From: Phlegmacium glaucopus
Taxonomy: Eukaryota; Basidiomycota; Agaricomycetes; Agaricales; Cortinariaceae
Reading direction: 5' to 3'
Length of the DNA: 61,718 nt
NCBI GenBank assembly: GCA_015039465.1
Contig: MU129984.1
Coordinates: 18,073-79,790, forward strand
A model generated the notes under the pieces. The model was not told the origin of the DNA. It did not search any database and worked only from the letters and a program-made list of their open reading frames with translations. Shown piece after piece: positions 1 to 61,718 of the stretch. The stretch's first letter is position 1, and the number at the start of each line of letters is the position of its first letter. The position numbers and the translations under genes were made by a program.

Positions 1-103
1 GAAAGGGGTGGTGTAAGAAGGGAACGATGAAGGAGGATGTAATGTACAGTAAAGAAAGGGGAGAAAAAGGAATGGGGGCCATGCGCGTACCAGACGTTCA
101 TAA
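1..103. other. unassigned left edge
   Basis: Purine-rich sequence with no recognisable gene. Homology to the GTPase gene copy starts abruptly at about 104, so a breakpoint lies near 97-105. Confidence 0.5.
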
Positions 104-1120
104 CAAGTGCAAAGTCATCTTGATCTTCCTTAAATCTAGCTTACTATTTTGACAGAGAGTAAGTGCAAGCACAGAGAAGTTTTTATTATTGTCATCTTGC
201 TTTATTAATGTCTGCTTTCTTGGTATGTCTTTAATCAAGGAAGTATGTGCAAGAGAGCTATAATTATTAATCACCATTCTTTTACTGATCTTACAATGTA
301 TTTGGACAGTATGTAAGTGCACTGATTATATCATTATTGTTGCTAACCTCAAGTGGCATATTCTTTTGGCAGCATGTATGTTGAACATGTCATTTTTCTA
401 CCATTTACTTGATGACATACATTTATTAACAGAATGTATGTGCAAACAGTTTGTGATTTGCCTTGTTCTTTGCTTACTTATGGAATACCATTACTTACAG
501 GGGGTAAGTATTACAATATTATTTTTTTATTCTCTGTAATAACACTTGGTGATTGTTTTTTAAAATTATTTCCATCTCCATATTCACCTTTTTTATTCAG
601 CTTTCATACTAACTTTCAATATACAGGATTCCATCTCCAAAATGATGCCATTCATTGTGAGTATTTGCTCTTTGGAAGTACATAAAAGTGACATTTTTAA
701 AAATTTCAAGCTTTCTGGCCTATCTGCTGACCTCAATTTAAAAGAAACTACATACTGTGCAATTGGCATGTATCTGATCCAACTTTCCTTTCCATACTCT
801 CCATATTGACTTTTTCTATTAGTTGCAGCTATTCTTGGCCACTTGTCTTTCTTTCTTCACAAAGAATCACCAAAGACAATGGACTCCTTGGACAGAGCTG
901 TCCAAATTTACCAACAATCAACTTGTGACACCTCTGTCAAGCAAGCAGTTGAGAAGATTTTTGAACTTGAAAATATTTCCAAAGGCTCTTATGTCAATCA
1001 TACATGGCTGGCTGAAGAGGCTGTACAGATTGCATTGAATAATCTCATATGTATGGATTTTACAATTCATTTCTTCTATTTGTTGACAACTGCTAATTGG
1101 GAACTATAGTAAGAAAATAA
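104..1120 (+). pseudogene. 5'-truncated GTPase-family gene copy with single-codon exons
   Basis: This is the 3' half of a gene homologous to the GTPase gene at 45110-50669, in the opposite orientation. Exons read from splice signals and from alignment to that copy are 156-158 (AGA), 240-242 (GAA), 310-312 (TAT), 373-375 (CAT), 433-435 (AAT), 501-503 (GGG), 627-656, 711-756, 829-1050 and 1110-1120. Each 3-nt exon lies between an AG acceptor and a GTAAGT/GTATGT donor. The longer exons stay open in one frame and end in TAA at the same place as the other copy. The C-terminal part is conserved (for example AVQIYQQSTCDTSVKQAVE here and AVKIYQQSTCDASVKQAIE there). The GTPase domain and almost all of the repeat array are missing on the left: only one degenerate array intron remains at about 104-155, with its donor GT lost. 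It is probably a pseudogene, although the C-terminal frame is still intact. Confidence 0.8.
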
Positions 1121-2320
1121 GCCAATGCTCAATCAAATCATCACACCTCTTCATAAGGAACCAAACCAGAGAAAAACAATATGGGGAGTGGAGAAGAGCT
1201 CAGAATGGAATTGTGGATATTACTAATATCTTTGCTTGTGATTGTAATTTTCAGAATGAATGGTAGTGAAAGTACAACTCAAAGAATCTTGACTTGAGTA
1301 CATTTCCCAGCAGGTAAGGACACTACAATTTTCCATCCCATATGATTCCCAGAATAGACACATTGTGCTGTATGGTATGGATTCCTAGAACACTTTGAAT
1401 CTATGAACACTGGTCCTAACTGGTCCTTAATTATATTAATCCTGGTTGAATAGGAATGCTTAAACAAGACAAAAACTGAGTCAGTCAGCAAAATGAAATG
1501 AGCTGCTAAAAGCTAAGGTTGTCAGGTTTTGAGTGCATGTCCAGAACAACTAAAAGTAACACCTCCTGGTTAAATTGGATGTCTCTCATGAGACAAAAAT
1601 AAAGCTGATTGATGAAAATAAAGCAGGACCTGAAACCCACATTTATTAGCTTTTCAGTGCAGCCCCAAACATTGAGGAGGACCAAAATTTGGAGAAGAAC
1701 AAACCTAATTGATCCATGTCTCCCTTACACCTCCTGGTTGAATTTCATGTCTCTAACAAGATGAAAACTAAGTCAGTTGGCAAAACAGAAGCTGGTCCTA
1801 AAAGTTACATTTGTCAGCTTTTCAATGCACCCCTGAAAACCCCTGATCCTATAAGCTACAGCTGTCAGCTTGCAAGTGCACTCTCCCAATGTTAAGAATG
1901 ATTAATTCAACTGTCCTTCTACACCCCTTAACTTGCAGTTCCTGTTCCTGGTGGTTGTGTTAAGGTTTTATTCTAAGTGAATGTGAGGAACGAGTGTGAA
2001 CATAGAATTTGGCCTATGTGGAGATAAGGATTGTGACATGTGACCAGCTTCTCTGGTTCATGGCCACAACCTTCAACATTGGACCCGATTTCCCTGCTTG
2101 TCATCTGAGCAGCTCATTCTTTTCATATACACCCAGTCTTAGAAGGATTTACAGAGAAATAAATCAAACAATGCTAAGAATCACTTTCTCTCTCCCCGTT
2201 TTCATTTGACATCAAATTTAACAAATTTCATCCCTCTGCCAGTGTCCTGCCCATTACCTCCTATCTGTTGCACCTACTTGTTGCTTTGCCCTTGCCTACT
2301 TGTGGCATCTCCAACTCTCT
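1121..2320. other. no gene seen; AT-rich with degenerate repeats
   Basis: No convincing coding region. The only structure found is the imperfect repeat at 1430-1890. Confidence 0.5.
1430..1890. repeat. degenerate direct repeat, 3-4 copies
   Basis: Copies start near 1440, 1561 and 1727, with a partial one near 1845. Each begins CCTGGTTRAATT, continues with an AGACAAAAACTRAG-like stretch and ends TGTCAGCTTTTCAGTGCA-like. Spacing is irregular (about 120-165 bp). No function can be assigned. Confidence 0.6.
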
Positions 2321-2462
2321 TGCCCCATGCATGCTACAGAGTCCCCTCTTTTTGCCCCATGCATGCCACAGAGTCCTCTTTTTGCCTCTTGCATGCTACA
2401 GAGCCCCCTATTTTTGCCCCATGCATGCTACAGAGCCCCTTCTTTTTGCTCCATGCATGCCT
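2321..2462. repeat. about 33-bp minisatellite, four units
   Basis: Four tandem units built around GCCCCATGCATGCTACAGAG followed by a CCCC/TTTTT stretch. Units differ by a few bases. Each carries the palindrome ATGCAT. Confidence 0.75.
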
Positions 2463-2822
2463 GTTGATTAACCCAGCTGAGTCATTTCTTTTTTCCGCCC
2501 ATGATGAAGCTCGTTCAAGAATATGTATCCTCCTTTGTAAAGGCATTTCTGGCTGAACAGCGGAGATTTTGGTACTCATGGCACCACTAAGAAAGGGGAT
2601 TCCTAAATTATGGGTATCTAAGTCTTCGCTTGCTGCGTTACTGGGCTCCTTATACATGGGAATCACAGCTCATCTTAGATTTGTTTTTCCATAGATCAGG
2701 ACCCTTGTTTTGGTCGAAAAACCCTTTGGGTTTTGGCCCAAACTATGCCCACATTTTCCCTTTCACTCTCACTGATCTCCTGGATCATTTCTTCCTCCTT
2801 CGATAACATACAAACCACTGCC

Positions 2823-3235
2823 TGTTAGGGCAACTGCGACGCTGACTTAGTCAAGCTAGCAGGGGATCCAAAGTTAATAATATTTCAAAGGGATATCTAC
2901 AAGTGACTCACCTAGCAGGGGATCCAAAGAGGAAAGGATGGGGATCCCTGCTAGGCTGTGGGGTATTTAAGTACTAATATGGACATAACGGAGATATAAA
3001 ATAAATAAAGGAATGATACGATAATAATTAATTAATTAAATAGGAAGTGGTATGATATGAAAAATAGAAATAAAAGACGGACCGAAATGGAGGATCGGAG
3101 TCGGAGTGGAACTACGGGGTTCTGGAGTAAACTGGTGATGGAAGCGGAGTTGGTCGGAAGGTCGGAGGTCATCGGAAAGGCGGGGTATATGATTCTACTG
3201 TTGAGGTTTGGGTTGAAGTCGGGTGTCCCCTAACA
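2823..3235. mobile_element. solo LTR, 413 bp, with 5-bp target duplication
   Basis: The element starts TGTTAGGG and ends CCCTAACA, a perfect 8-bp terminal inverted repeat, and is flanked by CTGCC on both sides (2818-2822 and 3236-3240). Inside, GCTAGCAGGGGATCC-type sequence occurs twice directly (about 2857 and 2912) and once inverted (about 2940). The flanks are themselves similar: about 2745-2815 resembles 3235-3306, so the LTR landed between two tandem copies of a roughly 70-bp stretch. No internal region remains, as expected after LTR-LTR recombination. Confidence 0.8.
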
Positions 3236-3349
3236 CTGCCCACATCTTTCCCTTCACTCTCGCTGATCTCTCAGATCAGTTCTTCCTTTGTTAACATAAT
3301 ATTTGACTACATAGACTAATCCTGCTGACCCTTGAACTGGACATTGGGC

Positions 3350-3753
3350 TGTTACGAACTTTCTTTTCTTTTTCTTTATCTCCACTGAACACATGTCCGT
3401 TCCACCCACATGCACTTTATGCCTTCTTTTCATCTCCACTCTCACATGTTTACCTCTCTTCTTTCATATGTTTCATCTATTTATACATATGCATACCCTT
3501 CTTACATGCGGACGTTTCACCTTATACACGACTCTCTCCCTTTCACTATAAATACAGTATTTACAACTCAATGCAACCTTAGCTAATTCTTGAGAATCTA
3601 ACTTGGTTACTTCACTCTCAAACTCTCTCAAACTCTTAAGACTCTACTTTGAGAACGACTCCCTTAGTATTCTTCTGAGCTCTTATTACGACAAAACAAT
3701 CTTTATACGACTGTCTATGGTCAGAATCTTCTGGACCGTTCGAAGTTGTAACA
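3350..3753 (+). repeat. 5' LTR of the gypsy element
   Basis: Starts TGTTACGAAC and ends GAAGTTGTAACA, the same termini and length as the copy at 11252-11655. CACTATAAATACAG at about 3543 is a likely TATA box for the element promoter. Confidence 0.9.
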
Positions 3754-4730
3754 AAAGAATTAGCTACTGTATTTCTATACACTCTCTTCTTAGAAGTGTT
3801 GGTTATATCTAGCCGAAACCAAAACCGACACAAACAAAATGAAACTGAACAAATACTGTGAAAGGAGAAATACCTGAGCCAGTATAAGAAGCAAAGAGCA
3901 AGGACATCTTACTTCTAGAAACCAAAACCAAACCAAGAAAGAACAACAATGGCTGGAGAATCATCATCTGCTCCCCATGTTCCGAAAGAATTGAACATCA
4001 ACAAACTGACACCTTTTACCGGTGACAGACGCAAAGTAAAAACATTCTTACAAGAATGTAGAATATACTTAACCGTCAACGACAAACTCTACTTTGAAGA
4101 TGGACCGAAGATTGTGTTCATACTCTCTTTCATGAATGGAGGAGAGGCAGCACAGTGGAAGGAAAGCTGGTTAGACAGTATCACCACCCCAGACAGAACC
4201 ATCATCCTCCCTTCCCTTGCCAATTTTTACTCGACCATTTCTGAACAGTTCAAAGAAGTGAACCGAACCCAAGACGCAATACACAAGTTGACCTTGTTAA
4301 GACAAGGAAAGAAACCCACAGAACAAATAGTCACCAAATTCTCTTTGTTGACCAGACAAGCAGGATTAGAAGAAAAATCCACCTCAGACAACATTCACCT
4401 AATCCATATGTTCCAAAAAATCCTGAACCCCTCCTTGACAAGAAAGATCTTGATAGCCGACAACATCCCCATGACGATCAAAGGCTGGAAGGATAGAGCA
4501 ATTCAATATGACACTCAATACCAATTCGCCATGGCAATCTTGTCAAGCGAACAACCAAACAGAAAGCCATATGACCTGGCTTACAAAGAAGAGAAACCCA
4601 GATACAAAGGACAAAATTGGTCCTCAAATAAACGAAACAATCCAGATGCAATGGATATCAACACAATGAACTATGAAAAACAAGGAGAGTATATGCGCAA
4701 AGGTTTATGCTTCAAGTGCGACAAGCCCGG

Positions 4731-6512
4731 TATCGCGCACCAATACTGATTGGTAGCATGAGAAGAAAGCTTAAAAGTTGCCATCATGAAAATAAGCGGA
4801 CTTTGAATTCACTTACCTATTTTGGAAGCAGCCCTGAATCGCGTTCCTGGTCGACAAATCATTCGTTCAACATTATCACCCTCATCGCTCATCATACTCT
4901 CAATGTCTCACACTATGCTCTCCATCATTTTCACTATCAACATGCTCCTAAGCATCTACCATCCATTTGTTCCTTGGTTAGTGATCCAACAAAGCGATCA
5001 ATCTACTATTTGCATTGGTCATCAGCTCGTGTTTGATTGTATTTTTGGTCCATCATTTCAAGAACGGCCCCTTTATGGACGCATCAACTACATCTCCCAT
5101 TATGTACAAGGCTTTGTCATCATTGTTGTGGCTATGGACCCACAAGTCTGCCCCTCAGCCATCTATCTTGCCATCCCTCGCTCTTGGATCTCACTCAGTC
5201 CCCTATCCTCGATTACCTACCTCTTATCTTATCATTCACTGCCAAAACCATCATTCATGCGGTACATGAAGCCTTCCCACCCTCTTTATGACAACTTAGG
5301 AAGTCCAGAGGACTGTACACTCCCCCACATACTCTGGCAGAATCCACCGGACTCTGGCACTAAATTCCGGTGGACTCCAGCAGACTTTGGCAGACTCAAG
5401 TCCTAAACTGTGTGAATGTTACATGGGACAAATTTCAATTTTGAGTCCACCAGAGTCCATGGACTCTGGTGGACTCTTACCAGACTAAGTCCAGCAGACT
5501 CCATTGGACTAGTCTGGCGGACTCTGGTGGAATCTAATAAAATTGGACACATGATACCTTCCTAACCTTAACAAAACCCTAACAGAACCTTAACAACCCC
5601 TAACAAAACCCTAACAAAACCTTAACAGAACCTTAACAGAGTGGAGTCCAGTATGTGACAGGGAGTCACAAATGAGTCACAAATGAGTCTGGTGGAGTCC
5701 GGTGGAGTCCAGCGGAGTATGTGGGGGACTGTAAAGTACAGGAAGTCCAGGAGGATCACAACTAAGCAGGAATTGCAGATGAATCAGCAGTAGAGGATTA
5801 TTCTCGCAGTGTGTCAAGTGTTATCAAGGCTGCGCGACATGGGATCATGGGCAAGTAGTGTTTTCTCGGGAACAAGGCTATGCCTTTCAAGTGTTGACTC
5901 AGGACCTTTCACATTTTTTGACATGACCACACGCCTATGGAGTCGATATATTTTTGCTATTGGACTATGTACACTGCCTTCTTTTCTTTTCTCTCACACT
6001 TTGACACTTTACAGATTTTTTTATTGTTCCTTCTTCTTTTCCATTGTTCTTTTCTTCTCACAGCTGTCCTCTCTTTATCTTTCTTCCTTTGACAGCGCGT
6101 ACTTCTTTCTTTTTATTGTTCTACATAGCCTCATCCTTAGGGTATAAATACTGCTCTTTTGTACCAGGATAGGTAGTTACCCCCCACTTTCATCATCTCA
6201 GTGGAATTCCAGTGAATTCCTTCCTTAAGTTCGCTTTTTCAGTCCCTTACTTACTGTCACTGTCCTCTACTGTCAACCGCTATAGTCTTACTGAAGACTC
6301 TTTCTTACCCATCCTCATCCTTGTCTTCTACCTCATTCATCTTCCAAGACCTTCATCCTCATCCTCCTCACCTCTACTCTTGCTCTCTACCTCTGTGTGA
6401 TACAAGTCAAGGTTACACCTTCCCTAAACGAACAACAGGGAGGCTTTTGACTTAAAGACTAGTCCATTGCTCTCTGGTTGGTGTTTTATAACAACACAAA
6501 CAACAATTTGTA
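4731..6512 (+). mobile_element. 1.78-kb LTR-like insertion in gag
   Basis: Inserted between the two halves of the Gag zinc knuckle, with a 4-bp direct repeat CCGG (4727-4730 and 6513-6516). It has no coding potential. GGGTATAAATACTGC at about 6139 looks like an LTR promoter TATA box, so this is probably a long solo LTR, although its ends are not a clean TG...CA. The stretch about 4917-6480 has a second copy at 30112-31330, but written in mirror order (reversed, not complemented). That copy lacks the nested insertion 5309-5739. Confidence 0.7.
5309..5739. mobile_element. nested MITE-like insertion, 431 bp
   Basis: Flanked by an 11-bp direct repeat AGGAAGTCCAG (5298-5308 and 5740-5750). Its ends form an inverted repeat of about 25 bp, matching at roughly 22 positions around the core TCCCCCACATACTC. 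The mirror-order copy near 31000 has an uninterrupted site with only one AGGAAGTCCAG, which confirms the insertion. The interior is full of CTCTGGTGGACT-type sequence on both strands and a block of CCTTAACAAAACCCTAAC-like repeats at about 5560-5640. No ORF. A 9-11-bp duplication would suit a Mutator-like family, but that is inference. Confidence 0.75.
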
Positions 6513-6756
6513 CCGGCCATATATCTTGAGACTGCAAAGAGAAGAAGGGAGGATACCAAGGGAATAAAAACCAAGGATCCTCAAACAACAACTATCAGAC
6601 CCAGAAGAAACTCTCGGTCAAAGAAATTCATGCCCTTATCAAAGGGTTAAACAGAGAAGAAAATGAAAAGCTTGCTAACATGCAGCTCGGAATTCACAAA
6701 GACAAAAAGATAGTCGAAGTCGAAGGAGATGAGGATTTTTAAAGCAGAGATCTGAA

Positions 6757-9700
6757 TTGATGTCAGTTTCTCCCACGCTATCCATATCTAATTGCTTAGT
6801 ACCTCATTTAAATATACACCAAATGAAAATACCTATTTCTATAATGAGCGAAACGCAAAAAGATCCGGAAATCATCGAACAAGCCTTTATTGACTCTGGA
6901 GCAGACAGAAAATTCATTGACCAAAACTTTGTGAGAACACAAAAATTTACAATCAAAACCTTAAATGTTCCCATCAAAGTTTTTAATGTCGATGGTACTC
7001 TCAACAAACGAGGCACGATCAAACATTATGTAAACCTTGAGATCAATGTACTCAGACGAAAGAAGATGAATCGACTTTTGGTTACTGGATTAGGGAAACA
7101 CAAGATTATTCTTGGAGCAACCTGGCTCAAAGAAAACAACCCTGAAATAAACTGGAAAAAAGAAACCCTTACATGGTGCAAACCTGAATGAACGAAAGAA
7201 GAACAACCACAGAAACCGATTTTTAGGACACCCTCTATCCCTACTACTGTTGAAGATGAAGGTGATATTGAAGAATATCTCAATCAAACACAGAACCCCA
7301 CCGACAATGATGAAATATCAGTACTTGTCGCTTTTATTACTGGTGAAATGGACAACAAATATTGGATCAATGTAAAAACCTCTGCTTCACAAAATCTGGC
7401 TATGAAATATGACATCAAGCCTGACATCCCTGTTGAAGAAATTGTACCACCCGAGTATCATGAATACTTAGATGTATTTGATGAGAAAAGGCAGACAGAT
7501 TCCCTGACGAACGACCTTGGGATCACAAGATTGAAATGAAACCAGACTTTGAACCAAAATCTTTCAAAACATACAACTTCACACCAGCAGAACAAAGTGA
7601 ATTGGACAAATTCCTTAAAGAAAACCTTAACCGTGGATATATTCAAAAATCACATTCCCCGATGGCATCACTGTTCTTCTTTGTATCCAAGAAAGACGGA
7701 AAACTTCGACCCTGTCAAGATTATCAATACCTGAACAATCACACAATTAAAAATGCTTACCCACTCCCGCTCATCACAGAAATCATGGACAAACTCAAAG
7801 GCACGACTTGTTTCACCAAGTTTGATGTCCTCAGAGGCTACAACAATGTCTGGATTGCCAAAGGAGACGAATGGAAAGCTGCGTTCAAAACGAATTGAGG
7901 GTTATTCAAACCGACAGTAATGTTCTTTGGAATGTGCAATTCACTGGCAACACTTCAAGCAATGATGGATTCTATTTTTGAAGATCTTATTGAAGGTGAC
8001 TATATCATTGTATACATGGACAACATCCTAATCTTTGCTAAGAATGAAAAGGATCTCGAAGAAATCACAAAAAAGGTCTTACAATGTCTATGGGAAAACA
8101 ATCTCTATTTGAAACCAAAGAAATGCGAGTTCAATAGGAAGAAAGTTGAATATTTAGGAATGATCATCGAAGAAGGCAAGATCTCTATGGACCCAACCAA
8201 ACTCAAGGGTATTCGAGACTGGCCTACCCCCACATCTGTGAAAGAAGTATGATCCTTCTTAGGATTTGGAAACTTTTACCAACAATTCATCCAACACTTC
8301 TCTGACTTATGCCAACCGTTGAATAATCTTTTGAAGAAAGATGCACCTTTTGAATGGACCGACAAATGCCAATAAACATTCAAACTTCTAAAACAATGCT
8401 TTACCGAAGAACCGGTTTTACGGATGCCCGATCCTACCCGACCTTTCCAAATTGAATCTGATGCTTTGAAATATGCATCAGGCGCAGTCCTTACACAAAC
8501 AGACATGAACGGAGACCAACACCATGTAGCTTTCTTATCAAAAAGCTTTTCCCCTACTGAACAAAACTACAAAATCTATGATTGCAAACTCCTAGCAATC
8601 ATACGAGCTCTAACTGATTGGAGACATTATATCCTTGGATCTGAACATACAACAACAGTCTACTCTGATCACAAAAATCTGACCTACTACCAAACCGCAC
8701 AGAAATTAAACAGACGACAAGCTCGATGGTCGTTATTCCTCTCTGAATTCAATGTCAACCTCATTCATCTACCAGGAAACAAAATGATCCAATCCGATGC
8801 TCTATCCCGACGAGCCGATCTCTGTCCTAAAGACGATAATGACAATGAAGACATCACAATGCTCCCCAATTCCCTGTTTGTTAATCTTGTAGATCTTGAT
8901 TTACAACAACAGATAGCTGATTCCACCAATATAGACACCGACGCCGCTGACACATTACGTTCTCTACTTGAAAAAGGACCTTCTAACTTGAGAAGTGACC
9001 TTGAAGACTGGTTGACTGAAGAGTTTATGGGGAAACCAATCCTATTCTACAAAGGAAAGAATTATATTCCCCAGAACCGAGACCTTCGCCTGAAACTAGT
9101 AAGACAATTCCACAACGCACCAACTGCAGGACACCCAGGAGAATTGGAAACATACAATTCAATCTCTCAACATTATTGGTGGCCTGGGCTTCGTACCTTT
9201 GTGAAAAAATATGTGAAAGGATGTTCCGACTGTCAACAATTCAAGATAAACAGAAACCCATCGAAACCGTCTTTTCTACCAATCGAAGGACCGAAAGATT
9301 CTAGACCTTTTGCGAACTGCTCAATGGACTTGATCACTGACCTACCACCTATCGACAACAAGGACGCTGTACTGGTCGTGGTCGACCATGGGCTTACAAA
9401 GGGGGTGATTCTTATCCCTTGCGCAAAAACTTGCACTTCGGAAGACATCGCTCAATTTTTGCTTGACAACCTTTACAAACGATTTGGACTCCCTGACAAA
9501 ATGATCTCTGACAGAGACCCTCAATTTACTGCAAAAGCCTTTGAAGAACTCTTCAAACTACTCAGAATAGAACATGCAAAGACAATGGCCTTTCATCCAC
9601 AATCTGATGGAACCACCAAACGCTTTAATCAAGAAATTGAAGCATATCTCTCCATTTACTGCTTTGACAACCCGACAAACTGGTTAACTGCTTTACCTAC

Positions 9701-10356
9701 ACTCAAATTCACTCACAACAACCGAAGACATTCCGGAAGAACACAAACTCCTTTTGAGCTGATCATGGGATCATCTCCTATCTCCATTCCCCTTTCATTT
9801 GAAAACATGCAATTCCCTGCCATTGAAGAACAAACACGGAAATTACTCAAAGACCGAGAAGAAGCTCTGGCAGCACACAAACTAGCAAGACACCGAATGG
9901 AAAACAGGATCAAGTTGAACTCTAAACCATTTCAAGAAGGACAACTAGTCTGGTTAGACTCCAGAAACTTAAAGACAAATTACAACAAGAAGATTGCACC
10001 AAGACGAGAAGGACCATTCCCTATCAAAAAAGTCCTTGGACCCCTCACATATCGACTGAAACTCCCTGAAACATGAAAGATTCATAACATTTTCTATGCA
10101 TACCTCCTCATGCCATACATCGAAAACGAAATACACAGACCGAACTTTCTGAAACCACCTGCCGAAATCATCGACGGAGAAGAAGAATATGAAGTAGTTG
10201 AAGCCATCATTGGACATAGAAAATGAGGACGCAGATATCAATTTGATCTGATGGAAAGATTACCTGATTTCCGAAGCAACGTGGGAACTGGAATCACACA
10301 TCAAAAACGCCGATGACACGTTGACGCTTTATAAACAAAACCATCACCTCAACTAA
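6757..10356 (+). pseudogene. pol: gypsy pol: protease, RT, RNase H, integrase, chromodomain-like tail
   Basis: Order of domains: retropepsin (FIDSGADRKFID at about 6886, normally DSGAT-like); RT from about 7530 ([41 protein letters not shown] at about 8010); RNase H from about 8430 (FQIESDALKYASGAVL, LPGNKMIQSDALSR); integrase with an H-H-C-C zinc region (about 9107-9235: FHNAP..GHPG, CSDCQQ) and a catalytic core (SMDLITDLP, SDRDPQF); then a chromodomain-like stretch to about 10356. Inactivating changes are: stops at about 7189, 7898, 8250, 8375, 10074 and 10225; a frameshift near 7485-7540; the RT active site YMDN instead of YMDD; and the integrase third acidic residue region reads DGTTKR where DGQTER is usual. 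It cannot encode a working polyprotein. Confidence 0.9.
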
Positions 10357-10568
10357 ACATAGCTTCAAAAACATGCAGTACACTTCTTACCAACACGAAT
10401 GCGTTGACGTGGACTTCTTGAAATTCATTGACGTTATTGCCAAAATCACTGACGAGTTTGAAGATATAAAACTCGCTCTTGGAAAACAGACAGACGACAA
10501 CTTCACACTTCCCCAATTTGATTTCGAACTCAAATATCACCAAATCCACAATTTCAACATCTAAAACT

Positions 10569-11240
10569 ATGCCTCAAACCCCATCCTCATCCTCTTTGTC
10601 CGGCTCTACTCGACCCCAACCCCCAATTTTCAACTTCAACCATGAAGAATTTTCCTCTTATGTACAAACCCGACACAACATCAACAATCTTGTGCCTTTC
10701 CTTCAACCAAATGCCGTCCTTTACACCAAATTCCTTTATTTCCATCACGTTGACCAAAGTATCATACGAGCCAAGCAAGAGCTCAAATATTTACAAACCC
10801 AAGCAGATACACTATATGACAACATGGCCGGTTGTGGCCTAGTTCAACAAATTGAACCATTCATTAGACTCAAACAGCAAAACCCCATCGGTTCTCGAAG
10901 ACATTCTCCCTATCCCGGACGACAAACATTCTCTCCCCTTCCTCTTCCAGACTCAACCACTTCCGGTTCTCAACTGAACCCCATTATCATCGACGACGAC
11001 GATGAAGTTGTTATACCACGTCACTGTTCTCTTTGCGACACTGACAGTCATACCTCTTGACAATGTTATACGCTGGGTTGTGGAACATGAATTGTTTTAC
11101 CAAATGACTTACCACCACCAAACACATATCAACAGTGCAACAACTGCTTTGAAGAAGGACATGGCTGGCAACACTGTCCACTCAAACAACGAGAGGGGTT
11201 GTTCTTAGATTCAGAGTCGAATTTGGAGTCTTCGATGTAA
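10569..11240 (+). pseudogene. third ORF of the gypsy element with a zinc knuckle
   Basis: The ATG at 10569 opens a roughly 220-codon frame downstream of integrase, interrupted by TGA stops at about 11058 and 11091. The N-terminal part is Ser/Pro-rich (MPQTPSSSSLSGSTRPQPP), the middle looks helical, then there is an acidic IIIDDDDEVVIP motif, a Cys/His cluster (HCSLCDTDSH) and a CCHC knuckle CNNCFEEGHGWQHC near the end. The frame stops just before a polypurine stretch and the 3' LTR. A short frame at 10373-10564 overlaps its upstream region and may be part of the same product. Some fungal gypsy elements carry an extra ORF here. The function is unknown to me; nucleic-acid binding is inferred from the knuckle only. 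Confidence 0.6.
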
Positions 11241-11251
11241 AACGGGGGTAA
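11238..11251 (+). other. candidate polypurine tract
   Basis: TAAAACGGGGGTAA lies immediately 5' of the 3' LTR start (TGTTACG at 11252), the usual place for plus-strand priming. Confidence 0.6.
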
Positions 11252-11655
11252 TGTTACGAACTTTCTTTTCTTTTTCTTTATCTCCACTGAACACATGTCC
11301 GTTCCACCCACATGCACTTTACGCCTTCTTTTCATCTCCACTCTCACATGTTTACCTCTCTTCTTTCATATGTTTCATCTATTTATACATATGCATACCT
11401 TCTTACATGCAGACGTTTCACCTTATACACGACTCTCTTCCTTTCACTATAAATACAGTATTTACGACTCAATGTAACCTTAGCTAATTCTTAAGAATCT
11501 AACTTGGTTACTTCACTCTCAAACTCTCTCAAACTCTTAAGACTCTACTTTGAGAACGACTCTCTTAGTATTCTTCTGAGCTCTTATTACGACAAAACAA
11601 TCTTTATACAACTGTCTAAGGTCAGATATCTTCTGAACTGTTCGAAGTTGTGACA
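11252..11655 (+). repeat. 3' LTR of the gypsy element
   Basis: Near-identical to 3350-3753 with the same TG...CA ends. It ends GAAGTTGTGACA. Confidence 0.9.
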
Positions 11656-12306
11656 TTGGCATCATCACTACACTGGAATCTCAACAAATTCAATAAAATT
11701 CTAAATTGCTAAAGGACCACTAGTTGCAACACAGAGATCAATAACATGTGGAAAGTTACATAAGGGACACAAAGTGGCTCAATCATATAATTTCTTTGTT
11801 TTAAAAAGTTTGCTATCCACTCATATAAATTGCAGTACAATTGTCATGTAATCCAATCACATGATTTTACTGCTACAAAAAAACTTTACTGAAATCTAGG
11901 TTCATGGCCCATCAATAAATACATTAATTACATCATTCTCAAAGCTTGAAGTTGATAAATCACCAGAAACAGCTTATCCCTCATTTTAAATAAGATAAAT
12001 AAGTAAATATCCAATTAATAATATACATATCTACAACTTAGCTAGTTATTTATGATCACATCACATTCTACCCGGATTACTTATAAGCAGTCTAATTTGA
12101 ACCATAAATAACATAATCATAAATTTCCCATAAATGCTTCAGTGAGGCCGGGGTCCTTATAATTACTAACATAAGACTTGTAACTTGAGATGGCATGATG
12201 CTCAGCACTCAGACAACATCTTATTGTATGCATCAATATATAACTGTTCCAACGACATTTCTACTTGTGAGTCCTCGCAGCTGTAGGCCAGGTTTCGCGG
12301 ATATCT
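11656..12306. other. AT-rich intergenic, no gene seen
   Basis: Host flank of the gypsy element running into the 3' side of the permease gene. No ORF, repeat or RNA gene recognised. Confidence 0.5.
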
Positions 12307-14489
12307 TTATAGGGTATATACAAAATCTGGGTGTTGATCTCCTAATTCCATCCAGGCGCTCAACCCTCCATCGTCGCCTTCTTTGCTACCTGCCGCATAC
12401 TGCTCAAGCAGCTTCGCACGTACTCCAGGAAGTTTCTTGAGTTTGTTCCTCCATGACAAGTATGCAATATTAGCTAAACAGCCCATGATTACAAGAATGG
12501 AGCTACTCAAAGTGGATTAGCACAAGTATAGAAAACAAAAATGGTACGGGATGGAGAAGAACAGAGAAACTGAGTGGACGACACTTACAAGATAAGGTTC
12601 ATAGTCGCCACCTTCTTGAAATTTGGTCCTTCCTTAGTCGCAAAACTCCAGATACCCAAAATTCCGCCCTGAAATATAGAAAATGAATAAAGGACAAATA
12701 ATCATAACGGAGAAACATACTGCGTTAAACATAATGTAGCATAACGCGACGCCTGTCGCACGTCGGTAATACGATTCCGAATTATTGGCCATCCAAGCAG
12801 AAACGATTGGGACTACTCCAGCAACTCCTGGAAGCGACAAGTACAGTGACCCATATGACACGAATTTGTCTTCGGAGGCTAGTTAACACGTGATGTAAGG
12901 AAAAGAACGTCAGAATGAAGCAGAGAGTTACTTAGATAAAGAGCAAGACCAGTAACGGCGAGCACGGAGACGATGGCCGCTACAATACCTCTTGATTTAT
13001 GGCGGTCCGACCAGTATGCAGAAATTAAAATCACTAGAGGCACAACCAGCCAATAAGCCTTGAGATATTTTGCCATTATCAAAATAGTCACCAAAGAACC
13101 CAGCCGCAAATGGGCCAACACTCAATAGTTGGGTTTTACCAGGACTGAATCCCAGCTCTTTAACAATACTTGGGAGGAACAATGCGAGGCCGTAAGCCAT
13201 CGTTCCAACCATGAAGGCCATCATTAAGATTATGATGACGTGAGGGGAAGTGACGGATCGCATGACTTCTTTGAGAGTAAATCTTTCGACTAGTTTGAGG
13301 GACGGTCGATCTTTTTCCAAACGCCTCATGATGAGTCTGAAGACACTAGCGTTAAGACGGGCAGGGAAGTGATACATGGACTAGAGAGGCTCACTCTTTC
13401 TGTAATTCCGTTAAAAACTTGGATTCGCTTGGTGTCGAAGGCACAATGAAGAAACCAAGAAGGCCTGCGAGAACCGAAACCAATCCTTCCTATAGGGAAG
13501 CGATTCATAGATACCAGAAGCCTCAACATATTTTTAACATACCAAGATGAAGATCCAGGCCCATCCGGGCCTTCCACCGATGCCATCCATGTTTTCGATT
13601 ACGGCAGCAAGTAACCCAGAAAAAGCACCCGCGAGCTGTGGTGAACATCAGTGCCAAGAAAGATCTGACTGGGCATTTCATAATGTACCGAAGCAGCTGA
13701 GGTAAATAAGGCGATTCTGGATCATCAATGTAAGAGTTGTCAACGCCACAGGGATAATTAGACGCGTACCTGAGGGACAATTCCTTTCGTGTATAAAAAC
13801 TCGACAGATAGAGGACAATTGCTGGGCTCAACGGGCCTTCAAACAGGCCAAGAAAGGCCCTCACAGTGACCAGACCTCCGAACGATGTTACAAATCCTGG
13901 ATCACCAAAAAAATGAAGCCAGACCACAAGATATAACCCCACGAGCTGCTGACCTTGCAATGTGGCCGTGAGACCCCACAAGGTGAGCAACATCGGCAAA
14001 AGCAACCTTGGACCAATCTTTCTGAGAAGCAGGTTGGAAGGGAGCTCGGCAGCGATATATGGCCTAGAGTGTTGTTGAGCCTTCTGTGTGACATTTTTGG
14101 GACGACGTACACGAAAAGAATGGTGAGACAGATCTGATATTGTCTATCAGTCAAATGGAGATCATTTTGGAGGCCAGCAACGCGAGCGTTTCCTGTAATC
14201 AAATAGCTTTATTCAATCGCTCATGCATTGGAGCAACCGAGTGTTTTTCACCAATATTAGATCGATCCTGAAGGATAGTTAGAAGCAGAGATCATATTCG
14301 TGGTCAAATAGAACACACCAAAAAAGCGAAGAGGTAAAACAGGGTTATCACGGGAATGACTGTAAAGTCAAGGATTCGAATTGCTTGTCGCTCGAGCTGT
14401 AGTTCATGTTCTGAGGATGGATCTCCAGTCTTCTCAAGCATCCTTGGTGTCGAAGATGCTTGTGACTCTGAGCAAGGGAGTTCGGCCAT
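12307..14489 (-). CDS. Dal5/allantoate-permease-type MFS transporter (copy A, intact)
   Basis: A multi-exon gene for a proton-coupled anion:cation symporter of the major facilitator superfamily, in the group with yeast Dal5, Vht1 and Tna1, which import allantoate, biotin or nicotinate at the plasma membrane. The substrate cannot be read from sequence. Start at 14489 (MAELPCSESQASSTPRML), stop TAA at 12307. I followed exons through family landmarks: LERQAIRILDFTVIPVITLF, DRSNIGNARVAGLQNDLHL, IAAELPSNLLLRKIGPRLL, FGGLVTVRAFLGLFEGP, FYTRKELSLR, GGRPGWAWIFIL, MRRLEKDRPSLK, LGFSPGKTQLLSVGPF, ISAYWSDR, VSAWMANNSESYYRR and AYLSWRNKLKKLPG, ending HPDFVYTL. All joins between short GT-AG introns stay in frame, so this copy looks functional. 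About 480 residues, normal for the family. A near-identical broken copy lies about 4.56 kb to the right. Confidence 0.88.
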
Positions 14490-16428
14490 CTATTATTGAA
14501 ATCAACAAGGAAGAACTAATGCTGTTTGAAACTGGGTTCTGATGAGCGACCATCCAGGGAGCAGTGGCTGCATATTTAACAAGTCTTCAAAAGTAACGTG
14601 TGGTGATTGAGTACGTCCTTGGTGCCAAACTGATATAGAAAGTTCTGTATTGAAGCCTTCTAACAAGAACTTCAATCCCGAGTCTTCGGTCCATTCCACC
14701 AAAGACTGGACTCCTAAGCGTCAAAGAATTTGCACAACCATATGTATGAGCAACTGTTTGTGATGTTCTTGACTGATGCGGAGGTGCGGATCTGGTGTAA
14801 TCCAATGTTAGCCAGCCACTTAGCACTGTCGTGTGGTGAGAAATGCGTGCTCGTACTATTTTCTGGCAGTGGCACTACGAAGAATATTTGACTCAGGATT
14901 TGGCAGGCTATACGTGATCTGGAAAGGTCACATCGCAACACTCACCAACAACGTTTTGTACAATCGTTGCCATCCGTTGTTCCCGACTGTCGAGGTTCCA
15001 AAACCTCTGGAGCCGGTGGAGTCTGCCATACATAATCGTATTCTTTTTCGCGCTCGCCGAGCCCCTGCATGACGGCAACAAATCACGGGTCCTCATGCCT
15101 CCAGAAACTGATCCGATACGAAAGCATTCGACAATGTTCTTATCGGCATGCACGTAAAGCAAGAGAGGATTACAACTTGCCGGTGGCTCGAGCTTCGATG
15201 TCCAAGTTATTCCAGGAGAGAAACGGTCAAACGCCATACGACTAGCAGCTCGACCTCGCAGAGGTAATCTTCCTCGGACTTGACAGCGCCGTTAATTGCA
15301 GGGACAGGACACGGGGAGATGGTCCCGTTTATGCTATCATTGCTTCTTTACCCAAAGAAGATGGTTATTATTATCCCACCATTGAAGGTCCTTCGGCGAG
15401 ACTAGGTAGTATGTAACCATACTTAATATGCTTTAAGTCAGAAGATTTAAGAAAATAAAGATATCAGCTGTTGCAGTCAACGGGGAAACAATTCCAGGTG
15501 CTGCCAAGGTCAGTTTCGCATTTTCGTACCTCGACTCATATCCTCTACAATGTCTTGATGCAGTGAATACAAGCACCAGGCTATTCTTACCTCGTCCGAG
15601 GTTTCCTCGAAACGCCAGGCATTTCGGGAGTGGCCGTCTTCCAAGGAGACGATGGCCCGCTTCCTTGGCGTGATAATTGATGAGGCTCATTGTGGGGAGG
15701 AGCTGCGTATGCAGACCTAAAGAAATTACGGGCATTTGTGCATTGGGTATAATCAATATTACTTCAGCAACGTTAGGCCCTGTAGCCCTTCAAACGTGCA
15801 CGAGAATGAACTCCGACCTCGAAAATTCATTATGTTGATGGATGCTATATCTTTACCCCCGAGCTGTCATGTGGGCTTTCGTAGGGCTGACGTACATCGC
15901 GATGATGGGAGAAGGATTAGGAGTGACATGAGGTCCACCAAAAATGGCCAAGTCACACTTGTGACCAGGAGACTGTGAATACTCGCCGTTTTGAATCTAT
16001 GCAAGACGCTGTATAAGGAACTCAACGCTTCTAAAAATACCCCATGGTACGTATGGATACCCGTACAATACCACCGTATAACGGTCCAGGTGCGTTACTG
16101 CTGAGCGCTGAGTCGCTGATGATGAGCAAGCGCGGACCCGAAGCCCCAACCAATGAGTCATGACTACGGACATTGCCGACTCTCACAACAATATTCTTCG
16201 GCAGATATGCGAAACTTCTTTGGACTGAGAATATCAAGGTGGGCGTACGACGGCAGTCCTTGGATCGCGAGAAATAAAAGGCTTCTTTTGACCAATGTTA
16301 TTTATGAAGCCTTGCGTCAGACTTACGTCATGTTACAGTTTCGTCCTATACCTTCAAACGAAAGGGCGCACTGTCAACTACACGTTAATAGGCTAGAATC
16401 ACCTGGGCGTGTTCACCTTCTTTTCTGA
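14490..16428. other. spacer between permease copies, no gene assigned
   Basis: 14490-14830 is duplicated at 19085-19410 as part of the permease tandem duplication. The rest has only short frames without family features. At about 16236-16290 there is a promoter-like module (GCGTACGACGGCAGTCCTTGG followed by an AAATAAAAGGCTTCTTTTG-like stretch) also found upstream of other permease copies. Confidence 0.5.
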
Positions 16429-16795
16429 TTTACCCTTCAGGATCGAGCCAATTTTGGTGAAAGGAATGCGTTTGCTTCGAGGTAATATGTATAACTAGAA
16501 TCATTTACGCTCGCGTTGCTGGCCTCCAAAAGGTTCTCCATTTGACTGATAGACAGTATCAAATCTGTATCACGTCCTTTACGTTACGTTGTCACCTCAA
16601 ATCTCAGCAACACCCATATATTGTTTCAGAGCTCCTTTCCAACCTCCTCCAGATCGGTCCAAGGTTGCTCATGCCGTCGTTACTTACTATCTAGGGCATG
16701 GTCACATTGCAAGCGTCAGTAATTCGAGAAGTTATGTCTTGTGATTTCACGTCAACATCCCTTAACTTAACCTACAGGCAATCTGGACTACTCCA
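16429..16795 (+). pseudogene. permease fragment (copy C), exons 2-4 only
   Basis: Plus-strand fragment matching the start of the Dal5-like genes: an intron end and GATCGAGCCAA.TTTGG (DRANFG), then a VAGLQK.LHLTDRQYQIC-like exon at about 16515-16590, an ELLSNLL..IGPRLLMPSLLTI-like exon at about 16625-16700 and a stop. Everything downstream is missing. It is oriented opposite to copies A and B, so it resembles the remnant of a divergent partner like those at 51-61 kb. Confidence 0.75.
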
Positions 16796-16868
16796 CCGTT
16801 TCCAACAACATTTCCACTTGTGAGTTCTTGCAGCCAACCTAACTTGTAGGCCAGGTTTCGCGCAATTT

Positions 16869-18958
16869 TTATAGGGTATATACAAAATCTGGGTGTTGAT
16901 CTCCTAATTCCATCCAAGCGCCCAACCCTCCATCGTTGCCTTCTTTGCTACCTGCTGCATACTGCTCAAGCAGCTTCGCATGTACTCCAGGAAGCTTCTT
17001 GAGTTTGTTCCTCCACGACAAGTATGCAATATTAGCGGAACAACCCACGATTATAAGAATGGAGCTATTCAAAGTGGATTAGCAAAAGTATAGAAAACAA
17101 GAAAGGGACGAGATGAAGAACAGAGGAACTGAGCAGACGACACATACAAGATAAGATTCATAGTCGCCACCTTCCTGAAATTGGGTCCTTCCTTAGTTGC
17201 AAAACTCCAGATACCTAAAATTCCGCCCTGAAATACAGAAAATGAATAAAGGGCAAATAATTATAACGGAGAAACATACTGAGCCAAACATAATGTACCA
17301 TAACGCGACGCTTGTTGCCCGTCGGTAATACAATTCTGAATTATTAGCCATCCAAGCAGAAACGATTGGGGTTACTCCAGAAATCCCTGGATGCGACAAG
17401 TACAGTGACCCATATGACACGAATTTGTCATCAGCGGCTAATTAACACGTGATGTAAGGAAAAGAACGTCAGAATGAAGCAGAGAGTTACTTAGATAAAG
17501 AGCAAGACCGGTAATGGCGAGCAGGGAGACGATGGCCGCTACGATACCTCTTGATCTTCGGCAGTCAGACCAATATGCAGAAATTAAAGTCACTAGAAGA
17601 ACAACCAGTGAATAAGCCTTGAGATATATCGCCATAATCAAAATAGTCACCAAAGAACCCAGCCGCAAATGGGCCAACACTCAATAGTTGGCTTTTACCG
17701 GGACTGAATCCCAGCTCTTTAACAATACTTGGGAGGAACAAGCCGAGGCCGTGGCCCGTCGTTCCAAGCATGAAGGCCATCATTAAGATTATGATGACGT
17801 GAGGGGAAGTGACGGATCGCATGACTTCTTTGAGAGTAAATCTTTCGACTAGTTTGAGGGACGGTCGATCTTTTTCCAAACGCCTCATGATGAGTCTGAA
17901 GACACTAGCGTTAAGACGGGCAGGGAAGTGATACATGGACTAGAGAGGCTCACTCTTTCTGTAATTCCGTTAAAAACTTGGATTCGCTTGGTGTCGAAGG
18001 CACAATGAAGAAACCAAGAAGGCCTGCGAGAACCGAAACCAATCCTTCCTATAGGGAAGGCGATTCATAAATACCAGAAACCTCAACACATCTGAACATA
18101 CCAAGATGAAGATCCAGGCCCATCCGGGCCTTCCACCAATGCCATCCATGTTTTCGATTACAGCAGCAAGTAACCCAGAAAAAGCACCCGCGAGCTGTGG
18201 TGAACATCAGTGCCAAAAGAAATCTGACTGGGCATTTCATAATGTACCGATACAGTTGAGTTAAATAAGGCGATTCTGTATCATCAATGTAAGAGTTGTC
18301 AACGCCACAGAGACAATCAGATGTGTACCTGAGGGACAATTCCTTTCGTGTATAAAAACTCGACAGATAGAGGACAATTGCTGGGCTCAACGGGCCTTCA
18401 AACAGGCCAAGAAAGGCCCTCACAGTGACCAGACCTCCGAACGATGTTACAAATCCTGGATCACCAAATAAATGAAGCCAGACCACAAGATATAACCCCA
18501 GGAGCTACTGACCTTGCAATGTGGCCGTGAGACCCCACAAGGTGAGCAACATCGGCAAAAGCAACCTTGGACCAATCTTTCTGAGAAGCAGGTTGGAAGG
18601 GAGCTCGGCAACGATATATGGCCTAGAGTGTTGTTGAGACTTCTGTATGACATTTTTGGGACGACGTACACGAAAAGAATGGCGAGACAGATCTGATATT
18701 GTCTATCAGTCAAATGGAGATCATTTTGGAGGCCAGCAACACGAGCGTTTCCTGTAATCAAATGACTTTATTCAATCGCTCATGCCTTGGAGCAACCGAG
18801 CGTTTTTCACCAATATTGGATCGGTCCTGAAGGATAATTAGAAGCAGAGATCATATTCGTGGTCAAATAGAACACACCAAAAAAGCGAAGAGGTAAACAG
18901 GGTTATCACGGGAATGACTGTAAAGTCAAGGATTCGAATTGCTTGTCGCTCGAGCTGT

Positions 18959-18996
<38 letters not shown>

Positions 18997-19084
18997 GTTC
19001 ATGTTCTGAGGATGGATCTCCAGTCTTCTCAAGCATCCTTGGTGTCGAAGATGCTTGTGACTCTGAGCAAGGGAGTTCGGCCAT
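16869..19084 (-). pseudogene. Dal5-like MFS permease (copy B, broken tandem duplicate)
   Basis: About 95 percent identical by eye to copy A and in the same orientation. The duplicated block includes promoter sequence and the 3' end. Exon 1 is broken twice. An A32 tract (on the plus strand) flanked by GTAGT on both sides sits at 18957-18998, within the codons just before LQLERQ. One A is also missing in the run near 18895 (GGTAAACAGG against GGTAAAACAGG in copy A), which shifts the frame after VIPVITLF. Later exons are largely preserved, including the unchanged MRRLEKDRPSLK region. An alternative start at 19032 would avoid only the first lesion. Confidence 0.85.
18962..18993. repeat. A32 tract with 5-bp target duplication
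   Basis: Copy A reads GCTGTAGTTCATG. Copy B reads GCTGTAGT, then 32 A, then GTAGTTCATG. The direct repeat GTAGT around a pure poly(A) has the form of a LINE-mediated insertion in which only the tail was copied. Replication slippage would not create the flanking duplication. Confidence 0.7.
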
Positions 19085-20073
19085 CTATCATTGAAATCAA
19101 CAAGGAAGAACTAATGCTGTTTGAAGCTGGGTTCTGATGAGCGACCATCCAGGAGCAGTGGCTGCATTTTAATAAGCCTTCAAAAGTAATGTGTGGTAAT
19201 TGAGTCACGGTACGTCCTTGGTGCCAAACTGAAATGGAAAGTTGTGTAGATTGTAAGCCTTCTGACAAGAACTTCAATCCCGAGCCTTTGGTCTATTCCA
19301 CCAAAGACTGGACTCCTAAGGATCAAGAAATTTGCACAACCACATGTATGAGCAACTGTTCTTGACTGATGCGGAGGTGCGGATCCGGTGTAATCCAACG
19401 TCAACCTGGATCACCATATCACGTGCATGTGACGTTCCGTAACACGCAGCTTCCCAAACAGGCGCTGAGGCAGCCGCCTTCGCATTTACGAGCGGAATTA
19501 GTGTAAGATAGGCAAAAGATAGGTACTAACACCGTATCAAAACGAAGACAACTAAAATACACTACCACAAGTCCGCCCATCCCACATCCTTCACAAGCGC
19601 GACAGGCATGCAACGGCGTCCACGGTATTTGTTGTTCAATGCCCAAGCAGCTTCTTTTCTGGTCAAACCACGCTTGTATGCATCTGTAAATTGGTGTGAA
19701 CACTGTGAAAATCTAGTGAAGTCAAGTAAATAGTCATATTAAATTTGAGGGAGAGAGAATTGAATTAAATACCTGCCAATAGTGAAAATTTCAAGGGATT
19801 CTATCATATTAGACTCAAGATCCTCCTTGATAGAAGGGGGTTCATTGGCTTTATCTCACCTAGTATTTTTGGTATTTCCACTGGCCCATTTACCTAGGTT
19901 TCTGAGGACTCCTAGAGACCTCCTGGGCATGAGTAGTAGCTTCTGAGTCTTCTCAAGTCCGAAAATGCAGTAAAAAATGGTGTATTTCTTGAATAGCATT
20001 CCTACTAGGTCCTAATTCAAAAAATTGGTTGCAGGAGGTTCTCAATACTAGGGTGCCCTGCGAGCCGATAAGA
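19085..20073. other. duplicated permease upstream region, then unassigned sequence
   Basis: 19085-19410 repeats 14490-14830. 19411-20073 has no recognisable gene or repeat. Confidence 0.5.
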
Positions 20074-20078
20074 CAATT

Positions 20079-20658
20079 TGTTAAGTTCGAGAACTCTGTT
20101 CCGGAGTTTCGGACGGAGTAACGGACGGAGTCACGGAACGGAGTCACGGAAAGGATAGGACTTAGCCTCAGCTTATGTGCTGTGCTACCCAGAACCTTCG
20201 TGTCCTAGATTTCGGAGTAAGACGGAGCGGAGCGGAACCGGAAGTTGCAAAGAACTTAGAGGAAGACCAAGAGTGGGAAACTAAGTCGATATTTGAACTG
20301 AGGAAAACATACAAGTTTCGAGTACTTAAATATAAAAGGAATAGCATCCGAAATATAAAATATAAATATAAATGCTGCGTTCTGCTCCCGAAGGTCCTGC
20401 ATTCTTGGGGTGAATAATCCATAGCTGGTGTGCTGACTGATAGTGGGAAAGTGATGACAAAGGAATAGTTGTTATGACGAAGGTGTGGTAAGGTGTTTGG
20501 GATATCGTCGGAAGAGTCGGAGTGATACGGAGAAGTCTTGGAGTCGGACGTAGGAGGAGTAGAGTCGGAGACAAGGGAAAGTACTTGGAACGGAGTACGG
20601 ACTACCGGAAACAACTCCGTCGGAGTCGGACCGGAGTAACGTGTGACAGAATGTAACA
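20079..20658 (+). mobile_element. solo LTR, 580 bp, with target duplication
   Basis: Starts TGTTAAGTTCGAG and ends GAATGTAACA, flanked by CAATT at 20074-20078 and 20659-20663. It is rich in CGGAGT-type repeats. The interior strongly matches 43808-44394, so both belong to one LTR family. The whole element is absent; only the LTR is left. Confidence 0.85.
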
Positions 20659-20663
20659 CAATT

Positions 20664-21020
20664 TCCCCTTTGTGCAAGCGCTATTCACAGTTACTGTGCC
20701 CAAGATATGCGTGATGCCATCAAAGTCTCAATGATTTCATCACAAGTCTCACAAAGTACGTTTGTCCTCAACTCCTCATTCTTTCTGCAAATTATGTGAC
20801 ATTGCCAACCCCCACTACAACGGCAGATATGCGGATGGATCAAAACTTCATTGGACGTGCGTACGATGGTAGTCCTTGGGTCGCCAAAAATAAACGGCTT
20901 CTTTTGCCACAGTGACCAAATTTTGATTGCTGTCACGTAGTAATACCTTTATAAAGCTTTGAAGTCTTGCGTCATGCGTCATTTTGCTACAGCTTACACT
21001 GTTGCAGTATTGTCTTACCT
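20664..21020. other. permease-promoter-like remnant
   Basis: Holds GTGCGTACGATGGTAGTCCTTGG followed by an AAATAAACGGCTTCTTTTG-like stretch at about 20856-20900. This matches modules near 16240, 54093 and 58423 that lie upstream of permease copies. No coding region. Confidence 0.5.
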
Positions 21021-21914
21021 TCATCGTCCTGGAATGTCATGGGTGTTTATCCTGTCTCCATTAGGTAGGGCTATCTGTCCTTCGTTATTCCTTTGACATA
21101 GTCCTTTCTGGATGTATTCCATAGCTTTGGGACATTTGTTTAGGTAATGTGCTGGGTCTGAACAAAATATACAATTGTTGCTTCGAATTTGAGGCCCTGT
21201 CTCAGGGGCTAGCGCATTTGGATGGAGATTAAGGTGTTTCATGACTTCGGAAGCTATCGCGCCTATATTTAGGCTTCCAAAACTTTGCAACATATCGTAC
21301 ATCTCCTTTTTGATTGGTATTGTGGTCGAAATGATTTCTTTTCGGGGTAATTCCATGTAATTACATGTCAAAACGAATAATGCTGCTGAGAAGATTTCTG
21401 CGAGCGTGTAGGGGTCATCGGTATGGTGTCTAGGGTTCTCAGCTCGTAGCTGACTTTGTACCTCGGCTCTGAATGAGGGGTCCATCCCTTGCATAAAATA
21501 TCCACTGATTTCTCTATCAGTTAGCCGTGATTTATTCTTAAGGAATGCGGCAATCATTAGGAATGAGCGTTGATATGCCCCTAGTTCTTCAGCATTCCAG
21601 ATACTTCTTAAAGCTTGATCTTCAACTAAGGTTTTGAGGCTGGCTACGGAGTATTTTCGTTCACCCGTCGATCCAGGGTATAAATCAAATAAGTCTTTTT
21701 TGAAATCAATCCATTTTGACGTTGCCACGGCATCCTGCATCTGCCATAACTCCCTTTCTTCGCTTGGCGCATATCTTATGGTCCATTCAATGGTTTGTTT
21801 TTCATTAATCCCACATGCAGCGGCCAATTGTTCAACTTCATCTAAAAATATTGACAATGATGCCGGTCTGCCGTCGAATTTTGGTGCCGCGTGATGATTC
21901 CACCCTGGCCCCAT
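21021..21914 (-). CDS. Gag-like protein of an LTR retrotransposon
   Basis: A 297-codon open frame. A capsid-like region occupies most of the protein (KFDGRPASLSIFLDEVEQLA near the start, then a helical core with ISGYFMQGMDPSFRAEVQ). Near the C-terminus is one CCHC knuckle, CIFCSDPAHYLNKCP (C-x2-C-x4-H-x4-C), then a short tail. This layout is usual for Gag of Ty3/gypsy elements in mushrooms. It stands alone: no protease, RT or LTRs were seen beside it. The frame itself is uninterrupted. It is either a truncated element or a lone Gag-derived gene; sequence alone cannot tell which. Confidence 0.7.
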   Translation of the reverse strand: MGPGWNHHAAPKFDGRPASLSIFLDEVEQLAAACGINEKQTIEWTIRYAPSEERELWQMQDAVATSKWIDFKKDLFDLYPGSTGERKYSVASLKTLVEDQALRSIWNAEELGAYQRSFLMIAAFLKNKSRLTDREISGYFMQGMDPSFRAEVQSQLRAENPRHHTDDPYTLAEIFSAALFVLTCNYMELPRKEIISTTIPIKKEMYDMLQSFGSLNIGAIASEVMKHLNLHPNALAPETGPQIRSNNCIFCSDPAHYLNKCPKAMEYIQKGLCQRNNEGQIALPNGDRINTHDIPGR

Positions 21915-22059
21915 AATTGATGATGAGATAACTATTGCTCTTTGTTCACAAGATCAATAAGGGATGTAATGCCAGAAATTCGTGGGTAGGAATTTCTTGT
22001 TTGTGCCTAGGGCTTGCCCGGGCTCCTCAATTTTGGATCTCGAGTGACAAATGAGATTG

Positions 22060-22340
22060 GCCCAAAATGGGCGCAATCACACTGATAGCAAAATCACGTG
22101 ATCCAAAGACATCCAGATTTCAATCTGAAGATGCGAGGAAAGCCGGGCAAGTCCTGAGCGTCTGGAGAGCCAGATTGTGGCAAACGGGTGCCGAAATCCA
22201 AGCCAGCTGTACCAACCCAAGTGTAAGCTCAAACCAAGCAGGCTGGGTGAGGCACACGGAGACCAGTCTGGTTCCCCAAACAGAGCGTCACTTGGGAGGT
22301 GACATACTAGTGGTCTGTCTGACCTGTGCGTAGATGGTAT
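22060..22340 (+). repeat. remnant related to the repeat of the tyrosine-recombinase element
   Basis: Shares CACGTGATCCAAAGAC, AGTCCTGAGCGTCTGGA and CAGCTGTACCAA in the same order and spacing as 60560-60690 (and the identical copy at 60020-60147). A diverged copy of the same family. Confidence 0.65.
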
Positions 22341-23493
22341 AGAAACAAATCATAAACCCCAATTTGTGCCACTATTACGGGTTCAGTCCGCTGGTGCATC
22401 AAACCTCACAATACTGAAATTAAATCAGAAGCGTGAAATCCATGTGAATGAGGTAAGGTAAAGGATAAGGTTGAGATTCATCCCAATGAGCTCAAGGAGC
22501 AATTGGACAGGTAGCTACTGTAGATATTCATGTTACAATACTTATATGCTGTGTTGTGTTGTGGACTACAGAATCAAAGGAAAGGTGTCGGCACATGCTC
22601 GCATGATTCCTTCGCATACTGCAATCCTCCCGCATGTACGGCCTAGCATCCCCGAATTGTAATTCGGCCATTGATGGCAACTGGAGACAATTGTAATTTT
22701 TTTGCTAAACACTGTGTTTGTGGTTGCGTTCCTAGTAGTACAAAACTCACTTGTTTGCTAGGCGAATAGCTGAGTGAGCTCGAATATATTATATTTGTAT
22801 ACAAATGAGCAGGCACATTCTGTTTGTGCCTGCCAATAACTAGACTGTTAATGTACAATAAGATGAAATGAAGGGATAAGAAAGGAAGAGCGTGAAATGC
22901 TCTTGAAATTAAGAGTACATTGGTGGTGCCATGTGGAATGCACCAGAAGCCATAGCAAACAAAAGGTTGACAATCATAGGTGTGAAATTGTACATATTAC
23001 AATGAGTGACAACATTTCCATATTGGGCAAGGCCTTATTCCAGGGTTCGATGTAATTTAAATGTTTGCACATCATATTCTCGATACAATCATCGGTGGTG
23101 TGGACTTGGGGCGTGGACAGGAACTACTCCAAGGTTGTCCCCAAGGATATACAGGAGTGACAAATCATTGTAATGTTGGGTTCAGCCAAGGTTGCGGCAA
23201 TTAGGCTTTTTTTTTTTTTTTTTTTTTTTCTTTCCCATTTAAAGTCCTGCAGGGCGATGCCCTATGTCGGTCTGCCTAAACTATGTCACTATCTATATAA
23301 CTATGCCTTGGCTGCCTCTACCTGTACGAACAATGAACTGCCTTCTGAGAAGACTTTAATAGGTAATTAAGGTGTGGGGGTTGTGTAATGTAGGAATTAG
23401 AATTAGAAATAAGGATTAGATATTATGATGTGACTATACGGTTGTGCTGGTGCTGTCGTTGTATGGGTATTGCCTGTGAGATTGTCCGTATTT
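22341..23493. other. no gene seen; T23 tract
   Basis: No coding region recognised. A run of 23 T lies at 23207-23229 and could be the tail of an antisense retroinsertion, but no flanking duplication was found. Confidence 0.45.
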
Positions 23494-24123
23494 TCATGTC
23501 TTGAAATTCCCATGCGAGTCTTCAAATCGTTTCGTATCGTTGATGTATCTGAAAACTGCCAGTAGACTCTTTTTCTCCCCTAAGACACCCATATCCATCC
23601 CCCTACCCTCTCTTGTATCTCTCTTCAGTCTGCGCCTGTGTCTGTCAAACTTCTTACAGAAGATCAGGTAGTGGATCACTGTTTCCGGACCCTCCTTGCA
23701 TTGCTGGCATACTGGTGTATTGACTTTTTGGATCTTGTGTAGATATGCCTGCAACGGTGCGTGTTGTGTTCGTAATTGAGTGAGGATACTGACGTTTCTC
23801 TTGGGCCAACTTGCTGTAGTTTTCCGATATTTATTGGATGGCATCATTTTGTCTATTGCCGACACTCTATGGTATCTTGGTCCTTCTCGAAACTGTTTCT
23901 TCCACTGCTCTTTGGATTTCTCCCGTAGCCATTGTTTGTGTGCGCTCTTGCTCGTTGGCAGGGATCCTTTGAGTATCCCAAAATGACTGTTGCGATTTCT
24001 TCCCTCTCCCTCCGTCGCCTTCTTAGCTTCTCTGTCCACTCCTTCGTTCCCTGCTAATCCCATATGCCCTGGCGTCCACCTTATCATCATCCTGAGTCTC
24101 GGAAACTTGTCCTTGATTTCTTT
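23494..24123 (-). CDS. C-terminal part of a LINE ORF2 (RNase H and Cys/His tail), partial
   Basis: Minus-strand frame running out of the assembly gap. It opens with the last RNase H motif (RWTPGHMGLAGNEGVDREAK), followed by a basic region and a C-terminal CQQCKEGPETVIHYLIFC cluster (C-x2-C, then H and C), as in Tad/I-type non-LTR retrotransposons. The same strand further right carries ORF1, endonuclease and the first half of RT (33125-38432), and the order is right for a single element. The missing RT and RNase H middle would fall in the gap. Confidence 0.8.
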   Translation of the reverse strand, partial: KEIKDKFPRLRMMIRWTPGHMGLAGNEGVDREAKKATEGEGRNRNSHFGILKGSLPTSKSAHKQWLREKSKEQWKKQFREGPRYHRVSAIDKMMPSNKYRKTTASWPKRNVSILTQLRTQHAPLQAYLHKIQKVNTPVCQQCKEGPETVIHYLIFCKKFDRHRRRLKRDTREGRGMDMGVLGEKKSLLAVFRYINDTKRFEDSHGNFKT

Positions 24124-24463
24124 NNNNNNNNNNNNNNNNNNNNNNNNNNNNNNNNNNNNNNNNNNNNNNNNNNNNNNNNNNNNNNNNNNNNNNNNNNNNN
24201 NNNNNNNNNNNNNNNNNNNNNNNNNNNNNNNNNNNNNNNNNNNNNNNNNNNNNNNNNNNNNNNNNNNNNNNNNNNNNNNNNNNNNNNNNNNNNNNNNNNN
24301 NNNNNNNNNNNNNNNNNNNNNNNNNNNNNNNNNNNNNNNNNNNNNNNNNNNNNNNNNNNNNNNNNNNNNNNNNNNNNNNNNNNNNNNNNNNNNNNNNNNN
24401 NNNNNNNNNNNNNNNNNNNNNNNNNNNNNNNNNNNNNNNNNNNNNNNNNNNNNNNNNNNNNNN
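24124..24463. other. assembly gap (340 N)
   Basis: Run of undetermined bases. The true size is unknown. Confidence 0.98.
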
Positions 24464-24600
24464 GGAACGATCCCCGAAAAACAAAAACAAAATAAAGTGA
24501 TATGCCGAACGAGCTACACAGGACACTGTAAGTGAGCGTCCTGAGTAGAGTTAACTGTGTATGCTAGGGCATTGAGCCTCGTCAAACATGAGCATCTGCG
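24464..24600. other. mirror-order copy of the adjacent sequence
   Basis: 24464 to about 24565, read left to right, matches 24744 to about 24637 read right to left on the same strand, without complementing. Shared blocks include GGAACGATCCCC, ATAAAGTGATATGCCGAACGA and CTACACAGGACACTGTAAG. Only a few substitutions and one A-run length difference separate them. It borders the gap, which suggests a gap-closing or contig-end error. Confidence 0.8.
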
Positions 24601-25108
24601 TGATTGTTGGGGGTAGAGCCGTCGTCGCTGGCGTTGGGATCGTATGTGTCGATCGAGATGAGTCCTGTGAGTGAATGTCACAGGACACATCAAGCAAGCC
24701 GTATAGTGAAATAAAACAAAAACAAAAAAAAAACCCCTAGCAAGGGGGGTAGAGCCGTCGTCGCTGGTGTTGTTAGCCGTGTTGTCGTTGTCATTGTCAT
24801 TGTCAGTCATTAGTTGTTGTTCTCACTAGTAATTAAAAGATTAATATAGTAAAATAAAAAATAAGATGAAGACATACCACCCCTCCAGTTGAGAGGTGTA
24901 GAGCTGGCATCGTTGTCGACGTTGTCATCCGTTGCCACCTGTCCTCGCCATCATTCCATTCCAGCCGTCCATCATCGTTCTCGTGCCCATTTGGTGTCGT
25001 GGTTGTGAGTGGAGGTTGTGCGGCAGCGGTTGTGAGGCGGCGGTTGTGATGGTGGTAGTAAATGTTGAACATTGTTGAACTTGAACGTACACGTTTGATG
25101 TGGTGCAC
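24601..25108 (-). other. possible short gene pieces with Asp-Asn repeats, unassigned
   Basis: Minus-strand frames open with MHHIKRVRSSSTMFNIYYHH (25108) and, after a possible intron at about 24835-24890, MTDNDNDNDNTANN (24810). A GGGGTAGAGCCGTCGTCGCTGG motif occurs twice (24610 and 24747). No family is recognised and the splice joining is not frame-consistent, so I do not call a CDS. Confidence 0.3.
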
Positions 25109-26108
25109 AGACCACGTTTAGGGCTGGTCTGTTGAACTTGGAAAGAAATAAAGATTGGTAAATAAGTGAAAATAAAAAGAACTACATATTTCCTACAGAA
25201 ATGCTACATGGCTCTACAGAAATGCTACCAATATCTATGTATCTGTGGGAAATACGGAGTTGCTATGATGTCTACAGGGACTATGGCAATTTCCGGAGTT
25301 TGCTGATGTATGCATGGACAGGTGCTGGTGGAACGATCTCTTGTGATCCTTCCCGATGATTCATGTTAGGTCTTTAAGTGTACTTCCGTCTTGTGACGCC
25401 CTCTGCTGTATTGATTGCGATTTGGGCCAATGCAGTACAGCGAGCTGTAGATGTGCTACATTGGAGTGCTCGGCAGAACACTCTGTATTTTTTTCCAATG
25501 TACTCAACCCGTAGGACTCGCTTTATACCATTCCAATGCATATCGGATATAATATTGCTGTGGCCACGAAGAGATCTGAACCCGGAAATTTAAAATTCCC
25601 ACAGGGTAGGCTGGTGCAACGAAGCTATAACTTCATCAGGAAATCCTTCAATCCACCATTATGCAAAAAATTGCCTGAAAATAGCACAAAGTTTTACTAT
25701 TATGCACAAATATACATAATTGCATGCTTTGGATCAAATGGATCAAATTGTGCACAGTGAACTGTTCGGAACATTGGTAAAAATATGCCTTGAAAAATGG
25801 TGCACAACTCTGCATTATTTTGCATTTCTATACATGAATTATGGAAGAAAAAAACTTAATGTTCATCTCTTAGAGGTTCATTGTTCACTTGAAATTTATC
25901 ACGCCACAACGTACACATTAAAAATAGGATTAAATTTGGAACTAGATGCGGTAGAGTGCAGGAATATTATAATAAACTACGGAGAAAGGTAAGGAATGGG
26001 TATCAAAGATAAAGCAAACAAAACGGAGGGAATATGGACTGAAAACATAATTATAAGGTTGGAACTAGACAGGTGTGGGGTAACGAGAGGAAGGGAGACG
26101 GCACAACA
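25109..26108. other. non-coding, rich in TTTTGCAC/GTGCAAAA-like motifs
   Basis: No gene. About 25650-25870 repeats short TGCA-containing words (TATGCACAAA, TTGTGCACAG, TTTTGCATTT), like 32940-33120 on the other side of the DUF6532 and transposase genes. These may be the subterminal repeat regions of one CACTA/Plavaka-type element. Confidence 0.4.
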
Positions 26109-28484
26109 TTATAGTTGCTGCAAAACAAGCACCTTGGACTTAGCTACCTCGTGGCGGGAGGTTGAGTCGAGCCATGCAATTTGTCGCGATATGGCTTGCA
26201 GAGCGGACACCTTTTGAGCTGCAATAGGATAGTAAGCCTAGGTAAGAGATCTCACAATTAAGACACGCACGCAACAGCATTATACAGGTCAGACATGAGC
26301 TTGTGGTAAAATTCCGGGCGTTCTTCACGCAATGTAGTGAGGAAAAGCTCATGCCCTCGGTAAATAAACTCATAGGCTTCAGCGCGAAAGTCACTCTTGG
26401 TTCGTTTGTAACCCTGGCTCCAGTCGTCAAGCGAGGCATGGGCCTGATAGATATAAGCCACTCAGATGTGAGAACAAATAATTACTAGCTTACCGATGTT
26501 GCCACAATGCAGACCATAGGGATCGGCAACTCCAGCTCACTCTTTCCTGGGCCGTCTGTGATACATGAGGAAAATCGAGTCTGGTATTTTTGCCCATGTG
26601 TTCCACGGCTTCCTGTGAAAAAGCATTCTTTCATGGAGGAAATGATGCATGGATGAAAATATGGACGGTTAGTATCGACACCTCCACCCTAAAAGATACA
26701 GAACTACAAGTTAAGATGAGGAGAGATTCTGATGACTCAAAAGAACATACGGCTGCAGGGTAAATGTAATCCTGGTCTTCGTTCGTGAGGGCTTTAACAC
26801 GAGATCCAGCATCATCTCCAGCCAGAAGCTGATAGAATCCCTCAACCTTCTTGTCGGTGATCCCCTTTGGACGAGTACGCAGATTGGAGACACGAGCGTT
26901 AATCTGAAGTTTAAAACGTCATAAGCACATAGTAGATCTGCATGATAAGAGACCGTACCACTCGAGCACAGAGCCTTACTAGCTCATCGTCTGCTTTAAG
27001 CCTTTTGGTGATTTCAAAGTACTTGAGGCGCTTCGAACACTGGATAAAAACATCACGATGGAAAGTGTCGAACTCCACCTGTTCGGCAGCAGGGTATGCA
27101 GAATCAAATAAAAAATGTTCAGTAACCTGATTAACCGCGGCGCGTATCATCCTTTTCATGGGTTGGGGTTGTTTCATAATACTTAGATTACGGGCATCCC
27201 GGCGAATAGGCGTGTAATGGGCTTCCACTGGCCAGCCTCTGTTGACGTCTTGAAACGCTTGACGGTCATCATCATTGTTATTGTCGTTGTCGTTGTCGTC
27301 ATCATTGTCGGCAGAGCCGTCCACATCAGACAAGGCATGACCATGGGACTTGCGCCGGTTTCCAGCAGACTAAGTTGATAGCAATGTTTGAGGTCAACGT
27401 AAAGGTTCTTTGATATTGAGGAAAAGATGTTACCTTGGTAGCAGCTTGGACATGGGACTTGGATTTCCATTTCGGAACCTTCAAATGATAGATGAATTGA
27501 GTAATGAACACCGACTATGACATGATCATACCTCTGAGATACGTGCGGCATCGCGCTTTGAGGGCCCAGTCTACAAATGATACCCTACTGAGAATTATGA
27601 GGTTGAAATTAAATCAAAGACATACCTTTTTAGTGCTGCTGTGTCGAATCCTGATTTCAGGTTCTGACTCGGATGCTTCATCCTTTTGATCCTCCCCACC
27701 TTCTTTGTTCTCGTCATCTTCGTCGAAGGCTCCGTCGAACTCAGAGGCTGTCGTGCCTGGTTCATAATCAGGGAATGAACAATCCTGATTGTCTTCAAGA
27801 TGCTTGTCATTGTCAAAAAGATGCCGAGGGTCCGAAGCATCCATGTCTGAGTCGACAGGACTTTTATTCCACCGAGGGCGCTGTAATGTTGTTAAAGTTA
27901 ATATACAACGATACAACTATCAGTTAAAGAAAACATACCTCAGACGACATCTTCTCTTTCAAGGAAGCCTTGTCGAGATGCTGCAGATCCGAGTCATCAG
28001 GATCTTCATCATGATAGTCCAGCTCTTCTTCACTGGACTTTCTACCACTTGCCGAGTCGGTTTCCGAATCGATATCATCGGTTTCCTTGGACGTGGTTGG
28101 TGCGGGACGGCGGTGAGTCACAGGGATGCTTGAATGCCTATCACGGACATCAACAACCTTCATGATCACGACATCGTCATCGTCATCATCATTGTCATTG
28201 TCATTGTCATTGTCATTGTCATTGTCATTGTCATTGTCATTGTCATTGTCATTGTCATTGTCATTGTCATTGTCATCATCATCATCCACATTTATTGGGA
28301 CAGGCTTTCGACAAGTTGCTGAAATAAAATGTTGAGTAAATGAATCAGAGACCATCCTTATAACATCCCCGCCATTGCGCGTTTTTTGGGCTCCTGAGTT
28401 GCTGAAGCTACTGAAAATGAGTCGCGACATATCAGATGGGTGATGGAATACCAATACTTACCCTTCTTGGTCTTCTTTGACAGT
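26109..28484 (-). CDS. DUF6532-type fungal protein, 3' part (5' end lies in the mirrored segment)
   Basis: Multi-exon minus-strand gene ending with TAA at 26109. An acidic, repetitive N-terminal half (Asp-Asn repeat at about 28191-28276, then SSEEELDYHDEDPDDSDL and EDDENKEGGEDQKDEASESE) is followed by a conserved globular domain: MIRAAVNQVTEHFLFDSAYP, FDTFHRDVF, KRLKADDELVRLCARVV, NRPYFHPCII, and a C-terminal ALYAALDDWSTG-like segment that reads HASLDDWSQGYKRTKSDF. This is the layout of the DUF6532 family, abundant in mushrooms and of unknown function. The natural sequence stops at about 28485. The expected start (MVKGGRPKAATTGTLKSK-like) is legible only from the complement of 29740-29830 read left to right, that is, after un-mirroring 28485-31335. 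Confidence 0.7.
28191..28276. repeat. hexanucleotide microsatellite coding for Asp-Asn
   Basis: About 14 tandem ATTGTC units on the plus strand. On the minus strand they code for alternating Asp and Asn inside the DUF6532 protein. Shorter versions occur at about 27270-27310 and 24780-24805. Confidence 0.9.
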
Positions 28485-31335
28485 TCCGCGTTTGCTACCT
28501 AGTGGTTTGTTCCGAGCATATGTGCGTTATTACAGCGCTTTCATTTGGAGCGTCTGAAGCAGTGGCTGTTGCTAAAGTACGGCAACCTTGGCACCTGCAG
28601 GTCCATTCACTAATAGTTACTAGAACAAATTGAGACGGCATAAGAACTTCCTGTCTGGTTCCGCGAGTCCCTGGACTTTTGTTTAGGGAAGCTAATCCTG
28701 GTGTCCACGTATACGACTGGTAGAGTGAATGAGGAAGATACGAGTAATTAAGGCATTTACGTCAGCTTGAACCCGGGGCTCAGAAACGGGTTTCGCGGTG
28801 AAGGGTGAGTTGAAAACTTACTTTGCCCAACTTCCCCAAAAGGACCAAGGGTTAAACACTTCATATCCGCCACAAGACTAGCTGCGTTAGACCCAAGCAC
28901 ATACAACGAGGACGGAAAGGAAACGACTTAAATTGTTACATCCCAAAGAAGAAGTCGAGCCAGAGTCGAGGAGGGGCGTAAGCCGACCGCGGACTACAAC
29001 CTCACGGTGAGTTAAGGTGAAGTAGTTGTTAACCGCAGCTGAGCCTACAAGAACCTTAAACCGATCCAAGGTTCCTTAGACGTGGTAGGAGGAGAAGTAG
29101 TGATAGACTAAGGCTAGGCACTCACCCTAAAAGAAGGTCAAGAAGGAGTGCTAGATTGGGTTTAAGGAGTCCTCATATTAGTAGTATCAAAGGTTTCTTC
29201 AGCGGACACCCTAGTTGAAGTTTCAGGAGGAAGGTAAGCCAAAGTAGACGGAGTAAGACTACAAGAGCGATCGACATAGGCCTAACGGAAGTAAAAGACC
29301 AACCAAAAGGCTCAATAGCTCGTACAACGGTCCTAGTCCCTTATAAGCGAACGTTGCCCCTAGCAGTGAAGCAGCGACCACCCATGTTTAGGGCGACGTG
29401 AACTTACTACGAGGTGTAGGCGTCTATTGGACGTATAAACCCACCTGGCTCCCCATACCTTTACTCATTTCCAGCAACCACCAAGTTCACAATCCTCGAG
29501 ACGTTTAAAGTACCGGCCAAAAGTATCGTGGACTGAGTCCTCAGTCCTTGCAGGTTCAAGTTGTAGTGTTAAAAGGTTGGGGATGGAGAAAGAAGGAGCA
29601 GAGTGTTCGAGTTCAATAAGGTGAGGGATCAGGGTATTAGAGAAAGGTTTGAGGGAAGAGGTTGCGTTAGAATTAAGTTCAATAAACGTATGTGTAAGGA
29701 AGGTCATGAAATAAAACTTGGAGGTGGAAGTGTTACCACTTTCCGCCAGCAGGGTTCCGGCGATGGTGTCCTTGTGAGTTTTCGTTCGGACGGTCGTTCG
29801 TTTGAAGTTTCTTAGGTCGAGTTTCAGTAGGTCGAGGCGGTAGCTCAAGTTCTGCATGATTCAAAAGTAAAACTCCTATTGGGTATTATGGAAGACTGCA
29901 CCGACGGAATCGCTGAGCTTTTCGTTTTTCACTACGTATGAGGTGGCGTGCATTCAATGGTATATAATATATCAGTAAGAAAAACACAGAATGCCGAAAC
30001 AACCGGAACAGTACATCACACCCAGCCACGTCGTGGATGTCCGTTGGCTTTTGCCAGTCCAAGAGTACGACTTAGACTTCTTGGCAAAAAAAAAAAAAAA
30101 AAAAAAAAAAAGGTTGGTCTCTCGTTACCTGATCAGAAATTCAGTTTTCGGAGGGACAACAAGCAAATCCCTTCCATATTGGAATCTGAACATAGTGTGT
30201 CTCCATCCCCCACTCTTATCTCTACTCTTCCTACTCCTACTTACTCCTTCTCAGAAGTCATTCTGATATCGTCAACTGTCTTCCAACTGTCATTCCCTGA
30301 CTTTTTCGCTTGAACCTCCCTAATTCCTTCTCCTACTCCTCCTTATTCTCCTTCAGAAGTCGTTCTGATATCGTTAACTGTCACCCCTATCTAACTGTCA
30401 ATTCCCGACTTTTTCGCTTGAACTCCTTCCTTAAGTGACCTTAAGGTGACTCTACTACTTTCACCCCCCATTCTTACTTAACTTGACTTGATGGATAGGA
30501 CCATGTTTTCTCGTCATAAATATGGGATTCCTACTCCGATACATTTTGTTATTTTTCTTTGTTTCATGCGCGACAGTTTCCTTCTTTCTATTTCTCTCCT
30601 GTCGACGCTCTTCTTTTCTTGTTACCTTTTCTTTTTCCTTGTTATTTTTTTAGACATTTCACAGTTTCACGCTCTCTTTTCTTTTCTTCCGTCACATGTA
30701 TCAGGTTATCGTTTTTATATAGCTGAGGTATCCGCACACCAGTACAGTTTTTACACTTTCCAGGACTCAGTTGTGAACTTTCCGCGTCGGAACAAGGGCT
30801 CTTTTGTGATGAACGGGTACTAGGGTACAGCGCGTCGGAACTATTGTGAACTGTGTGACGCTCTTATTAGGAGACGACGACTAAGTAGACGTTAAGGACG
30901 AATCAGCACTAGGAGGACCTGAAGGATTTAACAGTATTTCTCCCACCCTTCCGAAGTCCATGGCGCACTTACTACCAAAACCGTCACTTACTATTCTATT
31001 CTCCATCTACTCACTCCTATCCCCTGACTCACTCTAGGTCCTCGCTCCATACCGTTCTATCTATCGACTCCGCTTCTGAACACCCAGGTATCGGTGTTGT
31101 TGTTACTGTTTCGGAAACTGTATTACCCTCTACATCGACTACGTAGGTATTTCCCCGGCAAGAACTTTACTACCCGGTATCTACGCTAGTTTACGCTCGG
31201 CTACTGGCTACGTTTATCATCTAACTAGCGAAACAACTTAGTGATCGGTTCCTTGTTTACCTACCATCTACAATTCCTCGTACAGTTACCACATTTACTA
31301 CCTATCGGTTTATATACAACAACAACAACGATTTA
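28485..31335. other. mirrored segment: reversed but not complemented
   Basis: Written left to right, this stretch has no sensible genes. Read backwards on the same strand it does. (1) 31330 down to 30112 matches 4917-6480 along its length (for example CAAGGCTGCGCGACATGGGA and GGGTATAAATACTGCTC). (2) The complement of 29740-29830 gives the start of a DUF6532 protein. (3) 29450 down to 28490 gives a Plavaka-type N-terminus: a Cys-rich start (ICGCGASFKCSG), an acidic region, a KKPYIVKF motif, an LSFKNTAELNKIIDNHLPGR motif after an intron, and RDIIACIRALFGDPSF. Both genes then run towards their remaining parts outside the segment. Boundaries are near 28485 and 31335, accurate to about 10 bp. Almost certainly an assembly artefact. 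Confidence 0.88.
30086..30111. repeat. A26 tract inside the mirrored segment
   Basis: Read in mirror order, the LTR-like sequence ends CTCTCTGGTTGG and is followed at once by 26 A, then by the DUF6532 coding sequence. The original at 6470-6490 continues GTGTTTTATAAC instead. This looks like a polyadenylated LTR transcript that was reinserted. Confidence 0.6.
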
Positions 31336-31340
31336 TAGCG

Positions 31341-32879
31341 CTTCCATGACAACAAGAGCATTTTCGTGGACCTTGACATTCGCGATGCGTTCAACATTCC
31401 CAAACTTCATTCCGCCAGGCACTACGTCGAATACATCAAGCTTTACGGTACACTGGACAACCTCAACACCGAGTACACGGAACACCTTCACATCAATCTT
31501 GCAAAGGACGCCTATGCTGCAACAAACCACAAGGACGAATTCACACAGATGACAATTTGGCTAGAACGGAAGGAGAAAATTCTTTGGCACCGCCAATATG
31601 TTGAATGGCGACTTAAGGGTTGTCCCTGTCCTCCACGCATTGAATGGACACCTCCTGGGCTTGAGCTCGATTGAACTCTCAAGCTCACGAAGCATCCTTC
31701 ACTTTTGTTATGAATATCCGGTATATGCATATCTTCAGTCACCCCCTTTTCTTTCCCTTCATACGCTACCACTCCATTGTCTCTTCTGTTCCCCTGTACC
31801 CTGACTCCTTTGCCCTTGACCCCCTTTGTACTATACATAGCTATCGCTCTCGCTCCCTTTATCGCTGACTCGTACCGACTCATATTCCTAGCACGGACCA
31901 TCTCCATATCTCTGACTCGACCCCCTAGTATATAAGAGCCATACCCATAGCCATGATCTTTAGTTTAGACCTTCGTATCACTACGGTTCTAATCTATCCT
32001 GCTTGCTCAGAACCCGCCGTCCTCAGTCTAAGACTTGTTGAACACGATTGCAGTTGTACTAAGTCCCTAGTTACTTGGTCTATCGGCCCAGCACCGAACG
32101 CGAGTGCAAGCTTATAGTCGCCGTAACAACTTTGGGCAGTCCCACTCGACGTTTTGGTCATGAAATACGGCACCACTCACTTCCACACAGCCCTCACACA
32201 TTTTATTGCTTTAAGCAATGACCCCAACCTCACACGTGCACAGCTCAAACGAAAACTTTGGGGGATTCACATGCCGTTCACCAAAGTCGCAGTATGGCAC
32301 CGCATCAAGTTTATGCGAACGGATCCATCAACGTTGACGGTCTCAACTTCCGATTCAATCCATTGCCGTCCAGAGCGGAAGGATTCACATGGAAAATCCA
32401 TTCCAAGCCGTTTTGATACTGGATTGATCAACGATGGAACTGGAGAAGATATTGGTCTGGATGGTACGTCTTTTGTGTCAATTTTCTACCACAAGATTCA
32501 AAGTTTTTCCCAAAAATCAGGCTACCACATCAGACGTATTCGTGTTGTCTTCTCAATTCCCAAACGCGCCCTCCCTATTGTGTTTACTGACGGTACCGAA
32601 GTTCCTGAACATCTCGCATATGTTGAATGGTATACCCCTCTTCCCGATAGCCCAGAACCCAATCACCTCCTGTACAAAGTTTCACCACAGAAGGATAGAG
32701 ACGGGACACACATATGCAGTATCATTCCGTTAGCTAATATCCGCCGCAGCGTTCATCTTTACCCCAAATTTGGTGCATTCGCACCCCAAGAATGGTCTAG
32801 TAGTAATGTTTTGGACCGATGCAACACTTTTTTTGTCAATGACTTTACAGATAGGCATATGTACAGGATTGCATGTTAA
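31341..32879 (+). pseudogene. Plavaka-type transposase, C-terminal remnant
   Basis: Plus-strand coding blocks typical of the C-terminal half of Plavaka (CACTA-like) transposases of mushrooms. The first is at 31341-31674 (FVDLDIRDAFNIPKLHSARH, LDNLNTEYTEHLHINLAKDA, a DUF6830-like region). The second is at 32128-32879 (MKYGTTHFHTALTHFIALSN, HLAYVEWYTPLPDSP, IPLANIRRSVHLYPKFGAFA, FFVNDFTDRHMYR), with a stop at 32877. A TAG stops the first block near 31348, and about 450 bp of unrelated sequence separates the two blocks. The N-terminus lies in the mirrored segment. Joining there would go straight from the early RALFGDPSF motif to this C-terminal part, so the catalytic middle is absent. Confidence 0.8.
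31675..32127 (+). mobile_element. LTR-like insertion in the transposase remnant
   Basis: Splits the conserved C-terminal region. It begins TGAACTC right after the GAGCTCGAT codons and ends GTAACA before the frame resumes at about 32128. GTATATAAGAGCC at about 31927 resembles an LTR TATA box. No clear target duplication was found, so an unspliced intron or another insertion type remains possible. Confidence 0.4.
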
Positions 32880-33124
32880 ATTATAGATTCCCTATGTGCA
32901 ATTGATTCTCACTCGGATACCCACTTATGGATGATTCAATGAAGATTTTTCGCGCAACATCTGTAGTTCATAGTGCAGAATTTTGCACCAGCCAAAATCT
33001 ACATTTTGTGTATTGTACTATTTTGAACCAACGAGCGCCTAATCGTGCATCATCGTGCACCATCTTCCTAAATCCTGTCTAATTTGGTTCATTAGACACT
33101 ACGAACCTCCGTGGTGCAAAATAA
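32880..33124. other. non-coding subterminal region with GTGCAAAA motifs
   Basis: Contains repeated TGCA words (GTGCAGAATTTTGCAC, CGTGCATCATCGTGCACC, GGTGCAAAATAATC) and then abuts the truncated LINE RT at 33125. Likely the right end of the Plavaka/CACTA-type element. Confidence 0.45.
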
Positions 33125-36100
33125 TCAATTTATGGTTTTCCTGATGTAGTTGTCGAAAGTGATGATCGTTTCTCTTCCTGTTGTCTTATCGCTGATCCAT
33201 TTTGTGTATTTCTGTGGTACGCCTTTCATTCTCATGTCATGCACTAGAACTGGGATCGACACATTGGGGAACGCTCCTTTGATGTCTAGGAACACAATCA
33301 CCACCTCCTCCTTCCTTCTCCATGCTTGTTTCGTGAAATCGACCAATGCATGTACTGAGTCCGTCGCTGTCCTTCCCTTTCTCCCTCCATACTGGCTTTT
33401 AGGCAACAAGTTTAGTCTTTCTGTGTGGTATTCCAGGTTCTCTTTGACGCATGCTGACAGTAGCTTTGCGAAGACATCTAGGAGCGCGATGGGTCTATAT
33501 GCATTCGGGATTGTATAATCTGTCTTTCCTGGTGATATGATTTAAATCTGCATAAGCATGGTTTTTGCAATTTTTATCTATTATTTCAGCATAAATATTA
33601 ATTAATGCACCAATAACTGGCTAATACAACTGATAATAGACAAGGGAATCAGAGTTGTTTACCCTACAACTGCTGATTAGACCTATTACTGTGTGACTTA
33701 AATGCATATAGTTAATAAGTGTGGTCAATTGCATATTGTTAATAAGTGTTGGTCAATAGACTACATGTCTGGATTAAAACCAATAAATCCATGAATATCC
33801 TTATAGACTTGGCACAGGAAAAGTTAAATAAACAATATTGGGTTAGCAAATGTTGTGGGGTGTGATTGTGGAGCAACAGAATATTATTAATAAATATTCA
33901 GGGGAAAGTTGGTGCCCTAGCAACAGTGGAAGCAGAATAACCAAGATAGTGGAACCATGTGATTGTGTGGGAATCATGATGATTAAGGATAGGGGGAGTG
34001 CTGAACAATCATAAAGATTGTTTCCAGGCACAATAGGCACAGTTCCCACCAAGAGGGGTGGAAACTACCTAAAATTAGGAACATGGGGCTAAAAATAGAA
34101 CAACCCCTATGTTTCCAGGAACAATGAGTGCACATGGTGCCAGAACCAAAGTAAGGGTACCAGGAACCAGTATATCTATTTTTGGACATTATCTATTTTT
34201 AAATATCTCAAATGTATAAAATACCTCCCAGGGTTTGTAAATAGTCAGAAAATTGGATTCTTTCTTTCCCCCCCTCATTTGCAACCTAGTACAGCTCACT
34301 GTCTTAGACATTGAGCAAGAACACTTGTCTTTGAGTAGTGGACTTGAAAATAAATCAGTTTCTCAGAGTTGTTTGACTTGTTGCAATAATTGTTGAATTG
34401 TTGTAAAAGTTGTTGTTGTGTTAAAGTCATAGCAGAAGCAAGAGGGCTTCTTGTGTATGCAATTGTGTTAAAGTCATAGCAGAAGTTTGAGTCTTCTTGT
34501 GTATGCAATTGTGTTGAAGTTGTAACAAAGTCTTGGACTTTTGTGTACACAAATTGTAAATCAATCAGAGAAGTCTTAGGAATTCTTCTACTGATTGTTG
34601 GTGCAAGCCATAAATTGCAAAACCACTTTACAAGTTTGATCATCCTTTAATTGATCCAAATTATTGTTGTTGTTGTGTGTGTTTAGTTGAAGTGAATTCA
34701 AAATATTGGAAAGGTTATACTTTCTAGAAAACCCAACTTGCATTATTAAAATTGTATAAAGTATTGATTGAGTGATTGTTTTGAGTAGAGATTTATAATC
34801 TTGAAAATACACCTTTTCTCAACAACCTCTGTGCAGTTACATCACCGGTTTCCTCAGAACTATTGTTCTATACTTCTTCCATCTCCCCGGATAGTGTTCC
34901 CTATCGAACGTAGCTCTGAATATGTGTCCTAAATGTGTTGCCAATAGGTCCGCGCAATGCGTCAGAACCGCATTCAAAATCCCGCTTAGGCCTGGTGCTT
35001 TGTATGGATTTAGCGTCTTTGCTACTCTCTCCACTTGGTCATCTGTGATGTCTTCGAACTTGAACGCTGGCTCTGGATATTGGTATTCGGGATCCACGCC
35101 ATGCTCTTCCACTGGTGGGTAGAAGAAGACTTCGTGTAATAGCTTGCTTTTTCCTTCATTATCCTGTATCTCCACCACGTTTCCTTCCCGGTTTGTCGTT
35201 TTGAGTGCTGGAACCCTCGTTTTGCTTCCATCTGAGGCTGGTGTTGACGTGAATCTATGACTGTCCCATATTGTCTTAGTTGATATCCCTTCGAGCCAAT
35301 TTTCCCAATGGTCTTGTTTCGCTTTGTTGATGGCCTCGCTGTAGTTGTTCCTCGCTGTCCTTGCTCCTTCGTGGCTAGAGTGTAGCGGGAACTCTCTGAA
35401 TCTTTTGGCAGTGACCATCATTTTCCTTGCGTGTTTCCTCATCCCGTCTAGCTCTTTCGTCCACCATCTTTTGGCATATGGCGATGGGTTACTCTTCGGT
35501 ACCACCTTCTCCATGACCTCTTTCACCACCCTTTCCAACTCTTCCACTTTTCCGTCTACGTCTTCCTTCCTCTCTATTACCCCAGGCTCCGCAAGCTCCC
35601 CCAATTTCTCCTTCAACTTCTCTCTGAACTCCCCCCAATCCGTTGCTCTGAAATTCCATGCTCTTTCTTTCGTCAATCGTTGTACTGCCAGGTTTATGCT
35701 GGTGATGATAGGAAAGTGGTCTGCCTGCGGGGGTGTATCCTCTTCTCTTACTTCACATATGTTTAGCCAGTCGGCTTCCCCTTCCGTAATAAAGACGTTA
35801 TCTGGTCTCGTACGTCCTCCTCTTGAATTGATTATTGTTGGAATATATGGTGGAAGTGCCAATTCCATGTCGTATTCCGCTAGGACATCAATTAGGACCT
35901 GTGCCTCATCTAGGTTCCGTCTGGTGAATAACCTCTCGTTTTTCGCATCCTCCCACCATGGACTATGTCTGTTGAAATCTCCCAACCATAGATCCCCTTC
36001 CCGTCTACCGTTCCTCTCTGCTCTATGAATTCTATCATCTCTCCTTTCTAAGTGCCTTCCTAACTCCTTTATTGTTTCTGAGTGCGTGCAGTCATTGTAT

Positions 36101-36450
36101 ATGTTGTAGATGTTGAGTATGCCCTGCTCTCCTTTTATTTGTATCGCCACTATGTCTAGTGAGTTGACTGGCACCTGCGTCCAGTTGTTCGTAGAGATCC
36201 TTGTATTGGCTAGCGTGAGTGCCCTTGGTTTGACCTCTGCATTTAACTTGTGCTTATATCCTGTTGGGTAGACCGCCGTCCATATCCCTGATGCCCTCGA
36301 GAATGCTTGAAAATTGATATGTGGTTCCTGTATGCATATTAAGTCATAATTGTTGCCTACGCTGTGTAGTGTCGCTAGCTGAACATTTAGCGATTTTCTT
36401 GTATTTTGTTGCCATATCTTCAGTATTCGGGGTTCAGGACCGTTCACCAT
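33125..36450 (-). pseudogene. LINE ORF2: endonuclease plus interrupted reverse transcriptase
   Basis: Starts at 36450 (MVNGPEPRILKIWQQN). The endonuclease-reverse transcriptase type EEP domain shows LICIQEPHINF (catalytic Glu), DLWLGDFNRHSPWW, GRTRPDNVF and QADHFPIIT. After a linker comes RWWTKELDGMRKHARKM and the RT entry (LNPYKAPGLSGILNAVL, WKKYRTIVLRKP). There the insertion 33533-34844 interrupts. The RT continues at about 33530 (DYTIPNAYRPIALLDVFAKL, PKSQYGGRKGRTATDSVHAL, VIVFLDIKGAFPNV with its first catalytic Asp) and ends at 33125, before the second RT Asp pair. Not functional. Confidence 0.88.
33533..34844 (+). mobile_element. 1.3-kb TG...CA insertion (probable solo LTR) in LINE RT
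   Basis: Starts TGATATGATT and ends GTTACATCA, between a 4-bp CTGG (33529-33532) and CCGG (34845-34848), a one-mismatch target duplication. It separates codons that are contiguous in LINE RT. AT-rich, without ORFs. GTATAAAATACCTCCC at about 34214 is a candidate promoter TATA box. Internal tandem repeats lie at about 33700-33760 and 34410-34560 (CAATTGTGTTAAAGTCATAG type). Confidence 0.65.
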
Positions 36451-38432
36451 GATTGGATATTGAAGGGGTTTTCTTCTGCTTCATCTTCTACTATTTCTCC
36501 TGTTTCTCTGAACGCTCTGTCCGTTGGCCAGAAATCTATCAGTTGGGATTGCCCCGGTTCCGCCTCTCCTCTCCCCGTCCTTTTCTTCTTTGTATTTGGC
36601 CTCGCTGTTCTACTTGCTTGGCTGGTTGTTGCCGGCTCCTCCTCTTCCTCCGTCACCGCATCTGCGCTTCTTTGTTTTCCTTTTCTCTGTCTGCTATCTC
36701 CTGTTGCGGTCCAGCTATCCATGCTTCCTACAATCTCTTCCATCACCCTCTTCTCCCTCAATCCTCTCCATCCATCGTCCATATGCCTCTCCTGCGCCTC
36801 CCATCTGTTTCCCCAGTTTCTCATCTTCCCGCTCAAGTCTTCTTGTTGGCTCTCTTCTCTTCCATTCGCTTCCTGTGTGTCTTCTTTCCTTTTCCAAGTC
36901 CACTCCTCTTCTGCTGGGAAATACATGTATTGACTCCCTGGGTCTCTTCCCTTCACCTTCCTCTTCTCTTCTGCATATCTGGGGCATGCTCTATCCCATG
37001 CTGCATGGTCCGCTTTTAGTTTCACCTTCGTACAATTGGCACACTGGAAATCCACTCTGGTTTTGTCGCATTGACCACTCTGGTGTTTTCCCGCGCAGTT
37101 GGGGCATACTTCGTGATCGACCTTGCACTTGGCTGCCATGTGTCCAAATTGCTGGCATTTGAAACACCTTCTCGGTTCCTCCTCTAGTTTTCTGGCTCTC
37201 ATTCTCTGCCCTTCCACTATTATTCCCCTCTGGATGATCTTGCTCGCCTCCGTCCTTCCTCTTATCGTCATGATGGCGTGCGCAAACCTTTGGCCCGCAT
37301 TCCAGTTCTTTGGTGCCCTGATCCACCTGGCCCTTTCGATAGTTCCTTCTGGGAGACCATTCTCTTCCGCTATCCTGCTTGTGGAATCTGCTAAGGAGTC
37401 CCTAAGGGTGACCGGTAGAAAGTCCACTATGACCTGGTAGACTGGTTCCTTTACTTTGGCTGAACCACCAAAGTGCTCTTCGAATGCTTTCTGTATCCCT
37501 TCGCTTCATAACCACATCGCCAATTCCTCTGTTTCCATCTCTAGAATCACTCCCCCGTTCTCCAGCACCTTAGCCGCTACCACCTTTGGTTCTCCTTCGT
37601 ACTCCCTTTCTGCACCTGTGGTTTCCGTCCTTGCTTTTTCTACTGCCATATTTGCCTTGACCACGATTTCTCTGGGTGTGAGTCCCTCTCCTGCTCCCTT
37701 CACTCCTTCTATACCGTCCACTAAGATTCTTCTTCTTTTCATCGACTCTTTTGCCTTATAATCCTGATGTATCTTCTCTGACGCTCTGTCTTTCTCTTTG
37801 TTCCATTCCTTTGCTAGTATCTGTGCATAACTTGGTATCGCCTTGGCGATTTTGTTTATTGTTGCCTGCGGTAACACTACGTCTCTCTCTTCCTCTTCCA
37901 TTTCCTCTGCCCAATTCCTGTTTCTCCATTCACCACCCCTCGCCTCTCCTTGTTTCCTTGCCTCTTCCACCACCTCTGTCGCTACCCTTTTCATTTCTGC
38001 AGTCGCTTCTTCCACCCATTCCCTAGCCGCCTTCTTAATTTCCCCCTCTACTCTTTCCATAGTGTCTTCCACATTAACTTGCTCCAGACATAACGCCACT
38101 GCCCGGATACCATCTACTAGCTGTTCCACGGTGTTCTTGTCGCCTGCCGCTAGCCACATAAGTGCCTGGGACATGGATGTTGACGAGATTCTTTCCCCTT
38201 CTATTAATAATTCTTCCTTGATCAACCACTTCCTTGCCGCGTTTGGGTTGCTGATGCTGTTCCTGGATTCTTTGAGCAAGGCTTCTGTTTTCTTGTTTTT
38301 TATGGTTGTATTGTTAGGATCGTTGCTAATCCCGCTCCTCGTGTTAGGCGCTCGGTTAATTGGCTGTTCCGTCTCGAGTGTTGAACTCCTGGTGGCCCTC
38401 TGTGCAGAGGGTTGCAATTTGTCTCGATACAT
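36444..38432 (-). pseudogene. LINE ORF1 (Gag-like, CCHC knuckles), one stop
   Basis: A long helical, Glu/Lys-rich N-terminal half (VEGEIKKAAREWVEEATAEM, coiled-coil-like) is followed by a nucleic-acid-binding part with CFKCQQFGHMAAKC, CPNCAGKHQSGQC and CANCTKVKLKADHAAWDRAC clusters and a basic tail. One TGA at about 37506 (context LAMWL, then SEGIQ) splits the frame; a CGA to TGA change would explain it. The stop at 36446-36444 overlaps the ORF2 start in the sequence ATGGTGA. In elements of this type ORF1 coats the RNA. Confidence 0.8.
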
Positions 38433-40639
38433 GAATCGTAGTCTTTCTCGAGTATTATGATGTTCACTTTTTAGTAAAGATTCTAGGAAGGTATGCTACT
38501 CTCGATGTATTGCCTGTCGCTGCCCTCGTCTTTTCCTGCTTGGAGCGTGGGAAAAAAGCGGCCAGTCGTGGTAATAGATCAAGGAGCGGTGGCAATTAGG
38601 CTTATAGGGAGTACTAAGTAGTAATGATGGAACTCGGTAACTCACAGTTGGGTCAAGGCTCAAGCAGGAGTTGTAAAGTTGGTATGCCAGTAAAGGAAAA
38701 AGTAGCTTCTACCCTTGTCTAGAACCCAAGTCACAGAGTATCGTCCTCGATGATGTCCGGTTGCATGAGATCACTTGCTCAGTGATGTCAATACACTTTG
38801 ACCCATAAGCGCATCCATGGCCAGGTAAATATTCAGCCTTTAAATACCAATAGGATGCTCAAAGATACTTTCAATTGGGATGCACCAAGGCGATCCAGGA
38901 CGTTGGTTGAAGTCAGTCAAGCAGTTTGGTGTGACAACCCCCAGTCTGTCAGTTCTTTGTCTTTGGACTCATTGCTCGACATCCACCAGCGCTCCAAGTC
39001 TGACAGCTTCTGCTTCGACGGTGAGTCGATGCAGGAAATTGATTCCCTAGATGTTTGCCAAATCCTACAAATTATATTGATCTGGACTACTGGATACCAG
39101 CTTTGACGACAAGTTGACAATCAAGTTGTCATCACGTAACCATCGGAGTCTGCCTATGGGAGACTAGTATTCAAGTGTAAAGTACTGAAAGTCTGTTGGT
39201 ATGGAAGGTATCTGGAAGCTCCCCAAAGTGGGTATATGCCGATGGATGAAGGGTATAATTTCGTATGCCAAGTAGATACATGAACAAATTCAAGTCAGAA
39301 GAAGGTGCGAGGCCCCTAAGTGTAATGTGGTGGTGAATCGGCTGCTGTAGTGCTGCATGACCATAACACGCAAAGCAGGGCTGGGCTGAGAAAGATAAAG
39401 GCCTTCAAAGAGGAAGATCCATCAAATAAGTGTAAGGAAATAAATGGCAAAGAAGTAAATTGAATTGACAGAAACATGGTGAAATTGATTCTGGAAAAGA
39501 CAAAGTGGTGCCACACGCACTTGATATTGAATAGGTAGGACAAGGGGTCAGGATGTGGTAGTGGTGATATAGATAAATCTTCCAATTCTGTCAGTAGGTG
39601 AACTGGAGATCCTTGTATCATAGAACAGTGTCAGCGGTAGCTATAATGTAAGTAATACCATTGCCAACAATGTCATAGCCCAAACTATTGTGAAACAGCT
39701 TCTGGAGTACACTGAGTCAGCTTTGAAAACTTTTGTGCCCTCTCAGAGTAAGAAGGCTCTCATTTTCCAAAGATAGCATGTATAGCAATAAGACCAATAT
39801 GTTCAGCAGGTTGACATCATTGGCGTCAAGAATAAGGGATCAGTCAGTTCAGACTTGACACATGAGTTGATGCACTCATCACGCGAGTGGGAAATTCAAT
39901 GTATGTGATATATGGACGGACAATCAGTATACTTGATGGTACAATATATGGAAGAGTGACATGATACTGGCATGTATCCAGGCCAGAAAAGGGTGATGCA
40001 GTAAGAAGACGAATTGATAGGTGGAGATCTAACAAATTCTATATACAGAGATGAGCGCCCCTTCTGTAAGGGCAAACTATTAACAGCCCCGACATGAGAT
40101 CCCCAGTGGTGATGTAAGACTCAAGGAATAACAACAGGTATGATCACATCTCAGCGACACACCACCTCCGAGATGAGCCATGAGAAACAAGAACAGGGCT
40201 TGGACAATAGAAGTAGGGACTGCAGTGACAAAGAGCGAGCTATAAGTCATAAGAATATACACTACTTCCCTAATGAGAGGATGGCTAGGGGATGTAGTTA
40301 TGGTAGAGATTCTTGGAGGCACGTCCAAGTATAGGGAAACACTAGGGTAAAGCAAGAGCTATAAGTTTGTTAGGACATCGATCATGGAGCAAATGTTGCT
40401 CCGGGGCAAGAACGACCACGAGTCATGAATCAGAGAGATATAATATAGGTTGTAGTAGAAGTTATTTGACACTTCCGGTGACAAGTCAATTGCCAGAGAT
40501 AACACGAGAGGTGTAATAAGGATATGGTGTGGGTTGTGGGCTGGCTGCCAACCCCAAGCAAGGGAAACAATGAGCTGTGAATCGTAGGGGTATACACCAC
40601 CCGCAAGATGAAGGCTGATAGGATAGGGAAGATCCACGA
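38433..40639. other. no gene recognised
   Basis: 38433-38560 is probably the 5' untranslated part of the LINE. 38560-40639 has only short frames and no family match that I can see. Confidence 0.45.
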
Positions 40640-41500
40640 CACGATATGGAGATGTGCGTCACCTATGGGATGGGAGAGCAACCCAAGATGTGGGTCGCAG
40701 AAGTATGTGCCATCGCTTGGCACATGAAGATAAATAATGAAATAAAGTAATAATGAAGAGAGGTGGAGATAATGACCGGGAAAGTAGTATGATGTATAGG
40801 CAACAGCCACCACAAATGAGTTGTAGGGGTGTGCACCACTCCGGAGACGATTGAGTCATCATGCTCAATACATGGAAGACAAAAAGTGGAGAGAACGACC
40901 ACTGCAGGTGGGTGTAGAAGTGTGCGCCACTCCCAGGACAGTCGAGTCATCGTGCCTGACACACAGAAAGTAACTGATAGAGAGAACGATCACTACAGGT
41001 GAATCGTAGAAGTGCGCGCCACTCCCAGGACGGTCAGTCATCGTGCCCGACACACGGAAAGCAACAGATAGGAGAACGACCACCGGAAGTGAGTCGTAGA
41101 AGTGCACACCACTCCCAGGACGGTCAGTCATCGTGCCCGACACACGGAAAGCAGCAGATAGAGAGAACGACCACCAGAAGTGAGTCGTAGAAGTGCGTGC
41201 CACTCCCAGGACGGTCGGTCATCGTGCTCAACACACAGGAAATGATAAGGGTACGCGCCACCCTTGAGACGGGCAAAGCACCTGAGGTGAATTGCGACAA
41301 GAGAACAACTTCCCGAAGGTGAGTCATAGAAGTACGCACCACTCCCAGGATGGTTGAATCATAGTGCTCGACACACAGAAACAAAAGGGTACGTGTTACC
41401 CTTGGGACGGGCAATACACCAGAGGTGAATTACATGAGAGAATGACCACCAAGAGGTGAGTCGTAGGAGTGCGTGCCACTCCCAAGACGGTCGAATAAAT
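40640..41500. repeat. tandem repeat, about 91-bp unit
   Basis: Units starting near 40907, 40999, 41089 and 41180 share GTGAGTCGTAGAAGTGCGCG, CACTCCCAGGACGGTC and CATCGTGCCCGACACACGGA. Longer, more diverged units continue to about 41500 and earlier ones begin near 40640. No coding role is seen. Confidence 0.8.
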
Positions 41501-43394
41501 GTGCGCATGCACAAACAAATGGACAACATTCCCAGAGTAATGCACACAGGTGCAAATACCCAAACTGCAACGAGCGCTAACAAGGTGAAGACGTCTCCAC
41601 ACACAAAATGCAAAGGAGATGTATAAGAGGACGCAAGGAAGCAGATGGGAAAGGCACGAAATTGCATGACTCACAATGTTTTCCGGTCTGATAGGGTCGA
41701 GAGCTTGCTGGAGTATGACGTCCTGGTAGTTGAGCCCCCGAGAGTCATCCTAAAGAGGAAGAGAGCACCAGCTCCCACCGTAATGCGCACACACAAATAC
41801 CCAAACCGGCCAAAGGTGCGAGCGAATGGAATTTGCACACGAAGCACAAGAGATCCAGCATACATTTTGGGCCGGATTCGACTTTCGAGAAGGTCCGGGT
41901 TTAATGGGAAGTGATGAATTATTGGACGACAGTAAATACAATAGCGGGTGTTATTGAACACCATCCGAAAGAGAGTCGAACCCATAGGCATGGAGCCCTC
42001 AACGAATCTGGACAAAGGCTTCAAAGACGACGGAGGTCATTGGTGTATCTCAAAACTTGAGCATGCAATCTAGATGGGCTGCATATTCATCTTCTTTCTG
42101 ACGTGAAGTGAATAAGTTGACTTAGCAGATAGATAAGGCTCTTGTTTAATAGAGTCATAGGACTGAGAAATGTTTGTTTCAAGTTCTCTTCAGCTGGGTT
42201 GAAGAACCGTGTGGATCTGACTATCACAAGCCGGAAGTATCCTAGTCCAGTGTGAATACGTGGCCAGCAGACATGAGAAGAGAGGTCCATCGAAAAAAGG
42301 ATTTCTCGTAGGTTGAATGAGAAATTGACGCGGCATGAAAGCCAGATCCTGCCACGGAAAGATGAGGAGAGCTTTCTCTCCTTGGCAACAGTTGCGCATA
42401 CTTATTTGTACATATGTAAAACTAGATACGTCGGCGGTCAGGATCTTGTTTTTTGCCGCTCACATTATCTTATCCTAAGATGAGCCTTTCAGGCTCATCA
42501 CGGACTGTGTGAGCGGCTATTTCCAGCATTGTGATTTCTGCGTGTTGAACCGTGTTCGGCTGGTAAATTTGTGGCTCTAATAGATTCTAATTGGCGTATC
42601 TTGGCTGGTGTCCAAACTGCTGGAACAAGACAAGGGCTTGGTAATGGGCTTGTTTCGTTACTGGGTGTTGATTCACTTGATAGTGATTTTTCCAAAGCTG
42701 ACAGATTATCTGGCGGCCATGGGTAAGCTGATTCCAGGTATGGAAGGTTACCAAAAAACTGGAAGTTGTTGTCTGTGTTAGTTTGGCTTATGTTGTTGAC
42801 TTCCGGAGATGTCTGTCTTTCCAGATTGTCTTTACACGGTTTTTGGTTTGTTTATAAGCTTGCACCTCCCTCGCGGTGGGCTCCAAGTTGTAAGTGTGTA
42901 AATGTTCCAGAGTTCGAAACAGATACTTTTGTGGTGAGGGTAAGTCGGAAAATCGATTTCCGAGGGTGTGAGCGCTTATGTCACGAGAAGTAATGTGTTT
43001 GATTTTTTAGAGAAATAAATGTAGTAAAGAGACTTGTCAAAAATCTCTTTTTGAGAATGGGTTTAATTCTGAAGCTAGCTGGTAGGATGGGACTTTTTCT
43101 ACTGCCTTTCTACAATAAAACTCTGCTACTTTTATACCTAAGATGAAGGAAATTTTAAAATAAAATTTACTAGTGTTATTGATCTTTAAAGAAGATTGTT
43201 TTTCTTTAATTAATTTTGAGAGCATGATAGCTCCTTTTTAGCTGTCTTCATTTTCATTTCCATCGCGCGAGCCCGTTGCTGCCCGTCTCCTGTTTCTTTT
43301 GCGTTACTTTTCCAAAAACGGGAAAAGTCACATGTGACTTGTTTCCAAAACAGGAAACACTGGCGAAATACGCTGTTGAACGCTTGCCGTTCCT
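41501..43394. other. no gene recognised; one hairpin
   Basis: Contains the inverted-repeat structure at 42455-42517 and short unassigned frames. A TGGGTTCGACTC-like string at about 41970 (minus) is not part of a foldable tRNA. Confidence 0.45.
42455..42517. repeat. nested inverted repeats around an 8-bp hairpin
   Basis: Outer arms GCCGCTCACA (42455-42464) and TGTGAGCGGC (42508-42517); inner stem GATGAGCC (42479-42486) and GGCTCATC (42492-42499) with loop TTTCA. The left arm, inner hairpin and spacing recur at 60317-60365 inside the tyrosine-recombinase element. Confidence 0.75.
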
Positions 43395-44790
43395 TACATT
43401 GCCTCAATCGTGAACGCGAATGGCATTGGTGGAAAATCAAGATAGGCCTGGGTCTTCATTCATTCTCTGCACTTCGGAACGTTCTTCAATTAGGTGCAAT
43501 CCTCAAATATCAATCACTTCCATATAGGAAGGATCATTTTAGATCATGATTGGCCTTGATGGTTTCTTTGTTGCACCTTCAACATCATGCGATTCCAAGT
43601 TTTTAACAAAAAGAGTGAGCTCTTCTGTTTAAATATCATGTTTAATATCTACTGTCATTAGTATCATCATGAGACATTTACAAAGGGATTGACCTTCTAT
43701 GAAACAGATACATATGTTCAGTTTCAAAGAACTCTTTCAATCTTTCACCCCCCTCATGTCATCAAGGTCCTCATCATGTTCTTCTCGGCTGGAATGATGC
43801 TTTTTGGTGATAAGTTTAAAGCAAAGGAGAAGTCATGTCGGAGTTACTCCGGAACGGAACCGGAACAGTAACCCGGAAAGGACGTTGGCCTCAGCGTATG
43901 TGCTGTGCCGCCCAGCTCCTAAGGTGTCCTGATTTCGGAACGGAAGAATAAAGTAACAAGTCGGAAGACCTCAGTGACTTAGAGGGAAAACAAGAGGAGG
44001 GGAACTAAGTTGATATTCGAACTAAGGGAAAACATACAAGTTCGAGTACTTTAAATATAAAGAGAATAGCAACCGAAATATAGAATATAAATATAAGTGC
44101 TGCGTTCTGCTCCCGGGAAAGGTCCTGCATTCTTGGGTGAATAATCCATGGCTGGTGTGCTGACTGATAGTGGGAAAGTGATGACAAAGGAATAGTTGTT
44201 ATGACGAAGGTGTGGTAAGGTGTTTGGAATATCGTCGGAAGAATCGGAATGATACGGAGATGTCTCGGAGTCGGGCGTAGGAGGAGTAGAGTCGGAAACA
44301 AGGGAGAGTACTGGAACGGAGTACGGACTACCGGAAACGACTCCAACGGAGTCGGACCGGAGTAACGTGTGACGGAATGTGACGGAATGTAACATTTGGC
44401 CTCACCTTGTTCATTCTATCCATTATCCTCCAGGCTAGGATTCAGTCCTAAGAAAAATCAATTACTCAGTGTTGGCCTGTTGCGACTGGTTTTTTTGGTC
44501 AGCGCTTTTCAAATGGTGATACATCTCAAGGTTTATTTCTCCGCTCATTCCTGTAGTGACTATCGTATCCGGATTCTGGTCGGACCGCTACAAAGTAAGA
44601 GGTATTCCAGCAGCCCTTATTTCCATGCTCGCCATTGCTCATTACGCTTCTGTGCTTGATCTAGATATTCCCTTCCTGATGTCATGTGTTAAGTAGGTGG
44701 CGAAAACAAATAACCTCATACGGGGTGCTGTACCTTGATGGTTCCAGGTGTATACGCATCAATCCCAGTCCTTTCTGCTTGTCCTAACTA
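43395..44790 (+). pseudogene. Dal5-like permease fragment (copy D) carrying a solo LTR
   Basis: Matches the middle of the permease genes: CAATCGTGAACGCGAATGGC (NGIG region) at about 43402, the intron and following exon, the MDRPSMK-like exon at about 43685-43807, and after the LTR the GLAL..., FSPKKNQLLSVG and SDRY regions, ending near 44790 within the YGALYLMVPGVYAS exon. It has several stops and frameshifts and no 5' or 3' end. Confidence 0.82.
43808..44394 (+). mobile_element. solo LTR, 587 bp, in permease copy D
   Basis: Starts TGATAAG and ends GAATGTAACA, flanked by TTTGG on both sides (43803-43807 and 44395-44399). Removing it restores the permease sequence across the site. Same family as 20079-20658. 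A TGTGACGGAA unit is doubled near its end. Confidence 0.85.
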
Positions 44791-45109
44791 CCACAAATCT
44801 CATTTATCATGCTTCTTGTTCTCTTGTAATACCACTACCGCCACAATACATTTGTTATTTCATCTTCCCCTACAAGATGTAGGCGTTTAGCCTTCGGTAA
44901 CACTATAATAATGTTCATCTGGCAAAAGTATTCAAGCAAATTCAACTGAAAATTCACTATCATTCATTCTGTAAATCACAATTACAAGCAAAGATATCCA
45001 GCAGTATTCCATAATCCATTATGAGCTCTTCTCCACTGCCCACATAAATCTTTTTTCTGTTTTTGGTTTTTCACATAGAGAGGTGTGATGATTTGATTTG
45101 ATCATTGGG
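44791..45109. other. intergenic, no gene seen
   Basis: Short spacer between the permease fragment and the 3' end of the GTPase gene. Confidence 0.5.
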
Positions 45110-48100
45110 TTATTTCCTTGCTATAGTTCCCAATTAGTACTTGTCAATAAATAAAAGAACTGAATTATAACAACCATACATATGAGATTATTTAATGCAA
45201 TCTGTACAGCCTCTTCAGCTAGCAATGCATGATTGACATTAGAGGCTTTGGATTTGAAAAGATTTGAGAATGCATGATTGACATGAGAGTCTTCAGAAAG
45301 ATTTTCAAGCTCAGAAAGATTTTCAATTGCTTGCTTGACAGAGGCATCACAAGTTGATTGCTGGTAAATTTTGACAGCTCTTTCCAAAGAATTGGATTTA
45401 CTTGGTGATTCCTTGTGAAGAGAGAAAGACAAGTGGCCAAGAATAGCTGCAACTAATAGAAAAAGTCAATTTGGAGATGGAAAGGAAAGTTGAATCAAAT
45501 GCATGCCAATTGCACAGTATGTAATTTCTTTTAATTTAATGTTGGTAGATAGGCCAGACAGCTGGAATTTTTTAAAATTGAACTTGGTCACTTTTTGTAT
45601 TTCCAAAGAGCAAATACTCACAATTGGTGATGTAATTGTGTCAATGGAATACTGTACATTGAAATTTATCACAACTGAATAAAAAAAGTGAGTACAAGGA
45701 TGGAAATGATACAAACAAAACTCACCAAATGTGATTACAGACAATAAAGACAATGTTAAGAGTAGTTTTAATACTTACAGTCTATAAATAATGGTATTCC
45801 ATAAGTAAGCAGAGAAAAAAGCAGATCACAAACTGTTTGCACATACAGTCTGTTGACAAATGTATGTCATGGAGTAAAGAGTTGATAAAATAATGTATTC
45901 AACATACATGCTGCCCAAAGAATACACCAATTGAGTCAGCAACAATCATGATATGATCAGTGCACCTACATGCTGTCCAAATACATTGTAACATCAGTGC
46001 AAGAATGGTGATTAACAATGATAGCTCTCTTGCACATACTTCCTGTCATCAAAGACATACAAAGAAAGGAGACATTGATAAAGAAAGGTATCAGAACAAT
46101 AGAGACTCTTCTGAGCTTGCACTTACTCTCTGTTGAAAGAGTAAACTAGTGTCAAGACAGATCAAGATAGTCTTGTACTCACTCTCTGTCAAAATAGTAA
46201 GCTAAAGGGCAGATCAAGATAGTTTTGTGCTTACTCTCTGTCAAAAGGGTAAGCTAGAGTCAAGGCAGATCAAGATGGTCTTGTGCTTACCTCCTGTCAA
46301 AAGGATAAGCTAGAGTCAAGGCAGATCAAGATGCTCTCTTCCTTACCTCCTGTAAAGAGAGTAAGCTAGAGGCAAGGCAGATCAAGATGGTCTTGCACTT
46401 ACTCCCTGTCAAACAAGTAAGCTATAGTCAAGGCAGATCAAGATGGCCTTGGACTTACAAACTGTCAAAATAGTAAGTTTGAGGCATAGCAGATCAAGAT
46501 AGCCTTGGACTTACAAACTGTCATAAGAGTAAGCTAAAGTCAAGACAGATTAAGACAGGCTTGCACTTACCTCCTGTTAAAAGAGTAAGCTAGAGTCAAG
46601 GCAGGTCAAGATGGCCTTGCACTTACAAACTGTCAAAGTAGTAAGTTAGAGTCAAAGCAGATGACAATGGTCTTGCATTTACCAACTGTCAAAAGAATAA
46701 GCTAAAGCCAAGGTAGATTATGCTGGTCTTGCACTTACTTCCTGCCAAAAGAATAAGCTAGACCCAAGGCAGATCAAGATAGCCTTGCATTTACATGCTG
46801 TCAAAAGAATAAGCTAGACTCATGGCAGATCAAGATGGTCTTGCACTTACATGCTATCAAAACAGTAAGCTAGAGTCAAGGCAGATTAAGGCAGTCTTGC
46901 ACTTACATGCTATCAAAACAGTAAGCTAGAGTCAAAGACAGATCAGGATAGTCTTGCATTTACCTTCTGTCAAAAGAGTAGAGTCAAAGACAGATCAGGA
47001 TAGTCTTGCATTTACCTTCTGTCAAAAGAATAAGTTAGAGTCAAGGCAGATCAATATAGTCTTGCACTTACAAACTATCAAAAGGGTAAGCTAGAGTCAA
47101 GGCAGATTAGAATGGTCTTGCACTTACAACCTGTCAAAAGGTAAGTGAGACTCAAGGCCAATAAAAATAGCCCTGCACTTACTTCCTGCCAAAAGAGTAA
47201 GATGGAGTCCAGGCAGATCAAGATGATATTTCACTTACCCCCTATCAAAAGAGTAAGCTAGACTCAAAGTAGATCCATATAGCCTTGCACTTACCATCTG
47301 TCAAAAGACCAAGCTAGAGCCAAGGCAGATAAAGATGGCTTTGCACTTACCCCCTGTCAGAAGCATAAGCTAGACTCAAGGCAGATCAAGATGGTCTTGC
47401 ACTTACAAACTGTCAAAAGAGTAAGCTAAAGTCAAGACAGATTAAGACAGGCTTGCACTTACCCCCTGTCAAAATAGTAAGCTAGAGTCCAGGCAGATCA
47501 AGATGATCTTGCACTCACTCCCTGTCAAAACAGTGAGCTAGACTCAAAGCAAATCAAGCAAATCAAGATGGTTTTGCACTCACTGGCTGTCAAAACAGTG
47601 AGCTAGACTCAAAGCAAATCAAGATGGTTTTGCACTCACTCCCTGTCAAAACAGTGAGCTAGACTCAAAGCAAATCAAGATGGTTTTGCACTCACTCCCT
47701 GTCAAAAGAGTGAGCTAGACTCAAAGCAGATCAAGATGGTCTTGCACTCACTCCCTGTCAAAAGAGTAAGCTAGACTCAAGGCAAATCAAGATGGTCTTG
47801 CACTGACATGCTGTCAAAAGGTAGGCTAGTGGCAAGACAGATCAAGATTGTCTTGTACTTACTGCCTGTCAAAAGAGTAAGCCAGACTCAAAGCAAATCA
47901 AGATGGTTTTGCACTCACTCCCTGTCAAAACAGTGAGCTAGACTCAAAGCAAATCAAGATGGTTTTGCACTCACTCCCTGTCAAAAGAGTGAGCTAGACT
48001 CAAAGCAAATCAAGATGGTTTTGCACTCACTCCCTGTCAAAACAGTGAGCTAGACTCAAAGCAAATCAAGATGGTTTTGCACTCACTCCCTGTCAAAACA

Positions 48101-50669
48101 GTGAGCTAGACTCAAAGCAAATCAAGATGGTTTTGCACTCACTCCCTGTCAAAACAGTGAGCTAGACTCAAAGCAAATCAAGATGGTTTTGCACTCACTG
48201 GCTGTCAAAACAGTGAGCTAGACTCAAAGCAAATCAAGATGGTTTTGCACTCACTCCCTGTCAAAAGAGTGAGCTAGACTCAAAGCAGATCAAGATGGTT
48301 TTGCACTCACTCCCTGTCAAAAGAGTGAGCTAGACTCAAAGCAGATCAAGATGGTTTTGCACTCACTCCCTGTCAAAAGAGTGAGCTAGACTCAAGGCAG
48401 ATCAAGATGGTCTTCTACTTACTCCCTGTCAAAAGGGTAAGCTAGATTCAAGGCAAATCAAGATGGTCTTGCACTGACATGCTGTCAAAAGGTAGGCTAG
48501 TGGCAAGACAGATCAAGATTGTCTTGTACTTACTGCCTGTCAAAAGAGTAAGCCAGACTCAAGGCCAATTAATATAGTCTTGCACTTACTCCCTGTAAAA
48601 AGACTAAGATAGAGTCAAGGCAGAATTCAGATGGACTTCCACCCACCCCCTGTCAAACAAGAAGCTAAAGCCAAGGTAGGTCAATATGGTCTTGCACTTA
48701 CATACTGTCAAAAGATGTCAAAAGAGTAAGATAGAGGAAGATGGTCTTGCACTTACTCCCTGTCAAAAGAGTAAGCTAGACTTAAGGCAGAATCCTGATG
48801 GTCTTCCACTCACATACTATCAACAGAGTAAGCTAGAGTCAAACACAGATCAAGACAGTCTTGCACTTACATCCTGCCAAGGAGTAAGCTAGAGTCAAGG
48901 CAGATCAAGATGGTCTTGTACTTACACACTGCTAAAAGTATGAACTAAAGGCACAGCAGATCAAGATGGTGTTTCACTTACACCCTATCAAAGAGTAAGC
49001 TAAAGTCAAGGCAGATCAATATGGTCTTGCACTTACATACTGTCAAAAGAATAAGCTAGATTTAAGGCAGATGAAGACAGCCTTGGACTTACTCCCTGTC
49101 AAAAGAGTAAGCTAAAAGTCAAGCTGGATTAAGATAGTCTACTATTAATCTTGGACTTACCTCCTATCAAAAGAGCAAGCTAGAGCCAAGACATGCCAAA
49201 GTGATCTTGCACTTACATACTATTAAAATGGTAAGCTAGAATCAAGCCAGAACAAGATGGTCTTGCACTTACAACCTGTCCAAGAAAAGGTGAGGTAATT
49301 AGCCAGATAATATAGTGACCTCTTTTCCTACATACACACTGTCAAAATCTATATTAGTCCAGCTTTTGAGCACTAAATGCCTAAGGTAACACTCTACACA
49401 ACTCAATTAGTTGTCATCTATTTTGATTTGACCAAATACATACTACAATTTGTGGAAAATATCCCAGCACAATTGCCATAACATCTGCCCCATCTCTGTT
49501 ATCCTTAAACAGACTGGATTCTTTCTTATTTACAATTCTAGGAATCATGTTAATGTGATAAATTTAAAAATGATGGTTCCCCACCTTCTAACTCCATATG
49601 CAATACACAACTCAATATTATTTTGTTGGGTTGAAACAAAAAGTTGTTGCAATTTTTTATTAGAGAGTGCAGTTGTTGTTTTCTCAATCAAGTCTTTACA
49701 ATTGGCTCCAGGCTCATGCATCTCTACAGTGTACACCACATAATTAGGCAAATAATTATTAACAAGTACAACACTTACTTCGAAATACAACATATGCCTT
49801 GGGTGGATATTTAAATGCTTCAAACCGTTCATGAATACTCTGTTCAAAATCAGTCCAGGCTTTTTCGGGAGCTTGTTGTATTGCCTCAGCCCGACTTTTA
49901 CCTTCCTTCATGAGTTGTTTGATTTTAGCAACATCAAGAGAGTCAGTCTTGGTCCATAAAACAATAACTGGTACTTCACAGAATAGTCATCTTTCATGGT
50001 AAATATTGATAAGGCAATACATACCAAGCCCTGTCCCACATTCATTGAAAAACTTGTTCTCTGCCGCAGTGATTGGCCGATCGTCACTTGTTGGAATGCA
50101 GTACCTATAAAAAACAGGTTCTTTTCTGTGAAGAGGGTTGTTCTCGAAAGGCAAGTATTAACACACCAGATTGCATGAAGTTGCTCCTTCACATTTCTTG
50201 CCCTCGAACGCTCCTTAATGAATTTCTGTACTAGCTTCAACTCCTGAGCACCGCCAGCTTCAAAACCACGGGAATCGTGAAAGACAAAACCATAATTGCT
50301 CTCAAATATCATTTCATTCTCAATGTCATGCTCTCCACGCTACAGTGCGAAGACATTAATTGAAAATTGCCCAATATTACTAGTAGTACATGAACGGCAT
50401 ACCTTCGCGCATGGATCAAGAGCCGATGACTTGATCTGGGATCATATGCATGGATGTCAATATCTGGTATGAACTTTCACTATCTACTTCACCTTTTTAC
50501 CACCTGGACTGAAGATCACAGGCTCTCCCGTAGCGTTGCAGAGTTTTCGCAGGATTGTTGTCTTGCCCGCATTGGCTCGGCCGATCACGAGGATGCGGAA
50601 TTGAGTAAATTTTGCTCGCAGTGCCTGAAGCCGCTCAGCAGTGAGTTGGGGATTCGATGAAGTAGACAT
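45110..50669 (-). CDS. P-loop GTPase-domain protein with about 64 consecutive single-codon exons
   Basis: Start ATG at 50669. N-terminal exons are 50493-50669, 50403-50435, 50167-50339, 50025-50104, 49779-49967, 49585-49723 and 49444-49495 (281 codons, all joins in frame). They encode a TRAFAC-like G domain of a family common in mushrooms: G1 VIGRANAGKTTI (about residues 28-39), RGEHDIENEM, G3 HDSRGFEAGG (about 91), YCIPTSDDRPITAAENKFF, G4 WTKTD (about 159) and QLFVSTQQNNIELC. The last of these exons ends in a hydrophobic IVLGYFPQIV. Then follow about 64 three-nucleotide exons (49393 to 45779), and then 45622-45651, 45516-45561, 45180-45446 and 45110-45120 with TAA. The C-terminal domain contains ERAVKIYQQSTCDASVKQAI. 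Total is about 462 residues if every microexon is used and about 398 if the array is removed as one intron. Splicing is inferred; the frame agreement on both sides is seen directly. The cellular role is unknown. Confidence 0.85.
45779..49393 (-). repeat. tandem array of intron + 3-nt exon units, about 56 bp each
   Basis: On the minus strand each unit reads donor GTAAGTGCAAG (or GTGAGTGCAAA), a middle close to ACCATCTTGATCTGCCTTGA, a branch-site-like TAGCTTAC or TAGCTCAC, the acceptor TTTTGACAG, and then a variable triplet before the next donor. By hand I read about 64 triplets, none of them a stop. GGA is by far the commonest; others include TTT, CAT, GAG, TAT, GGG, GAA, GCA, CCA and AAG. Units nearest each end are more diverged (52-85 nt introns); the centre (47500-48400) is nearly homogeneous. 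A few units are damaged, such as a 48-nt intron near 46970 and an extra partial copy near 48710. The array sits inside the GTPase gene between its two domains. Confidence 0.88.
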
Positions 50670-51694
50670 TGGGAAAGATGCTCTCGTAGATGTGAACGAT
50701 AAGCACGGTCAGTGTGACTGTCATTAATAATAAGTAACTTGCTTCTGTCAGGTTTGAGCAAGGTTTGAGAACTGTCAGTCTTTACAACCTGCCCGCCGAG
50801 CCCCCAAAATCGGGTTGCATCTAGGTGGTCGGCTTCTGAATATTCCTCGGATCTCGGACTTTGCACTGCGAGGGCAATTTGATTTCAAGCTCAGCGGCAG
50901 TGCCGACATGCAGTTAGCTGAGTCCAACTTGTTAAGGGTCCGTGCGCCATATTTCATTCTACCAAATCTCTCGAAACCAACAGGCGTCAGCTGCAGAGCG
51001 CTAGGAATCCAGTTATTTTACACTATTGGAGGAGCACAAACCCCCATCCGCATGTCCCTGGATCAGCTTTAAAACAAAAGTCATGGCGTTACAAGAGATA
51101 TGCGGATAGAAAGTGAGCTCCCCCAATAGTATCGTAAGATATCTGTTCGATACTTGATCTGACAGAACTCGGATCTGCCATGCTGAAGGCAATGGCCCAC
51201 TCAAACCAGTGATAACAGACTTGTTCGTTTTTATCTCAAATGCTCCATGAAAAAGTTATCGATCAAGAGTGTCTATAGTTCATGAATTGGCCTCAGCTTT
51301 TACAGTTTGTCAATCAACGCATATATTTGATCACCTGTTGTAAAATCTAAATTTCTTCATTCCATATTATAGTCAGAAAGCGTTTGATTTTAAGTGGGAT
51401 CGCATTTTCAGAAGCTATAATGGCGTTATCACTCAAAGGATGCCGCCGACAGCCGTCGCATCGGGGATATATAAGGGCGGTTTGTGGAAAGCACTTGGCC
51501 GTGTCCATCTTTTATGTTATTTTCGAGCCAAACGTAACTTGTAGGTATTTTCATATTACCTGAAGAGATTCAAGGGTACGGACTATGAGAATATATACAA
51601 GGATTACAGCGAGACTCTACATATTGCCGCTTCGAACAACAACTTTTTCAACTTGTAGGTCCTCCTGTCTTGTGGGCAAAGATTCGTAGAAATT
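50670..51694. other. 5' flank of the GTPase gene and 3' flank of permease G
   Basis: No further gene recognised. It should contain the GTPase promoter, but no clear TATA element stands out. Confidence 0.45.
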
Positions 51695-53863
51695 CAAAGG
51701 GTATAGACGAAATCAGGATGTCGGTCTCCTAATTCCAGCCAAGCGCTCAACCCTCCGTCACCTTCCTTGCCAGCTTCAACATACTTCTCGAGCAGCTTCT
51801 CACGTACTCCAGGACGTTTCTTGACTTTGTTCCTCCATGACAAGTACGCCATATTAATAAGAGCACCCAGGACTACAAGGATAGAGCTTCACAAAGTGGA
51901 TTGATAAAAATGGTACGAGACGGAGAAGATCAGAGAAACCGAGTTGGACACTTACAAGATGAGATTCATAGTTGTGGTTTTCCTGAATTTCGGTCCTTCC
52001 TTGGTTGGGAAGCGCCAGGTACTTAAAATGCCGCCCTGACAAATAACAAATGAAAAAAAGGGGAAATAATATATTCAAGGGCGAAACATACTGAGTTGGT
52101 TGCAATGAAGCCTAATGCGACGCTTGTTGCGCGCCGGTAATATGGTTCGGAATTATTAGCCATCCAAGCAGAAAGGACTGGGGCTGTTGCATATACCCCT
52201 GGAACCATCAGGTAGAGCGCACCGTATGACACGAATTTGTGTCCAGCGCCTAATTAACACGTAGTGTCAGGAAAAGAAATTCTGAACCAAGCCCAGAACA
52301 CCTTACTTAGATAAAGAGCGAAACCTGCAACGGCGAGCAAGGAGATAAGGGCCGTTGTAATACCTCTTGATGCGTAGCGGTCCGAGCAGAACGCAGAAAT
52401 TAGAGTAACTAGGGGGAACAAATGGCGAATACTAACTAAGCCTTGAGACATATCGCGCTTTAAAAACCCGCTCACCAAAGAACCCCACCGCAAATGGGCC
52501 AACACTCAGTAGTTGAGTTTTATTAGGACTGAATCCTAGCTGGCTAACGATGGATGGGAGGAACAAGGCGAGGCCGTAAAGCGTCGTTCCAACCATGAAG
52601 AACATGATGAAGACCATGATGACGTGAGGGGAACTGAGGGATCGCAGGACTTCTTTGAAACTGAATTTATCACCTGGTCTAATGGATGGCCTATCCATTT
52701 CCAAGCGCCTCATGATGATGCTGAAGATAGAAGAGTTCTAAGGCACAGGGAAGTGGATATATGAAATAACAAGGCTCACTCTTTCTGATCCTCAGTTAAA
52801 AACTTGGAATCGCGTGGTGTCGAAGGCACAAGGAGGAAACCGATGAGGCCCATGAGAACCGAGAATAATCCTTCCTATAGGAAAGATTGAGGACTGTAAT
52901 AAACTACAAAACATTCCAAACATACCAGGATAAAGATCCAGGCCCATCCTGGCCTTCCGCCGATGCCATTCATTTTCACGATTGCGGCAGCAAGTAACCC
53001 AGAAAAGGCGCCAGAGAGCTGGGGTGGACTTCAGTGTCAAAGACGTTCTGACTCGCAACTTTTTAACGCACCGAAGCTGCCGAGAAAAATAAGGCGATTC
53101 TAGATCATCGAGGTAAGGATGGTCAACGTCAGAACAACAACCATCAGACGCGTACCTGAGGGACAATTCCTTTCGTGTATAAAAACCAGAGAGATAGAGC
53201 ACGATTCCTGGGAACATCGGACCTTCTACAAGGCCAAGAAACGTTCTCACAGTGACTAAACCCCCGTACGATGTTACGAGCCCTGGAGCAACGGAAAAGT
53301 TGACGTGAGATCATAGGACATAACTCCTGAGACTACTGACCTTGCAATGTGACCATGATACCCCAGATAGTAAGCAACGACGGCATGAGCAACCTTGGAC
53401 CGATTTTTCTGAGAAGGAGGTTGGAAGGGAGCTCTGCAGCGATATATGGCCTGGAGCATTGTTGAGATTTTTGCACGACAATTTAGGGAACGACATACAC
53501 GTAAAGGACGGTGACACAGATCTGATATTGTTTATCAGTCAAATGGAGGTCCTTTTGGAGGCCAGCAACGCGAGCATTTCCTGTAATCGAACAACTTTAG
53601 TCTGTTCACGCCTCATAGCAACCGAGTATTTTTCACCAATGTTGGCTCGATCCTGAAGGATAATTAGTGATAGACATCATATTCTTAGTCAAAGAACCAA
53701 CCAGAAACGAGAGGAGGTAAAACATGGTCATCACGGGTAAGATGGTGTAGTCAAGCATTCGAACAGCTTGTCGCTCGAGGTGTAATTCATGTTCTGAAGA
53801 TGGATTTATGGTCTTCAGAGGCGATTCTGGCAAAGATGTTCGTGACGAAGTAGGTTCGGCCAT
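51695..53863 (-). CDS. Dal5-like MFS permease (copy G, apparently intact)
   Basis: Start MAEPTSSRTSLPESPLKTI at 53863, stop TGA at 51695-51697. It has the same exon plan as copy A: LERQAVRMLDYTILPVMTMF, DRANIG, NARVAGLQKDLHLTDKQYQ, IAAELPSNLLLRKIGPRLLM, VRTFLGLVEGPMFPGIVLYL, GGRPGWAWIFIL, MRRLEMDRPSIR, SFKEVLRSLSSPHVIMVFIM, LGFSPNKTQLLSVGPFAV, VPGVYATAPVLSAWMANNSE and HPDFVYTL-type end. The joins I checked stay in frame. Anion:cation symporter family, plasma membrane, about 490 residues; substrate not determinable. It is transcribed divergently from copy E. Confidence 0.82.
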
Positions 53864-54747
53864 GGACCAAAATTTTTATAGCCGATCTTCGAACGGGGAA
53901 GGAGGAACGACGGCTGGGAGTTGCCCCACACCATATTTACATCCTTCTTTCTCAGTTGACGTTGACAGCGCGCGGCCCTTACCTCGTGCCTCACGCGTTA
54001 CTGCTGAGTCACAGATGCAATGATTACCATATTACAATGATGTTCTTCCGCAGGTGCGCATGGATCGAAGCTGATTTGGCCTATGAGTATCAAGATGTGC
54101 GTACGGCGGCAATCCTTGGCAAGTGCTTCGGTCGCAAAAATAAAAGACCTCTTTTGGCCAAATTTTGATAGTTAATATTACACCTCGAGTTACAGGTGCG
54201 TCACGTTGTTACAACGTTACAAGTAGCAGCGTCAGCGTGAATTCCATCTTGATTCCATCTTCGAGCTAAGCTTTATTAGACAACTTGAAGGCACTGTTTT
54301 ATCAGACTACAAATGGCTCTGATCAAACCATTTCTTGTCTGTGCTGTGAATGACAGGCTCGTATCACGCGAAAACGATACGATTGAACTTCGCGACACAT
54401 TGGCTGGCACCCCTTGCCAGTGAAAAAGGCGTCGCACGCAACGGACCTGAAGCAATGTCCTCCAGGCGTGCGAAATCGAATTTATTCCACCCAACGATAT
54501 CAATACCAGCTAAATGGAAAGCTAGTTTTCCAGTGGACCTGAATTTCTTATTAACTAAACATACCTCCCCGATAAGTGAAAGATACATTGAACTCTACCT
54601 TCAAATGAGTGCACTGTCAAACGTTACGTCACTTATAAAAGTTGCATAGTATATATTCAATCAATAATCTTCGAATCAAGGCCCACCAGTTGTTCTTCAT
54701 CCCTTCTCATTCCAAGATCGGTGGCAGAACTTACTTCATCGCAAACA
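53864..54747. promoter_or_regulatory. shared divergent promoter region of permeases G and E
   Basis: About 880 bp between the two starts, duplicated at 58209-59068 between copies H and F. Both contain the GTGCGTACGRCGGCARTCCTTGG module (54094 and 58424) followed by TCGCAAAAATAAAAGAC-like sequence, and a block starting TTCGAGCTAAGCTT..ATTAGACAAC. On the E side, ACTTATAAAAGTTGCATAGTAT at about 54630 is a likely TATA box. Confidence 0.6.
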
Positions 54748-56869
54748 ATGTCGACCCCAGAATCGCCTCTGAAGATCATAATCCCATCTTCAGAACATGA
54801 ATTACAGCTCGAGCGACAAGCTGTTCGAAAGCTTGACTACACCATCTTACCCATGATGACCATGTTTTATTTTCTCTCGTATTTGGTATGGTTCTCTCCT
54901 GACCAGGTGCATGATTTTTCTGATTTATTCTTCAGGATCGCATCAATATTGGTGAAAGAAATACGTTTGTTTCGAGGTACATATGAATGACTAGAATCAT
55001 TTGATTCCAGGAAACGCTCGTGTTGCTGGCCTCCAAAGTGATCTCCATTTGAATGATAAACAATATCAGATCTGTATCACCATTCTTTATGTGTACGTTA
55101 TCACTTAATGTATCGTACAGAAGTCTCAACAGCATTCTAGGCCATATATTCTTTCAGAACTCCCTTCTAACCTCCTTCTCCGAAAGATCGGCCCAAGGTT
55201 GTTCATGCCAACATTGCTTACTATGTGGGGGATCATGGTCACATTGCAAGGTTAGTAGTTCGAGATGGTATGTCATGTGGTTTCAACTGAGCACTCCCTT
55301 GCTACAGGGCTCGTAACCTCGTTCGGGGGTCTAGTCACTGTGAGAGCATTTCTTGGCCTTGTAGAAGGTCCGATGTTCCCAGGAATCGTGCTCTATCTCT
55401 CTGGTTTTTATACACGAAAGGAATTGTCCCTCAGGTACGGCTCTCATGATTGTCAGTTGACCATCCTTACATTAATTATTTAGAATCGCCTTATTTTTCT
55501 CCGCATCTTCGGTGAAGTTTAAAATTGTGAGTTTGACATTTTTGACACTAAATGTCACCCCAGCTCGCGGGTGCTTTTTCAGGGTTACTTGCGGCTGCAA
55601 TCGTGAACATGAATGGCATTGGTGGAAGACCAGGATGGGCCTGGATTTTCATTCTCGTACGCTTCGGAACGTTTTTCAATTGACTGCAATCCTCAATCAC
55701 TTCCATGTAGGAAGGATTGTTTTCTATTGTGATTGGCCTTATTGGCTACATCGTTGTTCCTTCGACGCCACGTGATTCCAAGTTTTTGACCGAGGACCAA
55801 AAAGAGTGAGCCTCTGTTTTATATATCACTTCCCTACACGTTAAAACTCTACTATCAATAGTATAATCATGAGGCGTTTAGAAATGGATCGACCTTCCAT
55901 GAAACCTGTTCATACTTTCAGTCTCAAAGAAGTCCTTAGATCCCTCACTTCCCCTCACGTCATCTTGCTCCTCGTCATGTTCTTCTTTGCTGGAACAATG
56001 TTTTTCGGCCTCGCCTTGTTCCTTCCATCAATCGTCCGCCAGCTAGGATTCAGTCCTAATAAAACTGAACTACTTACTGTTGGCCCGTTTGCGACTGGGT
56101 TTTTTCGTCAGCGCTTTCCAAATGATGATATATCTCGAGGCTTAATTCACTGCTCGTTCCTATAGTCACTATATTTTCTGCATTCTGGTCGGACCGCTAC
56201 ACAACAAGAGCTATTCCAGGAGTCCTTATCTCCTTACTCGCCGTTGCTGGTTACGCTCTTTATCTAAGTGAGATGTTCTGTGCTTGGTTCAGATAATTCC
56301 TTTCCTGATGCCACCTATTAATTAGGCGCTGAACACAGATACACGTCATACGGTGCGCTATACTTGATGGTTCCAGGTGTATATGCATCAAAGCCAGTCC
56401 TTGCTGCTTGGATGGCTAATAATTCTGAACCACATTACCGGCGCGCGACGAGCGTCGCGTTAGGCTTTATGGCGACTAATTCAGTGTGTTTCTCCGTTAC
56501 GTATATTATTTTTCCCTTTATTCATTTCCTATATTTCAGGGCGGTATTTTGAGTACATGGATTTATCCTTCGAATCAAGGACCAAAGTTTAGGAAAACAA
56601 CAATTATAAATCTTGTTTTGTGACTTTCTGCTCTGTTTCTCTCTATCCTTTTCGCTAATGCACTTTGGGTTAGTTCCATTCTTGTAATCGTGTGCTGTCT
56701 CCTCAATATGGTATACTTGTCATGGAGGAACAAAGTCAAGAAACGTCCTGAAGTACGTGCGAAGCTCCTCGAGAAGTATTCGGTAGGTGACAAAGAAGGC
56801 AACGATGGATCGTTGAATGCTTGGATGGATTTAGGAGATCGATATCCTGATTTTGTATATACCCTTTGA
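54748..56869 (+). CDS. Dal5-like MFS permease (copy E)
   Basis: Same exon plan and family as copies A and G. The position of the start codon in its relatives is GTG here (54721), so I chose the in-frame ATG at 54748 (MSTPESPLKIIIPSSEHELQ), which loses nine residues of the disordered tail. Exons follow through LERQAVRKLDYTILPMMTMF, the GNARVAGLQSDLHL-like exon, VRAFLGLVEGPMFPGIVLYL, FYTRKELSLR, GGRPGWAWIFIL, MRRLEMDRPSMKPVHTFSLK, LGFSPNKTELLTVGPFATGF, VPGVYASKPVLAAWMANNSE and YPDFVYTL, with TGA at 56867. One donor (GTCAGC at about 56107) is weak but shared with copy D. Probably functional, pending that start and donor. Confidence 0.75.
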
Positions 56870-57479
56870 GTTTTCCGGGAAGACGAAGGCCTGGCCTGGC
56901 CCACGAGAGAAGTTGACTGAGAGGACTCACAAAATGAAATGAAATTGTATGGCTGGCTTACCCTGGAAATTATTCATTAAAAACAGTTATTCCACAATTC
57001 AATAACCTAAGTTAGAACCTGAACGTTGAAATTTTTAACTCAGGCGCCAACCGTACAGTTCCCGCCAACGTCTCAATCTAAGCCTAGTCGTACCAAGATT
57101 GCCCATTTGTAGTCGGTCAAGTCTACTCACACAATGTGCAAGCCTCTAGCTAGCCACGCTGTGGCAACACCACCAAACCTCGACACCAGTTAGCCATGCC
57201 TGAACTTTCTCCGGATAACGGACCAAGTCGTCCTGCTTATGGATGAAGGTGTCTAGCGAATCCAAGATGCAAGTCAAGAATGAGTCTGATAGTATATGAT
57301 TGTAGAAATCGCACCTTGGCTAGTTTTGATGAAGATTAGCAAGTTGAACACCAAGCAGATCCCCATCGGAATCGAGAGGGAGATCTAACTATAAATATGG
57401 TCAGGTCGTTAATGGGGCAGTGTATTAAGTAGAGGTTTACCTCGACCTGAGTTGGACAAAAACATCTGACTTGCGACTT
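56870..57479. other. intergenic, no gene seen
   Basis: Lies between the convergent ends of copies E and H. No gene or repeat recognised. Confidence 0.5.
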
Positions 57480-58208
57480 CATAACGCACCGAAGCCGAGA
57501 AAAATAAGGCGATTTTAATGTAAGGATGGTCATCGTCAGATGGACAACCATCAGACGCATACCTGAGGGACAATACCTTTCGTGTATAAAAACCAGAGAG
57601 ATAGAGCACGATCCCTGGGAACATCGGATCATGCCAAGAAACGCTCTCACAGTGACTAAACCCTCGTACAACGTTACGAGCCCTGTGGCAAAGGGATTGG
57701 TTGACGTGAGATCACAAGGCCGAACTACTGACCCTGCAATGTGATCATGATACCCCAGATAGTAAGCAACGACAGTATGAGCAACCCTGGACCGATTTTT
57801 CTGAGAAGGAGATTGGAAGGGAGCTCCGCAGCGATATATGGCCTGGAGCATTGTTGAGATTTTTGCACGACAATTTATGGGTATTGTTTATCAGTCAAAT
57901 TGGGGTCCTTTTGGAGGTCAGCAACGCGAGCATTTTCTGTCATTGAACAACTTTAGCTTGAGTTTGCTCACGCCTCGTAGCAACCGAGTATTTCCCACCA
58001 ATGTTGGCCCGACCAATCCTGAAGGATAATTAGAGATAGAGATCATATTAAAAGAACCAACCAAAAACGAGAAGAAATAAAACATGGTTATCACGGGTAA
58101 GATGGTGTAGGTTCGAACAGAGCCATAATTCATGTTCTGTGGATGGATTATGGTCTTCAGAGGCGATTCTGGCGTCGAAGATATTTGTGACGAAGTGGCT
58201 TTGGCCAT
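57480..58208 (-). pseudogene. Dal5-like permease, truncated (copy H)
   Basis: Begins MAKATSSQISSTPESPLKTI at 58208 and keeps the exon 1 end (TYTILPVITMFYFFSFL), a deleted exon 2-3 region, an AELPSNLLLRKIG-like exon at about 57780-57840, and the GPMFPGIVLYLSGFYTRK-like exon at about 57565-57650, ending near 57480 after an IALFFSA-like piece. There are internal deletions in exon 1 and near VTVRAFLG, and the last two thirds of the gene are missing. Confidence 0.8.
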
Positions 58209-59068
58209 TGACCAAAGGATTTATAGCCGATCTTGGAACGGGGAAGGAGGAACAGCGGCTGGGAGTTGCCTCACACAGTCATTGCATCCTTCTTTCTCAG
58301 TTGACGTTTTACCTCGTGCCTCACAGGGTTACTACTGAGTCACAGATGATGAATACCATATTAAAATGTTCTTCCGCAGGCGTGCATGAATCGAAGTTGA
58401 TTTGGGCTATGAATATCAAGATGTGCGTACGACGGCAGTCCTTGGCAAGTCCTTGGGTCGCAAAGAATAAAAGACTTCTTTTGAGATCATAGTAATCGTA
58501 TTAATAATAATAATAATATTACACCTTGAGTTATGCGTCACGTTGTTACAATGCTACAAGTAACATCAGCGCCTCTTACATCTCAATTGCATCTTCGAGC
58601 TAAGCTTCATTAGACAACTTGAAGGCACTGTTTTATCAGACTACACAGCTCTGATCAAACGATTTACTTATCTCTGCTGTAAATGACAGACTCCTATCAC
58701 TCGAAAATCATACAATTAAACTTCGCGACACATCAGCTGCCACGGCTGGCACCCCTTGAAAAAGGCGTCGCACGCAACGGACCTGAAGCAATGTCCTCCG
58801 GGTGTGCGAAATGGAATTTATTCCACCCAACGATACCAATACCAGCTCAATGGAAAGCTAGTTTTCCAGCGGACAGCCCAGACCTGAATTTCTGATTAAC
58901 CAAATGTACCTCCCCCGATAAGTGATAAAGATACATTGAACCCCACCTTCAAATGAGTGGACTGTCAAACGTTACGTCACTTATAAAAGTTACATAGTAT
59001 ATATTCAATCAATAATCTCCGAATCAAGGCCCACCAGTCGTTCTTCATCCCTTCTCATTCCTAGATCG
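58209..59068. promoter_or_regulatory. duplicate divergent promoter region (copies H and F)
   Basis: Paralogue of 53864-54747 with small indels. ACTTATAAAAGTTACATAGTAT at about 58980 corresponds to the TATA-like site upstream of copy E. A TAATAATAATAATAT run near 58501 is an additional simple repeat. Confidence 0.55.
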
Positions 59069-59826
59069 ATGGTCGAACCCACTTCATCACGAACAACTTC
59101 CACCCCGGAATCACCTCTGGGGAGCATAATTCCATCTTCAGAATATGAATTACAGCTCGAGCGACAAACTGTTCGAAAGCTTGACTACACCATCTTACCA
59201 ATGATGACCATGTTTTATCTCCTCTCATATTTGGTATGATTATCTTTTGACCCCGTGCAGGATCACCTTATTTTCTGATTTACCCTCCAGGATCGCACTA
59301 ATATTGGTGAATGAAATACGCTTGCTTCGAGGTACATATGAATGACTAAAATCGTTTGATTCCAGGAAACGCTCGTGTCGCTGGTCTCCAAAGTGATCTC
59401 CATTTGACCGACAAACAATATCAGATCTGTATCAGCGTTCTTTATGTGTACGTTATCACCTAATAGTATCGTACAGAAGTCTCAACAGCATTCTAGGCCA
59501 TATATTCTTTCAGAACTCCCTTCTAACCTCCTTCTCCGAAAGATCGGTCCAAGGTTGCTCATGCCATCATTGCTTACTATGTGGGGTATCATGGTCACAT
59601 TGCAAGGTCAGTAGTTTGAGAAGGTATGTCTTACGATTTCAAGTGAACACCTCCTTGCTACAGGGCTCGTAACCTCGTTCGCGGGTTTAGTCACTGTGAG
59701 AGCATTTCTTGGCCTGGTAGAAGGTCCGATGTTCCCAGGAATCGTCCTTTATCTCTCTGGTTTTTATACACGAAAGGAGTTATCCCTCAGGTACATGTCT
59801 GCCTGTCTGGCGTTGACAAACCTTAC

Positions 59827-60147
59827 ATAAGATAACTGTTGCGTTTGTTTCCCCAATAAATGTTTCAGGGAGATGATAGTTGAAAGGAGATTTGGAAATT
59901 GTATTTCTAGATGACAAGATAACATAGGTTTTCTTGTTTGTGAGAAGGGCTTTCGCGGGCGATGCGATTTGCACGAAAATCGGCACTTTGGGACCAGGCC
60001 GGTTGGCTGACCAACGGGACACGTGATCCAAAGACGTTCAGCTTTCAAATCCGAAATCTGAAGCTGAAGAGCCCGAGAAAGTCCTGAGCGTCTGGACAAC
60101 TCGATTTTTTTGGCAGATGAATGCCGAAATTCAAACCAGCTGTACCA
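59827..60147. repeat. 321-bp direct repeat, left copy
   Basis: Appears identical by eye to 60367-60687, 540 bp away. A diverged relative lies at 22060-22340. The two copies bracket about 219 bp that ends in the hairpin at 60341-60361. Confidence 0.85.
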
Positions 60148-60340
60148 GACACTGAGGGAGCAGGAGGGTGGGTTGAAAAAATACTTTAAATACGTAGAAT
60201 AAGAAATTTTCGCGGCTGAACCTCGTCTCAAGAGATGAAGACGATGATGCGTCTTCATCGATGAAAAAAACTTGTTGTTTGTGTAAGTGAGGACTTGCAT
60301 GTGAATGATTGGTTCTGCCGCTCACGTTATCTTATCCTAA

Positions 60341-60361
60341 GATGAGCCTTTCAGGCTCATC
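60341..60361. repeat. 8-bp stem hairpin shared with 42479-42499
   Basis: GATGAGCC, loop TTTCA, GGCTCATC, preceded by GCCGCTCACGTTATCTTATC at 60317 as at 42455. It lies directly before the right direct repeat. Confidence 0.75.
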
Positions 60362-60366
60362 GCGGA

Positions 60367-60687
60367 ATAAGATAACTGTTGCGTTTGTTTCCCCAATAAA
60401 TGTTTCAGGGAGATGATAGTTGAAAGGAGATTTGGAAATTGTATTTCTAGATGACAAGATAACATAGGTTTTCTTGTTTGTGAGAAGGGCTTTCGCGGGC
60501 GATGCGATTTGCACGAAAATCGGCACTTTGGGACCAGGCCGGTTGGCTGACCAACGGGACACGTGATCCAAAGACGTTCAGCTTTCAAATCCGAAATCTG
60601 AAGCTGAAGAGCCCGAGAAAGTCCTGAGCGTCTGGACAACTCGATTTTTTTGGCAGATGAATGCCGAAATTCAAACCAGCTGTACCA
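60367..60687. repeat. 321-bp direct repeat, right copy
   Basis: Second copy of 59827-60147. It lies between the hairpin and the tyrosine-recombinase frame. Near-perfect identity suggests a recent event. Confidence 0.85.
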
Positions 60688-60898
60688 AGACAGAGTGGAA
60701 CTCACAACTGGCAGGTTGGATGAGGCAAAGACGCCAAACTGTCACCCAAACGAGTTCACTCTGAGTCCAGAGCCTCTTATTCGCACGTTTCATGGATCTA
60801 AACATCACGGTTCATTTATCTTTAGGAAACAAATATAAGGACAGAAAAGCAGAGTAAAATGCGAAAGTGTTAAGCTACAGAAATGCGAGTACGGAATT

Positions 60899-61336
60899 TC
60901 AACTGTCCACAGCAGTAATAAGATTCAATGAAACGTTATGGTCAATGCGAAAACGTTCGAAAATCGATGCCAGTTCGGTGACATGGCTCTTCTTGTATGC
61001 TTTTGAGGTGCTCATGGGGAGAATTTCTTCCATACGACGCCAATATATGAGGAACGCCAGGGATGTCCAACCTCCGATAGCGGCCACAATTTCGGGTGGT
61101 ACACCAGCCAGAAGGAGTTCAACCGCACCCCCGATGCGGAAACTATGCCCCAAAACATGGGCCAGGTGTGCGGACTTCCATATTGATGTGACGAAGGCAA
61201 GGAAATCCTGCTTTAACATGTTCTTGGTGCCACCAGGTGAGAGATAATATGCAAATAAACAAAAGGTTAGTGGAATATCGCCTTTATTCACCGCCAAATG
61301 GTTCTGCAAGGCGGCAGCGTGAGCAAAGGGAGTCAC
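60899..61336 (-). CDS. tyrosine-recombinase-like protein, C-terminal catalytic part
   Basis: A 145-codon minus-strand frame that looks like the catalytic end of a tyrosine recombinase: a GHSFRIGGAVELLLAGVPPE box (H-x-x-R), a GGW further on, and FLIYWRR with the candidate nucleophile Tyr. Such DNA breaking-rejoining enzymes are common in mushroom genomes and occur in Crypton- and DIRS/Ngaro-like elements. The N-terminal core-binding part and the first catalytic Arg are absent, so it is a fragment or one exon. Its neighbours are the 321-bp direct repeats and the hairpin. The whole set replaces the middle of permease copy F. Confidence 0.7.
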   Translation of the reverse strand: MTPFAHAAALQNHLAVNKGDIPLTFCLFAYYLSPGGTKNMLKQDFLAFVTSIWKSAHLAHVLGHSFRIGGAVELLLAGVPPEIVAAIGGWTSLAFLIYWRRMEEILPMSTSKAYKKSHVTELASIFERFRIDHNVSLNLITAVDS

Positions 61337-61718
61337 TACCGCCAGTGAGAGTGATCAGAGCGCCTAAGTTTACGAAAACAACAATCATGAATCTCGTTTT
61401 GTGAGTTTCCGCTCGGTTTCTCTGTTCTCCCCTCCATTTTTTTTCGCTTATCCACTTTGGGTTAGCTCCATCTTTGTAATCGTGTGCTGTCTCCTCAATA
61501 TGGCGTACTTGTCTTGGAGGAACAGTGTTAAGAAACGTCCTGAAGTACGTGCGAAGCTCCTCGAGAAGTATTTTCCAGGTGAAAAAGACGGCGACGATGG
61601 ATCCCTGGATGCTTGGATGGATCTAGGAGATCGACATCCTGATTTTTTATATACTCTTTGAATTTTCCACGAAGACGAAGCCTTGACCCACAAGAGAAGT
61701 TGACTGCGAGGACTGACA

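Follow-up and report, generated by a model that had tools for sequence, protein, structure and literature searches.

Runs of predicted single-codon exons between near-identical introns in GTPase genes of Phlegmacium glaucopus

The window analysed here, a stretch of 61,718 nucleotides of the Phlegmacium glaucopus genome (contig MU129984.1), carries a GTPase gene on its minus strand whose exons for the G domain and for the C-terminal domain are separated by a long tandem array (Table 1). Our analysis supports the array's placement inside a GTPase gene and between these two domains, as given in the original prediction. In an anchored parse, 49443-45652 (minus strand) resolved into 63 exons, each exactly 3 nt long, and 64 predicted introns, with the reading frame kept across the array and none of the 63 triplets a stop. 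An earlier count of about 64 stop-free triplets thus held for the frame and the absence of stops and is corrected in number. The array introns are mostly 49-67 nt long (mode, 53), and TRF reported a 56-bp unit in 56.3 copies at 46116-49280. A tandem block duplication is present within the array. The conceptual product of the 63 triplets is CVYEGYGCDYGYGGAHGGGGPGGGGGAHGGGPGGFGMGEVFKKHHHELFEFFGEERRREHHTT. For the second array gene in the window, truncated on the left, the C-terminal match lies at C3:18885-19070.

Table 1. Features of the two array genes in the window
Feature	Position	Strand	Basis
Predicted exons for the G domain of the GTPase: ATG at 50669, G1 motif GRANAGKTT, end at ...GYFPQIV in phase 0	49444..50669	-	tblastn exon matches, sequence, protein homologues
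Array intron 1 (105 nt; donor GTATGT), which serves as the conserved 5' anchor in the parsed arrays	49339..49443	-	
63 predicted single-codon exons, TGT (first triplet, 49338-49336) ... ACT (last triplet, 45781-45779); introns mostly 53 nt	45779..49338	-	anchored parse
Recently expanded block in the array: near-identical units, triplets mostly GGA	47519..48536	-	
Last array intron, 127 nt, 3' end TTTCAATGTACAG; conserved 3' anchor	45652..45778	-	
Post-array exon YSIDTITSPI, phase 0	45622..45651	-	sequence; homologous DSISKIMSPI in gene model P0026
Exon LSGLSTNIKLKEITYCAI(V), predicted GC donor	45507..45561	-	sequence, P0026
Last exon(s), C-terminal domain AAILGHLSLSLHKES..., predicted stop 45121; gene end is a prediction	45121..45452	-	
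Left-truncated second array gene of the family, represented by its 3' end with the final triplets and the C-terminal exons	110..1110	+	

An exact junction motif has 10 matches in the window, nine inside the array and one at 147-169, and none in 100 dinucleotide shuffles, which excludes a chance origin of the array. When the parser was run on reversed or reverse-complemented sequence of six loci, it returned at most one intron. Variation between units had been described as concentrated in the triplet, and 750 units with 53-nt introns bear this out: the triplet columns hold 1.5-1.9 bits, compared with 0.2-1.1 bits at intron positions 7-51. A hairpin pairing each donor with its own branch site was rejected; the combination of a GTG donor with a CTC branch site is found in 11 of the 750 units, all of them in the window, and folding z-scores range from -1.4 to 0.6 (four introns).

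By hand count, the genome holds ∼42 array places of this kind. In 21 arrays parsed between the conserved anchors, with exon lengths of 1-12 nt allowed equally, 1221 of the 1238 exons are 3 nt and 12 more are 6, 9, or 12 nt, supporting the predicted runs of consecutive phase-0 3-nt exons. The parsed arrays range from 14 introns (L033) to 101 (L012 and L020). The parser's site weights are biased toward 3 nt, having been trained on junctions with that spacing; the genome-wide pattern searches are free of this bias. In these parser-free searches, with 0-20 nt permitted between sites, 419 of 424 strict junctions were spaced exactly 3 nt. Of 20 arrays tried in a first anchored parse at stricter thresholds, 9 gave no chain. 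The remaining 11 comprised 546 exons, of which 528 measured 3 nt, and no triplet was a stop; the exceptions included nine exons of 7 nt in the first position, which is ambiguous, and six of 55-60 nt at units with a weak site. The final parse used looser thresholds, permitted GC donors, and restricted exons to 1-12 nt. Counts based on 1226 triplets come from a parse with a 3-nt bonus; without the bonus, the triplets number 1221 and the one stop remains. Backwards controls returned 0+10 matches both for the 433-place junction pattern and for the strict-junction searches, 0+0 for the pattern requiring TRR as the triplet, and 20+16, 0+1, and 21+16 for the patterns of a second intron family (below). 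None of the control matches to the 433-place pattern fall in the 38 loci examined.

Stop codons are strongly depleted at the triplets. In the 21 arrays, one stop was seen among 1226 triplets, whereas 103.6 are expected from positional composition within arrays, and this supports the claim that each triplet is one codon. Counting each codon type once per array leaves 420 types, with 34.0 stop types expected and one seen; the lowest of 2000 simulations gave 22. The sole stop sits in L017, the one pseudogene and the only one of the 21 genes with stops in the tested G-domain and C-terminal exons, and the remaining 20 arrays have none in 1154 triplets. A search of the genome with TRR in the triplet position matched 20 TGG, one TAG, no TAA, and no TGA (433 places in all). 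Two arrays count against a coding role: L032 has one TAG triplet although its tested exons are open, and C223, of the second family, has one TGA triplet although its G-domain exons look open. The array genes are under constraint, with a median G-domain omega of 0.252 among the 21 genes and values below 1 in 210 of 210 pairs. We rejected purifying selection on a fixed codon sequence in mid-array; the linkers align at z >4 in 5 of 210 paralog pairs, and in these, similarity lies mostly toward the conserved 3' end. C occupies the third position in 2 of 1051 array triplets.

Two proteins of relatives, known from the proteins alone, carry array-like linkers exactly at the array site. P0121 (295 aa, on a 1373-nt contig) and P0122 (285 aa, on a 955-nt contig) are unbroken through every exon join, and their linkers, YVKFATLKWREMEMEW...WEHHDLN and WIGYQFFKEYEF...PMYDL, span 43 and 51 residues, respectively. 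Linker composition is array-like at 0.44 and 0.26 bits per residue, compared with at most -0.11 and -0.21 in other sequence windows of the same proteins. The linkers start with YV and WI, and in 19 of the 21 arrays the second triplet encodes V or I. Their lengths fit the inclusion of most triplets. Together, the stop depletion and the array-like linkers of relatives indicate that the triplets are most likely translated single-codon exons. In the AlphaFold model of a further relative, P0025, the linker (residues 314-367) has pLDDT <50 between confident domains on either side; the linker is thus likely flexible, as originally anticipated for the product.

The triplets would go untranslated if the array were a tandem repeat within one ordinary long intron and its splice signals merely repeat sequence. 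Tandem repeats are common within introns, and the deposited sister-gene model P0026 joins its flanking exons over a single 2666-nt intron, ignoring its array. We nevertheless regard this explanation as highly improbable in view of the ∼100-fold stop depletion in the variable triplet, the exact 3-nt spacing, the relatives' unbroken proteins, and the recurrence of the same geometry in an unrelated repeat. Other deposited models leave the array out as well: P0001 and P0005 apparently read into the first array intron and then stop. These models weigh against translation of the triplets, as does P0003, an unbroken frame of 305 residues on a 1117-nt contig of a relative, which also seems to end in the first array intron. 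With the array missing from the deposited models, comparable arrays of other mushrooms may have gone unnoticed. P0026 has, in addition, a 23-residue insert within the G domain, and the intron there holds no source for it.

Pfam MMR_HSR1 matched P0097 at 22.4 bits (gathering cut-off, 21.9), with P0025 (19.6) and P0099 (19.0) below the cut-off; P0026, P0121, and P0122, which are without the start of the G domain, gave no GTPase row. For overall similarity to immunity-related or dynamin-like GTPases, the best Foldseek matches were GM4951, Irga6, BDLP, and IniA, with E values from 6e-5 and query TM-scores of 0.25-0.36, weakly placing the modeled fold nearest the immunity-related GTPases. In the Pfam scan of six relatives, neither NACHT nor NB-ARC was matched, all rows being weak P-loop GTPase/ATPase matches or at chance level, and the low-confidence linker of the model gives no sign of superstructure-forming repeats.

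In a second GTPase subfamily, an unrelated 73-nt intron builds the same architecture. It occupies at least eight places in the genome, its exact junctions are spaced 3 nt in 108 of 108 cases, and both intron families lie at the same gene position. The family-2 intron consensus shows 0 of 73 differences among three paralogs; units deviate from the consensus by 0.8-3.2%, while their triplets differ by 0.51-0.66 per site and look random. Likewise in family 1, the intron family of the window, 23 of 25 cross-array unit pairs with identical 52-nt flanks have different triplets. An identical intron consensus around random-looking triplets points to the intron itself as the thing copied or homogenized. 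Constraint on intron sequence was rejected as the sole cause of this homogeneity, since other arrays tolerate >20% intron divergence. Intron variation is spread over the interior and is highest at C and G. Intron positions 7-14 diverge more than the centre in family 1, both over all arrays (0.149 vs. 0.114) and in the three most uniform ones (0.087 vs. 0.047), each without correction for base type; pure intron-only copying does not predict this rise, and family 2 shows no consistent one. A block-wise comparison of homologous units yielded few usable runs (six segments), because arrays such as L021 are alike at every lag.

We infer the intron-copying step from these divergence patterns, to which diversifying selection or hypermutation of the triplets are alternatives. 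The 56-bp unit may have been duplicated in tandem and its codons then driven apart by diversifying selection of the kind described for high-identity repeats in fungal NLRs, which would give a recognition linker. The block duplication in the window, a triplet diversity far above that of the flanking introns, the hypervariable, positively selected repeat codons described for fungal NLRs (PMC4986451), and, weakly, the fold all speak for this history. It is unlikely, however, given that C223 and C144 combine introns ∼1% off the consensus with random-looking triplets, and that selection alone would need a very large, by rough estimate about hundredfold, acceleration. Insertion of introner-like elements between the codons of a once-contiguous, fast-evolving linker exon would account both for near-identical introns around unrelated codons and for two unrelated intron families at one gene position. 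We know of no mechanism that would place insertions in a single phase at intervals of precisely 3 nt, and none of the elements lies outside arrays among the matches listed (∼100 of 433); we think this origin rather doubtful. Among the matches listed (∼100 of 433 and 100 of 108 for the two families), the places cluster or sit at an array end, and because the triplets vary, no constant target-site duplication is visible.

Our main reading, to which we assign a probability of roughly 0.88 on the sequence evidence, is that the 63 triplets in the window, each bounded by splice signals, would be spliced as consecutive single-codon exons and likely translated into a flexible linker that joins the G domain to a helical C-terminal domain, with introns copied or homogenized as a unit. 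Each ∼53-nt intron would be removed individually by intron definition, because a 3-nt exon is too small for exon definition. Copying between units and paralogs, for example via excised-intron copies or introner-like insertions, would leave the codons untouched, so that linker length and sequence could change fast. Loss or skipping of a unit would be frame-safe, since nearly every exon is one phase-0 codon. The same property underlies an alternative use of the array, in which any donor joins any later acceptor to yield many isoforms or the array acts as a splicing-delay timer; against this, the 43- and 51-residue linkers of the relatives fall within the range of the parsed arrays, and such a use seems improbable. 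More tentatively, and at somewhat less than even odds, the arrays may represent an architecture that diversifies proteins, with intron families placing copies of themselves between all codons of a linker; the introns would be renewed as a unit, perhaps templated by excised introns, and the codons not overwritten, such that codon-cassette arrays evolve at ∼50 GTPase loci, with two unrelated families at the same position.

If each triplet is spliced, ∼64 accurate splicing events per locus would be spent on 63 residues. Extrapolating from 1226 such exons in 21 arrays, the ∼42 family-1 and at least eight family-2 places would bring the total in this one genome to a figure of the order of 2000 single-codon exons, a number that would directly probe how far intron definition can go. 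Introns that stay near-identical while the codons beside them are unrelated would also strongly support the copying of introns as units and thus bear on how introns multiply.

Among the literature matches listed, with subscription papers and bioRxiv mostly outside the scope, no title or abstract start describes tandem arrays of 3-nt exons. Splicing can handle isolated exons of 1 nt and 3 nt (PMC4674806, PMC7392893, PMC12940212), but those reported are single cases, whereas the exons here form consecutive arrays. Micro-exon genes of schistosomes, seen as a protein-variation system, likewise have many small symmetric exons in succession, with exons of 6 to 36 bp making up ∼80% of the coding region (PMC5825161); unlike them, the arrays combine single-codon exons with near-identical repeat introns in a GTPase gene, in up to ∼100 units, and the 3-nt exons are confined to the linker, both domains lying in larger exons. 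The fast-evolving bicycle and megacycle genes of aphids share with the arrays many microexons in one phase, averaging ∼17 exons, and one aphid gene has >100 microexons for a protein of ∼2000 residues (PMC9168663). Their internal exons, unlike those here, are nearly all in phase 2 and, by those figures, longer than one codon, and the part of that paper cited mentions no repeated-intron array. Repeats of high internal identity in HNWD-type fungal NLRs resemble the arrays in that hypervariable codons stand within homogeneous repeats; those repeats are coding over their full length (PMC4986451), whereas here the hypervariable triplet alone would be coding and the rest intron. Mean identity exceeds 85% in 4 of 21 family-1 arrays (L009, L018, L021, and L027) and in all three family-2 arrays, a figure for intron DNA where the published NLR criterion applies to amino acids. 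In Cryptococcus CNN00420, introns were gained by repeat expansion, the new introns being exactly identical to others of the same gene (PMC2395259), but two introns were gained there, compared with dozens per gene at ∼50 places here. Fungal introner-like elements are near-identical introns multiplied within a genome (PMC4457414): with 433 and 108 exact junctions in the two families, the arrays share this feature, and they differ in that the copies stand in tandem, 3 nt apart, at one gene position.

We parsed the GTPase gene on the minus strand of the window, from the ectomycorrhizal agaric Phlegmacium glaucopus, using splice-site weights and intron length as parser inputs and anchoring the array between the exon end ...FPQIV and the acceptor TTTCAATGTACAG. 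The parse split the array into 63 exons, each 3 nt long, separated and flanked by 64 introns, with the frame kept and no stops; the location and the count of about 64 single-codon exons in the original prediction were essentially right. When the array was used as a query against its own genome, at least 49 matches were returned; a hand count, merging same-contig matches less than 12 kb apart and adding places from genome pattern searches, gave ∼42 array places as a lower bound. We retrieved 23 loci besides the window (L009–L031) and later L032 and L033, which were parsed outside the main counts. The main anchored set comprised 21 arrays (the window, L009–L018, L020–L028, and L031); Three loci lacking an anchor were left out: L019, which has a gap, and L029 and L030, which consist of N for about half their length.

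Locations of features in the window and of array loci elsewhere in the genome
Feature	Location	Strand	Remarks
G-domain exons	window 50669 (ATG) to 49444	minus	
Array	window 49443-45652	minus	
C-terminal exons	window from 45651	minus	
Second array gene, truncated	window 110-1110	plus	3′ half, with last triplets and C-terminal exons; spanned by L030; sequence left of about 110 not array-like in appearance
Tandem repeat	window 40807-41494		about 91 bp; alternative readings, 181 and 138 bp
Hexamer CATTGT	window 28172-28276		17.5 copies
L031	C237:137800-142700		matched exactly by most of the P0026 model
L017	C8:328000-337900		pseudogene member
Second-subfamily places (73-nt introns)	contigs C164, C223, C144, C201, C203, C149, C34; loci L034, L036-L038		
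Further second-subfamily array	C164:637096-638034		

The exon length proved nearly invariant. In the 21 anchored arrays, 1221 of 1238 exons were 3 nt long when 1–12 nt were equally allowed; the remaining 17 comprised 12 of 6, 9, or 12 nt and 5 that were not multiples of three. Unanchored parsing of 22 arrays, allowing 0–30 nt, returned 1051 of 1059 exons at 3 nt (the rest were 6 nt in three cases, 9 nt in four, and 1 nt in one). The parser's site weights favor this length, having been learned from junctions with a 3-nt spacing. A parser-free pattern, TTTTGACAG followed after 0–20 nt by GTAAGTGCAAG, occurred 424 times genome-wide, with a spacing of exactly 3 nt in 419. Array introns in the unanchored parse varied in length from 46 nt upward, and so the constant element is the exon length of 3 nt rather than the period of the repeat. 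The later loci carried 27 triplets and one 10-nt exon (L032) and 13 triplets and one 2-nt exon (L033).

Judged by their sequence, the triplets behave as codons. Among 1226 triplets of the 21 arrays, a single stop was observed vs. 103.6 expected from per-array positional base composition. To allow for relatedness among units, a second count took every codon type just once in each array: among 420 types, 1 stop type was seen vs. 34.0 expected, the lowest of 2000 simulations giving 22. Near neighbors of stops were common (TAT, 65; TGG, 29; TTG, 138). The sole stop, a TAG, lies in L017, the only one of the 21 loci with stops in its tested G-domain and C-terminal exons (one of each); this locus is a pseudogene member. 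A TAG also occurs in the array of L032, a locus whose exons were open where tested, and this counts against the codon reading. The stop in both loci is TAG; alone among the stop codons, it has AG at its end and might act as an acceptor. Among 433 exact junctions genome-wide (10 matches for the backwards control pattern), TAG occurred once, in L032, and neither TAA nor TGA occurred. Separately, the third codon position almost never held C (0.2% of 1051 triplets), and TGT, GTG, and GTT were rarer than composition predicts.

The array genes are kept under constraint: median dN/dS was 0.252 for the G-domain exons (all 210 pairs below 1) and 0.447 for the C-terminal exon (95.7% of pairs below 1). 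Within the arrays, codons and introns seem to have different histories. Across 750 units with 53-nt introns, entropy was 1.5–1.9 bits in the triplet columns and 0.2–1.1 bits at intron positions 7–51; within-array differences per site were 0.55–0.71 for triplets and 0.08–0.24 for introns, and ordinary G-domain introns differed between paralogs by medians of 0.16–0.19. Where units of different arrays shared identical 26+26-nt flanks, triplets differed in 23 of 25 pairs; for units of the same array, they differed in 17 of 37. Recent block duplications that copied intron and codon together also exist, such as the window's GGA block. Near-identical introns around unrelated codons, across paralogs, are difficult to obtain through whole-unit duplication and mutation. 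This pattern suggests that the intron alone is copied or homogenized, a reading that we prefer to the less likely one of diversifying selection acting on units after their duplication.

A second GTPase subfamily (P0008-type) carries an array at the same place in the gene, after its FPHC exon, built of 76-bp units (CAACAG, triplet, GTAAGTCATTGATT), each a 73-nt intron plus a 3-nt exon. This intron family is unrelated to the 53-nt family, their alignment score being at the level of shuffled sequence. We read 30 triplets on contig C164 and 13 each, as partial reads, on C223 and C144; the intron consensus was the same at 73 of 73 positions on all three. Units deviated from it by 3.2, 0.8, and 1.1%, and triplet differences per site were 0.51, 0.64, and 0.66, respectively. 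One of the 56 triplets was a stop (TGA, C223) vs. about 7 expected. Genome-wide, the pattern occurred 108 times (36 for its backwards control), always with a spacing of exactly 3 nt; the 100 matches listed cover at least eight places. By eye, a C-terminal domain of the same kind follows downstream in the C164 gene.

Two proteins of relatives, P0121 (295 residues, 1373-nt JGI contig) and P0122 (285 residues, 955-nt JGI contig), are each continuous from the G domain, across the array site, and into the C-terminal domain. In the window gene, the matching genomic stretch exceeds 4 kb, and in L033, which has the shortest of the arrays read, it is ∼1.9 kb. The linkers of the two proteins are about 43 and 51 residues long and lie between YFPHL/YFPNV and the C-terminal exons. 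Linkers of these two and of P0025 and P0018 scored 0.26–0.44 bits per residue for array composition, and no other equal-length window in the four exceeded −0.05, against a background of the rest of these proteins themselves, which sharpens the contrast. The unbroken proteins and these scores thus indicate that the relatives, known here from proteins alone, have spliced messages carrying an array-like linker at the exact site. Messages in which the first array intron is unspliced would also exist, since P0003 (same clade, 1117-nt contig) apparently ends by reading through into it. For P. glaucopus itself, most of the deposited P0026 matches L031 exactly, exon by exon. The P0026 model also has a 23-residue insert, EKIEEEEKYDWEYSLREYYQVQI, within the G domain that looks array-like by eye; the short G-domain intron at that point in L031 cannot encode it.

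Most likely, each array intron would be removed singly, as the G-domain introns (median 51–59 nt) would be, and the codons joined into a linker. In the AlphaFold model of P0025, the G and helical C-terminal domains are mostly confident, and residues 314–367 have pLDDT below 50. Foldseek ranked immunity-related GTPases and bacterial dynamin-like proteins highest, with TM-scores close to 0.3, a possible likeness of fold that we take as a lead only.

Exons as small as 1 and 3 nt, occurring singly, are known, as are introner-like elements. Among the literature entries listed by our searches, none reported arrays of single-codon exons. Genes with many microexons and intron gain through repeat expansion have also been described, and a Trichoderma paper calls functional microexons previously undescribed in filamentous fungi (PMC11121469).
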